From Lutjanus erythropterus (lineage: Eukaryota; Chordata; Actinopteri; Lutjaniformes; Lutjanidae), in assembly GCA_020091685.1 (NCBI GenBank), contig CM034599.1, positions 32,031,920 through 32,095,919 of the forward strand: DNA of 64,000 bases, read 5' to 3'. This document shows positions 1 through 64,000 of this stretch, one piece after another. The first letter of the stretch is position 1. Each line of letters opens with the position of its first letter. The translations under genes and the position numbers were made by a program. Below the pieces are notes generated by a model. It was not told where the DNA came from. It made no database searches and saw nothing but the letters and a program-made list of their open reading frames with translations.

Positions 1-464
1 TTTATATGTTGGTGGGATTTTGTAGGGCAGTAATCTCTTTATGGATTCATCAGCTGTTGCCACAAAAACCAGATCTTCTGTTGGTCTGGCTTCCGCACTG
101 TGACTGTGGACGAAGACAAAGAGAAGCTGATAGAGAAGAAGAAGAGGAGGAAGGAAGAAGAGCACGAGGGCGGCGCTATGACTGAACTTAAAGCTGCGGC
201 GCTCCCCAGCTGGAACACAAACATCAGCACTCATTCTGGGTTCAACTCCTTGGTGGTCCGAGGAGAGCCATATTTCAAGTCTCCTCCGACAGACTTACGA
301 TGTCGACGGCGGAGGTATTTCACTCACAGGCTGAAGCGGCATGTTGACTTTGCAATAGAGGGAGCCGTTAACAACCATCGACATAAGGCCCGCAGACTCA
401 AGGAATCGTTCCCTGGAAAGCCGCACTTAGCTCCGCTCGCCCATTTTTCAGGAGCAGACTGAAT
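1..464 (+). other. CpG-containing open segment, possible exon or regulatory block
   Basis: A 120-codon frame from ATG at 100 to TGA at 462 is the only one in the first kilobase with gene-like composition. It starts with a Lys/Glu-rich stretch (residues 8-22), and residues 68-103 are rich in Arg, Lys and His. I recognise no domain. The block carries several CpG dinucleotides (around 168-210 and 290-315), unlike the AT-rich sequence that follows. There is no clear splice donor or acceptor to define an exon. The simple charged composition argues against a conserved protein, so a conserved non-coding element or an untranslated first exon is at least as likely. Confidence 0.2.
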
Positions 465-3400
465 TCTGTCATCTATAAATTCACCCATAAAGGAGCTGTG
501 GTGTGCGTGTGCGCGTTTTGGCGTTTGCAGCTACTTGTCAAAGCATTCCTTTAACATACAAGATAATATATTCATAGGTCTATTTTACTCTCATGCATAA
601 CACAGCACAGATCCTCGGGGCTTCCATTAATGAAGACCTGCTGAACACACATTTACACACACATGGTGGCGTGTTCTGTAAACTGCCAGGAGAGCTCCAC
701 CTGCATTCATGTATAGTCCAAAGAAACTGTGCGCTTTTGTTACTGTTAGCACTGTTAAAGCTACAGGGAGAGGAGAGTTCAAAGTTCTCTGGTCTCTGCG
801 GGGATGAAAGAGGCTGCCATGAAAGCACCAAGAGGACCTCATCCATAATGAATGCAGACAGGAGGTGAATCACCAATGCAAGACGGGTGCTGCAAGTATA
901 ATTTCAACAAATTTCAACCACGCCGCTGTTTTACTGTCACTCTCCACAATAGTGATTGAGTCTGGCTGAAAGTGTGTGTCGATTGTGTTGCTGTAGGCCT
1001 GTGATGTGCGGCTTTCCAAAACAGCTGGATCGGAGCCAGTATTAGCTCTATGTCTAATTTTCACTCTGCTGTGTTTGCTGTGTAATTGTCACCAGAGTCC
1101 AGCGTGACCCAACCTGTGATTAAACACAGTCACTTACTCATCACTCACTTGTGTTCTTTGAAAAATGTCTGTCAATTAGCGCAGCAGCTGTGCTCCTGCA
1201 GCTGTTAATGTGTTTTTTTCATGATGTGCCTAGCTTGAGGCTATCAGAAGCAAATATTTTTTGGCACTTTTTGAACGCAGCAAAACCAACGACAACGTTA
1301 TCCTTGCAGTCTGTGATCACACTGACCTCCTTGGCCTTCGATTGTCCGCACTCTTCACTGGCTATTGTCTTTATGCATCTATTTTAGCTATCACCTAGCC
1401 TACATCTCTGTTGGGGCAGCGATGTCCCCTTATTGGAGGATACGGGGTAAAAGGTTGTGCCAGTGTCAAAAATATTGCAAAATCATTTTTACTTAGAAAT
1501 TTTCCAGGGGAAAAAAACATATCAACGTATGTATGTGTTATAAAATTGTTCTCACCCAGCCCGCCCACAATTAGTTAATGTTTTTGACTGTGAATTTAAT
1601 ATAAATGTATTGGCTACCTGTTACATTCATCACCTCATCCATGATCATACTGCTGACATTCTCACAATCAAGTGTCCCAGTGTGACAGTGAGCACCAGGC
1701 AAGCTCTGCTCATTGATTTTATTATTTACACCTGTGCTTTTCCTGCTGTCACATGTCAAAATGTCTTGTGTGAAAAAATACTGCGATCATCACTTCTTAT
1801 ATTATATGGTGTCTGAGTGTCCTGCAGTGTTAGTGGAAGAAGGCAACCTCACCTGAAATAAGGACTGCCTCTGCTGAAATAATAAATATTTATCCAAAAA
1901 ATAATTTCACACAACACATGTATAATTGCAAGACAAGGTGCATAAGGATCTAGCTGACAGTAAAAAAGTAGGTGAAGCAACAACAACAACAACAAAAAAG
2001 ACAGAAAGAAAGTAACCCTAAAGCTTCTTATACATTAATGTTCTTTATTCAGACATGACAGGAGATTTATCAAAGAAAGATCGTGAGACAAAGAGAGCAA
2101 GAGAGAACGATGCAATAAAAACGTTCTCTCACAGGCTGCAACGCTTGTTTTGCCATTTAAACCGCAATTAATGACCATCATGAGTGCGGGGGACACTTAA
2201 ACCACTGATCCACTGATGCATTTTCATATCAGTTTCATCATTTAATGTTGTTAGAGTGCAAATTCTGCTGCCTGTTTTTAATGTCCAACAACGCACAAGC
2301 ATTGAACAGCGGGACGTTAAGTTGGAACTCTTGTTTAATTGTTATTTAATAAAGCCTTTTAGCTAGATGTTAATTTATTCATCCGCACAGTTGGCATGAG
2401 TGAAAATTTTAAAACACAAGGAGAATCTCAAAAAGAATATCAAAGGGGCTTCTTTTACCTCTTTTGCTCCAGTCACACAGCAAGGGGAAAATATTTTTCA
2501 TCAGCTGATCAAATACAAGAGGAATCTCCTTAACAATTTCAAATGATTAAACTGATTTAATTTTCTTTTGTGCATCAGAAATAATACTTGAGATAATACA
2601 TTTATTACAGTGATTACATAAGACACACATTTCTAGCTCTATCTGTCTGCATTTTTAACCATGGTGCTGCAGCTTTCATGTTGATCACTCAGTTCAGACT
2701 TGCAGTGTCTTAGTAATACAGTAATGTTACTGGGCTCAACCTAGTCTGGATTTTACTGGGCTAACTTGCCATCAAATTAACCAACTCATTCTTATCCCAA
2801 CTCTTATATAACAGCATTTTCGTCACCAGCCCTTTGACCCTTTTTGACACTAATGTGCCTGTCATTGACTCCAATATTAACCCATTTCCTGTGCTATATG
2901 ATGCAAACCCTGGTCTCCTGGTTGAAAGTCCTGTCTTTGTTTGAGCCATCCATCCTCCCTTTTTCCTTCAGATGTGGACTTCTCCTTCATTAGCCCCCCA
3001 GTAGAAGGCATTTTGTCATTGCCTTCTGACAGGCGATGACACAGTGCCTTCTGCCAGGGGGGGCTAACAGCTCAATCAGGCAAAATCAGCATTGTATGTG
3101 TGAAGAAAATTTGTCTGAAGGTTCTTGAAGTTTGATCTTTAAGTACGTGTAAATTTGGACTCATATTTTAATGTCCAGAAAAAAAAAATTAATAAATGTT
3201 TCAATAATGATGCTCAGGATGCTCTTATCTGTTTGCCCTCTGCGCGTCCTTCAGAAAAAATGAGAGGAAATACAAGAACCACAAGTACCACTTAAGAGAA
3301 ATAACATGTTATGGTTGGTATGTTGAAGATTTATTGAAGTGAGATGTTTGGTCTGCCTGCAGCTTGCAGCCTGTTTTCAAATCCAGTGTTTCCACTTATA

Positions 3401-3640
3401 ACTTCAAGGCCTCTGCCAACCAAACTCTCCAAGTGGAGGAGTTGAGGTGCATTTGCTACCCTCATTATTTAGCCACAATTCCCCCAAAAGGTTATTATTA
3501 GCCGCAGGAAGGATGATTATGAAAATATGTTATTGTAGGGCAGGAAAGCCCTTAGGTCCTGTCAGTCAGTAGCAGGCCTGATGCTGTGCTGGCTGGAGCA
3601 CTGCTCTGGGCCCACAGCTGTGTCTTGTCTGTTGGCAGGA
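465..3640. other. no supported gene
   Basis: AT-rich sequence with only short open frames on either strand, none with recognisable protein motifs. The only simple repeat is a (CAA)n run at about 1976-1996. A short duplicated phrase (GCCTTCTG) occurs near 3020-3050. I see no transposon ends. Confidence 0.5.
1976..1996. repeat. (CAA)n microsatellite
   Basis: Seven near-perfect CAA/ACA units run into a short A tract. Confidence 0.8.
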
Positions 3641-3660
3641 TGTGTGTGTGTGTGTGTGTG
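3641..3660. repeat. (TG)10 microsatellite
   Basis: A perfect TG dinucleotide run is followed by CATGCATG. This kind of dinucleotide repeat is common in teleost intergenic DNA. Confidence 0.95.
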
Positions 3661-4192
3661 CATGCATGTTTTCCGATGTGTGTATTTTTAGTCCTTGTGA
3701 GTGTGTCAACAGTTTCTCTTGATCACGCTTGTTTTGAGTTTTATTATGCACTCATGTGAGAGAGTGTTTATGTGTCAGTTTGTGCATGGCTACATGCATT
3801 GGATTGACTGCATACGCTTCACTTGTGTGTGTGAATACTGTATTGTAGGAATGTGTCTGAGCTCTAATTTGGGTTGGAGCTATTTCAGAGAGAGGACCCA
3901 GCTGATTGGCTGCCTCCGCGCTGACATCATCACGGGCTCTGAGGAGCAACAAGCTCGCCAGGATTTGTCTGTGACTCACGCTCAGTCTACAATCTGTAAT
4001 GTGCCAGTTTACAGCACACAGTCAACAAACACTGGGCTTATATTATATGGCACAATGAAGGAACACATGGATGAGGCTACAGAGGGCCTGTGTGCCCATC
4101 TGCACATCGAAAATCATTTCATTGGTTGAGATGAGCTTCAGTGGGAGGAGCCAAAAACAATGATTTTTCATTGGGATAGGGATTAAAGGATA
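3661..4192. other. no supported gene
   Basis: A 142-codon frame runs across 3701-4129, but it is Cys/Ser-rich with no domain and begins beside the TG repeat. I treat it as a chance frame. No repeat ends are visible. Confidence 0.45.
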
Positions 4193-4340
4193 AGTCTGGC
4201 ATTATTCTATATATTTCTTATTGATAAAAAAAATCCTGTGAAAAGACTAAAACCAACAACTTGGATTATCTCACAGTTAATTACTCAGGCTGTGGCAAAT
4301 CTTAAATCTTTGAAAACAGGTCACAGATATAACTTCTGTA
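4193..4340 (+). repeat. interspersed teleost repeat fragment (AAAGGATAAGTCTGGCATTA type)
   Basis: The segment starts with an AAAGGATAAGTCTGG phrase. That phrase closely resembles the terminal AAAGGTATAGTCCGG at 53345 and, inverted, the end of the element finishing at 34958. Internal text (GAAAAGACTAAAACC) matches a fish repeat as I remember it. The right boundary is unclear. The likely class is a non-autonomous DNA element. Family assignment rests on memory. Confidence 0.4.
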
Positions 4341-5774
4341 GCTTTAAAGGATGTGCTGATCAATTTTTTTTGGTCAAGAATATTTCTGTTTGTTTCTTTT
4401 TTGTTTGGCTTTTTAAAAAATATACTTTATTAGATAAAATAAATGAACACAGAGTGGTGTAACCTTAAAATTTTGCACACTACATCTTAGCCTGTCTTGC
4501 CCTCTGGTGTGCATGAGCTACAGGTTATATGAACTTCTTTTTAAAATACAAAAATGTTAAGTTGTCTTATCATATTGGCCATGAGAAGCAGATAATTATT
4601 GATTACCAGTACCGGCTCAAAAAAAAAAAAAATCCATATTGTGCATCCGAACTGGCTTCATCATATGTGGAGGGCTTGAGATCCTTCCACTGTGATTCTT
4701 TTTCTCAAACAATTATAGTTTCGACCAGCGAGATTATTTCTGCCTCAAAATTAGCTTTGTCTCAGGGAAATATTTGTAGAATTAGAGCTCGGCTCTGACA
4801 ACATTTTGTGAAATTATTTTTATCGTTTCATGCTGTTCAGTCGAGCTCAGAATATGTGTTTCTGTGTGTACTCCCAACTGTATGTGCTGCACCATCTGTT
4901 TGCATTATATCACACATCCTGTCGTCTCTTGGAAACTTCGGATGTTGGATGTATGCCTCTGCACCTTGACGGATTCTTACACATTTGTTTTATGTAGTGA
5001 TAAAATCTGAAAGAAGTAAACCTAATTGTGTGCGGTAATTGCATGATTTGCATTTTCATCTTCATTTTTCTCTACAAATGATTTCTCTCTTCATCCTATC
5101 AAGAAAAACGGGCTTAGAACTAAATACTCTTACTCTTAATTGGGTAGTGACAGATTGTCTAGGTACATCTTCATCTCCTAAAATACAGAAATTAGGGTAA
5201 TTCATGACTACATATACAAGACCATATCATTTCCAGACATAAAGTGGTTTTGATGACGTTTTGGCAAAATAATATGGAAACAGAACGAACCAAGATGACA
5301 TAAAAACTCTCAGATGCTCAAAAATAATTTGTACAGATGGGTTGCAAGTATTTTTTTTTACTGAATGTCAAGCCTCATAGCTTCTTTTAATTTGCTACAT
5401 AAGTAATCTGCTACTGAGCTTCAGTGCCAAGAGAGATGATTGAGCGGCTGTAATGATTTGTTCACATACCACAGTTAGAAATCAAAAGCTGCAAAGGCTT
5501 GTTAAGTAACAGCAGTAAAACCACAGTCAGTGCTGCACAGAGCAGATTTAGCTGTCTGGTACTTCAGAACGATAGTTTCATTTTCCTTTTATTTATTGGT
5601 GCTCATGTTCGTTGTTCCTGGTGTATGTTACAATATGTCAAGTCTGTCTTTCAAGGTCCTGGTGTCTCTGCCAGATACATGAGTAAATACTGTCACCAAG
5701 ACAGATTCCTGCATCCATCTGGCAGGCATATTAACTTCACAGACAATAATCAGTTTCTTATTGCGGATTTTGAT
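4341..5774. other. no supported gene
   Basis: AT-rich sequence with short open frames only, poly-A and poly-T runs (for example 4620-4632), and no recognisable coding or element termini. Confidence 0.5.
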
Positions 5775-5776
5775 TA

Positions 5777-6857
5777 CAACCCCAGTTCCAAAAGAAAGTT
5801 GTGACCTTGTAAAATAGAAATAAATACAGAATCCAATTATTTGCAAAACTTTTAAACCTATATTGAATTGAATAGAGTACAAAGACAAGATATTTAATGT
5901 TCAAACTGATTAACTTTCTTGTTTTTTGTAAATATAGACTTACTCTGAATTTCATACCTGCAACAGGGGCATGTTTATCACTGAGATACGACACCTTTTC
6001 TTTTAACAACATCCAGTAAATGTTTGGGAACTGAGGACACTGATTGTTGAAGTTTTGAAATTGAAATCCTTTGCCATTCTTGCTTGATATATGATGTCAG
6101 GTGCTCAACAGTCTGGGGTTTCTGTCATTGTGTTTTGCGCTTCATAACGCGCCACACATTTTCATTAGGAGACATGTCTGGACTGTGGGCAGGTCAGTCT
6201 ATTTCCCAAAACTCCTTCACCCTGAAGCCACACCATTGTAACACACGCAGAATGTGTCGGGACATAGTCTTACTGAAATAAGCAGGGACGTCTCTGAAAA
6301 AGATGTCATCTGGATGGCAGCATATGCTGTTCCAAAAACTGTATGTATTTTTCAGCATTAATGGGGTTTTCACAGATGTGACAGTTACCCATGATGCCAC
6401 TGGCACTGACACACCCCCATACAATCTGTGATGGTAGTATTCTTTATACAACAATTTTAAATGCAGTGACACCTGAGGGGTCGAAGGTCACGGACTTTCA
6501 ATTTTGGTTTCTGGCCTTGCCCCTTACGAGATTTCTCTGGATTCTCTGAGTCTTTTAATGATACTATGGATTGTAGATGGTGAAATTGTCAAATTCCTGC
6601 AGTTTTGTGTTGAGAAAAGTTCTTGAACTGTTGGACTATTTGCCTATGCAGATTTTCACTAAGTGGTGAACCTCACCGCAGCCCTGCTTGTGAATGACTG
6701 AGCTTTTCAAGGATGCCCCTTTTATTCCCAGTCATAGTATTATCACCTGTTACCAGTTAACCTGTTTACCAGTGGAGTGTTCCAATTCCATTTTTCCTCA
6801 TCCCAACTTTTCTGTATAATTACAAAAACAGTAAGGTTTATCAGTTTGAATGTTTTT
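5777..6857 (-). mobile_element. internally deleted class II DNA transposon with transposase remnant
   Basis: The left terminus (ACAACCCCAGTTCCAAAAG at 5777) follows a TA and matches the end of a very abundant fish DNA transposon as I remember it. Reading the minus strand from about 6215 down to 5960 gives a frame-broken C-terminal transposase remnant. It contains NENVWRVMKRK and a following YIKQEWQRIS / VPKHLLDVVKRKG stretch, resembling the region after the last acidic residue of IS630/Tc1-type DDE transposases. At 6440-6830 the sequence resumes with text that belongs near the other end of the autonomous element, so the middle of the gene is missing. The right end stops near 6857, in text that inversely matches 5888-5915 (GTTCAAACTGATTAAC region), so the outer right terminus is absent. 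The superfamily label is tentative. Confidence 0.7.
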
Positions 6858-7419
6858 AAAAATTCATGATTCTTCTCAATGAATGTTCATGTTCAGTCGA
6901 TTTTTTTTTCAGTTGTATCCCTCACAGCAACAGACCACATAAAAAGGGCTTTTTGCCACTTATTAAAGGCATGGAGTGGTTACAGATGGGTTTGTGTTTT
7001 GTGTTGTGTGTGGTCAGCTGCATGCAGCCGTCTGGAGGCTGCATGGCTGTTGTTGTCGTTGCTGTTGCTGTGGCTGCTGCTTGATAATGAGCCTCTGGCA
7101 CTGAGCTGCTGTCAGTCTGGCAGACAGACAGGCCTTCGCCCTGGTCACTGCCTCCTCATGCCATCTGGGTCCCTGCACTGAGAGGGGAGGACAGGGACAT
7201 GCCAATGGGAGGACACGGGATAAGGTCATACACACAGTGGCCTACTGACTGGCTCACTCACTGTCTGACTGACTGACTGACTTGTTTTCTGTCTCAAGGC
7301 TGGATTGGACAGGTTTTGTCAGATCTGAGTGTTTTTTAAAAATGACAAAATGCATCAGTGAATATAAAATCAGATGTGTAGTGTCTGAGGTGTTTCTTAT
7401 GACTCAAAGATAGAGCAAC
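6858..7419. other. no supported gene; trinucleotide-like run
   Basis: An imperfect (GTT/GCT)n stretch at about 7047-7082 gives Val/Leu/Ala or Gln runs in overlapping frames. A short TGAC tandem lies near 7262-7281. No gene is supported. Confidence 0.5.
7047..7082. repeat. imperfect GTT/GCT trinucleotide repeat
   Basis: About twelve units of TTG/TCG/CTG-type triplets. Translated in any frame it gives low-complexity runs, which explains the overlapping open frames here. Confidence 0.65.
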
Positions 7420-8168
7420 AAGACTAAGAGTGGACAGCCATGCCAGTGGCTCTGTAAGGCTGTACTTATGCACAGTGGTGCTTTGAGCCAAATGCTAATG
7501 TCAGCACAACACACTCTCAATAACAATGCTACCATGTTGATGTTTAGCAGATGAAATATTTAACATCTGCTGAGGCTGTTGCAATAACCACTATTTTGAA
7601 ATACCTTGCTATTTACAAGCCAACTGCAGACTTTAGCAAGTGACCACAACAGCCACTATGTTTGTGTGTTTTCTTTTTCATGAGACTATAGGCCCTCTTG
7701 TTTTACACTTTAAGGCTTGATACATGAATGATTAAAAACTTTGACAAGCAGTACAGAGGCCAGCAAGAGTTCAAGTTCAATGATGGATTGAAACCGACTG
7801 TCTGTGACCAGACCTCAAACTTGGAAGCTGTAAGGTTTGCCATGATTTATGTTGTTTTAGTGTGTATTTTGCTGGTTAACCTGTTGAACTCAACAATAGC
7901 ATGTTGCACAACTAATGTGGCAATATGCATTGTAATATCAAGGGACAGTCCAGAGAAACTGTGTAAAAGTTAAGCCTTATTTGAAGCCAACTAAATAATG
8001 AGAGAAGTAGGTTGGACGCTGGTTAGCCCTAACATGTACTGTACAGCACTGTAGTTTAACATGTGAGCATGCTAATATTTACAGAAAGTACAGCTGAACC
8101 TGATTGAAATGCCATTCATTGTGTGGCATTTAGTCATAAACCAAAGTTCTGCACAAAAATTGAACTGA
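7420..8168 (-). repeat. old teleost interspersed repeat, split by an insertion
   Basis: 7420-7565 carries GACTAAGAG, TCTGTAAGGCTGTACTTA, GTGCTTTGAGCCAAATGC and TTGATGTTTAGCAG. This is the reverse strand of the repeat also seen at 28160-28252 and 41270-41420. The series resumes at about 8035-8168 with GCATGCTAATATTTAC, AAAGTACAGCTGA and AGTCATAAACCAAAGT. The roughly 470 bases between (7566-8034) do not fit the family, so they look like a later insertion or diverged filler. The class of this repeat is not clear from the sequence. Confidence 0.55.
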
Positions 8169-8169
8169 T

Positions 8170-8606
8170 AAGGCTGGAGTTATACTTGCTGGTTGACCAT
8201 GCGTTTGTGTAGACAATCTGCGCTGTGTAGCGAAGTGAACTGTTCATGACGTGGCTGCTTGTCTATGCATTTTATTGCAAAACACCAATAGAGGGCACAA
8301 CAGAGAACACAGACCATAAACTGCACATTAAAATATCATCTTTCCATCATCTTCCGCCATGCACGTAGTTTCCGTGTTTCAACATCGACTTCTAAAACTG
8401 AACTTATCTGTCGCCAGCTGTTGTGGCAAGCATGTTTGTCGCTGTGTAACAACAACAATATGTCGTAAAGATTTAGGTTGCTGCGGACTTGTTCAATGGG
8501 CCTGTTCTCACAACTTTCCGCCATTCCACTGCATTCTGCCTCTAAACTGCTCCTATCGATCATTTGTGTATTGCATCTTGTGGACACGTAGTGTTGATTT
8601 CTGAGG
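8170..8606 (-). mobile_element. PIF/Harbinger-like element fragment with MADF-like remnant (copy 1)
   Basis: This segment aligns along its length with 32143-32649. Shared landmarks are TTGACCATGC, GCAAAACACCA, AGAGGGCACAACAGAGAAC, CCATCATCTTCC, ACTGAACTTATCTGTC and TGCGGACTTGTTCAATG. On the minus strand (8336-8530) it encodes a decayed peptide with IEQVRSNLNLYDILL, NSWRQISSVLEVDVE and RAWRKMMER. That spacing of I..V....LYD, W..I and W+..+ is typical of MADF/trihelix DNA-binding domains, as in the accessory protein of PIF/Harbinger transposons. The left end is present; the right inverted repeat seen in copy 2 is missing, so this copy is truncated. Family membership is inference. Confidence 0.55.
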
Positions 8607-9618
8607 AAAATGAAATTTAATGGCAATATTTCCTTTAAATGTCTGACTGGCTATTCCTCAAAATAAACACGTAAATGGAGAATTCCTATTCATTTTTGAA
8701 ACTTTTTTTCTTAGGACTGACTAACCAGTGCATTCAAAAAAAGATTTTCTGCCACCTTTTCATCAAACCTAACTCTAACTCCAGTAAGAAACTGAGCTCC
8801 CTGGATTTGATGAATGTCAATGACTGGCCTGGGCTGTGTGCAGTCTACTGTGTGCTGCTGTAAGAAGTCAAAACATTAAATTGCAGAATGAGAGCAGTAG
8901 GGACCAATACAGTAAGCCCTGTCCCGTTGACTAATAAGGCTTTAAACAACTCCATCTGTGATAATCTACTAAGTTTCCCCCTAATGCGAACCATATGGAG
9001 CCATAAATCCTGCCTGAGATACTCAGCCTTATTTTGGACTGCATATTTGCTGACAACATACCGCAGCATTGACAAGACACTCCGCAGCCCGGCCCCTCCA
9101 CGTCCACGCTTCTCAGATCATTATGCAGCCACTCATGTAAACAGGCCTGTCCTGTGTAGAAATACTGCACAAGCACCGACGAGCTGACCTCAGATGTGTC
9201 ATTAAACGGGGCTCTCCCCCTGAAGCCGAACCCCCACCTCTGCTTAATTATGCATGTGGGCTGAGCAATCAGTCTCCCTGTACGCTACTGTACACTCTAT
9301 CGTGCTGCTTCCTTGAGCGCGCAAGCTGATTATGGAGCTTTGGCAGTCCAAGCACTTTGAATTATTTAAATCTCCGTTAAGCCCGCCGTACATATATCAA
9401 TGGAAGAAATGGATTAGGGGTTGACATGTTTTTCCTCTGGCTTTGCCCCCTACTTGCCTCTTCCTTCGAACCTGACAAACACTCCACGTGAATCATAATT
9501 CGGTGCCTTTCAAAGAAATGGCAATTTTTCTAATTCCCCATTGAAGCGTATTTCACAGTGGATGTTGCTTTTAGCCGTATTGAGGTTGAGATTACGCTGT
9601 TGGATTAAGGATTGTTTT
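8607..9618. other. no gene; candidate conserved non-coding block
   Basis: 8880-9480 is free of repeats and simple sequence and is balanced in composition. It has homeodomain/POU-like words such as TTAATTATGCATG at about 9243-9255. Open frames exist on both strands (8888-9187 and 8931-9176) but have no domain. It may be a regulatory element; nothing in one sequence alone can prove it. Confidence 0.3.
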
Positions 9619-9645
9619 TGTGTGTGTGTGTGTGTGTGTGTGTGC
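9619..9645. repeat. (TG)n microsatellite
   Basis: About 13 perfect TG units. Confidence 0.95.
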
Positions 9646-10540
9646 AGAGTTCTCAGTGTGTATAAAGGTCCAGTGAGAGACATGGAGAGGGCTTTTGTGC
9701 ACTCAGAAGGGCCCACCCTGGAGAGCAGGGCTCGTCCGAGGGAGGCCTTCATGTGGGTGGGCTGTGGAGAGGTGATGGATCCCCTTTTCACACAAACCCC
9801 CGGAGGAAAGCACACAATCAATATCCTGCTGTCTGCCTCCAGTGCCAATAAATGAAAACATGGCGGCGTAAAGAGATGAATAAATAAAGGGGGGCACTCT
9901 TTTTTACATTAGGGGCGGGATTGCACACAAAGCCGAGCAGATACCGCTTTTAGAGAGACTATAATAGTCTCTCCGTCTCTCAGCGGGACGCTTGCTGCAA
10001 ATTTATGTTTGCAGCTAACAGATTTGTTCACAGGGCAGAAAACAAGCAGTGTTTATTCAGTGAAGTGCAAGCTGGCTCAGATTTGTATAAATGTTTCAAT
10101 TAAGCCTCGTGAAAATCGATGGCGTAACATTTCCTCGCCGCTCTTTCTGTCTGCAGGTTGGCTGCGGATGACAGCTGCAGCTTAGGTGTCAAGATCGGGT
10201 GTTAAATTTGTAAATAGGTCTTTTTCCTGTCAACTGACATGAAATTACAGCTGGGGGTAATAGAACAGAGGAGCTGTCTGTCAGGTGGGAAGGAGAGGGA
10301 GGAAGAGAGGCCAGAGGAGAGCGACGTGCCCATCAGGGTGGATGAGTGACAGGGGATGAGAGAAGCTCTTCAATCCACTCTCTCAGGCTGCCACAGAAAT
10401 GAATTCATGTCTCCTCAATTGCACCATTACTGGAGAGGGAGAGCAAAGGAAAAGGCTTTCTGAGCTTTTCATGCAGTCAAGGGAAACCAGAAGTGGGACT
10501 TGCTGTGTTTTACTGATCCTTAAGTGCTCCATAATGGTGA
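9646..10540. other. no supported gene
   Basis: Unique-looking sequence. Frames at 9541-9855 (+) and 9510-9848 (-) run through the TG repeat and have no domain. A purine-rich stretch (GGAGAGGGAGGAAGAG) lies at about 10291-10306. Confidence 0.45.
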
Positions 10541-10762
10541 TAATACTGTATGTCTTCTCAGTTGTATGGCTATGCTAATCCTATAAGTGAGATGTCCCTC
10601 GTGGCAAAGAAAGTCTGGCAATCACTGAATTCACACACTTGTGCTTGATCTGATTGCCAACAAAGGCACTCTACAGTTTCCGCAGTATTGGCACTGCAGT
10701 TCTCAGTTAGATTGCAGTTATATGGCGGCATATCTGCGACTGGCAAATGCTAATGTATCCTG
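10541..10762 (+). repeat. interspersed repeat, copy a (paired with 12649-12860)
   Basis: Aligned by eye, it matches 12649-12860 in the same orientation at roughly 75-80%. Shared anchors are CTCAGTTGTATG, TATGCTAATCCTATAAGTG, CCCTCGTGGCAAAGA and GCTAATGTA. It is probably a dispersed fish repeat, not part of a gene. Confidence 0.65.
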
Positions 10763-11336
10763 AAAAATTACTTTTACAATGAGAAGGTAATTGGATCATC
10801 TTAAAAAACTCTTAACCCTGCCCTGGCATGAATTCTAAAAAAAAATGTTTCTCTGTAAAACCTTATACCGAACAACATTATTTAATGTTTATTTGTGTAG
10901 GAACAAGTATGTAGAATAAAACAATGCCACACACCACAGCATTTATAGCCTAAGCTAATTTGCAATGCCTGTCCCAAGCGGGGCCTTTAAAGACCCCGCA
11001 ACAAATACACAAGAGACAGTATAAAAAAACAACAATCTTTGGAAAAGGGGGTAATTAGCTTAGTTTTCATGCTTAAGTAACTTAGTTTTCCAAAACATTA
11101 TGTGGGTCACATTCATTCATTTTTTTTCATTATTAAAACATATTTAGAATAATAATATATAAAATGTTTTAAAATATGTATGAGACATTATTTAAAATGT
11201 TTTGTCATGTTGGTTATTGCATGTGACCTGGATTTCAGATGTAGCCTGCAGTGGTGGAAGTTATAATCATCCCTGGGCTGATCAGAACGATCTCATTTAT
11301 GAATGGTGAAAAACCTGAAGTCTACAATGATTAACA
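10763..11336. other. no supported gene
   Basis: AT-rich sequence with short poly-A/T runs; no frame longer than 60 codons. Confidence 0.5.
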
Positions 11337-11338
11337 TA

Positions 11339-12237
11339 CACTCACCGGCCATTTTATTAGGTACACCTTGCTAGTACCAGGTTGGACCCTTCAGAACCGT
11401 CTTAACTCTTTGTGGCGCAGATTCAACAAAGTGCTGGAAACATTCCAGAGATTTTGGTCCATATTGACATGATAGCATCATGCAGTCGCTGCAGATTTGT
11501 CGGCTGCACATCCATGATGTGAATCTCCTGTTCCACCACATCCCAAAGGTGCTCTATTGGATTAAGATCTTGTGACTGCCAAGGTCATTGGAGTATAGTG
11601 AACTCATTGTCGTGTTCAAGAAACCAGTTTGAGAAGATTTGAGCTTTGTGACACGGTGCATCATCCTGCTAGAAGTAGCCATCAGAAGATGAGTGCACTG
11701 TGGTCATAAAGGGATGGACATGGTCAGCAACAATGCTCAGGTAGGCTGTGGCATTTAAAAGATGCTCAGTTGGTACTAAGGGGATCAAAGTGTTTCAAGA
11801 AAATATCCCATCCACTATTACACCACCACCTGCCTGAACCGTTGATACGAGGCAGGATGGATCTATGCTTCCATGTTGTTTATACCAAATTGTGACCCTA
11901 CCATCCGAATGTAGCAGCAGAAATCGAGACTCATCAGACCAGGCAACGTTTTTCCAGTCTTCAGTTGTCTGGTTTTGGTGAGCCCGGGCAAACTGTAGCC
12001 TCAGTTTCCTGTTCTTAGCTGACTGGAGTGGCACCCAGTGTAGTCTTCTGCTGCTGTAGCCCATCTGCATCAAGGTTCGACGTGTGTTCAGTGACGTCCG
12101 GTACCAACAACCACGCCTTCTCCAATCCTAAATTTACATTCCTAAATGCACTGATTTGCTGCGATGTGATTGGCTGATTATATATTTGCATTAACGTGCA
12201 GTTGAACAGATGTAACTAATAAAGTGGCCAGTGACTG
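11339..12237 (-). mobile_element. Tc1-like transposon with decayed DDE transposase
   Basis: Terminal inverted repeats are CACTCACCGGCCATTTTATT on the left and, inverted, CAGTCACTGGCCACTTTATT on the right. They are bordered by TA dinucleotides at 11337-11338 and 12238-12239, the Tc1/mariner target duplication. The minus strand encodes transposase pieces. 12073-11795 reads through QFARAHQNQTTEDW and WSDESRF (first catalytic Asp) to DPSCLVSTVQAGGG. About 11680-11430 reads QDDAPCHKAQ (second Asp) and then QDLNPIEHLWDVVEQEI (final Glu). The pieces are separated by stop codons (one just before the SQDLNPIE stretch). The N-terminal helix-turn-helix half is missing, so at 899 bp it is shorter than a full Tc1 element. 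It is inactive. Confidence 0.9.
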
Positions 12238-12269
12238 TAGGTGTTTTGTAGTGGTTGCAGATCATGTTT

Positions 12270-12560
12270 ATTTGCAGTCGGGCTGCAACCTGCAACTGTT
12301 TTCTCTATCACTCCCTCAATCCGTTGATTATTTTCTGCATTATGCAGAATGCAAAAGTTTTTGGTCCATAAAATGTCAGACAATGGTGGAAAATGCTGTT
12401 CAGTGTTTTCCAAAGCCCATGGTGATGTCCTCAAATGTCTTGTTTGGTCCACCACCTGGACATATTCCGTTTACTATCATAGTGGAATCAAAAGACAGAA
12501 AATATTCACAGCTGAAATCAGAGGATTTTGACTTAGTGATTATATGCTTGTATGTGCTCA
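12270..12560 (+). repeat. interspersed teleost repeat (GGGCTGCAAC...AAAATGTCAGA family)
   Basis: Text runs GGGCTGCAACCTGCAACTG, TTGATTATTTTCTGCATTA, GGTCCATAAAATGTCAGAC, AAAGCCCATGGTGATGTCC and CAAATGTCTTGTTTGGTCC. I remember this order from a very common fish dispersed repeat that produces spurious open frames, as at 12224-12607. Its superfamily is not evident here. It lies directly beside the Tc1-like element. Confidence 0.6.
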
Positions 12561-12648
12561 CTCTGAAGGCCAGTTTCGCCAGACATGATGGAGTAAAAGC
12601 TTGTTAAATGATATACTCCTGAGTCTGGCCGTCTCCTCTCTATACATG

Positions 12649-12860
12649 AATACCGTATGTCTGCTCAGTTGTATGACTATGCTAATCCTATAAGTGAGAT
12701 ATCCCTCGTGGCAAAGAGAGTCTGTTGGCAATCAGCGTGTGAATTCAGTGATGGCCAGCAAAGAGACTCTACAGCTTCCTCAGTATTAGCGCTCCAGTGT
12801 TGGGTTATATTGTAGTAATGTGGTGGTGTATCTGTGGCTGTCAAAAGCTAATGTAGTCGG
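12649..12860 (+). repeat. interspersed repeat, copy b (paired with 10541-10762)
   Basis: Direct counterpart of the copy at 10541-10762, about 2.1 kb away. The Tc1-like element lies between them. Confidence 0.65.
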
Positions 12861-14640
12861 AGCACACAGATAGCAGTTGATGGGATTTTCCAATGTTTTG
12901 ATGTGCAGCAGACATTTTGCACAAGAAATATAAGATTTGTTATTGCCAGGGGTCTACCCGACACCCACCCGCTAACATTCAGAGGCAAACACAGTGTGAA
13001 CATGCAGAAGTTATTTGGTTTCTGTCGCCTCCATTATAAGTTCCAATTCCAGCATATAAAATGAAGTCATTTCTCTGCCGTCACTGGCAGACTGCCCAAA
13101 GCCACTGACGGTTTTCTGTCCTTTTGTGCCACGGAGCTCTGACAAGTGACAGGTGATCTATGGCTGCTTGAAGGCTGGGATCTAAATCTGAAACGAGCTT
13201 AGCTGCGGCTCGCGAAATGAGAATTGATAATCGAATGATGCTGAATGAGGGGGCCTGTCAGTACATTGTAAGGGAGCTGACGGATTTAGTTAAGGGAGAA
13301 GGAAGGCATGGCGGATGAATTTTGGCAGGATAAAGAATTGCTCAGCGCAGGGAGAGAAGCTGATCCCCCTACAGCTATTTCTGATTTTCTTTGAGTGTTT
13401 ACATGCTGGAAGTGTTTCTAGACGGATAACTGAAGGGGTCCTGAGCTTATTATGATCAGGTCTTTATAAAACACAACAGCATGGGTTAATTGTTTGTTAA
13501 ACTAACCTCCAGGCCTTTAAGTGGAGTGTAGAATGACAGTGATGATGAGAGAAAGAGACACAGACAAACAGAGGAGAGATTTTATGTATCCAAGGTCATG
13601 ATCCAGGGTCAAACACATAATGTTTTATGTAAATGGTGTTTTAGCCCACTATGACAGAGACCTTTAATAATACATCGCTGTGCTTTCTTCCAGTGATGCA
13701 CTAGGAGTGTTAATCTCAGTTTACTGTTCTGAATATGATTGATAAATACAGTTTAGTAGGAAGGCAAGGGAGGCCATGTGAGAGCCTGTCTATGTGAAGA
13801 AGAAAACATATTCTCATTTGTATGCAAACTCCTGATGCCATAACTTAATTGCACTTACAAATAATCATCAAATATAAATTGAATTAGCTTTTGGTATGGT
13901 TAAACTAGGAGTTAATAATTGTTTCACAATCAGACAGTGTTAATTTACTCTATGACCAGAAGTGGAAGTGGATAAAAACTACGCAATATGTCAGACAGAT
14001 AACTGGACAAATATATTTTCTAAATTACTGTTTGAATGCAGTTGCGTACAACAGCCTGCATGCATCTGTGGATTCTCCTGACAGGTAAAACACTGTCATC
14101 CGCCACCCCAAAATACCTCCTCTTCAAAAGTTAAGCTGCTTTTCTGTTCTAATAAGCAGCATGCTGCATTTCAGTAACATCACATCTCTGCCAGTAAGGT
14201 TATCTAAGATTACCAGAAATGATTTGTGGAGCAACAGGTAAACAGCTTGGAAAAAACACAAAACATCCAGGGTTGCAAACAGACATATAGCCACTTGAAA
14301 CTCCACAATAGCCTTATAATTATGTAATATAGGTTCTTAAGCACACATTAGTAAGCATCTAAAAAGTAGTAGGAATCTGTTTTGATCTAATTCAAAATAT
14401 TGCCATATTGGTTGTGATTATGTTTGGACATTTATCATGAAAATAATGCAATTCATTCTACAAACCAATCTTAGAAAACAGTCCATGTCAGCTGTCCCAC
14501 GCAAAACAAGTGCAACAAAACATCTGTGCTCCTGCTGAATCTGCCTCTCCGAGTTTTAGACAAAATCCACAACAGGTAACTGAAGCATCGCTCCAGACTC
14601 CTTTGACAAAAACAGTCATTTTACCTCGCACAAATTGAGA
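12861..14640. other. no supported gene
   Basis: Repeat-poor sequence with no frame above 60 codons. 13030-13400 has balanced composition with AATTGATAATCGAATGATG-type homeodomain words and could be regulatory. Confidence 0.4.
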
Positions 14641-14990
14641 TCAGTTTAAGGTTATGCTTTATTTAGAATATTTTCACTAGTTTACTTCGCCATCAGATGG
14701 CCTTTTTCATCGGCAAAGTGAAGCCACCAAGACTCCCTTGAAAGAGTTGCTGGTCCACAGCTGCCTTGATCTACAGCAAGTAACTTCAGTATGGATCCAA
14801 AGAAACGTGTTAAAATACAGAAGTCACACAATTACTCAAATAAAACAAACCAATCAAGGCAGCCCTAGTTCAGCAACTCCCCTATTCTGTGAACTTAATT
14901 TGCTGTTTTTGTCCAACAAGTCTGGTGACTTTGAAGGCTTCATTTCCCCATCAGAAAAGGCTTGCTTTGTAGATGGATACACTCAACTTT
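14641..14990. repeat. composite repeat family, diverged copy A
   Basis: Contains ATTTAGAATATTTTCACTA, CAGAAGTCACACAATTACTC, AAACAAACCAATCAAGGCAG and TTCAGCAACTCCC, in the order found at 34190-34470 and 53470-53530. It is the most diverged of the copies. The open frame at 14738-14992 is explained by this repeat. Confidence 0.5.
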
Positions 14991-16870
14991 GACAGCATAT
15001 ATGCATTTATACTATTTAAAGCCTAACTTTCAGAGGCTTTGAGCGATAAGCTAATGTTACGGTTTGAAGGGATGAGGATGTTAATGTTATTGTTTTGGTT
15101 CATAAGCTTTTGAATGGAGTGCAGGATTGTCTCAAGCTGAACTCAGACAGTGAAAAGTATTTTTACAGCATCTGAAAAATGGACTAGAATGTATAACAAT
15201 AATCCAATGACTAAAATGTGACTAAGCATAATGTCATTTTCTAATTTTCATCGAGCGACTAAAAATAAATCAGTCAGTTCCCAAAATTAACAGTATATTC
15301 AGATCACTATTATTTAATTTGTCATAATAATGGATGCTTGTCTCATGATGTCTTCCCCTTATTTTTATTCACTGCTGGTCGTAATGCTCATGAGCCTGGT
15401 TGACGACACCCACAACTGTCTCATGTTGCATTACAACACTCGGAAGACACTCATGACTCATGACACACTGTGGATGTTATGACTTCCAAGGTGATGTGAT
15501 ATGACAGCTCGTAGTGCTACAGATATTTTTGCTTTTCTTGGACGGCGTCTCGCAGTGCCTTTTAGTGTCATACTAGCTCCACTGTAGAAAGTTCTGCAGC
15601 GGCCAGGGAATTAATTGGAAGCCGTGCGCTCAGCTCGGTGAAATCGCATGTGTGGCTCGTAAAATCTCTCAAACTCCACAGTTGAGAATGGAAACTCTGT
15701 TGAAATATTGTTCATGATAGTTGTGGGAGGTTTTCTCCCAAGTCTGTCAGAGTACTGACCTCTCAATATCAGTTTACTGGTTCCCAAACCTTTTTTTGGC
15801 AGGGATCCCCTCATTGAGGTCAGAAAATTCCCCATGAAAACTGTTTATACTGTATTTGAAAGTTTACGGTGGTTTACAGGATAATAATGCAGTGCTTCAC
15901 TTCTCAGCAGAGCAGAAATCATAGTCCCTCTTTTAGCTGTTTTAAAGACTTCTCATGCAGAGTCAGGCTGTGTAGTGTTGTAGTCTGTGCAGTCTAAACG
16001 CTGTTGGAAGTACTTACAGTCAAATATAATTAAATTTATCATGTTTATTATGTGCTTTTATAGGATTTACATCTTTAAATGAACCTAGTTTCATTTGGTG
16101 ATATATTGCTTAAATTTTTGCTTATTTACTTTTAGTGCAAGGAAGTATAATGAAACTATAGCTATCATGTATCTTTTAATACTCCAAAATAAAAGAAAAC
16201 CATTTTCAGACATATACATGGAAGCAGTTTAAGTTTTAAGCTGAGCACTTAGCAAGGCAGTGGTTGACTGACATTTCAGAGCCAGCATTGTTAGGATATG
16301 TGCGGTCGCCCTCTGTGGTGTGTTACCAAATGCACCACTTCAAAGCCAAGGTGTTATTAGAGGTAGATTGTTTGTAAAAGCGTCGTGCAAAGTTGGTCCC
16401 TCCTCCCTGGCTCGACTAAAGAGAGAGAGGTAGGAGACATAGACTGTGAATTGAGAGAGGAAGCGAGAAACAAAGCAGTGAATCAGAGAGATGAAACATT
16501 ATTTTCTGATTGCTGGATTTTGTGTGAAAACAGCTGAAGTGATCTTCTGTCTGCTCTGACTGTGTATGTATGTGTGTGTATCTCTCTGCAGCTCTCACAG
16601 ACAGAGAGAAGCACAGAGAGATGGAGGATGTGATTTTTTTTTTAGGAAAATCCTGCTATTATCCTGTTATGTCTTAAGTTTATAAATTACTTTTAAAGTC
16701 AAGGTAGGTAGCAAGGCTAACTAGCCTCCATTCAGAGAGTGAAGTTAATTATAGTAAGTTAGCTTTCTAATGTCTCAGTCCTCAGTTATTAGTCCTGTCC
16801 AGTGCTGTGTTCGACTTGCATTTTACAAAGGAGAGGTTTCTCCATTAGCTATCTGCCCTTTATGGGTCCT
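14991..16870. other. no supported gene; small repeat fragment
   Basis: 15776-15830 (TGGTTCCCAAACCTTTTTTT) resembles a fish repeat terminus, also seen as GTTTCCCAACCTTTG at about 61569. Otherwise no gene or clear structure; AT-rich, with an AG-rich patch at 16420-16480. Confidence 0.4.
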
Positions 16871-16871
16871 G

Positions 16872-17350
16872 CTATGGCTGGATGATATACAGATATTACG
16901 TCGATATCGTGATATGAGAATAGATATTGTCTTGGATTTTCTGTAAATTCTTAATATGACATGTGTCGTCTTCTCCTGGTTTTAAAGGCTGAATTACAGT
17001 AAAATGATGTGATTTATTGAACCAACCAGGTTCTAGCTGTTCTTTGATTTGTCTTTTTTTACCCACTAAGTCATAATCACATCACTGATGATTATTTATA
17101 AAAAAAATATTGTGCACCTGTGTGCCCCATGTACTGAGAGTCCTCTGCAGTGGCTGTTGGTTCAACTCCTACTCACAGCCCTTTGCTGTGTGTCATTACC
17201 TCACTCTGTCTCCCCATTTCCTGTTATATCTTCAGCTGTCCTATCCATTAAAGGCATAAAAAAGCCCCAAAACATATATTTTTTTTAAAAATTGTGAAAG
17301 CACTAATAGCCATCCATACAGTATTGCTGCAATATCTATAAAAATCAATG
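16872..17350 (+). repeat. hAT-like MITE copy (GGCTGG...CGATATCGTGATA family)
   Basis: The left end reads GGCTGGATGATATACAGATA and ACGTCGATATCGTGATATG. The interior has TTTAAAGGCTGAATTACAG, CAGGTTCTAGCTGTTC and ATGATTATTTATAAAAA. The right side has GAAAGCACTAATAG and TTGCTGCAATATCTA, the decayed inverse of the left end. I remember this order from a common fish non-autonomous element. Target duplications are not recognisable. Confidence 0.6.
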
Positions 17351-17411
17351 AACATGCACTATTTGACAGTGTATGGTATGTTATGATGTTTATTGGGATC
17401 TATATTATATA

Positions 17412-17850
17412 ACAACTAATAATAATAATAACTTTATTTATACAGCAACTTTGAGAACTGAGTTTACAAAGTGTTTTGACAGACAAGGCAAAAGAGCAGG
17501 ATAGCCCAGAGGCAAAATAACAACAGAGTGCCAACACAATAAGGGCAGACAGGAGCACTAAAATAAAGCTAAATAAGACCAACACACAAGCAAAAGGCAC
17601 TGAAACATAGTAAGACAATACAAAACTGTAAAATAGATAAGAACAGGAAAACCAGAAAAACATGAAAATAAGAATAAGTAAAGTAGAGGGAGGAGATTTC
17701 AGAAACATTACATGATGTTGTCTAGACAATATAAATAAATAAATGGAGGAAATAAGATGCAATGTTAATATAATTAAGTTCAAATAAAATAATAAAATTA
17801 TATAAATTAAAATTAAATTGTGAAATAAGGCCAAAGTATCAAGATGTCAT
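17412..17850. repeat. interspersed repeat (AATAACTTTATTTATACAGC family)
   Basis: Begins with an AAT run, then AACTTTATTTATACAGCA, ACTGAGTTTACAAAGTG and GACAAGGCAAAAG. This resembles the widely dispersed fish repeat that starts at AATAACTTTATTTATATAGC. It is followed by an A-rich, ATAAA-rich tail to about 17825. The 144-codon minus-strand frame here is a low-complexity product of this repeat. Confidence 0.5.
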
Positions 17851-18887
17851 TTATAAGCCATGTTGCCTGTCCCTGGGTCTAGCTGTGCTGATGGCAGCTC
17901 TCAGCACTCTTACACAGACTAACTACACAGTAGAGTAATAAGATAAAAACCTTTCCCATATATAAACTGTATAAAATTATTTCTAAGCAAAAATTAACTT
18001 TGAAATGAGTTGAAGATGTGTAAGCTACCAAAACCTCAGTGATGAAAAAGAAGAACATGACATTGTAATCATACTGCTCAGTGAGCCCTTTCAAGCAGAG
18101 CTGTAGGGTAAACTCTCTGTAGTATTATCACTTGTTTTATTGCTGCTTGTGAAAGTGTTATGAGTATGCAGTGTGTATTCTAAACATAACACATATTACA
18201 GCTACTTAAATTGAAACAATTGCAAGTGATTGTAGCACTTTGATGCAGTAATTCACATGAAAGCAGTAATTGTGCAAAACCTTTTCCAGGATAGATAAGA
18301 GTAAAATGATAAAGGAAGTCTTTATTAATGCCTGTAAAGTGAGGCCATAGATTCATATTACAGATATAATCTTCATATGAAGTGTTACCCGAGATAGTTA
18401 TAATGTTCGCAGCAGTGATGTTCAGTGCAGTTCGGTGTCATTATCTTCCCCCATCATTCCCCTTCCCTGAAGTACCTGCCCTTATCAGACGGCTGGATAC
18501 GGTCCCGTCCTCCTCTGCAGTGTCGTTAACAGCACCCCTGTGAGCTCCCGATCAATCCACCGGGGCTAGGAGGCTATCCATGCTAATGGCTAATGAAAGG
18601 TGTAATTACAGCAGGTCAGCGGAGGCATCCAGACACCGGAGAGAGACAGTGACGAGTTCATTTAGATCATTAGAGCTGAAAAGTGTGTGCCTCGTTACAC
18701 TGCAAGTCACCCGCATTATCCTGATGATCTTCCTTTGTTTCGATTAGACTGAGTGGGTGGCATTTGATGGTGCAGCAGATTGTAGAATTATGAGTGGATA
18801 AAGGTGAGTTGATTTAATTAAAGTGAGTCTACAGTGGAAGAGAAATGAAAAGAGCAGAATTGGAAGAGATTTAGGAGTCACAATAGA

Positions 18888-18905
18888 TTTTTTTTTTTTT
18901 TTTTT
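18888..18905. repeat. T18 homopolymer
   Basis: Uninterrupted T run; no adjacent retroelement body is recognisable. Confidence 0.9.
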
Positions 18906-21900
18906 ATCTACAATACTATGATTTCACCTTTTTTGCGACAGCTTGAAAAAGACCATTTATCTATAATTAATAATTTTTTCAGTGCTGGTCCCTTGATACA
19001 TGTGGTGCGTGACATTCAAGCTTTTGTGTAATTGCTCATATTTGTCTCTTCACACAATGTCTCCAACAAGGGGTTGCACTTTCCAGCAATTTCAAACGGT
19101 GCTAATAGCAGGAACACCGTGCCTCTGAGGGCCCCTGGAAATAGACCTGCAGCTGTATTTTTAGATGGCTATTAATACCTCCAGCTAATTCATTTCAGCT
19201 CTCCAGGCACCTAGCATGGCCTCTCAATTATGGATGAGGGGAAAGTCATTGGATTCTCAGCGCTGAGAGGAAGCTGACGGTGGTGACAGGACGCTCTCTG
19301 CAGACACATGACAAACAGGCAGACAGCTGAAGGACAGGCAAGAGGATGAGAGGAGATCTGTGGCGCAATAACAGAGACTGAACTATGTTCAGATAATAAT
19401 TATTTACCGAATAGCAAAGTAAACTGTCTCATTTAAGCAGATTTCTTTTTAAAATTCAAGAGTATGCAGCTATGTATAGATGATACAAGGACAGCAGGAG
19501 AGACAGTGTAAGACATCAGGGGGGTCACTGCTTCATCTAAAGGAGAATATAAACAATACTGTGACCACTGTACAATCACAAAGTTCAAAAAAATAATATT
19601 TAATAGAGCTTGACTTATACTGGACTTTGAGGGCTGATACAATACTGACTGTGGGGATTAAAAAAAATATTTGCCAATATTGATTTATCGACCAATGTTG
19701 TTTTTCCATCCAAACTGACATGAAGGCAATGAAACAGTCAAATTTCTCTGGTATTGTCAATCATTATAAAATAACTATAAATAAAAGGGGAAAAAAGATC
19801 AAATATACATAAAATGCTGCCTATAAAACTACAAACATAAAAAAGCATCTGTATTATTTATATATTCATTAGTGGAGGACCACTGAGCTTATATACCTAT
19901 GTTAAGGCAATGAGAAAAGATCGGTGTAGGCAATAAAATTCCTGTTTGATGTTTTACAGTGTGGTGTCAGGTTCATGTACACAGTGAAGGCATATTACTT
20001 TAAGTCTAAAATAAGACCAGAGACCAGAGTTTGCTACATTTGTAGGATGAAGAACCATAAAGCTGTAAAAAAAAACATGTCAGGCATGATGTTAACAGCA
20101 CAGCTACAACTAATAAAATTGATAATGGGTGTGGTAGATTTCCAGTAGGTGTAGGAGTGATTAAGGATTAACAATAGCAATTCGTATTGCATGATGGCAC
20201 TGACATAGGGGACCCATATAAGGTTTAGGCCAGCCCTGTGAACAGGGTAACAGCCAACAGCTCATTTTGTTTGGCTAACTCAGAAAATAAATGTTGATAC
20301 AGCTGATAAAATCTAAAAGTGCGAAGCCTGCTAGCAGTATTGATTCTGCCCTGAATTTTATGGGGCACTATTGGGGACAGGGAGGTTGCAGTGCCTGTGA
20401 ATTTTACTTTTGACTTGGTCATTGTTGCAGCAGTGCACTCTGGCTCAAACCATGACACTATATATATCTTTTTGCACTTTCTTAAGTAGTCTACAGTGAC
20501 CTGCAGACATGACAGCAGTCAGGTTGTAACTCTAGATTGAAGCGCACTGTGAGACTAAAGGGCATTTGTCTCGTGCACCGTGACGAGCTGCAGGGTGTCA
20601 TTATACATATATACATATCACAATATCATATATACAGTTATAGACAATTGTATTACACATGCCAGATTCTTTTTTCTGATATCATATAACAACAAAGCAT
20701 GTAGCTTGTTGCATTTTGGCTGCTTTTGATGAATGTTTAAGCCTCCAGACTTCACGGAGCAGTTTTATGTTTCTTTTCTGTAACTTCAAGCCAAATCCGA
20801 CGGGGGTTATATTTACTCTGCGTTCACTTTCATCTCCTCCGCTTTATGAGGAATACAAAGACGAAAGAGTACGGAACGCTAACTGCAGAACAACGCTGCC
20901 TCTCTCCCTCCTGGGAAAAAGTCGGCCACAGACGAACCGTGTTACATTTTTCAGAAAGACTAAATCCCTGTGAACAGTTTCTCAGCTGGGCTCCTCCTGG
21001 TTCGCCACCAACATATTCATTACTCTTGTGAGCGACAAGGGGAGCATGCGGGTAAATTGGGTTTAGCTCCTGACCTTTGGGGTTTGATTAATGGGCCCTC
21101 TGTTCTGCAGCTCTATAGCAGCGGCCCAGGGAGCCGCTGGGTGCTGAAGGGGTGAAGTGACAGGCGAAGAAACCCGGCACAAACCCATACATCCTCCATC
21201 CACTTATTCATCTCGAACTGAAAGGGCCGGACCTAGTCAAGGGCTACCGACCTGATCTGAAGGATTGCCTCTGCCTTTAGAATTCATCAAACCGGCCAAC
21301 AAGGCTTTGGTAGTATTTTTATACACCTATCTCAGCTTGTAATCTATGACAACATGTTTCAGAGTGATTATTTCCCTGCACGCTTCAGTTTTTTTCTGAG
21401 TGACAAATTGACTAGCAGACTACAAGGGCAGTTCACGCGTTTGATGGACTAACAGGTTATTTTTACATCACATATTGTGGGCTTGATTACCATTGAATAT
21501 ACATTGTTTATGGCGTTGTTTTATTTTTTCTGTCAGTGTTCAGGGACATGCACACATCAGGGTTTGACTGGCGCAAAAATGTGATTAGCCGCGGTCCAAT
21601 TTTCAAATCGAATTCACCTGACAGCATAAAACAGAAAAAGGCAGCAGGCCTCCTTAAATAACCCTGCTTGGCTTCAAATTGTATCTGCCACACATGAGGA
21701 ATCAGAGACCAAGAGCCAGATAATCAGGTTTGCTTCCTCTGCCATCCTATTATGACAAATTAAAGAGGTCTGGAAGCCACATTTTTCCGAGCAGCGGGTT
21801 CTTAGCTTGTCATTAGCTAACAGACTGACAAATTGATTAGTATTGATCGCAGCCAAAGCCTTGCAGCAGTCTGCCTTGTCTGTGGTATTCTACAAGGACC

Positions 21901-22179
21901 TGCAGGAAAGGTCATAACATATTCAGAGCAGACTAAAGGATTTCATGTGGCTTTGGGGCCAAGGGGGAGAATCTTAGTAAAGATGTCATGGACTATTGGC
22001 CCAAGCAGTAAATGAGAAAAAGAAGCAGTTTATCCACTAAGTACAACAAATGTACCTGAAATTCACTATTGATGCATTCATTCCCTCAGCTTATTGTATA
22101 TGTGGCCAACGATTTTGTGTTTAGGTGAAGTTTGCTGTTTTTCCCTTGAAAAGATCGAACAAATGTGAGGACAGCGGGG

Positions 22180-22194
22180 TTGTTGTTGTTGTTG
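22180..22194. repeat. (TTG)5 microsatellite
   Basis: Five perfect units. Confidence 0.85.
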
Positions 22195-22262
22195 CCACTA
22201 TTTCAGTCCCACTGTGAAGAATTCCACTGCTGACAGAATGCATCATTATCATATTTTATGAA

Positions 22263-22575
22263 TTTGATGACACTTTATTTGAAGGGGTGTGCATAAGACT
22301 GTTATTACATTGTCATAACATGACACATGTCATGTTATGTTATTTTTAATGCAAACTTGATGATATGAGATGTCTTTGTTATGACAACTTGACATTAACA
22401 AATTTAAAGAAATGTTCTAACATTACTATTATACTGTCATATGTGGTGTGTTGACACTGACTGTCATTAGAGAACATTATAAGTGTTTCATGAATATTTT
22501 CCATGGTACCCTTTTGACTTTTCATACAGATGTCATTAAATGTTATAAAGACAATTTGATGATAGAGTGGAGTAA
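22263..22575. repeat. TGTCAT-rich interspersed repeat
   Basis: Starts with ACACTTTATTTGAAGGGGTG and is densely filled with TGTCAT/ATGACA words: ATTGTCATAACATGACAC, CATGTCATGTTATG, ATGACAACTTGACATTAAC. The two-way word use makes it hairpin-prone; at 22318-22335 the arms ACATGACA and TGTCATGT flank a CA centre. I recall such elements as dispersed in fish genomes. The boundaries are approximate. Confidence 0.55.
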
Positions 22576-22924
22576 CAAGGTGATTTAGGTCTTTAGCCAC
22601 TGTCTGCTGTTTTCTGTAGCTGATGTTAGCTAGTTAGCTCGGTTAGCTGTGGAGCTAGCCACCTAGATATCTGACTCACCCCCGAGTGCCAAGAGACAAA
22701 CCCAGCAAGAAAACTACCGTGGTACTGTATTCCCTGACAACAAACTGGCCACCGCTGGTCTCTGAAGTTATGTAAGGAGGACATGGTCATGACACGCATC
22801 TCTTATGTGCACATCCCTTAAAGTGTTACAGTGAATTTTATCCACTCTTCCAGTCTCTTATTTTGGAATCATACTTGTCAAAATGAAACTATCAGGCGGT
22901 AGTTGTAGAGTGGATGGTCCAGAC

Positions 22925-23520
22925 TAGGCTTGGGTGGTGTAAAGGTATTACAGTATACCAGGGTATTAACAAATCCCAGCAGTGTGATTTTCAGTACCGT
23001 TGAAAATACAGATGCTCCTCTTTCTATTAAACTGCTGGGGAGATGCTGTATTGCAGTGTGCAGTTTGTGCCAGCAGGGGTCAGTCTTTGCGAGGCAATGC
23101 AGCTGAGCAGATAAAATGAAAATAAAAATGGCTTTCATGAGAAGAAGAAACATGACGTCTTGGGAATAAAGTTACAGGACTAATCAGTTAAAAAGAAGAA
23201 AACAGACTGGTCAGGGTAGCATTTTGTTGTGAGTGTGTAACTTAAGCGAGCATTACAGAGGAAGAGGAAGAGGGGCAGGCTGTCAGTGACTTTATATTGA
23301 CAGTTTAGGTTTGAGTTTGTTGTGAATAAAGGCTCCATCTTCTGAAGATCGAAGTGGAGCTCCGGTGTGTGCGTGCGTTGTTTCATTGCTGTGGGAATAG
23401 TGTCGCTATGACGACCAGCTCCAGCTCCAGTTTTACACAAGTTTTGCAGAAATACCACCTACCCGGTAAAATGTCAAGAGGTTATGAAGATATGAAAAAA
23501 ATGGATACCGCCCAAGCCTA
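22925..23520. mobile_element. hAT-like MITE, 596 bp, with target-site duplication
   Basis: The left end TAGGCTTGGGTGGTGTAAAG pairs with the inverted right end (TAGGCTTGGGCGGTATCC read from the minus strand at 23520). Flanks GTCCAGAC (22917-22924) and GTCCAGAG (23521-23528) match at 7 of 8 positions, which is the duplication length expected of hAT-type insertion. The interior has no transposase frame, so the element is non-autonomous. Internal features are TGACGTCT at about 23152 and a purine-rich stretch at 23255-23280. Confidence 0.85.
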
Positions 23521-23528
23521 GTCCAGAG

Positions 23529-25851
23529 GAGAGCTTCAGTTTCAGCCTTGTACCACGTGGATGAGATTATATGTTAACTGTTGATTTGTTTTACATGAAA
23601 CACATGGAGCGAGGCACAAGAACCAGAATGCATAATGAAGCAACCATCTAATCCGGTGTCTGATTAGCGTACCAGCAAATGTGTGTTAGAGGCTTGTAAT
23701 TGCACATTAACATCAACATCATGTGCTGTGCTTCCTCCCAGTTACCAAAAAACAACTGAAGAGAGGCTGAGCTGCTTTTTCTTTGGAGTAAATACGATGT
23801 CTAGACAAGACATGAGCTTAACAAGTGTAATTTCTTCTCAGTCCACTGCCTTTACCTCTAAGAATGGTGGTGGTATACTGTGGCTTCTCTCCAACAGCCT
23901 CCACCACCCCTTCCTGATATGTGTTGTCAGTATTTTCATTACATGCTATTTTTATCCAATTATTGTGCTTTTTACTCAACTACATTTATTTGACTGCTTA
24001 ATTAAATTACAAATTTACATAAGTTTGCAAAAGTTACAAAAAGGTAAATTATATCTTAATCACTCTCAATGAATTTGCATGTTAAACTAAAAGCACTTCA
24101 AGTACATCCAAACAACGTCATGGAAATCACATATTGTTACACCCAGGTACTGAACTGACACAGAGTAAAGAGTAGGTGTGTTTGATTTAGAGAGGAAAAC
24201 AGGCTGAGGATGTTTCGAGGAGAGGATAGGGATCTGTGGTTGAGGTGGAATCAAGAAAATGCCAGATTTCTAGGGATATTCATAGTCACATCTTGGTCAC
24301 AAAAAACAGGTGATTTTTATCAAATAGCAAGTAACTGTCATTAAATGACAACCATGGCCAATGAGCTGTGGTATTATGCCATACTGTATGGCAAAAAACT
24401 GAGAATACTATGAATATGTAGTTTGTAATTAATTACTGTAATTACATGACCCAAAGTAGTTCTAAATTCTAGGTTAACTAGCAGCCTAACTGAACTACAT
24501 GTAGTTAACTTCACCCCAAACTTGCACATAGATATCAGAGCTGCATATGGCTGTTTGTAGAAGGTATCAGTAACATGAAGGCATAAGAATAAATCATAGA
24601 AATGTGCACATGCATTATTGTGGAGTGTTGCTACTGGTGTTAATCTGCCAAATTCCTCCTCAGATTGAATTCTTTCTAAGTTCTTGGAAAGTAGAAGCTC
24701 CTAAACAGATTTAGGAAGAACAATCCTCCCATCTGACCAAGTATTTTGTCGTCCAGTGGGATATTCACCAGTGCACTCAGACAACACACTCTCCAATAAA
24801 CAGCAGAAATAGCCGCGCTGGCTTGTTGCAGGTGCAGCTTTCATCGAGCTGATGATGAGGTTCGCTGGGCAGGTTAAAAAAACGAGAGAGGCATTTGGAC
24901 CAGGTTCTTCTTCTTTTTTCTTTTTTTCTTTTTTCCTCCAGGGTTGTCATGGTAACAGCAGCAGGGCATTTTAGGACGCCGTCTCTGGCCAGAAAAGCAT
25001 CTCCAGGGCTCGGTGTAATACAAGAGCCCAGAATGGGAATATCGAGACACATAAACACCCAGAAGGAAGCGGAGGGCCACAGAGCAGAGTGAGGCTAAAC
25101 TACGTATGAATGGCCATTTTCTGCCATCATTACCATTTATGACACACACTGCGAGTTTTATGAGTGGGCAATCATAGCGTGTGCTGCACTGTTTGTGTAT
25201 TTGTGTTTGTGTATGTGTGGCGCAGAGAGAGAGGCAGTCGAGGAAATAATAACAACAAGAAAACAGATCATTAAATTCTAGATTACAATTGATACTCCAT
25301 GCTATTATGTTGTATTAGCAGTCATGGAAACCTCAAAAAGTTGTTTTACCAATTATGACCAAAAATTGCTTTCTGTTCTTTGGAGTTATTATTTATTCAT
25401 TCAATTAACTTTCAGTTTATTTGGAGAATACACAGTCAGCCAAGTACTCAGAGTCCCACCGACCTGGATTATGCCAGATGGCAATTCTGGGCTACGTGAG
25501 ACAGTAAAGGGACATGAGAGAAAACGGTAGACAGAGAGAAGAATTTTGGTTCTCACCTTATTCCTCAGAGGAAGTTTCTAATTCTGAGCGAAATAGTGGC
25601 AGCTGCATGTAGAAACCTTTTTTTTTCCTGTCATATAACTCATTTTACACATTTAAGAAGTTTCCTAATGTCTCCTTCTGGATCACTTTGAGGACTAATT
25701 AGCGTCGTATCAAGGGAAGATTCTGTCTGGAATACATATTTTGTTTATTTTTACTTGGCCAACACACAGCACATTTAGTTGCACACAGAACGACAATTCA
25801 GATGAGACTCAAAATGAACTTCCTCTAAGAAATGTTAGAAAAAGTTTTAGA
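23529..25851. other. no supported gene
   Basis: Several chance frames (23683-24072, 24777-25149) without domains. The latter includes a Lys-rich run from a pyrimidine tract at 24905-24938. AT-rich, no clear element ends. Confidence 0.45.
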
Positions 25852-25886
25852 GAATGAATGAATGAATGAATGAATGAATGGATGAA
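25852..25886. repeat. (GAAT)n tetranucleotide repeat
   Basis: About eight GAAT units with one GGAT variant. A second, shorter (GAAT)n at 26045-26062 forms the 3' tail of the adjacent LINE. The run here may be the tail of a lost element. Confidence 0.8.
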
Positions 25887-26042
25887 TTTGAAATCCAGGA
25901 CCAGAGTGCAGTGGACACATTGTCAAACATCAGAGAAAGTCCCCCACATAGAAAAACAGCTAAAGCTTCATTCACAATAAAATCTTCAGACCCTCATTCA
26001 GTACTACAGAATTAATAAATTACTGACAAAAACATTTCCTAT

Positions 26043-26915
26043 GAAGTGAATGAATGAATGAATCAATTTTTATTATGGTTACAAGACACCATTATTTAGC
26101 AAAACAGACCAGAAACCAGAGTAGCAACATAAATTACAATTAATGTTGAACAAATAACCCATCCTGATGCCTTTTCCAAGCTTTAGAGACAAAATTAGCC
26201 AACTTATAAACTTTAAAATTAAACAGCCATTCAATTCTGTTATCAACAGACCACCAGAACATTTCTGAATATTGAACAGACATTTCATTGAATATCCATG
26301 TCCTCCTCATGGATGTTTTTAAATCTGCCGACTTCAAGGTTCAGAGGGAGGATTCCTGTTCTCAGCTGTGCAACTAAAGACCTCTGACTTCTTGTTAAGT
26401 TCGCTGCATCATAAGATTCAGCACTATAATTGTGTTTGATTTGGATATGTTCATAATTTTGGTTTTAACAAAATATTTAACCATTTTGCCTCCAATCTAA
26501 GAAATAACTTTCTTTTAATTGCGTTTATGCTGCATGTTAAATTATTTACATACATTGTAACTCAGCTTCCTCAAAGAATTTCTTTAACCCATGGAGAATT
26601 GTAATTTACTCCAAACAAAAACCTTCTTATTAACCCTGTTTTCTGACATATTAAGCAGATTCCACAGTCTGATCATCTCACATTTTCGGCTGTTGAACCA
26701 GGAATCCAACCCAGATCACCCAGAACAGCCAAAAATAGGAGCAAACTTATGAACACCTAAAAAACAGCATGCAGCTCTGTTCTGTACAGAGTCCACTACT
26801 TTACATTCTTTAAAGCCCCATATCCCTGAAGCATAATTTAATATGGGGTGACATATTCATTACAAAGTTGTGAGTAAGTTGAATATCTGAGATCTTTACA
26901 TACTTTAAACTTGTT
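26043..26915 (-). mobile_element. LINE 3' end, reverse-transcriptase C-terminal part (copy A)
   Basis: On the minus strand, with frameshifts, 26905-26690 reads NYASGIWGFKECKVVDSVQN, then CCFLGVHKFAPILAVLGDLGW. This matches the thumb-to-C-terminal region of fish LINE reverse transcriptases, from memory of that family. About 26400-26290 reads NLTRSQRSLVAQLRTGILPL and GRFKNIHEED, and about 26270-26150 contains MFWWSVDNRIEWLFN and LANFVSKAWKR. The element ends with a short A-rich 3' UTR and an (ATTC)n tail at about 26045-26062. It is 5'-truncated and broken by stops. The clade is uncertain (Nimb/I-like or similar). Confidence 0.75.
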
Positions 26916-27420
26916 AACAACACACCATAATGAAGTATTGACAAAAAATAGAATAAATCCTAATGAAACAGTGTATCTTACTCTCTTCCAGACGTTCGAG
27001 AAAAGGTTTCCAGACTGAAACGCATCACAATTAAACAGCCATTCCAATTTTGTTTCATCTGTATACCAGAACATTTCAGGGGGGTTGTCAAGTCATTTCA
27101 TGGAACATTAAGTCACTTAAGTTATCATAATTTGCACAGTACAAAAGAAAATGGGACTCACTTTCCACTTGAGCCCAAATCACACAGCGTACCAATCAGT
27201 TTTCCTCTTGAATATTTTTGGATCTACCAACATCAGTGGCCAAATGAAGAACAGCAGCAGATCTCATGTATGATGAAATATGATTGATCAAACTTAATTT
27301 TGGCTTTGGCAACAGAATGTTGTAGTCCTTTTTCTTTAATAAATTTCAATTTAAAAGCATGTTTAATAAAGATTACAATACACAAATGATTCCTGTGAAT
27401 GGGCATATCCATGTCTTCAA
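26916..27420 (-). mobile_element. LINE 3' end, same family (copy B)
   Basis: A second C-terminal end in the same orientation lies directly upstream on the minus strand. 27290-27170 reads YMRSAAVLHLATDVGRSKNIQEEN, broken, and 27074-26985 reads MFWYTDETKLEWLFN and NLFSNVWKR. The latter parallels MFWWSVDNRIEWLFN / LANFVSKAWKR of copy A. Its 3' end appears to join copy A near 26915, so one copy inserted next to or into the other. Confidence 0.6.
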
Positions 27421-27566
27421 AAAAAATGACAGTAGCAGTTACTGAGAGTACTTTAAATGCAGTTCAGAACACATGTTTTGCTACTGGTAGACAAAAAATG
27501 AAATGTGATCCATTTAGCTCATGAAATCATTCTCCAAAACACAAATTTTTAACCATAATAACAGTG

Positions 27567-27905
27567 TATTTCTAGGAATGACAATCTCCACATATCTCAA
27601 CAATTATTGCATTAATTGTGATTGAATGTCATGTCATTTTTTCTAGACATTCATGAACCCCAGAGGATGAATCCTACTCTAATTGGCAATTTTACCTCAA
27701 GCGCCACCATGAGGTTAACAATCTTTGTTTTCTGCTGAAATGTTTCAAGAACAGTTGGATGAATTACAATGGAATTTGGTACAGATACTCATGTCTCCCT
27801 GACGATGAACTGTATTATCCCTTAGCCCCACCATCAGGTCAAAATTTTGTGTGTGGCTAAATACTGCCAAAACCGAGGACATCCTTATCACTCTCTGCAG
27901 CACCT
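27567..27905 (+). repeat. teleost interspersed repeat (CTCAACAA...GGAATTTGGTACAGA family)
   Basis: Contains ATATCTCAACAATTATTG, GACATTCATGAACCCCAGAG, GGCAATTTTACCTCAAGCGC, then a second pass GAATTTGGTACAGATACTC, CCACCATCAGGTCAAAATTT. This is the same family as 40955-41240 and, inverted, 50190-50410. The apparent internal repetition suggests two overlapping or rearranged copies. Confidence 0.55.
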
Positions 27906-27962
27906 GTGTTTCCTGCTACATGTCAAACTTTGCTACACTTACTCTGCCAGGATGGTGAACAG

Positions 27963-28160
27963 TAGGGCTGAATATTGGCAATCAATACCTTAAGGTATCA
28001 GTTTTAATAACCCGGTAACAAGTAGTATTGAAACATCAAAACAATACCTGCAATTTTGGCCATTTTGCTCACAGACCCTTCAAAAAAAGAAATTTACTGA
28101 AGTGCTCCATCTGTATTGGTATCACTTTAACAGTACTGGTATCATCATTTTTTGGTGTAA
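27963..28160 (+). repeat. MITE remnant (TAGGGCTGAATATTGG type)
   Basis: Starts TAGGGCTGAATATTGGCAA, followed by AATACCTTAAGGTATCAG and TTGGTATCACTTTAACAGTAC. The terminal phrase resembles hAT-type MITE ends. It sits between two parts of the neighbouring interspersed repeat (27567-27905 and 28160-28252). No right terminus is visible. Confidence 0.4.
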
Positions 28161-28252
28161 AACCATATTAGCATGCTAATGTTACTGTTTAGCTCAAAGG
28201 ACCACTATGCCAGAGTACAGCCTCACAGAGTTACTGGTGTGACTGGCAAAGA
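28160..28252 (+). repeat. teleost interspersed repeat, distal part
   Basis: ATTAGCATGCTAATGTTAC, GTTTAGCTCAAAGGACCAC and ACAGCCTCACAGAGTTACTG match the end of the family seen at 41330-41410 and, inverted, 7440-7560. Confidence 0.55.
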
Positions 28253-29814
28253 GTCTGGTTACAAAACACAGTTGGTCAAATTTTATACTTTATAACAAGC
28301 AGCTATTCTCTCTCTCTGAATTAAACATGAAATATCAGTTAAGTGTGAAATATCCAAAGTTGTTCAACTCTGCACCAGTAAAGTATGACAGCATTTATAT
28401 GACATTTATCTGAGGGAAAGAAGAGAACAATTGTTTCATAACTTGACTTCACTGGAGTGGGATGAAAAGGTGCTCTAAAAAGCGAGAGTCCCTGGTGTTC
28501 AAGTGTTGCCGAGCAGTGTTTGGTGTCAGAGATTTGATTATTTGTGTTGTGTCACCTGCTGCATAAACCAGGTCAAAAGTTCTTGGCGTCAAGTGTAAGA
28601 GTGGTGAGTGCTAATTTCATTACATTAGCAGGACATATTCAAAACAGACCTTACAGATCTCTCTTCATAGCAAAAATATTTCATTGCAACTGCAGTGTGA
28701 CAAAATGACAGAAACATGAACACGAAACTAGCAGAGATGACCACATCCTCTTGAAGTGTCAGGAAGTGGCTCCCTCTTATTCTCCCAGTGATTTGCTGCC
28801 AAATTCTTTTTTGGCCTCAAGTCAAACGTTAGCGAACCTGCTCCTTCATCCAGCAACTGTTCTCCTTACAGAGCCACGCTGTGACTAAAAGAGTAATCTT
28901 TCTCTTAAAAAAGGAAAAATGAAAAGTGATTTGGTAGGTTATGATTGAAGCCAGGCCTCCCACAGAGATAATGTATTCCTCCTTGTTTTCAGCTGCACTT
29001 CTGATCTCTAAATAGCCCGAAAACCCACTCCACCACACACTGTTTGCTCTTCCTATGCACCACTGCTAATGGAAATACAGTAGATCTCAATGTCTGAAAA
29101 AGACCACCAACAGAGGAGGGCATCCCAACAGAATCTGAATAGTCCCTCCATTGAATAAACACTATTTGCTTTTTCAGCCTGTTTGTCCTAACAATCATTA
29201 TCAAGCTCTTAGTAACCACTCTAAAGTTCACCCTCATTGATTATCAGCATTAATCATGCTGGAACTCTATAATTCCTCCTATAGACTTTAATGCAGCGGG
29301 ATAAAGAGATAAGTCATTCTACAAATTGTTGTTAAACCCTTAGAGGAGATTATCCTTGTAAATCTGTCACCCGTAATACCATCAGTATTCTCGGCTTGTT
29401 CTCGAACCACATCACAAAAGCAAACACAAGTAATCCTGAAACAGAAAGGAAGAGTCTGTTAATCCTTATAATCACAATATTTACTGAGAAATTATAGCAC
29501 GCTGATTGAAGATGTGAAGTGCCTGCCATTCTTGTTTGTTGGAACCGCTCACACGGGCTGTTGCCGCACATAAGGTATGACAACGTAATCTCTTTAAAAG
29601 CATCATCAAATATGACACAGCAAAGCAGAATGGAAGAGAGTAAAATTCAGTTACATAAAGCAGGGCTGTACTTGAGAAGGATGTAATAAAGCTAACACAT
29701 CTGAAAACATGTATACGGTACGGCTGGGTTGCAACAAGGATTCATTTTTAAACTTGATTCAATTATTGTTCAACTTCAATTTTTCTTGTTTATGTATGTT
29801 GTGTAGCTTAAAGT
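28253..29814. other. no supported gene
   Basis: AT-rich unique sequence. Minus-strand frames at 28829-29237 have no domain. Confidence 0.45.
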
Positions 29815-30122
29815 TAAGTGGTCGACTAAATGTTAGAGGGAGCAGAAGGTCGCCAGTTCAGTCTCTGTCCAGCACGATAAATATGGGTGGGGAACATGAA
29901 AACAGCGCTTGCCCCTCCCTCATAACCACCACTGAGGTGCCCTTAAACAAGGCCCTTAACCCCAACTGCTCCAGCTGAGTTGCTCAGTGACCAGCAGATA
30001 AGACTGTGGTTGTACTGGACAGCCTCCAGGTGTAAATGTGTAACTGTGTGAATGTGATCAGGATGTTCCAGCAAAAGATAGCCTTGTTCTCAGTGAACCT
30101 ACCCTGAATAGATAAAAGCTAA
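29815..30122 (+). repeat. SINE-like repeat
   Basis: AGAAGGTCGCCAGTTCAGTC contains a B-box-like AGTTCAGTCTC at 29855-29865. It is followed by text typical of a fish SINE body: AGGTGCCCTTAAACAAGGCC, CCTTAACCCCAACTGCTCC, GTGTAAATGTGTAACTGTG. A clear A box is not seen, so polymerase III origin is inferred from the B box and order of text only. Confidence 0.5.
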
Positions 30123-30337
30123 AAACAAACTAAAACTTTTCCTCAAACTTCTGTTTAGTTTTTTACTCTAAACTTGGATTAAATGTAATTCTGACAAGTC
30201 CAACTTAAAATGTGATCCAGTGTGAACTTTAAACTCACACTTGAAGAGGTTTAACTTTTAAAAAGGCCGCCTTTTTGATATGGACTGAGAAAAAAAAAAA
30301 TCTCTGCTGAGTCATTGTGAATAGGCGAGCTTGGCTA

Positions 30338-30525
30338 TCCAGTATTTTAGCTTGCTAGCAAACAGTGTAACTGTTAACATTTTAAATAGCTACCAAAAAT
30401 CTAAGTTTGTTTTTCTTTTTTAACTATCTAGCCAACAAAATAACTTGTAAAACCTTTTAGCTAGCTGGCAAACAAAAACATGTTGATAGCCTTTTACCTA
30501 GTTAGCACACAATCTTAACTTTTTA
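30338..30525. repeat. degenerate tandem array, ~45-70 bp units
   Basis: Units share the scheme TTTTAGCTwGCTrGCAAACA and then an A/T-rich spacer. Occurrences are at about 30347-30366, 30384-30396 (eroded), 30423-30440, 30457-30477 and 30491-30510. A minisatellite-like origin is likely. Confidence 0.4.
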
Positions 30526-32139
30526 AGAAGAAGAAATGTAACCAGTATTACTGTACACATTTTATTTTTGGGTAATCTTTATTACTTAAGTTGCTGTGTA
30601 ATTTTGTGTTTCTTAATAAGCAGTACAGTGTACTGGGTACATTATATGTATATAAGTAGTAATATTTTCACAGCATTATTAAGTCACTGGTAAATTGTCA
30701 TTTATAGCACTTTGGATATGGTTTCATTTGTATGTTTTCATGTGTACTATTTAAAGAGATTTATTGTGTTCCCTTGGTTATGAGCTATTTGGTTCCTACC
30801 TGCTTTTGTTTTGGTTACAGAAATACTGATTACCCCTTCTTTTATACTTACTTAGTCCCAGCAGCACTCAAATTTATTTTTATATATTTATTTATTTTAA
30901 TTTGGGAAAGCAAGCATCTCCATATTGATTAAACTCTATTTAATTTCAGTTTACATCACTCTAAACTGAGAATAGTTTGTAATTGTGGAACAGAGAATCT
31001 TCATTTACTCATTTTAAACCTACTAAACTCTGATTAGACAACTAAGAAACTAGCCTTAAAGCTTTTGTTTTGAAGGGAGAATCTGAACTAAAGTTAAATT
31101 GGGTTGTTTTTTCTATGATATTGTTTATCTCAGTATTAATTCCACATTTTGAATAAGTCCCTGCAGAGCTGAGCAGCAGATACTGTAGTGATGAAGTCAT
31201 TTAGAGACTAATCTGAGAGCTGCTAGAGAGACAGTTATGATGGAAAAACTTGAGCAGCCGTGGTGATTTTAATGGGATGTGGGGACAGTTTTTGATTCAC
31301 AGCTGAACGCCTGACATTCAAATAAAACCCATTTGACTGTAATACCTCAAACAAAAATTTTTACAAGCTCACTGAGCTGCTCACTAATTCAGCAATGGTG
31401 GAGAGACTCCACAAAGTGTCATCTGATAGCATGATCATTCCCAACTGTCCAAAGTAGAAAGAGAGCTGTCCATCTTTGTACATGTTGACTTCACTGTCCA
31501 AACTCATTGAGGCAGAACAATGTCAGTTTTGTACAGTTCTGTAACAGGAGATTTTCCTTTTAAAGCTCACCACATTGGTTTTATTACAGGGAAAAAACAG
31601 TAAAAAAGCGAGTATAAAACAGCGAGGCCGAGGCAAACAGTTTACAGCAACCCACATAGGAGCCGCTATAAATGGTGCGGAACGAGGAAAAAGGAAGATG
31701 TTCACAGTATCACAGAGGTCACCATCATGACCACAGAGAGGAGGAAACCTCTGCAGGGCAGACACAGGCTAACACTGTGTCTGCAGCTAGTCTATGTGAG
31801 TGCACTTAAACCAGAGCCTATAATAATACCTAGTTCTGCTGGAGCAATGGGATCCTAATTTAGACAACAGCAGTTTGAAGAACTAAACCAGGATGTGAAC
31901 ATATCATAGCAATATTTTTCAATTAAACGTCAATTTACAAATACATATGATCTCAGTTTTTGTTACACAGTTTTAGTACGGAAACAGCGACTGTTTGGTG
32001 GCTAGTTTTGAGGAGAGTGAATCCACATTTCCATATAATCCGCCATGGTCTTTTAGTTCAAGCTGATATCTAAATGAAAGAAGAAGAAAACTGTCTCTCA
32101 AGAAAATGAATCCATGGCATTGAGGCTACGAAACAATAC
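30526..32139. other. no supported gene
   Basis: AT-rich sequence with short frames lacking domains, for example 30732-30932 and 31523-31765. Confidence 0.45.
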
Positions 32140-32142
32140 TTA

Positions 32143-32649
32143 GACCGGAGATAGTTGCTGTTTGACCATGCATTTGCTTAGACTTGTCTTTGTGTGATAC
32201 TGCAAAACACCACTAGAGGGCACAACAGAGAACTCAGACCGTAAAAACAAAAGAAAGAAGAAAAGGAGTTCTGTTTTTCCATCATCTTCCATCTGTTTTC
32301 ATTTATTCTGACATGTTTTGACGTCGGTTTTCAAAACTGAACTTATCTGTCACCAGCTGTTGTGGTGGAAAATGTTTGTGGCTGCGTAGCAGCAACGATA
32401 CGTCGTAAAGATGAGGGTAGTTGCGGACTTGTTCAATGAGCCTGTCCTCGAAACTTTTCACCATTGTTGCTGCTGGTGACGTATCTCCTGACTCTATCAC
32501 TACATTCTGCCCCTACACTGCCCCTGCTGGTGAAGTGTGTATTGCATCTTCCAGGCGTGTAGCATTGATTGCTGAGGACGTGCACAACCAACGGATGCAG
32601 ACGTCATGTGTACGCAAACGTGTAATTAAAAGCAAGTATATCTCTGCCC
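32143..32649 (-). mobile_element. PIF/Harbinger-like element with MADF-like remnant (copy 2)
   Basis: This 507-bp copy is flanked by TTA on both sides (32140-32142 and 32650-32652), the 3-bp target typical of PIF/Harbinger. Its right end inverted (GGGCAGAGATATACTTGCTT) resembles the left end of copy 1 (AAGGCTGGAGTTATACTTGC at 8170), supporting terminal inverted repeats. The minus strand at about 32500-32300 encodes FEDRLIEQVRNYPHLYDVSL followed by LLRSHKHF and a broken tail. This is the first helix pattern of a MADF domain (RLI..V..YP.LYD). It is non-functional. Confidence 0.65.
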
Positions 32650-32653
32650 TTAA

Positions 32654-33595
32654 ACTGACCAGTATGGCTGTTGAACTTGCAGCCACTAACAACACTCACT
32701 AACACAGCTTATAACCTAAAAAAGAAAGACAGTAGAAAATATGATTTTCCTAAAATTATGTTTAAAATCTACTTTAAATAATGAGATAAAATGTTACTCA
32801 TTTTTGCTAGCGCATGTTGGTACACTCACTTTGTTACCACTGATGTGTGCTTGTACTTAACTCACCTGTTTGTTTAGGTCGGCAAGAACATTCATTAGGT
32901 TTCAACACCATGACCTTTTCCATCTTTAGGAAAGACAGCGTGGCCTTGCACGACGCTGTGAGCTGAACACTGTGACACCTTGCTTCACCCCCCCTGGGGT
33001 TACAGAGCTGTCAGTCAAGAGGACTGATGTAGGGACATTGACTGTATGCACTTCACAGACAAGCTGGCATTTGCAACAGTGGGGGAGTCAATCACACCTG
33101 CCTTCACTTCTCTACATTCACTCAGACTGAAGAAGAGGCAGAAACAGGAAGCAGCCAGCAGAGAGGCAGGCGAATAGAAAGATAAACAAACATGATGTCA
33201 GCCTCAGTTCCTATCACCGTTAGACTGATGATCAGTTTATGAGTATTGAACATGCATGAAAAATTTGATGCGTTGAGGAGCGTCATCCGTCTTCACATGC
33301 TGCACTGTAGACATATTTAACATTTACTTTTGACAAGTAGACAGTATTCACACATATAAATACACACAGGATGTCAGGCAGTCAGAGTGTGATGAGCAGG
33401 TACACGTGCCAGCCATCCAGCCAGAGAGGAGCAGCCTGACTGTGGATAAATAAATGAACGTCCTCAGAGACTTTCCAAGGTCACCCGGAGAACTCAGCCT
33501 GTGTCACAGCTTTAAACTGAGACCAGCTGCTGCTGCTTGGGCCATATCTGGACCAAACACTGCCTACAATACAAACTGCCAACCAGGCGCTCTGG

Positions 33596-33626
<31 letters not shown>

Positions 33627-34169
33627 GTTTTTTTTTCCTACAGCTAAATAAACAAATCTGTAGAGTCAGTTCCCAGACTCATTACCTCCAATCCTATTGG
33701 TCTCCGTGGGTCAGCAACTATTATCTCAGTGGCTCATTGGTAACATATTTTTATAGCACATACTGTGTCTGCCTCGTTTGAAAAAATGGGAGCGCAGAAA
33801 GCAGTCGAGGGCGTACTTACAAATGATTAATAAACACTGAAGCAGCATTTTGCAAGTCATGTTTGAATGTCTGTAAACATTGAGTCAGCATTGCCCTTTG
33901 TACGGCTTTTACTGTAGCTGGATGTGTGTAAGTGAAAGATAGGCTGGCCTCCAAACAGCTGCCTCCATTAGTTGCTTCTTTTAACCACTTTTCTATCTGT
34001 TGAATTTATCTGTTAGGGATTAAAGTCAGTTTATTACCTACAGTAGATGGCTACTAGCCCCTGGTTAGGCAGAGAGAGGCACCAGCACAGAATCTTAACA
34101 ATGATCTGCTGTAGACAGGGTAAGCAACAAAATGTATTTGAGCCATTAAAAAAGGTCCACATCATCAGT
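32654..34169. other. no supported gene; compound microsatellite
   Basis: Unique sequence apart from the (CT)n(TG)n at 33596-33636. No frame with a domain. Confidence 0.45.
33596..33636. repeat. (CT)n(TG)n T9 compound microsatellite
   Basis: About eight CT units, seven TG units, then a T run. Confidence 0.9.
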
Positions 34170-34958
34170 TTAAGAGAATGCTATACTCAGAATATTTTCG
34201 CTGCTTTACTTTGTTGACAGACAGCCTTTTCAGATGGGTGAAAGTCAGATATCCCTCTCTCCAAACTAACCAAACTCCATAAGTGAAATCAGTCATTTTA
34301 CCTCGCAGAAAATGTGACATGCTGGTTTACCGCTGCCTGAGTTGGTTGGTTTGTTTGTGTTATTGTGTGACTCTGGTGAATCTAAACTATCATTTTAAAA
34401 CACAGAAGTCACAATAACACAAACAAACTAAAAGATTTAGGCAGCGATAGAGCAGCAACTCCTTACTCAGCGATATTTTTTTCCAGTTGGAAAGGGCTGT
34501 GTGACATCAAACTAAAGCAGTGAAAATATTCTAAATATAGCCTAAACTAAAAATGATTTTGGGACAAAGTGACTAAAATACCTTTTTTTGTGTGATCCTG
34601 TCTGCAGCAGTACATTGCTTAGCCATTTACTGTAGGTAACCAGGTTGCAAATTGTGTGCATTTTCCTTAACCAGCAGTGTAAAACGCTGACAACTGATTA
34701 ATCAATGAATCATTAACAGTTAATAAGGTACAAAACCCTTTTTTTTCTCCTGTTTTTCTTCATTTTGAGTCAGTTACTTATATAACAACAAAACAATGTC
34801 AAATGAGACGCAAATTCTGCCATTTCTAGACTGAGAATTAATTTTTTATTTATACATTTTTAATCTATTAATCATTAATAGGTATTACCTAGTAGGTAAA
34901 ACACTAACTATGGACAAGTACCTCATACAGCCTCATTTAACCTGAACTATCCCTTTAA
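34170..34958 (-). repeat. composite repeat family, copy B, with hairpin
   Basis: On the minus strand it begins TTAAAGGGATAGTTCAGG and continues GAGGCTGTATGAGGTACTTG, matching 53345-53400. Plus-strand text at 34400-34560 (CAGAAGTCACAATAACAC, AGCAGCAACTCC, TTGGAAAGGGCTGT, AAAGCAGTGAAAATATTC) matches 53474-53690. CAGTACATTGCTTAGCC at about 34608 matches 54162. An internal inverted repeat pairs 34348-34372 with 34407-34430. The mixed orientation shows a rearranged or foldback element. Confidence 0.6.
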
Positions 34959-34960
34959 AG

Positions 34961-37900
34961 TACTTCTGATTGACATACAAGGCATAATCAGCAGTGATTG
35001 AAGCATCAGTGATGTGTTTATCTGTCATCCCTCACTTCTGTTTTTCACCACAAACCTCATATACTTATTTACAACAGCTGAAAAATAAACACTGCAACAT
35101 TTCAGCTCAGTTAACCTTTATTGTTCATTCCAATCAAATTAGCCTTGTAGGCTTTTTTTTTTTTTCCATAATTAGCCCTCATTTCCATACGGGCCAGAGG
35201 CTGATCTCGCACCAAACGAAGGCTCGAGCAGACACTTGTGGAAGGAACGTATCAAGGAGAGAGGCGCCGCAGCCTCCGGCAATTAGCGAGGACCCTTCTG
35301 CTGCTCTGGATGGGAATGTTATGACAGCACTTGATGAGACGTTGCCACCACACGGAGCTATTCACCAGTGAGACGCGTCCCTGTGGGCATGTACACCACC
35401 AAGACAATCAACTGGGGGCTAATTCTCCTTATTTATCATCAACACAACAGTTGCGGGCCTGAGAGCGTGCCGTCTTCCTCGGGGGATTAGCGGTTGCAAC
35501 TGAAGTAATACAAAAACATCAGCATCAATTAGTCCCGCTCTCCTCTCTGATCTGTAGCCTCATCTCTAACAGTGAAACGGAGCAGGTGATCTGGCGTGCG
35601 TGCATCTGTATGAGTGTGTGTGTGTGTGTGTGTTAGCATGCATGCTTAAATGTCCACCTGCCTCACAACAAGGCCCTCTCCCGGCAAGGCCATGCTAAGG
35701 GGCGCGCAGACGCACACATGCTATGTCTGGTTTAATCCAAAACGGCACATCGACCCAAATGGCCGTGTTTTTGTTTCCCCGCGGCCCTCTTTGATGTTAA
35801 TGTCCCTGTGAATTATTTATCTGTGTGTTCTCTTTGCCTTCTCCTCATGCTCTCTGAAGGAATAAATCAAAAGAGCGAGGCACACACAGAGAGCAGACAG
35901 GAGGATTTATCACGGGGAGTATTGTTTACCGCGCTGACCTCCAGGCCCTGCTATATACACATATCTGTGCTTTGCAATCAAACAACCGCCTCCTCTCACA
36001 GGGCTGAAACAGACGCACACAACACACACAGACTGTTTTGTTGATGATTAAAAACATAAAAGATTTCTATTGTTTTTGCCTTTGGCTCTTACGTCTACAC
36101 ACATGATCATTCTGACGACACAGTTTATCTATTGTGTAATGATTATGGATTAGGTGGAGATCTTTTTTCTGTGTGGAATCTGCTCCTCTTATAATTCATG
36201 GGTGTCACTCACACATTAAGATGTATGACTGATGTAAAACCCAGCAGATTTACACAAATACCTGAACATGCATACAAACATCGTTCTCATTAACCTTTTC
36301 CATCACTGACATTAAAAATGTGTTTGAAAAAAGCTGAAAAAAATCCACAGCTTTCGCCTGCCTCATATCTCTTGTACATAAAAAAAACTGAACATATAAA
36401 ATAGGTTTGTGTCTCACAATATTTTTTTCTAATGATTAATATAAGGATTATTTTTTCAGTTACGCAAACAATCTAATGACTAATTTATCATTTATTCTAA
36501 TGATGATTTTTTAAAATTACTTGATTAATATAACAATTTATTACCCCCAAATGAATGTGAAAAACCTGTCTCATTAATATTTCAATATTTATTCAATCAT
36601 AATCCTGAAAAAATAGACACACAATTCACCCCTATTTTATAGAGCCTATTTGTCAAATTCCTACCAAGAAAAATACTGGACCTCAAATTCAACAGGATTG
36701 CTGTGACGCATTTTAATTTAATCACTGTCAACCCTCACTGAAGTAATATGCATGGCAAATGTGTTTTTGCATCAGTTTGGGGTAAAGAAAATAACTGAAA
36801 CTATTTACAGACTGTAACAACAGGCTGTATAAACAAATGACATTAGCTTACACCATTTCCAAACCGTTTTCTCGCTCATACGTGGCAGATAAACTAAACA
36901 GAATATTTAAAACAGTGAAATGTTAATCGCAGTCGTGCAGAAACTGCTTTTAACATGGGGGCGAAGGTACAGTTTAGTCCAGTTTTGCAGAGCTTATAGA
37001 GCAACATACTGTTGCATCTCTGTCTAAAATACTCCTAATGTCTTCTTAATACTCCTAATATATTCCTAATGTTGCATAATTGCCGGTGAGGTTTGTTAGC
37101 AGCTTGCTCTGAGGGTGAATCCATGCTCTGACCAGGCGCAGCAGTTCACTGAGACGTGTTGATGCACGTTCTGCAAATCGATGCATTTTCGTAATTGATG
37201 ACTGGTGATCTACAAATCTCCCCAGCTGAATATAAAATACTCTTTTCATACCTGCTGCAAATGTTGTTTTTTCTTTTTATCTCTAAACATATTTCAAATA
37301 CAAAGACGAAAGTATTGCAGAGCTTGTACCTCTATTCATTCCATCAATCACCATCTGTAGGAGAGCACAACAATGCATTTTTCCAATCAACAATTTTATT
37401 TCATCCAAGCATTTAATGTTGCAATGAAACGCAGCAATGAAACAGTTTGTTTTAGATGTCGGTACATAAATCCACTCTGACACAACATGCTGTTTTCTTT
37501 TTTGTAAAATACAAGCTAGTTGCTATTTCTCATTATGTTCATACTGATCACTGACAGCTCACTCGCGTCAGCCAATTTTTTCCCTCCACTTTTGGCAGGT
37601 TGGAAGGTTGTAATTTCAAGCTCTGGCACTACTAATACGTTTTTGTTTTGTTCACAATGGAGATTGTTTGGGGGACCGATGAAGTAGTCCTGGTGAGTGG
37701 AAGCAGTTCTAGGTCCTCCATCAACTCAGTATTATTTCAATCTGTAAAAGGCTGTAGAAAAAAAGAGGCTGTAGAAGATATGTGACTTCTGTCATTCTTG
37801 ATTGGCAGGTAGAAGGAATTGCTGCAACAGTAAGAGCACCGATGTCGTCTTACAAAGCGCACTGTCTTGTCACTTCTTACCCTTCAAGGAAAATGCCAGT

Positions 37901-38329
37901 ATTTTAGAAGCTGTTTATCATTTCTAGCCAATAACTATCAGTTTGGAGTCTGAAAGGACAACTGTCTCTCACAGATGTGATCAGCTGTAGCTTAGAAGCT
38001 AATGTTAATGTTGGCACCATGAGTTGATTGAAAACCCTGTCTCTGGCTGACTCTTTCATGTTTGCATCCGATTTGTTTTAATACAAGAATCCTGTAAAAC
38101 ATATCTTGAATTTGTATTGATGGCAACATGTTATATTGTGTTAATAGAAAATATTTAAGGAATTAAAGCTGCATGTCTCAGCATCGTCACCTGTCGATGA
38201 TCCACATGGAAGACTTGATTGCAGTGTAGAACTTGTTAGTCCTAGTCTGTAATTTCATTCTAACATAACTCTTTTTGTTTTCTTCTTAAATTTTACAAGA
38301 AAAAGCCTTTTAATATGAGGGCTGGTGTG
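34961..38329. other. no supported gene; candidate conserved block at 35165-35490
   Basis: A T13 run at 35153-35165 and a (GT)n at 35614-35632. 35165-35490 is CpG-containing and repeat-free, with ATTAGC/CTAATT words; the frame across 34994-35371 has no domain. 35640-36020 is also GC-richer. 36340-36620 is strongly AT-rich. No gene is supported. Confidence 0.35.
35614..35632. repeat. (GT)n microsatellite
   Basis: About nine perfect units. Confidence 0.9.
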
Positions 38330-38620
38330 TTTAGTAAATGTAAGCCTAATCTGGCTAATGTTGGCTCATATTGCTGGAGTCTAAACTTCCCCAGATCTAA
38401 GGATAAAGCTGCTAACATTACCCTAAACTCTGCTCCTAGAGGTCTCTCTCACATTAAAAAAAAACTAACAAAAGACATAGTTTGATGACATTGTGAAGTG
38501 CCATGAGATCATGGGTGTTATTTTCACTGTTCACCAAGCTGATGAAAATCTATCTGACGTGATTCAGGCAGAAATCATGTTCACGGAGGAGTTACTATTA
38601 AAGTTTAATGCACATTACGT
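38330..38620 (+). repeat. composite repeat family, fragment
   Basis: GAGGTCTCTCTCACATT, TTGTGAAGTGCCATGAGATC, ATCATGGGTGTTATTTTCAC and GCTGATGAAAATCTATCTGA align with 53712-53990. It lacks the 144-bp insertion present there (53766-53909), so it acts as an empty-site paralogue. Confidence 0.6.
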
Positions 38621-40950
38621 TAAGTCATGTTTTCCAACTTCCTTTCTCACTCTCTGAAGTAAGTAGGAAAGTGTTTTTCCAGAGGTTATATCAGCTTGCT
38701 GGCAATGACTATCACAAAACATACCGTTACCTTTAATAATTTAGGTATTTCTTTGAGTTTAAACTTTTTTTTAAAGCATTTGAGATAATATAAGTGCACA
38801 ACTCAATAAACTACATAACTGTGACTGTATATATTTTTCTGACCACAGTGAAAAAGCAACATATTCCTGTGGGATGGTGGTTTACTGTACAGTAGAGGTT
38901 ACAGTTTGTCATTTAATAAAGGCTATAGCTTCTCAGGACCAACAAAAATCTTGTCTGCTGTTCCTCGACTGCTGGAAAAGTGATGGAAGTTATTCCTGAA
39001 CGAAGCTGAGCCAGGAAGGTTAACATTAAGATAATGCTAATGTTCGCGTTGTGCCTTTTCAATGTCCATCGATCGCACGGCTTTTAAAACTTTGCAATGT
39101 AAAATAAATCCATAATGATAATTTATTCAAAACCACCGTTGTCATTGTAAGCATGCTGTTGGCTGTCCGCTAGCAATCCCATGATGCCTTGTGTTTAGTG
39201 ACAAACAATCGAAGGCTTTGTCCATGACCTATCAACCAATCAGTGGCTGTGGTCCTGACTTGCTGGTTGACAGCACTGATCCATAGATGTATTAATAAAT
39301 CCATCTGATGAGCTCAGACACATCACACCACGGAATAACATGAGACTGACCCTTCAAAATAAAAACTGCGTTGCAACGGTAAATAAGCCCAACCGTGTGG
39401 TGGGCGTCACAGGACTATGGTACTTTGCAGAAATGTTGATTGCGCTGCTTGTCCTGATAGGCTTACATGATGCTTAGCCACATTTCCTGAATCTCTACAA
39501 CAAAGGCTGGGAGTACAAAATTATAATGACCAACAATCAGATCAGCTATGATTATGAGAACAAGAGCTCATTGCAAAATACTGAATTGTCTCTTTAATGG
39601 CTTGTATTTGACACAACAGATTTTTAAAGCACTAAGCTGCAGGCAATTAGAGGTGAGATCCGATAGAAAGAAGAAGATAATATGTAGAGTATTACCAGGC
39701 TTTAAAAACTTAAAACTTTCTCAATGAGAACAAAGCTGTTTTCACTCTTTACTGAGATACACAGTGATGTTGGTATCACTGCACTGCACTGTCTTTCATC
39801 ACTGAGCAGATACTGAAAATGAGATGAAACTCCATAAAAGTGAGGGTTGAAAGCCAGAAATGTCAGCGCCAAAGAAACATTTTAATAAAATCATTGGTAT
39901 TGATCACTTCCCCCATCCCTCTGCACATCTTTTTACAATCAGTTTGAGTTATAAACAAGGGGGAAACCATCCTGCTATGGGGGACCTCTCATGCGCAGCA
40001 CATTATTAAATGACATATCTGGAACAGGACTCTGTGGGGTGGTGAAACTTCCAGGTCCGTGGTTCTGACGTTACAGATGTGCCAGGCGGGCTTTGCCAGC
40101 GGAGTGGAGGAGAATAGCTGCTCATCATCTCACGTCCTGGCCTCCTTTCCACACAGCTCCAGCTCAGACCAGCCATTCCCCACAGTCTAATTGGCCTACT
40201 TTAACACTTACCTTCCTGCGGTGGCCACTGCGTTGCTGTGTGTGCAGTTCAGCTCCTGCGGGGCATTGCTCGATGATGGTCGATCACAAAATGAGGCTTG
40301 TAGACTAGACAGAACTCCATAGCAGCTCGTCCATATTATTTATGAGCGCACTGGGTGCATAGGAATGAGGCTATTTATTTGTTTTCTGTGCTGTCTCTAC
40401 CGCTCACTGTCGCTTGTTTCTGTCATAAATATATGTATTCTGCAGGTTTTTGCATTCACCAAAAAACTCATAAGAGGCGAACTCTGCATTTATGAATGAA
40501 CTTAAGCTGTAGAAGAGACATAGAAAAAGATTTTGCTTCCCTGAGGCGACATGCAGTGTAGCTGTGTGTGTGTGTGTGTGCGCACATCTGCCAAGCTGCC
40601 AGCTGCTGCTCGAGATCAGCTAGATCGCAGTAATTGGTCTGGTCCTTTTTGATTTGCGCTACTAGTATTTTTAGTCATGTATCAAGCTCGTCTCCTGACA
40701 TCATAAAGTAGATGTTGAAGCACTGCTGGTGAACTTTTTTCTCCCTTTAAAAATTTCTGTCCTCAGACGTGGAAGAATGACCACTCCTTCAGAGCTGAAT
40801 TTATTCAAACATGTACAGTAATTTACGAGTTACAAAGTAATTGAAAAACAGTATCATTCTGCACATTTGTCTCAGATGACATATTAAATTTAAAAAGCAT
40901 TTAATTTAATCATTCTTAGGCATGCTAGCAGGATGGCTGTATGGATAGCT
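38621..40950. other. no supported gene
   Basis: No frame above 71 codons and no domain. The (TG)n at 40563-40580 is the only microsatellite. 39080-39300 has a text style of dispersed repeats (TAAATCCATAATG, GATCCATAGATGTATTAAT), but I cannot match it within the window. Confidence 0.4.
40563..40580. repeat. (TG)9 microsatellite
   Basis: Perfect dinucleotide run. Confidence 0.9.
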
Positions 40951-40954
40951 ATGT

Positions 40955-41420
40955 TGTTCGGTCCCTGACGTTGGTCCAGGCTGAAATATCTCAACAACTA
41001 TTGAATAACTGCACTGAAATTTTGAACATGGTCCCCACACATTGTATCCTAATGACTTCTCCTGTAGCTCTGGCATGAGGTGTACATTTGTATTCTGAGT
41101 GAAAAATCTCAACACCTATTTGAAGGATGAATGCCATGAAACATGTGACAGACATGTACTGGATGCTCAGGATGCATTGCAATTGTTTTGGCAAACACCT
41201 GACTTTTCATCTAGTGCCATGAAAAGGTCAAAAAGGTTTTGTTTAACGATCATCAGCGAGACGTTGTGTTGACGTTGTTAGATAAGTTACCATGCTAACA
41301 AACATTGTACCTGCTAAAAATCAGCATATTAGCATTGTGATATTCAGCATGCATCCTCACATTAGCATATAGCTCAAAACACACAGCCTCACAAAGCTGC
41401 TAGTCTGGCTGTAGACATTC
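40955..41420 (+). repeat. teleost interspersed repeat, fuller copy
   Basis: Order of landmarks: CAGGCTGAAATATCTCAACA, ACTATTGAATAACTGCACTG, GACTTTTCATCTAGTGCCAT, CCATGCTAACAAACATTG, CTGCTAAAAATCAGCAT, ATTAGCATATAGCTCAAAAC, AGCCTCACAAAGCTGCTAG. It joins the two halves seen separately elsewhere (27567-27905 with 28160-28252; inverted 7420-8168 and 50190-50410), so it best defines the family order in this window. Confidence 0.6.
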
Positions 41421-41424
41421 ATGG

Positions 41425-41780
41425 GTGAATTCACAAAGAATGGAATGATAACACCATGAATTATGAACTGCCGTCTGCCACGTCTCAAGGTCCAATTCAC
41501 AAAAGAGATTATGTTTATAATAGTACAGTGCAAAACACACTCTTGGTGCAGTTTGCCCTTGTTTTGGATCTGATAAATGTTCGTGGTCCCAGTCTTTATG
41601 TAGTAAGTCAGTCTGTTTAATTTGGTGTTAGCCTGTTGCCAGTGTGGCTAATCCCACAGACTGTGGTGATATTGGATCAGTGTTATAAAACTAATTTGAA
41701 GCTACTGAATAATGACAGTAATGCTAGTAAGCCAGATACCACTAACCATTATCCTTTGTCGCTGGTGTGTGAATTGGTTG
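41425..41780. repeat. possible MITE fragment (GTGAATTCACAAAG type)
   Basis: GGTGAATTCACAAAGAATG and TCCAATTCACAAAAGAGATT, with TAGTACAGTGCAAAACAC, resemble a fish MITE remembered from other genomes. An inverted GTGTGTGAATTGG occurs at about 41764-41776. Boundaries are uncertain. Confidence 0.3.
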
Positions 41781-42599
41781 CTGCTAAATTTACTTGATAG
41801 ACACATCTTTAAAGTAATGATGTAGCCATATGTGAAAAACAGATGATCAAACTGCATAAATTCATTTGCTTGGCAATGTTGTGTAAGTTTGATTTGCACC
41901 CACTTAGACTACCAGGTAAAGTGCACTCAGTGTTCTGTGGCTGATTTAGTTAATCTACAGATGATGTGCAGATTTTTCCCCCTTCGACCAACTGATTGCT
42001 TTAAGAGTATGTAGAACTTCTGTCAGCCAAGATATTCTCTGGCTGAGTACAGCTGTAATGGTTCAGCTACGTTTGAGTCAAAAGACATGCAGTTGCAAGA
42101 ACAATACTTTCAACTCATATGAGAACTTATTCTAATTATAACAATTCTAATTAGCTATTAACTCCCTTGCTCTCTCGTTCGTTTCTATCTACGGGATGTC
42201 TCTCTCTTTCCCATGACTCATTCTGAGTGTTTTGTGAGAGTGATTTTTATTTGGGGTGCTTTAACTGTGCGCTGTCCCTCATGCATATGGAGAGTTGTTT
42301 TCTCTCTGCTCTGTGCTGGACTGTTACAGTGTGTAACCATCATCTCTGCTTCTCACAGCAGTAGGTTTTATGTTGTTTTCCTGTTTCATTCCCCTGTGAT
42401 GAGTATCAGGTTCTGTACTGTCTGTGCCATCTGTGCGCATATGATGTTCTGTGAGGCGCTATTGCTTCGCCTGGCTACAATCACTGCTGCCATGATCACT
42501 GGAAAGTCTGAGCACACACATCTTATAAAAGCACTTCAGTTACGACCAAGTCTCTGAAGATGCAAATAATTTTACTGTAACTGTCTGTGACTATTATCA

Positions 42600-42770
42600 C
42601 TGGTGTTTGTGATTTGGACTTTTTTTTTCCAGCGAGGCTTATTTGCATAGAAAGGGGCCAATTCTGCAGCAACTGTATGCATTATACCTAATATAAATAT
42701 GTGCAAATAGCACTGGAGCACCAAGATGCTATTTGCATTTCACCGTTTGAAGATGCTTTGGGAATTACAT
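42600..42770. repeat. possible MITE fragment with perfect 11-bp inverted repeat
   Basis: TGCAAATAGCA (42702-42712) and its exact inverse TGCTATTTGCA (42727-42737) are separated by 14 bases. Octamer-like ATTTGCAT words lie at 42641-42648 and 42731-42738. It is probably part of a MITE and not a bona fide enhancer. Confidence 0.4.
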
Positions 42771-43897
42771 GGTTATTTGCTGTGCAATCCTTTTGTATTT
42801 TCAATATTTTCTGACTCCTGTAGCCGTATCTTCCCTCAAGCAAATACATCCAAGAAAAAAAAATGGATGAGCAAATCAGACACATGGCTTAAAACTGGCC
42901 ATTAGTGAAAGTAAGTGTGGTTCATTAGAACATATGGAGAGAGATTTTTCATTTTCAAACACTTGTTGGGTCCTGGCTCACCCCGCGACACCCTTTGTCC
43001 CCACAGAAAGGCACACTGGAGTTAGGTCAAAGACCAGGCCTGGTGCCCGGGGCCAAATTGAATTACTATGATTGCCTAGTCTTTTATAATTAATTTGCAA
43101 AGGGCTTAAGGGCCTTAATAGCTGTGAGGAGCACAGGCTTGAAGGACAAACACTAATTAAAAGTTGCCAAGGATCAGGAGTATGCCACGGTGCAGGATGA
43201 CTTTTCTGTTAGAAAGAGCTGATTATAATTCTGCACTGGGCCTCTACTGGCTCTGCTATCATGAGAGTTCCCTCCATAGAAAACAGGCTCTGTGTTATGA
43301 GTCAGGCTTAAAAGACATATTAAATGTAAGCAGGTCATAACACCACCGTAGTGCAGGTTTTGACCCATATAATGCTGGTGTGGAAGGAGCTCCAGTTTGG
43401 AGCTTGTATGTGTGATTACCTCATTTGGCAGGATGCTGGGAACGTGGCATTTAACAACACACCAGCTTGCCTTTTACATGAGGCATTTAGCAAATGCTCT
43501 TGTGCTGCTGCAATGAACCCAGCAGTAGAATTAGCATAAATTCCAGGATAACACTGAAGCCAACAAAATGAAAGAAAGAGAGAGTGTCGAATCAGGGTGA
43601 CTCTTGGACGATCTAAAGCTCTTTTTACACTGGACAAAAACCCACGACACACATGGTGTTTGTCTTCAGTGGCAAAGGCTAAAATTGGCATTCAGGCTTG
43701 TTGCCTCCACTGGTAACCTCTGTAACTCGGTTGCTCCTTTTCCATCCATACACATCTGCTAGCTTGCCTTGACTCAGTTTGACTCGGTTCATCAGCCTAG
43801 CACAGCGGAGTTTGCACCCGCTTGAAGGTGTATAGTTATGATGCTAGCCTTTCTGAAATGGTGCATAAACATTTTACTTACTATGAATTGTTTACAA
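42771..43897. other. no supported gene
   Basis: Repeat-free with balanced composition in 42960-43200. Frames at 43351-43539 (+) and 43416-43691 (-) have no domain. Confidence 0.45.
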
Positions 43898-44132
43898 TGG
43901 CAGCACGGTGGTGCAGTGGTTAGCACTGAGTTTGAATCCCCCAGCCGGCCAGGGGGGCTGGAGAGTTTGTGGCTGGGGCAGGATCTCTGGGTTCTCTCCA
44001 GGTATTCTCTGTGATGAACTGGAGACTGGTCCAGAGTGTACCCCATCTCTTGCCCAGTGTCAGCTGGGACAGGCTACAGCCCCCTGCAACCCCTCAAGGA
44101 TAAGTGGTTATGGACAATGCATGAATGAATGT
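43898..44132 (+). mobile_element. tRNA-derived SINE with (GAAT)n-like tail
   Basis: GCAGCACGGTGGTGCAGTGG contains a polymerase III A-box-like TGGTGCAGTGG (43909-43919), and AGTTTGAATCC (43929-43939) is a B box. The two are closer than usual, so the tRNA head is internally deleted. The body has GGTTCTCTCCAGGTATTCTC, GATGAACTGGAGACTGGTCC, GTGTACCCC and GTCAGCTGGGACAGGCT, and the 3' end is ATAAGTGGTTATGGACAATG plus ATGAATGAATG. This order is that of a widespread fish SINE. Confidence 0.8.
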
Positions 44133-44148
44133 TTTCAGTAAAAGTCCC

Positions 44149-44164
44149 TTTTTTTTTTTTTTTT
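44149..44164. repeat. T16 homopolymer
   Basis: Uninterrupted T run a few bases after the SINE. Confidence 0.9.
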
Positions 44165-47100
44165 ACCTAAAAGCTTTTATTATGAAACCACAAAATTAGG
44201 AAATGTTCTGTTTTCATCAGCAGTAACTTAAAGGATGTAGCAATTGCAAAACTTTGCAACAGTTATAGCAAAACTGTGTACTGCAGTCCAAATAGTGCAG
44301 AGTTGGAGCCATAGACTATATGTTAAACAGGATGAAATCCTATTCAATACATGCCTGAAGCAAGTTGTTTCCCTCCTCCTTAGACTGTGGGAAGCCAGCT
44401 GTTTATAATTGTCAGTTGTCAGTTGCTGCAAAGTTAAGCCCGTTAACCTGAAAACAAAAGCCCACTGCTCCAAAAACACACAGTCTAAACTATCCCAATG
44501 CCTGACAAACTCCATTATCATATTGCTCTTTTTAACTGTTATTAACGTCTTACGACTTCTACAAGATTATTAATGATTTCTCACAATTCATAAACAGACA
44601 CAGACTTATTCGGCATTAATTTGAACTCTAATTAATGTGAAACAGGCAAACAAACACCAGTTATTCTGGCACTGTATAGAAATTTCAAAGGGGGACACCG
44701 CAGCAAACAACAAGTGTTTCAACTTAACATGTTTCCTTAAGTAAATATATTACAGATTTCTCCTTTAACATGACTCCTTGAGCTGAAAGTGAACAACAAG
44801 CAGTAAAATAAGGCAGATACCTGAAAGTACAAACAAGACAGGAGAGCAACTAAACATCAAACCACAGAGATTCAGCCGTTGAGTCTTGGCTTTCCAGGGA
44901 CACATCAGAAAACAGAAAAGCAAAGTCTCTCCTGGCAGTAGGAAAAGGGTCAATCACTAATTTTTTTGGTGGTTTAAAAAACCCACGTCTATGCACTAAT
45001 TTTGGTGTAAAAATGGTGTAAAAATTGCTTTTGTTAGTCAGAAAAACAGATGACATAAAAAGCATGAGAACAAACAGAGGTTATATATACACCAGTCCAT
45101 TTCCCCAGGATGCTGCAGTGTATTTCTATAAAGTCAGGAGGATACTAAAGTTCATGCGAGGTGTTGGTCCAGAGAAATGTTCCCATATTTATTCTTCGTG
45201 TGACTCAGAGTCTCCGAGCTCACAGTTATAAAATATAAGTTAGCTTACATCTTCACCGCAGGAACAGATTGCCGAGCTAATGAAAAACTCCCACGGCAGT
45301 CTAGATTAACTTCTTCCAGGGTTTTGTGGAAGTCAAGTCCTCAATTGCTTTTCTGCCGCTGGCACTCTATCTCTCTCTTTTCTTCCTCTCTCGATTTCCT
45401 CCTCTCTTTTTCTCCTGCTTTCACCTGTAGAGTAGCGGCTGCTGTCTCCAAGGGGAGGGAGAAAAAAAAGCTTATTGAGTCAATTGAAGCAAAGAGGAAA
45501 TTAACAACTACTGGCTGGCTGGTTTTATTGTTTTGTTTGGAGACAAATGTGGCTATATCCTTGCCGGAGAAGGGAGGTAGTGCTTTCCCTGGGCGCTCTC
45601 TGAATTGCTTTGTGTTTTTATGTACAAGTTTCTTCCTTTGTTCAGCTTTTTTCTCTGTCTCTAATTGCTGAAGTTGCTGTTAGTGCAAGCCAGAGGTCAG
45701 ACGTTCTTCCCCAGACGTTAAAAAGGTATAATTTGGTATTTATTTGCCCACACAGGGAAACTGGATGTAATTCAAATACTTTAGGGGATGAGGTGGAGGT
45801 GAGAAATATGTTTTAAAGCAATTTGAACCATCACAACTCACTCAACACACTCCTGTTCTTGTGCTTGTCAGATATAACTTATGACTTGTCATTGCACACT
45901 TGAACTAACATTGTAGTTGTAGCAGTAAGAACTAGAGTTAGTTAGATTTTGTGGCTCGTTCAGTCAGTTATCTAGAGTGTTATCAGCAGGTCTAGAGGTA
46001 TCTCCAAAATAGATTCACTGCATTCACTCCATTTGTCCTCGTCTCCTTGACACATGCCTCCTCATACAGTTTTGATGCTACATGGGTCCTCTTTCAGTAT
46101 TCATTGCTTATTCTTCCCTGAACAGCTTTGGCTGGTCGACACACACACATGCAACTGTGTAACATGTGCCAAATTGTCAAGTCATAAGCAATCTAAGCAG
46201 TCTCCACCAGTCGTGGCAGATAGCTGCCTGCCATACAGTCGCCGCCATCACCACAGTGCTTGTTCTTGGTGGGAACTATCTGTAAGTAAGAGTATTTTCT
46301 GGACCTGCTGTTTGAGGAAAAATGCCCTGAGACAACTTACATTATTACTTGATGCTATACAAATGAAAATGACCAGACTGAGTCTAAATGGGATACTTAA
46401 AATGTTTTTTTGTGTGTGTGTGGCTGTTGAATATGATGTTATCTTTCACATTCTTTGTATTTTTTATAGTATAAAGAGTTTGTGCTCAAGTTATTTGGTT
46501 TTACACTTATGGGCATTATGTAAGAATTTTAGTTTAAAACAATCAAAAATTAACTAAAATTATCAAAGAAATAACAGTTTTGGCATTATGTGGAAGAGGT
46601 ATTGATATTGCAGTGGTAACTATTGAAGTTAGCATGCTAACTAGCAAACCTTGTATAACATCACTTACTGAAGACTTAGTGTTATATTTTCACTAAATTA
46701 GCTGTTTGTTTAAAGAAAGACCTGTGAGAAGGATTGTGCATTTCATTGTTTTTTACAGTAGAAGTGGACACCCCAACTTTCTGGGGATATGTTTGTCCCA
46801 ATTTGTTTGCATGAATTCGACAGCTGGCCAGTTCTTACAGATAGGTCCTTTAAGGTCAGATTACTCATTGTGATGAAACAGTCATCCGTCTTCTGTGGGG
46901 TTATCTCTGCCAGTCATCTCAGGAAATGTAGAAATTAGTGTTTTAGGAGCTTGACGCCATATTAAGGAATGGTATCGCTTGAATGTCCCTTTAATTCGAA
47001 GGCACAAAAATTGTAATTTGTCAGAGGGAGTCATTAAAAATGGTCACACAGTGTACTGTATGTTGGAGTGCAACACTCAGTGAGACAAACAGTAGGTAGA

Positions 47101-50040
47101 AGATATTTTCCTTTTTCTGTCTTTTGATGTTCTAATGCTATCACACTCAGTCGCTAGTTCATTAGATGCCCGTAGCTTACAAATTAGTAACTGCTGCCTA
47201 CAACAGGCCTGTCATCAGTTTTACCTATTATGATTAGGCTATATCACAGTCAGTTTTTGTTGAAACAGTTCCAAGTTATATGTATGTGGTCATAACAATC
47301 GCTTTACATGGACAGAATGAAACCAGTTACAGCAACGGTGGGAAATCAAGTCTTGAATATAATTAAATCTGGGTAATTAACACATGTTGCAGCTTCCACT
47401 GTGCTGATATAAAACCAAACTGTGGTGCTTCATTTCATTTTTCACAGTAGACTCATACTGCACATCAACCACACTGAGACATTCATCATTTACCAGCCTG
47501 CTGTTGACATATTAATCAACAGGTTTTTCATCAATATCCCGTATTCGATGTCCCCTGTCATCACTGTCATCTTAACCAGAAGAGGCGTCAGCCACAGGAA
47601 GGCTTATTCTCAGCCTAATTGACTGAAGCCATTCGAGATCATTTGAGGCTAACCACACTTTCTCACAATGAGGTTTTGATGAGCTCAAATCAATGGTAGG
47701 CAGGGGGAGAGCGTTGCATGTAGTGCTCATTAATTCAATCTTCATACATCCCAGATGCTTGAGTCAGAATAAGAAGAACAGGAAGGCTATTGATCTTTCT
47801 CTGGCGCTTGGCCAGACAACACAGCGAGTCTGCATTTTCAGTTTTAAAAGAACAAAAAAAACACATAACGACCCCCTCTAAATGTTCCATCTTAACAGCG
47901 TAATACATTTTTATCATCTGCAGGCTCGGTTGGCTCTAACGCTGGCCACAATCTAGAAACTCCACCTTGTGCACTGAAATGATTTGCATAACTCAGGGGA
48001 AAAGAAGCATTCACATTACTGTACAATGGCTTTAGAAATTTGGAAAGGCCATAATTTAGATCTTGTTTGTGCTCTCAAAATAGCATGCAGATGACTTTGC
48101 AAGCACAGAGCCAAACAAGGAAGGCACAAATATCTCTGTCTGTTAGCAGTGGATAGAGGACTTCATTTTAAAAAATGCTCCATATTCATTATGGGAGACA
48201 ATTATTTCTTGAAGTACATTATTTTTTTTAGCGTTTGAATATGGGGCTTCCAGTCTGTAACGGCATTAGCACAGTCTCATTTCAACAATAGAGTATCTTT
48301 TCTTTCTGTCCACAGCGAGTGTATCTTTCTGTTGTACAGTAATCTGGCTCCTTGAGGCTTTCTTTCCTGGCTCTTCACATATCTGCACAAGGCTATGCCA
48401 GCGAGTGGAACTGTTTAATTTACCAAGGGCCTTAAGATAATATTTACATAAGCAGTGTTGAAAAGAAACCTTGCAAGCCCTTAGGTTATTAACGGTAATT
48501 ATGCTTCATAAACCAATGCCCTTCCCTTGCCAAACACACTTACAGGCCCTGCGGCTCTTATTTGAAGTTTGTGAGCTTGATCACAGGGAAGGGAACCACG
48601 TAGATATACAGATTAAGAGTCAGCAACATCCACCCACTTACCGGCTTAAAAGAGGACAGTGTTACTGGGTGTATTCAGGCACATCAAAGCCTGGTTGTGC
48701 TATGAATGGAGTGATACATTGTCTGAGCGATGGGATGTGACAGCGCAGATACAGACTGTCGCTGACATGCCTTCCATCCTGGATTAACAGTGAGTCAGGC
48801 TGCGAGGAGTTTGCTTCCTCGCTGCGCCTCTGGAAGCGAGCCAAGCTAAAATAACTTGTCCCACCCCACACACTCCCACCCCTACAACATACTTCACTCA
48901 ATGTTTATTTGCACTGAGAGTCATGACTAGGAGAAGCCTCTTCTCCCCTCACTTCAGGTTTTTGTACATAAAAAGGTTTTCTTGGAAAGCGTGAAAGTGA
49001 GAACCAGGGGTTCTTTTAAAATTCTGGATGGTGTCTCTCCAACTTTTACTGCAAAGTTTACTGCAACATAAAGTTTAAGAGATGACCGACCGACTGAGTG
49101 GACTAAGGTGCGTGTCATGTGAGCGGGACATCTTCAGTTTGACTGCTAGTATGTCTTAGAAGGCCTTAATATTAATACAGTAATATGTACTTAGAGGGTA
49201 ATATTTACTGGGGCGACAAATTTACCTGTCGATTAAACTGACATTTTAATTTTCTAAAGAGCAAGAAAGCGCTCAAAATTGAGCACAGGTTATCAATCAA
49301 AAAAAAACAAAAAAAAAACAAAAAAACACTGGCTGTAAAAATATTGCACGTGTTAAGACCCATTTCACAGTTAATCACATTCTTCAGTTACTGAATCACA
49401 TCTTAAATGCAGAGAAAATGTGTAGCACTTAGTGCCTTGTGTTATGATCATTGCATGTTATCCTATAAAACATTAAAACAACTTGCTACGTGCATTTTCT
49501 TCACAAACAGAGCAGGATCATAACGTCCACTGGTAAACAATGTCGTACTGGTTTTCTGAATGTGTTTGACGTTAGCAGTGCTAGCACCAGCAGCCTGCTG
49601 TCTGTGCAGGTTAACATCCACGTGCCTGTGCTAAATGTGATTACACATTGCTCTTAGCCATTTTATCTTGACACAGCCGACATATTGCTTCTCCAGGCTG
49701 GTTTTATGTGATATTATCTTTGTCCCAATTTCTGCTTTCGACCTTGTTGCAGTGCAACTTCCAGCTATTATTGCAGGGAGAAGGGGGCTGCCAGACCTGG
49801 TTAGTGGTTGATGTTTGCGTAACATCTTCAAAGTAATACTTAACCAGTCTTGTACATTAAAAGAATTACAGACTTGCATTTCTGGGCTGACTAGCAATAG
49901 TAGGAACGTTCAGTTGTTTAGTGGTGCACATCCCTAATATTTACCAGATTCACTCCGTGTAGAGTGTCAGCCTGCTAGCATTTTCAAATACAACTGTAGT
50001 TTACAGAAATCAACGTTAAGTAAAAGACTTATTAACAATT
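44165..50040. other. no supported gene
   Basis: Long AT-rich stretch. The longest frame (46054-46557, 167 codons) is Ser/Cys/His-rich with no domain, spans TG-rich sequence and looks random. An A-rich (A7-9 C)n run lies at 49298-49328. A pyrimidine-rich patch at 45370-45425 precedes a short frame without domain. No clear element ends. Confidence 0.4.
49298..49328. repeat. (A)nC A-rich simple repeat
   Basis: Runs of 7-9 A separated by single C; possibly an old retroposon tail, but no body is visible beside it. Confidence 0.75.
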
Positions 50041-50049
50041 TGACCCCAT

Positions 50050-50415
50050 TGTGATGCTAGATGAAAAGCCAGAGGAGCAACAGAGTCATGAGAATTTATT
50101 CTTTAGAGACTACAGTACCCAAGTCATGCCAATCTAGTTATCAAGATAGTTGTCAAGATAGTCAAAACCAAAGACGTCAACCTCATAGTGACGCCAGAGA
50201 AAAAGTCAGGGATCACCAAAAGGTTCAGGAATCATCCTACAGGAGTTATGAATGTTTGAACAACATTTTGTGTGATGGTGGCGCTAGGCGGAAACTCAGG
50301 GGATCATCAAAGTCTTGACGATTCATGCATGAATGTGTCAAAGTTCATTGCAATCCATTCAACAACTGTTAAGACATTTTAGCTGGACCAATGTGATGGA
50401 CGAGCCCACTGACAA
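50050..50415 (-). repeat. teleost interspersed repeat, inverted copy
   Basis: Reverse strand of the 40955 family: CTAGATGAAAAGCCAGAGG, GGGATCACCAAAAGGTTC, AATCATCCTACAGGAGTTAT, TTCATTGCAATCCATTCAAC and AACTGTTAAGACATTTTAGC. The frame at 50061-50318 is a by-product. Confidence 0.55.
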
Positions 50416-51224
50416 AAATACTAAACAGAAAACTTTTTTAATTACCGCAGCATTTTGTCCATCCAACATTACATGCAGATGCTTCACCAGATACTTAAGT
50501 ATCTTTGAGTATCTACTGTATAAGATAAGAAAGAAAGATAATAAAGTAACGACGATCTCAAATGCAATACAAAAAGCAATAGAGATAAGAATGAATGTGT
50601 ATATTTATCTGAATGTGGGTGCACCTGTTTACATGCAGCTGCTATTTATCGACGCCCTGTTAAAGATCAGTACATGTGGTGGTAGCCTTTTCCTTGATAG
50701 CAAGCCATGAGTCACTAACACTGCTACTGTAGATCTTTCTATGCTGCGAGTGTAAAGCCTTGAATTGAGAGCTGATGAATAGGCAGGGAAGGCTCTTATC
50801 AGGGGCAGCTGCGAGAGTCATTTATCAGTGGAGAATAATGGAAGCGAAAGGAGATGAGTGGAGCAGTCGGCCTATTGCTCCACAGTATAATAGGCCTACA
50901 TATTCTCAGTGTCCTGGAATAACTCTGTATCTCCATCTTTGTCACTCCTGGCATTGTGCGCTACTTGCAGAACAGGTATCAAGAGCCAAGAATCTGCCAT
51001 AAGAAAAAAAATGTTTCACAACTCCAGGGACAGTGTGTGAAAAGGGTAATTATATACTTTGCACTGCGGTTGTTGTTGGAACAATGGACATTGTCTAAAA
51101 CACAGCATCAGAATTGCAGTGAGGTCATTTCAGTTGTGAATTTATAGCATATGTCCAGGAATTCATCTTGACGCCACATTTATAACCTAGAACCAAAACT
51201 AACTGAAAGGAGAATTGAGTAATA
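50416..51224. other. no supported gene
   Basis: AT-rich sequence; frames at 50333-51147 have no domain. Confidence 0.45.
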
Positions 51225-51226
51225 TA

Positions 51227-52225
51227 CATTGCCTGGCCAAAACCAAAGTCACACATTCTAATATTTCATTGGACCACCTTTAACTTTGATTACAGCATGC
51301 ATTCACCATGCCATTGTTTCAATAAGCTTATGCAATGTCACAACAATTATTTCTGTCCAGAGTTGCATTAGTTTTTTGCCAAGATCTTGTATTGATGATG
51401 GGAAAGTTGGACCGCTGTGTAAAGTCTTCTCCAGTACATCCCAAACACTCTCAGTGGGGTTCAGGTCTGGACTCTGTGGTGGCCAATCCATGTGCAAAAA
51501 TGATGTCTCATGGCGTTGTCATCTTGGAATATGCCCGTGCCATCAGGGAAGAAAAAATGCTGATAGAAAAACCTGGTCATTCAGTATATTCAAGTACTGA
51601 GCTGACCTCATTTTTTGGGCACATACCGTTGCTGAACCTCGACCTGATCAACTGAAGCAACCCCAGGTCATAACACTGCCCCCGCAGGCTTGTACAGTAT
51701 CACTCTGGAACAGTGTAAATCTGAATTCATCAGACCACATGACCTTTTTCCATCACTCCGGAGTCCAATCTTTATGCTCCCTAGCAAACTGAAGCCTGTT
51801 TTTCCTATTAGCCTCACTGATAAGTAGTTTTCTTAAGGCTATACAGCTATTTAGTCCAAATCCCTTGAGTTCTCTTCACATTGTCTGTGTTGAAATGCTC
51901 TTACTTTCACTATTAAACATAGTCATGAGTTCTACTGTTGATTTTTTTTTTTATCTATTTTAATCAAATGTTTAATTGATCATGATCATTCAATATTTTT
52001 TTCCAAACAAATTTCTTCCTTGAAGATGATAGTTCACCACTATCTTTCCAATAATTTAACCCTTCTGAAACAGAGTAAGATCAGAAGCTACTCACTGCAT
52101 CAATTAGGGTTAAATAATTTGTTGTCAGCTGAAACGTATTAATCACTGCAGTAATTATCCAATGAAAGGCTCTTACCTGTTTGCTTAGTTAAATCCAGGT
52201 GGTGACTTTTCTTGGCCAGGCAGTG
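51227..52225 (-). mobile_element. Tc1-like transposon with decayed DDE transposase
   Basis: Inverted ends CATTGCCTGGCCAAAACCAA and (minus strand) CACTGCCTGGCCAAGAAAAG are bordered by TA at 51225-51226 and 52226-52227. Minus-strand pieces in shifting frames include GVMEKGHVV/WSDEF-like text at about 51770-51740 (first Asp), FQDDNAMRHH near 51535-51505 (second Asp), and DWPPQSPDLNPTESVWDVLE (final Glu) at 51497-51435, continuing to LHKLIETMAW. Stops and frameshifts separate these. The N-terminal DNA-binding half is not recognisable. At 999 bp the element is shortened. It is of a different subfamily from the one at 11339, judging by its ends. Confidence 0.9.
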
Positions 52226-52227
52226 TA

Positions 52228-53344
52228 TTTACTGTACCGAATCATAACATGACCGCGATTTGTCATCAGAGATTAAGGAAACAAGTTGAAATGCTGGTTT
52301 CTCCGACAACAACGTGACATCCAAGATTTTGTTCTTTAAAATTTGCATTCCGGTGCAGAACGTCTGTTTTTATTTGACCCTTTTATGTTCATTCACTTTA
52401 GATAGAGCTAAAATTAATGCTGAATGTTCACCAAATGAGTTAGTGTTTCTTTATGAGTCGTAAGATTTCTTTAATAATCTTTTAGATGGAGTAGATATTT
52501 ATAACAGTTAATTTGAGCAATATGTTAATGGAGTCTAGCAGAGCAGTGGGCTTTTGTTTTCAGGATAACAACCTACGTCTTACATATTGCTCCTTTACAG
52601 ATACATATGAAATGATGTAAACAAGAGAAAATCACTGGGAAATATAACATCTTGTCTATAAGGTCTCTAACGCACAAATCTTAGACATGGTAGTTAAAAA
52701 GGGCCACATAAAAAGATAATCAAATGCAGCCTTTCGAACAGTGTTTTAAGCCAGGCTGTTAATATAAGCTTGCACTGGCTTTCATTAGGCAGTTCCTGCA
52801 AACACATTTTTATACCACTTTTGGTGATGATTTCATCCAACACCTCTGAGTGTTCCAAGTGCATAACACTGCAGTTATTAGTAGAGGGAAATTTACACAC
52901 TTTGGGGGTGTTCATCAAACTATAAGGAGCTCTGGTGTGCTCTCTGCAAACACAATTTATACCTGACTCAGCAATGACTCAGAACTTTCCAAGTGGTAAA
53001 CTCACAGTCTGACGAGGCCCTGCCCCCTTCAGCTCAGTGAGGAGCTTCAGCGCCGGGCAAGATTTCTCTACTGTATGTGCTTTTGGAAGAGTGCCATCAA
53101 CACATCCCCAGTGATCCCAGAGATACGCTCTGTGGTTTACATGTCCCTGCGGTTGACTGCAGTTGTAAATCCAGCTGCTCACTTGTAACTTTCTTCAGCA
53201 TCTTTGTCCCAGGATGCAACTGCATTCACCTGCTCTGTGGTCTCTTACTGGTGTCTTATTTTATGCTTCTCTTACATTTTCTCAACACACAGCGACATTT
53301 CTGCAGTTATACTGTGGCCATTATATTATATTGACTCATGACGA
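52228..53344. other. no supported gene
   Basis: Frames around 52694-53334 on both strands have no domain. AT-rich to 52700, more balanced afterwards. Confidence 0.45.
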
Positions 53345-54200
53345 TTAAAGGTATAGTCCGGATTTTTGAATTGGGGCTGTATGAGGTACCTGTCCATAGT
53401 TCTGAGAAGCAGCAGTGTGTTTTGTTTTTTTTTGTTTTGTTTTTTTTAAAGGGTTAGTTTGGATTCACTGAAGTCACACAACAACACAAACAAACTGACT
53501 GATCGAGGCAATGATAGAGCAGCAACTGCCATCTTTTTGTGCCATCTGGGTTTGTGTCAAAGGAGTTGGTTGGCTTTCAAGTGACTCGTACAAGGGCGTA
53601 TATAATGGCGGTTTCCCATTGGAAAGGGCTGTTTAGTGGCAAGGTAAAGCAGTGAAAAAATTCAAAATATAGCGTACATTTAAACGGCCAAAATGTAAAT
53701 TCTGCCACCAGGGGTCTCGCTCGCATTCAGACAAAAACAAGATGTAGACTGAAGTGGTGTAGGATGAGTGCTGGGCAGATTACTCAGGAAGTGTAATATG
53801 TTACTTTTAACTTATTACTCCTTTAAAAATTTATATTATTTTACTTATTAATTGGTATTAGAAGTAATTACTTAAGTCAGTCATTATATTATTACTATGC
53901 CCAGCACAGTGTAGGATCATGGGTCTTCACTTTACATAACCATGATAGCTGATGAAAATCTATCTGACGTGACTCAGCCAGAAATCATGTTTATGAACAA
54001 AGTTTTCCATGGATGGAAATATCTCTATGTCTAGCATTTTAGCAGTTAAACTTAGCATTTTAATGTGTAAATGTTACACAACATAGTTTAAACTGAGTTC
54101 TTTAGGTGAGCCTTTTTTAGGTGGCTAAAATACATTTTTCTGCTGACCCTGTTCACAGCAGTACATTGCTTAGCTTCCTGTACCACTACTCCAGCTGCCT
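53345..54200 (+). repeat. composite repeat family, copy C
   Basis: Starts TTAAAGGTATAGTCCGG, then GGGGCTGTATGAGGTACC and a T-rich stretch. It continues GAAGTCACACAACAACAC, GATAGAGCAGCAACTG, CATTGGAAAGGGCTGT, AAGCAGTGAAAAAATTC, CATCTGACG-type text near 53965, and CAGTACATTGCTTAGC at 54162. It shares blocks with 34170-34958, 14641-14990 and 38330-38620. A younger MITE is nested at 53766-53909. Confidence 0.6.
53766..53909. mobile_element. 144-bp hAT-like MITE nested in another repeat
   Basis: Ends GAGTGCTGGGCAG and (inverted) CTGTGCTGGGCATAG share a perfect GTGCTGGGCA core. The 8-bp TGTAGGAT occurs exactly on both sides (53758-53765 and 53910-53917). The paralogous repeat at 38330-38620 runs through the same position without the insert. 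The AT-rich interior has no coding capacity. Confidence 0.9.
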
Positions 54201-56926
54201 CTCAACTAGGGGTGTACCAGTCTAATGTATCTGTACTGTAACTAATACACACTGACTATGGTCCAATGAGAGCACTTAACCTTTACAGTTGGTTTGGATT
54301 CAGAAACTGATGCAAATGTTAAAAACAGGTGTATGATTGATGAACCAAGCATCAGGTTACAGTCTTAATTAGTCCCAGTGTTCTGTGTATGCAGACGTGC
54401 CCACAAGTATACAAACATTTCAGGGATACCTCTTGACAGCATGTGGGTTCTAGAGGGAATTAAACCCCCAGATTAGTATTTGTGCCACTCAGTATGTACA
54501 GTGCTGCTGCACATCACTACATGTCCTCGTATGAACTCTCCTCTGAACTGTATTATTCTGCACAGCAGAAGAACACTAGATCCCAAAGCCTCTTATCAGC
54601 AAACTTGCTGCCAGTCATGAGTTATTGCCTGTGTCGAGGACGGACACTATTGCTGCAAAAATAATGGACACAGTCTAGTTTTTATTTAATGGATGACGTC
54701 TTCAGACTTATAACGATGTCTGTCTGTGTGAAACTTGAATTGTTGGCTTGTGATGTGAAATGCGTTGCTTACAACTCAAGATGCGCCAAACCTAGCAGGA
54801 GAAAAGATGCCAAAAGGCTTATGTCTTTTTTTTTTTTTGTCTTGTTTGATCAGTTCATCAGATCAGGATCCAATAGATGGCAAAAATAATGTTTAATTAG
54901 TAAGGACATCTGTGCAAAGGGCATCAACCCAAAGGCTCTGTGATGCATCAAGGTTACTAAAGAGATCAGAGAACAGTTCCAAAAAATAAAATGGAAATAA
55001 AACCGTGTTTTCCATCTTAACTTTTAACTACATCCATTAAATCTGCACTTTGTTTCCCTGGTGCAGGTTAAGACTAAAGAACATATTGTTGAGGACATGG
55101 ACCTGCAAGTGGGGCTATTAGACTTGTATTTTCCTCTTGCTTGCTTAATAAACCCTCCTCTGCCATATGATTTAGTGGTGTGAACCCACCAAGGCAGTCT
55201 ATCTAAACACCATTAATCAAGTTCCTATGCACTAGCAAGGCAGCTATAAGTGCCCACTTAGGCCTTTTCTATAGGAGGTAAAGAGGGCAGGGAGGTGGTC
55301 TTTTGTAAGGAGAAGACTGTCAGCTGTAGTAAACATGAACACAACAGCTGGAACATAAACAGCTGCGCACATACAAGCCAATTTTTATAAGAGCTCACCA
55401 AGGTAAAATACACACCAAAAGCGTGCACATACTCTCTCTCTCTCCTCCTGGACGCGATCGCACAATGCACCAAGATAATGGCCGCCGGCTGCTGCTGTCG
55501 GAGGCCTGCTGCTTCATTGTTGCAGCCTCAGCAGCTCGTGCGCGGGGGCCTCTCAGAGGAACAGCCCGTCTGAAGGGAGCAGCTTTCAGAGAGGCGGCAG
55601 CGACAGGCAGAGAGCCGGTTGCCCTCACAGCCAGAGCAGCCATGTCTCCACTTTGTGCTCAAACAGGAGTCATTTGTAGCGAGCTGTTTGCATAGCAGGG
55701 AGACAAGGAACAGCCCTGTCCCTGCTGAAACTGTGTCCTCGTATAGATGTCTGGAGGCCTGAGAAGAGAGCTACGCTTTGCAGTGAATGAATGTTAATGA
55801 GGCAAAATTCAGTTATTGATGATCATGAGCAGAAAACCATCTGGTGTTTCTGACACAATATTAATTACGCAAAAGGTGACGATCTTGAAGTTTGGGAATG
55901 ATTCATGTTTCCAGCTTTTCAAAAAGCAGCAAGACTAACGTCATAATTCTTAGATCATCGTGTGCAAGAATAGAACAACAGACCTGCAACACTTGTAATG
56001 CATTCGTGTCATCACTTTGCACGTTTAAAGGTACATGTTATCCCATACAGCTGTGGACTGTTAATAGCAGATGCTTCATGTAAGTAGAACACAGACATCA
56101 GCTCTAACAATCAGTGTCAGCAGAGAGCAGAACAGACTGCAAACTAATTCACTGGTCCTGATACCTGCTGCTAGCTGGCATTAGCGACTTGGCAGGTACA
56201 GACATGCTGATCAAAGTAGAATCTGTTTGCTCCATCACACTTCTTATATTCATAATGCCTCATAAAAGAGAGTTCACATAAGAGTCTTCTGTTCCTCTAG
56301 TAGATGCAACCTTCTGAGTCACTGCAAGATAGCCAGAGCTACCTGAAGTCAGGCGGAGTGTTGCAAACGCCGGTGTTGTGTGTTTCTCAGTTGATGCTGC
56401 TGCAATCAGACTTTAGCCCACCTTGAGAAATAGACTCCTTTTCCTGTTTTTTTCCTGTTCAGAACCACTAGTTCACAGGAATGCGGTGACTGAAGTTAGC
56501 TAATGTAGCATCTTCTTTGCTTTTTTTTTTACGTTTTAACTGTTTGAAGTAACTATTTATTTTATCTAAACAACATTTCACCATTTCACTCAAGTCATTT
56601 GGAAGTTTCTGAATTATGTATTTGCCTCATCCTGAAATGCAGTGGAGTCAAAAGTACAATATTTGTCTTTGAAATGTAGTGTAAAATAGTTTTGGTATTC
56701 TGAATGGAGCACATTCTGATTAAGACTAAGTGCTGCTAGTAAGTTACCATAACTTCTACAGCATTCTTGTTAAAACGGGATAGTTTTATAATGATATTGT
56801 ATTGGGTTGTACATAGAATTGGGAAAATGTATTATATTTTTACTGTATTGGTTTTATATAGAATTGGGAAAGCTGAACAAATAGGTGTTCCTACTCCTTT
56901 TCGAACATATAGGATTTAATTTATGT
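54201..56926. other. no assignable gene; CpG-rich block at 55410-55700
   Basis: Mostly AT-rich. 54205-54235 (AGGGGTGTACCAGTCTAATG) is a short repeat-like terminus. 56797-56872 holds an imperfect direct repeat around ATAGAATTGGGAAA. The CpG-rich block is listed separately. Confidence 0.45.
55410..55700. promoter_or_regulatory. CpG-rich block, candidate promoter or first exon
   Basis: Clear rise in GC and CpG (GGACGCGATCGCAC, GGCCGCCGGC, GTGCGCGGGGGCC) in an otherwise AT-rich region. AAGATAATGGCCGCCGG resembles a YY1-type site with a two-base expansion. Open frames exist on both strands: minus-strand ATG at 55643 with an Ala/Arg-rich start, plus-strand ATG at 55423. Neither shows a domain. A first exon or promoter on either strand is possible but unproven. 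Confidence 0.3.
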
Positions 56927-58200
56927 TGCTTCAGTATTTGCCTGTTGAGTTTGCTTTATAGTTTTAATGTTTATTGGACTTTCTGTGTTTTTATTTATTT
57001 ATTTATTTCTATTGTTTTATTTAGTTTTCTTTTTAACATGTTGGAAATACAGAATTTTCATTAATTCTTTAATTCCAGAATGAAATTTTCGTATCGTTTC
57101 ATCTCTAGATACATGTGGATCGTATGTACATGATGTATGAGATATAATCAATACTATACATATGATAAACACAGTTGGTGGATAAAAAGTACGTATGTAG
57201 TAGAGTATGTACTGTTAATATCTGAGGAATTCATGCTTTTTTTGTTATGGGTAATTCTACTGAATTTGTGCAAACTGCTGTCCAACAACCAAAAGACAAA
57301 TTTAATTATCAATTGAAACCCAAAATAATATTTGATACAGCAGCAAGCTTAATTTGTATAAAAACATAATTTTTATTACATGCCTTTGTTAAGTACTTAA
57401 CTCCAATTGGGCAGTTACAGTTTTTTCAGGTCTGTTATTTCTGTATAGCAAACCATTGCTATGATTAACAGACCGTTGTTATTAAAAACAGAATCATTGT
57501 TAAATCACCAAAATCAAAAAATAATAAATTAATAAATTAATATTTTGTGTCATATTTTTGATTTTTTTGTAAATAACCATATATCAAGTAGGATAATGTA
57601 GAGTGAGCAGGTTGTTATTGTGAAATAAATCATGACAGTATGATGCAGGACCCTGCAGGATAAATGCATTTAGATTGTGTAACAATATAGGACATTTTGG
57701 CCTGATATATAAACAAGACAAAATAAGTGAGTTTAGGCAGAATTCACAGGCTCTCATTTTTTCCTGTCATCAATAAAATTCTTTTTAAAAGGTGTACTAC
57801 AGATATAAATCTTAAATTTTGCATTCATTCTTCAATGGTCTTTAATGTATTTAATAACCCAAAAAAATCTTCCGTGACCCGGAATGACTCATTTGCTGAT
57901 TTGTAGTGTAGTTTCAGTTGGGAGGCAGCTTTCCCAAACCACCATTGTTCAAACCATTGTTTTCTGCAATCAAGCAACCTTTTTAGTGTGTTATGGCAGA
58001 TCCTTTAGTGTTTATGTACAGATCTGGTTCAGAACTGTAACTGACCATGTGCTGATGAGCATCTTTGACATCTAGTCAACAAAACTGACCGATCACTGTT
58101 TGTCCCTGATTTATTCATCAAACAAACCATTTAATGTCAAATGTGACACACAGTGCAGCTTTAAATTCTAAAAACAAATGACCAAGAAACATGACATTAT

Positions 58201-58219
58201 TTTATTTTATTTTTTTATT
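58201..58219 (-). other. polyadenylation signals, gene copy 1
   Basis: Two AATAAA hexamers on the minus strand (58214-58219 and 58201-58206) lie about 23 and 36 bases after the stop codon, implying a very short 3' UTR. Confidence 0.55.
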
Positions 58220-58241
58220 TTTTGATGTACAAAAGTGATGT

Positions 58242-59512
58242 TCATTCATGTGGCTGATGGTGTTTGAATGTGTCTCGCAGATCCAGCTCAGGAAGAGGCG
58301 CCCAGCCCAAGCTCTCAAGAAGACTTCTTCCACTCCTTCTCCTTTCCTGGAGAGTCTTCTTGATGTCTTCTGTGGCCTGTCTTTCTGCTCTGTGTTCCTC
58401 AAGCTGGGCTTCATAGGAATCCTGGTCTTGCTTGATGGTCTTCTTGGCCTCCTGTTCTTTTTCCTGGAGAGTCTTCCTGAGGTCTTCTGTGGCCTGAAGG
58501 AGGGATGATTTTCCTTCTGCCACTCGTTATGATGAGTTTCCAGCTGCTGCTCAACCTTCTGCAGAGCATCTGCAAGTTTTGTTTTCTTGTTTCTGCTCTT
58601 GAAGTTGAGCATAAAGAAAGTCTTTGATTTTCTGTTTCTTCCACCTTCTGCTGCCAGCTGCGGCGCTGAGTCTCCAGCAGACCCTCTGCCTTTTCAGGGC
58701 AGAGAAATCTTCCTGGTGTCTGCTTTTTGTTCCTTCAGCTGGGCTTGATGGGAAGCCTTGACTCGTTCAGTGTCTTTTGTATCCTTTTGTTTAACAAGAC
58801 TCTCCTCCATTTTGTTCACCTTTGCTTGCAGCTTCTGAGCTTGATCCGCTCAAACACAAGATCGGCCTCCAGCTGTTCAGCAGCGAGCCTCAAACTCGCG
58901 GTGTCTTTTTCAAACAGCTGCAACTTAAGGCCATGAGTTGTCTTCTCCATGTTGGTTTCAGCCACGGCACGCAGCTGTTTTTCAACACAGACCTCTAACT
59001 TCATGGCCTCGACTTCGCTTTGGTCCTCGTTCTTTTGGTCATGGCCTCCAACTTGACTTCAAGTTCTTTGGCGTAGGGCGTCTTCTGCTCAAGGTCGCTC
59101 TGAGCTGTCCGCAGCATGAAGCAGATTTTCCTGAGGCGTATTTTCAGAGTCTCAGTGTCTTCCTGTTCAGAGCGGTCATGTTTGGCTGGAGCCGCGTCTA
59201 GCAGGGCTTGCAGTCTACATATTTCACTCTGCATCTGCTCTTTGCTCTTGTTGTCCTCTTGCTTGTCCTGGATCTGATCGATGAGAGCAGTCAGCGAGTC
59301 CACTGGATGTCCAAGTGGAGCCTCTGCTCAGATCGACCCTGGTCAGCCTTGCCTCGCTGTCCTTAACTCGTACCTTATTTCCTCCTCCAGGAATGGAGGT
59401 AGAAATCAAGGCGTCTGGTGGCGAAATCCTTCACTTGATTAGTCTGTTGATGGATCTCAGCGTTGTTTCTCCTCTGCCTCCTCTGCTTTCTCTGACTTTG
59501 TGTTGTTTCCAT
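58242..59512 (-). CDS. coiled-coil protein gene, copy 1 (frame-broken)
   Basis: Single-exon gene of about 1.27 kb (about 420 residues), ATG at 59510-59512 (METTQSQRK), stop at 58242. I cannot assign a family: it is not a canonical intermediate filament and has no membrane segment. Order seen: a basic Gln/Arg-rich start; an aromatic stretch (FYLHS); coils with LTALIDQIQDKQEDNKSK (59303 downward), QALLDAAPAKHDRSEQEDTE, MKLEVCVEKQ (from 59004), LADALQKVEQQLETHHNEWQ (near 58570) and two related heptad blocks, SSLLQATEDLRKTLQEKEQE and AERQATEDIKKTLQE. The C-terminus is DLRDTFKHHQPHE. The reading passes through at least four frame changes, the first after about 45 codons, where CTCCAGGAATGG lacks a G present in copy 2. 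These may be assembly errors or real decay. Minus-strand TATA box upstream and AATAAA downstream. Confidence 0.65.
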
Positions 59513-59620
59513 TGCAACTCGTGCTTGAACTTGTAAAACTTCTTTCCTAACTCGTGACAGTGAAATTCGTGTCTGAATACTCGACAGTGAAAATCGTGTC
59601 TGACGGGTTTGATTCTGAGA

Positions 59621-59631
59621 GGCCTTTTATA
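59621..59631 (-). promoter_or_regulatory. TATA box, gene copy 1
   Basis: TATAAAAGGCC on the minus strand lies about 109 bases upstream of the ATG, consistent with a start site about 30 bases downstream and a 5' UTR of about 80 bases. The same box and spacing occur in copy 2. Confidence 0.6.
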
Positions 59632-59867
59632 GCACATTCCAGAACTAACTTGATGATCATCAGAACACGGTTCCATTCTGTTCTTTGATCTTGTTGTTGC
59701 TATGGGATACCATTTTTTTAATTTTTTTTCCAAGATGGCTGACTGAATTTTTAAAACTTTATTTGTAAAAACAAAGAAATTACAACAAGGCATAGAAAAA
59801 CATTCCAGAGGAATAACATGCAAGCCATGATATAGAAAAATAATTTAACATTTGTATTATAATGCAG

Positions 59868-60793
59868 AGCAATAAGTAGTAAAGAAAAATAAACTAAAAA
59901 ACAAAAAACAAAATTGTGAAAAGGAAAAATGCATTAAGTCGATCTAGGGTCATAAAAACTTTCAGTTCTTCATAAGTTTTGAGGAGAGACTTGGTGTTTT
60001 CCTTCCATTCATTTTAAGGCACTCAGATGATTGGCCATAAAGTCCCTTTAAGTAACTGAGAAGTGGGGTTTAATTTTCCTCCATTTAGATGTGTAGATAA
60101 AAAAAAATTAGACTGACTGTATGTGAAAGTAAGCTGCATGTTACAATAGTATCTGTGTTTGTAAAATCTCTGTTTAGCCTTAGATATAACATTTGTATGC
60201 ATTCATAAAAGCGATGATGTGTATTTTCAAACATAATTTCAAGTAATATATTTCTGGAATAAATAGATCAAACAAAAATTTGGAGGCTCCGCAGTAACTG
60301 AAGACACCGAGTCACACTCATCACTGGGGTGACCGCTGGGTTAATGCATTAAGTGCAGTATTGTTTAATTGTAACAAGAGCAGGACGGCACGAGTGATTC
60401 AAATCCCAAAATGTACTGAGCTGAAATCATGTGTCATTGTTTTAAGGAAACATGAGAGCAGATTACAAGAATAATGGAGTTCATTACATATTTTGTTTTA
60501 ATGTGTGGGAAAAAATATTTTCACTATAAAGTCTTAGAAATAAAAGTGCTAACAAGAACCATAAATGGTTCTTCAGCAACCTCATAGGAGAACTCTTTTG
60601 GCTCCTGGTGAAACCTTTTATAAGAGTTCTTCTTGGAAACCTATCAGAGAGTTCTTCAAATAACCCGACATAAAGGGTTATACGAGAACCATCCATGAAA
60701 GGTTTCACCCAGTACTAACTAGAGGTTCTAGTAGGGGAACCCCTTCTTGGGAGTAATGGTCCCACCCAGAACACTAACTTGGGGTTCTATGCA
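59868..60793. other. spacer between duplicated units
   Basis: About 0.93 kb not found in the units as seen here. AT-rich at 59868-60520; the rest is the GGTTCTT-rich repeat. No gene. Confidence 0.6.
60530..60790. repeat. GGTTCTT-rich palindromic interspersed repeat
   Basis: Dense AGAACC/GGTTCT words on both strands: AAGAACCATAAATGGTTCTT is itself a near-perfect palindrome at about 60554-60573. It continues GAGAACTCTTTTGG, AAGAGTTCTTCTTGG, AGAACCATCCATG and GGGGTTCTATG. This resembles fish MITEs made of such motifs. It sits at the boundary of the tandem duplication. Confidence 0.55.
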
Positions 60794-62339
60794 GAGCACG
60801 TATTTGCCTGTTGAGTTTGCTGTATAGGTTTATTGAAGTCTGTTTGTTTGTTTTTATTCATTTCTATTGTTTTATTTCTTTTCTTTGAGGGTTGTTTTTC
60901 GTTTGAAATAAAGAATTTTAATTCTATCATTCCAATATGAAATTTTTGTACCGTTTCATCTCTAGAAACATGTGGACTACATGGACACAATGTATGAGAT
61001 ATAATCAGTACTGTGCATATGATAAACAGGTAGGTGAGTAAAAATACTGTGATGACCATCTCAGAGTTTGTACTGTTAATATCTGAGAAACTCATCCTTC
61101 TTTCGTTTTTCTTTTTTTTGTTATATGGGCAATTCAGCTGAATATGTGCAAACTGCTGTCCCACAACCAAAGTCCCAAACTAGTATTTGATATAGCAGTA
61201 AGCTTAATTTGTATAAAAACATTATTTTTATTACATGCCTTTGTTAAGTACTTAACTCTGATTGGTCAGTTACAGTATTTTAAGGTCTGTTATTTCTGTA
61301 TAGCAGACCGTTGCTATGACTAACTAACAGACCGTTGTTATTAAAACAGACTGATGCTATGGATACAGATCTAATCATAGACTCTGCAGGAAAAAATAGA
61401 GTCACTGTTAAATTAAAATCACTTTGAAATGAATATTTTGTGTCAATTTTTTGATTTTTATTTTGTAAATAACCATGTATCAAGCAGGATAATGTACAGT
61501 GAGCAGTCGTTATTGTGAAATAAATCATGACAGTATGATGCAGAACCCTGCAGGATCCCTTACATAGCAGTGTTTCCCAACCTTTGTTCCTTAGGATCCA
61601 CTTTTAAAAATGATAAACCATCAAGAAACAATCCACAATAGGCCTTATCAACACATTTTGGTAAAAGTTAATATGTGCATAAATGAATGGCGTGACCAGT
61701 TTTGTCATTTCCAGATGGTCTTATATTATGTTGACCTGTGTTCTCGAACATATTAAGTATTCAAGTTCTTTAAATCAGAAATAAATGCATTTACGCTGTG
61801 TAATAATATAGGACCTTTTAGCCTAATATACCCACCTGTGGTCACAACCGAGTTACTGGGAATGACTTATTTGCTGATTTGTAGTGTAGTTTCAGTTGGG
61901 AGGCAGCTTTCCCAAACCATAACCTCTTATTTCAACAACATATATTTTATTTTAAATCATGAGGCTGTATGTAAAAAGTCCCACATTCTCATGTCACTAC
62001 CAAAGCAGTGTAGGTCCCATCATTTTAAAGTACATGTGTATTTTTTGTAAATCAGGGTGTAAATTTAGGAAGTGTCACAAACCACCATTGTTCAAACCAT
62101 TGTTTTCTGCAGTCAAGCAACCTTTTTAGTGTGTTATGGCAGATCCTTTAGTGTTTATGTACAGATCTGTTCAGAACTGTAACTGACCATGTGCTGATGA
62201 GCATCTTTGAGATCTAGTCAACAAAACTGACCGATCACTGTTTGTCCTGATTTATTCATCAAACAAACCATTTAATGTCAAATGTGACACACAGTGCAGC
62301 TTTAAATTCTAAAAACAAATGACCAAGAAACATGATTAT

Positions 62340-62358
62340 TTTATTTTATTTTTTTATT
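62340..62358 (-). other. polyadenylation signals, gene copy 2
   Basis: Minus-strand AATAAA at 62353-62358 and 62340-62345, about 22 and 35 bases after the stop codon, as in copy 1. Confidence 0.55.
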
Positions 62359-62379
62359 TTTGATGTACAAAAGTGATGT

Positions 62380-63657
62380 TCATTCATGTGGCTGATGGTG
62401 TTTGAATGTGTCTCGCAGATCCAGCTCAGGAAGAGGCGCCCAGCCAAGCTCTCCAAGAAGACTTCTTCCTCCTTCTCCTTTTCTGGAGAGTCTTCTTGAT
62501 GTCTTCTGTGGCCTGTCTTTCTGCTCTGTGTTCCTCAAGCTGGGCTTCATAGGAATCCTGGTCTTGCTTGATGGTCTTCTTGGCCTCCTGTTCTTTCCTG
62601 GAGAGTCTTCCTGAGGTCTTCTGTGGCCTGAAGGAGGGATGATTTTTCCTTCTGCCACTCGTTATGATGAGTTTCCAGCTGCTGCTCAACCTTCTGCAGA
62701 GCATCTGCAAGAGTTTTGTTTTCTTGTTTCTGCTCTTGAAGTTGAGCCGCAAAGAAAGTCTTTGATTTTCTGTTTCTTCCACCTTCTGCTGCTGCAGCTG
62801 CGGCTGAGTCTCCAGCAGACCCTCTGCCTTTCAGGGCAGAAGAAATCTTCCTGGTCTCTGCTTTTGTTCCTTCAGCTGGGCTTGATGGGAAGCCTTGACT
62901 CGTTCCAGTGTCTTTTTGCATCCTTCTGTTTAGCAAGACTCTCCTCCATTTTGTTCACCTTTGATTGCAGCTTCTGAGCTTGATCCGCTCAAACACAAGA
63001 TCGGCCTCCAGCTGTTCAGCCTTTGAGTGAGCCTCAAACTCCGCGGTGTCTTTTTCAAACAGCTGCAACTTAAGGCCATGAGTTGTCTTCTCCATGTTGG
63101 TTTCAGCCACGGCACGCTGTTTTTCAACACAGACCTCTAACTTCATGGCCTCGACTTCGCTTTGAAGGTCCTCGTTCTTTTGGTCATGGCCTCCAACTTG
63201 ACTTCAAGTTCTTTGGTGTAGGACGTCTTCTGCTCAGAGTCGCTCTGAGCTGTCCGCAGCATGAAGCAGATTTTCCTGAGACGTATTTTCAGAGTCTCAG
63301 TGTCTTCCTGTTCAGAGCGGTCATGTTTGGCTGGAGCTGCGTCTAGCAGGGCTTGCAGTCTACATATCACTCTGCATCTGCTCTTTGCTCTTGTTGTCCT
63401 CTTGCTTGTCCTGGATCTGATCGATGAGAGCAGTCAGCGGAGTCCACTTGGATGTCCAAGTGGAGCCTCTGCTCAGATCGACCCCTGGTCAGCCTTGCGC
63501 TGTCCTTAAGCTCGTACCTTATTTCCTCCTCCAGGGAATGGAGGTAGAAATCAAAGCGTCTGGTGGCGAAATCCTTCACTTGATTAGTCTGTTGATGGAT
63601 CTCAGCGTTGTTTCTCCTCTGCCTCCTCTGCTTTCTCTGACTTTGTGTTGTTTCCAT
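62380..63657 (-). CDS. coiled-coil protein gene, copy 2 (frame-broken)
   Basis: Same gene as at 58242-59512: ATG at 63655-63657, stop at 62380, about 1.28 kb. The first frame stays open longer than in copy 1, reading METTQSQRK through FATRRFDFYLHSLEEEIRYE and LKDSARLTRG before shifting near 63480. Later pieces are QALLDAAPAKHDRSEQEDTE (from 63370), MKLEVCVEKQ (from 63146), LADALQKVEQQLETHHNEWQ (within 62936-62547) and a C-terminal piece ending DLRDTFKHHQPHE. Breaks fall at different bases from copy 1: GAGCCGC here versus GAGCA there; CTTCCTCC versus CTTCCACTCC. The protein would be charged, Glu/Gln/Lys-rich, cytosolic or nuclear, with long parallel coils; function unknown. Confidence 0.65.
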
Positions 63658-63764
63658 TGCAACTCGTGTTGAACTTGTAAAACTTCTTTCCTAACTCGTG
63701 ACAGTGAAATTCGTGTCTGAATACTCAACAGTGAAAATCGTGTCTGTGCGGTTTGATTCTGAGA

Positions 63765-63775
63765 GGCCTTTTATA
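63765..63775 (-). promoter_or_regulatory. TATA box, gene copy 2
   Basis: TATAAAAGGCC on the minus strand about 108 bases before the ATG. The surrounding sequence (CTCAGAATCAAAC downstream, GGAATGTGC upstream) matches copy 1. Confidence 0.6.
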
Positions 63776-64000
63776 GCACATTCCAGAACTAACTTGATGA
63801 CATCATCAGAACCAGGTTCCATTCTGTTCTTTGATCTTGTTGTTGCTATGGGATACCATTTTTTTAGTTTTTTCAAGATGGCTGACTGAATTTTTAAAAC
63901 TTTATTTGTAAAAAAAAAAATTACAAGGCATAGAAAAACATTCAGAGGAATAACATGCAAACCATGATATAGAAAAATAATTTAACATTTGTATTATAAT

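Follow-up and report, generated by a model that had tools for sequence, protein, structure and literature searches.

Two coiled-coil frames lie head to tail at the end of a 64,000-nucleotide window (the whole stretch of DNA that was analysed), and neither is intact in this assembly. The locus raises the question of whether such a pair represents dead genes, an artefact of assembly or part of a wider gene family, and how its copies arose.

The layout of the pair (Table 1) agrees with the preliminary description, which had reported two head-to-tail units of about 4.1 kb, each with an intronless minus-strand gene and a TATA box. The spacing between the units is 4.14 kb, their near-identical parts share 95.6% identity (28 mismatches in 1958, 35 gap openings), TATAAAA is present in both, and in each the coil can be read as a single exon without any intron. 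No structured RNA was found in the window by Rfam at gathering scores, and no tRNA by a tRNA scan. The element 3' end that closes unit 2 belongs to a dispersed repeat discussed below, in which the repeat arm proper starts at element position 5526.

Table 1. Coordinates of the features in the window
Feature	Position	Strand	Remark
Unit 1, 3' flank	56934..57661	-	counterpart of unit 2 60800-61556
Unit 1, near-identical part	57932..59863	-	aligned to unit 2
Unit 1, coiled-coil frame from ATG	58211..59512	-	frameshifted as assembled, C-terminus deleted
Unit 1, TATAAAA box	59625..59631	-	starts 119 nt before ATG
Dispersed-element 3' end, closes unit 2	60110..60384	-	element positions 5457-5738
Unit 2, 3' flank	60800..61556	-	75.8% to unit 1 56934-57661
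Unit 2, near-identical part	62075..64000	-	aligned to unit 1 57932-59863
Unit 2, A-rich stretch following frame, includes AATAAA	62334..62361	-	read from sequence
Unit 2, coiled-coil frame from ATG	62349..63657	-	frameshifted as assembled, C-terminus deleted
Unit 2, TATAAAA box	63769..63775	-	starts 118 nt before ATG
Unit 2, TGATGTCA promoter element	63798..63805	-	30 nt upstream of TATA box

The small number of substitutions in the coding part would fit a false (haplotype) duplication in the assembly. This is very improbable, as the units are much more divergent in their 3' flanks (79 mismatches, 26 gap openings in 800), and in unit 1 the sequence next to the near-identical part (about 57660-57940, immediately upstream of the unit's 3' flank) is closest to another locus, the C16 copy L010 (93.6%). 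The duplication at the window edge had also been taken as a hint of a longer, expanding array. That expectation fails, because the next 19 kb beyond the window hold the remainder of unit 2 and a third-unit remnant of about 190 bp, with nothing more of the array, and the other copies are scattered over other chromosomes; the long array is rejected.

As assembled, the pair does not provide the usable gene that had been proposed: the longest coding-sense ATG frame of unit 2 is 96 aa. Both units lack the family C-terminus, together with about 0.4 kb of 3' sequence. The relatives L009, L012, L014 and L015 continue to ..LAKKKKKK.., and L013 stops just before it. The proposed length of about 420 residues thus stands for the C-terminally deleted form and not for the family. 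The window copies would be recent, tandemly placed members of the family whose C-terminus was lost through a real deletion.

The small frameshifts call for another explanation. Measured against a composite built from the two window copies, unit 2 requires 11 frameshifts, unit 1 requires 15, and neither has an in-frame stop, although such counts are circular because the composite derives from the same copies. One possibility is genuine pseudogene decay of the two window copies, with real small deletions accumulating after the loss of the C-terminus. The C-terminal deletion and some single-base deletions are common to both units, the latter possibly as ancestral damage, and stops are present in other relatives. 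This reading was weighed by comparing private 1-2 nt indels with private substitutions in the window copies and the dispersed copies. The noncoding ratio of indels to substitutions was 19:19 in the window versus 6:67 in dispersed copies (p 1.4e-6), and the coding ratio 17:24 versus 0:50 in L009, L012, L014 and L015 taken together (p 1.3e-7). The window copies therefore carry about ten times as many small indels per substitution (a ratio of about 1 against about 0.1). These indels are about equally dense inside and outside the coding sequence, and 31 of the 36 are deletions. In the upstream flank of unit 2 beyond the window, outside the near-identical part, the ratios were 3:17 and 0:8. Of the 23 single-base deletions, 19 sit in runs of identical bases, as many bases do anyway. 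Passages of PMC8081667 describe short indels as the most frequent type of error in long-read contigs, and give an example of an unpolished locus with frameshifts. The excess and its equal density in coding and noncoding sequence favour unpolished long-read consensus over decay for most of the indels, and the absence of in-frame stops by substitution points the same way, subject to the circularity of the composite. Decay is accordingly an unlikely account of the pair. Most small frameshifts would instead be uncorrected consensus errors in near-identical repeats, an imperfect fit, since the excess extends into the 3' part of unit 2, where unit 1 is diverged. It follows as a warning that repeats in long-read assemblies may resemble pseudogenes merely through absent polishing.

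The window pair is part of a multi-copy family of single-exon genes that is dispersed in this genome, an animal's and probably a fish's. In two protein searches of it (28 and 37 rows, joined within 20 kb), the family matched at 28 places on 14 contigs. At 12 of these places the match lies in a stop-to-stop frame of 414-772 codons. Intact copies, whose absence would have spoken against the gene, exist at more than one locus of this genome: ATG frames measure 719 aa in L016, 516 in L009, 398 in both L012 and L014, 386 in L015 and 355 in L013, and at least 482 aa in L031 and at least 638 aa in L040, both cut by the end of the locus. The complete frames that were read encode coiled coils of 355-719 residues. 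Among the other relatives, L010, L019, L020 and L021 likewise appear broken, and L030 appears truncated. Among viral contigs, 14 stretches matched the patterns, and none of them encoded a relative.

Purifying selection acts on the protein in older comparisons. The C3 copy L031 gave dN/dS values of 0.20-0.24 against all five A copies compared (L009, L012-L015; p 3e-17 to 1e-23), and the pair L016/L018 gave 0.31 (p 1e-6); for L039/L040 the value was 0.8. Evolution is near neutral among the youngest copies, where ten pairs ranged from 0.38 to 1.21 and a single one differed from 1 at p < 0.05. As most of these values are indistinguishable from 1, many of the youngest copies may be decaying.

Recent copies spread together with their promoter and flanks. 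The TGATGTCA element of unit 2 is also found upstream of distant relatives, and, of 13 upstream stretches, 7 have it 5' of a TATA box. Long common stretches including the flanks, at 91-99%, are found in L009 and L011-L015. Up to about 5.3 kb is common to recent copies and sits between the arms of an older repeat; on L013, which serves as the ruler, these two arms span positions 1-978 and 5526-5760. A processed pseudogene would be a copy without the promoter and flanks of its parent; the idea of a retrocopy, drawn from the A-rich 3' stretch, is thus unsupported for the recent copies, in which both are common.

It is conceivable, if less likely than not, that a transposon-like element with these arms captured the gene, promoter and 3' flank as DNA, perhaps with a Helitron-like rolling-circle spread; this is compatible with the family reading rather than exclusive of it. 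The 5' end is identical in L050, L051 and L011 and within a few bases of this in L052 and L013, while the left flanks of L050 and L051 match no others except for one 46-bp match. The 3' end is identical in L050, L041, L014 and L015/L042. L050 has both ends and no gene, the matches of an old gene-less C5 copy are confined to 2-978 and 5526-5760, and the gene-bearing L031 and L020 start just beyond the arm, at positions 1007 and 1002. In four of the five older copies fetched (L043, L044, L046 and L047, the last of them degenerate), the 3' end is joined directly to the 5' end, L045 being the exception, and a variant of this joint is common to L023 and L030. Genome-wide, the 3' end occurs in at least 44 rows and the 5' end in at least 54, with 40 candidates scored for each end. 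A simple tandem repeat was considered for the joint and dropped, as old copies have the identical joint. A LINE-like origin of the 5'-truncated L041 and L042 was also rejected, since they show no target duplication and carry promoter-upstream sequence along.

Several points weigh against the transposon as carrier. By eye, no transposase or helicase frame was recognised in the element. Its ends bear no terminal inverted repeats, and no target duplication was convincing, including the 6-bp AATTTA at L050, so that the pattern is not that of a DNA transposon with both. Helitrons are marked by a TC start and a CTRR end with a 3' hairpin, and these were not seen in the element ends read, although head-to-tail joints without inverted repeats do agree with Helitrons. 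The border between arm and cargo is blurred by matches of L018 (70 bp) and L019 (50 bp) to 894-978, and the whole ruler together with the gene is spanned by L013 alone. The common flanks, the ends that recur from copy to copy, the head-to-tail joints and the copies with no gene suggest that the recent spread may have been a DNA-level capture and dispersal by a Helitron-like element. The bolder proposal, that an undescribed, selected coiled-coil family is copied with its promoter as the cargo of a non-autonomous element whose ends are unfamiliar, and that this element so makes immediately expressible new genes, seems rather unlikely; if true, one element would have gene-bearing, gene-less and head-to-tail forms.

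As for the protein, the coiled coil that had been proposed is upheld in the relatives, five out of five of which show significant heptad periodicity (windowed z 6-11), but not in the window composite under a single-phase test (p 0.66). The family has a conserved N-terminal stretch (..SLEEEIRCELKDSEARL.. in close copies), coil blocks that vary in number and a polybasic C-terminus in those members that extend to the family end. As far as tested, the gene has no named-family match, as had been stated: no Pfam family was found up to E 0.1 for the L009, L031 and L016 proteins, and the L016 protein, the sole relative compared with PDB, hit no chain up to E 0.01. With the window composite, Hrs_helical appeared at E 0.026, below the cut-off of that profile. 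Such a protein would act as an elongated self-associating coil, and its basic tail would bind an acidic partner, such as a membrane or nucleic acid.

Taken together, the window pair probably represents recent, C-terminally deleted copies of a dispersed single-exon coiled-coil family, with frameshifts that are mostly consensus errors and a product that would be a self-associating coil with a basic tail. An odd pair of broken frames thereby becomes a testable case of a selected family with no named domain and a recent spread with its own promoter.

Long coiled-coil proteins receive golgin-, trichohyalin- or myosin-rod-like labels from automatic annotation. The family shares with them heptads rich in Glu, Gln, Lys and Leu and very few Pro or Gly, but differs in its single exon, its conserved N-terminal ELKDSEARL stretch, its basic tail and the lack of a Pfam match up to E 0.1. 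The coil of Caveolae-associated protein 1 (PDB 9eiu) resembles the window composite in coiled-coil composition over about 90 residues, which was the best match and at chance level (E 0.031, composite only). Helitron-type gene capture offers a likeness in the promoter-bearing gene carried as DNA, the recurrent ends and the head-to-tail joints, whereas its canonical ends and Rep/helicase were not found in this element. DUX4-type intronless arrays (PMC3004920) are likewise multi-copy genes of a retroposed intronless type; the gene studied here, however, is not a homeobox gene, and it occurs as two units with scattered copies.

The genome from which the window comes (444 contigs, 937.6 Mb; the window occupies C9:32031920-32095919) contains at least 28 matches to a 93-residue piece of the window protein, the last 26 residues of which are translated 3' noncoding sequence, and at least 37 matches to 247 residues of an intact copy on contig C14. 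Joining hits within 20 kb reduces the 65 rows among the matches listed, the weakest of which have E near 1e-3, to at least 28 places on 14 contigs. One of these, at 34.97 Mb on C4 (locus L011), was matched solely via the noncoding stretch of the query, its gene being lost. In 12 of the places, the match lies inside a stop-to-stop frame of 414–772 codons (477, 434, 587, 427, 587, 414, 745, 575, 566, 459, 772 and 596), and C7 holds an additional frame of 508 codons. From the ATG, the fetched loci L009, L012, L014, L015, L013 and L016 encode 516, 398, 398, 386, 355 and 719 residues; L018 and L010 end early, at 393 and 213, and the gene is broken or partial in L019–L022 and L030. From these open frames, it follows that the gene family is real and single-exon and that the window carries two damaged members, U1 and U2.

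Several neighbouring features were observed. Two family copies in L021 on C4 point in opposite directions, with about 2.6 kb between them. Directly after the intact 719-residue gene of L016 on C2 comes a long tandem-repeat-like frame (CVYICVYMCVY..), and the C7 frame of L017 contains similar sequence. A 240-residue frame adjoining the broken C6 copy in L030 resembles part of a retrotransposon reverse transcriptase, and a 110-residue frame in the window looks like a Tc1-type transposase fragment.

Positions of the tandem pair, of neighbouring frames and copies, and of the inverted-end repeat
Feature	Locus	Position	Strand	Source
Near-identical part of pair	U1 / U2	57932-59863 / 62075-64000	minus	window self-comparison
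Second matching part of pair	U1 / U2	56934-57661 / 60800-61556	minus	window self-comparison
Chimera-like stretch	U1	56934-57940		
110-residue frame	window	11795-12127		
Two family copies	L021	5190-5937; 8530-9374		
CVYICVYMCVY.. frame	L016	6301-6861		
240-residue frame	L030	2360-3079	minus	
Inverted-end repeat	L012	5-1129		
Inverted-end repeat	L014	1267-2058		
Inverted-end repeat	L015	7237-8427		
Inverted-end repeat	L042	from 6884		

The preliminary description proposed two head-to-tail units of about 4.1 kb, each gene with a TATA box. Self-comparison of the window bears this out with a spacing of 4.14 kb, and TATAAAA starts 118 nt (U2) and 119 nt (U1) before the ATG. The Glu/Gln/Lys-rich coil is indeed continuous on the minus strand of both units, but its frame switches many times. 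Against the composite, the protein reading pieced together from both units, U2 needs 11 and U1 15 frameshifts, and each needs three in-frame gaps; neither contains an in-frame stop. This count is circular, as the composite was built from U1 and U2 themselves, with X at uncertain joints. The suggestion of a longer array did not hold: the next 19 kb of C9 (L023, L024), searched with the window's array, contain the remainder of the U2 upstream part, about 190 bp of a third-unit 3' end and short older repeat pieces, and no further gene. U1 appears chimeric, since its coding part is near-identical to U2 while the adjoining 3' stretch is closest to the C16 copy L010; the likely cause is gene conversion or unequal exchange.

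Private changes were counted in an alignment of nine sequences (U1, U2, L009, L010, L012–L015 and L031). U1 has 11 private indels (10 frame-shifting) and six private substitutions, and U2 has eight (seven frame-shifting) and 11. L009, L012 and L014 have no private indels, L013 and L015 two each, all multiples of three, and L010 and L031 three each, of which two and one, respectively, are not multiples of three. Across the noncoding blocks, private 1–2 nt indels and substitutions stand at 19:19 in the window units (U2 alone in three of the four blocks) versus 6:67 in dispersed copies (p 1.4e-6). The coding block gives a ratio of 17:24 (16:22 with a different row set) versus 0:50 in L009, L012, L014 and L015 combined (p 1.3e-7). 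Deletions account for 31 of the 36 small indels of the window units, and 19 of 23 single-base deletions, counted manually, lie within runs of at least two identical bases, which alone is weak evidence. The ratio is 3:17 in the U2 upstream flank outside the window and 0:8 in its 5' arm; in a 388-column block where the flank is again near-identical to U1, it is 3:4 for U2 and 2:3 for U1. The excess therefore tracks the near-identical part, except that the 3' part of U2, where U1 has diverged, is also affected. Apart from the tandem pair, the four longest repeat pairs in the window gave a normal ratio (16 gap openings versus 149 mismatches), a control that informs the ratio alone because gaps per base are equally many at the age of those pairs. 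The indel:substitution ratio and the similar indel density in coding and noncoding sequence point to consensus error behind most of the small frameshifts; error of this kind is described in PMC8081667. The C-terminal loss, a deletion of several hundred bases common to both units, is probably real.

By Nei–Gojobori counts, L031 on C3 gave dN/dS of 0.20–0.24 against each of L009, L012, L013, L014 and L015 (p 3e-17 to 1e-23) and 0.20 against the partial L010; L016 against L018 gave 0.31 (p 1e-6). The 10 pairings of L009 and L012–L015 gave 0.38–1.21, one of them departing significantly from 1 (p < 0.05), and L039 against L040 gave 0.8. The coiled-coil protein was therefore under selection earlier in its history; in the newest copies, constraint is weak or cannot yet be seen. 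All five relatives tested showed significant heptad periodicity, and the composite did not in a global single-phase test (p 0.66). That the preliminary description matched no named family agrees with Pfam, where L009, L031 and L016 had no match up to E 0.1 and the best match of the composite was Hrs_helical at E 0.026, under its cut-off. In the PDB, the best E for the composite was 0.031, and the L016 protein had no match up to E 0.01. Among titles and abstract starts of the open-licence literature searched, none was found describing the family, nor any paper with the letters ELKDSEARL.

Flanks with the gene or its remains are common to copies on C2, C4, C13, C14 (two), C16 (two) and C6. Where they align, L009 and L011–L015 are 91–99% identical and the older L010 and L030 about 74–94%; the longest common stretch, about 5.3 kb, is that of L013 and L014. 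On L013 (5764 bp) as the ruler, an old C5 copy matches solely at 2-225, 235-978 and 5526-5760, and the first matching position is 1007 in L031 and 1002 in L020, which both carry the gene. Because the former covers only the arms (1-978 and 5526-5760) and the latter start past 978, the element appears to be a pair of repeat arms with the gene, promoter and flanks between, although short matches of L018 and L019 to 894-978 run counter to a clean border. L050 on C2 is a gene-less copy with both ends, and L011 is an element copy without its gene; L041 and L042 keep just the last 0.72 and 0.35 kb. The 5' end TTTATTTATCTCTGAAATG is present in L050, L051 and L011; L052 is a few bases shorter, L013 starts at ATCTCTG, and L012 has another repeat before it. 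A search of the L050 and L051 left flanks against the other loci gave no match except one of 46 bp; other left flanks were compared, in part by eye, and inspection by eye of open pieces of the repeat revealed no transposase or helicase frame. L050, L041, L014 and L015/L042 all have TTTAACATTACAA as their 3' end; the last two count as one event because the next repeat is common to both, and L013 differs at one base. This 3' end runs straight into the 5' end in four of the five older copies fetched (L043, L044, L046 and the degenerate L047); this joint was not seen in L045.

Upstream of the gene, TGATGTCA occurs in nine of 13 stretches (U2, L009, L012, L014, L016, L018, L031, L039 and L040) and is absent in U1, L010, L013 and L015. 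It lies 30–33 nt before the TATA box in U2, L009, L012, L014 and L016, 47 nt in L018 and 15 nt in L031; no TATA box follows it in L039 and L040. The arrangement is old, because it is kept in L016 and L018, whose proteins are related to the window's only distantly (dS above 1.6). We know of no transcription factor for TGATGTCA.

The family thus has a coiled coil and selection on its protein, and has spread with its promoter. The product may be a self-associating rod, with a number of coil blocks that would differ among copies, and its basic tail (KKKKKK..) would anchor it; the tail-less window copies would be altered or null.

At the element's head-to-tail joint, copies on different chromosomes have in common a second, unrelated-looking insertion: a different repeat that has inverted ends CAGACAATTG..CAATTGTCTG and is flanked by CAATTTAT. 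Its arrangement is that which a hAT-like insertion with an 8-bp duplication would give.
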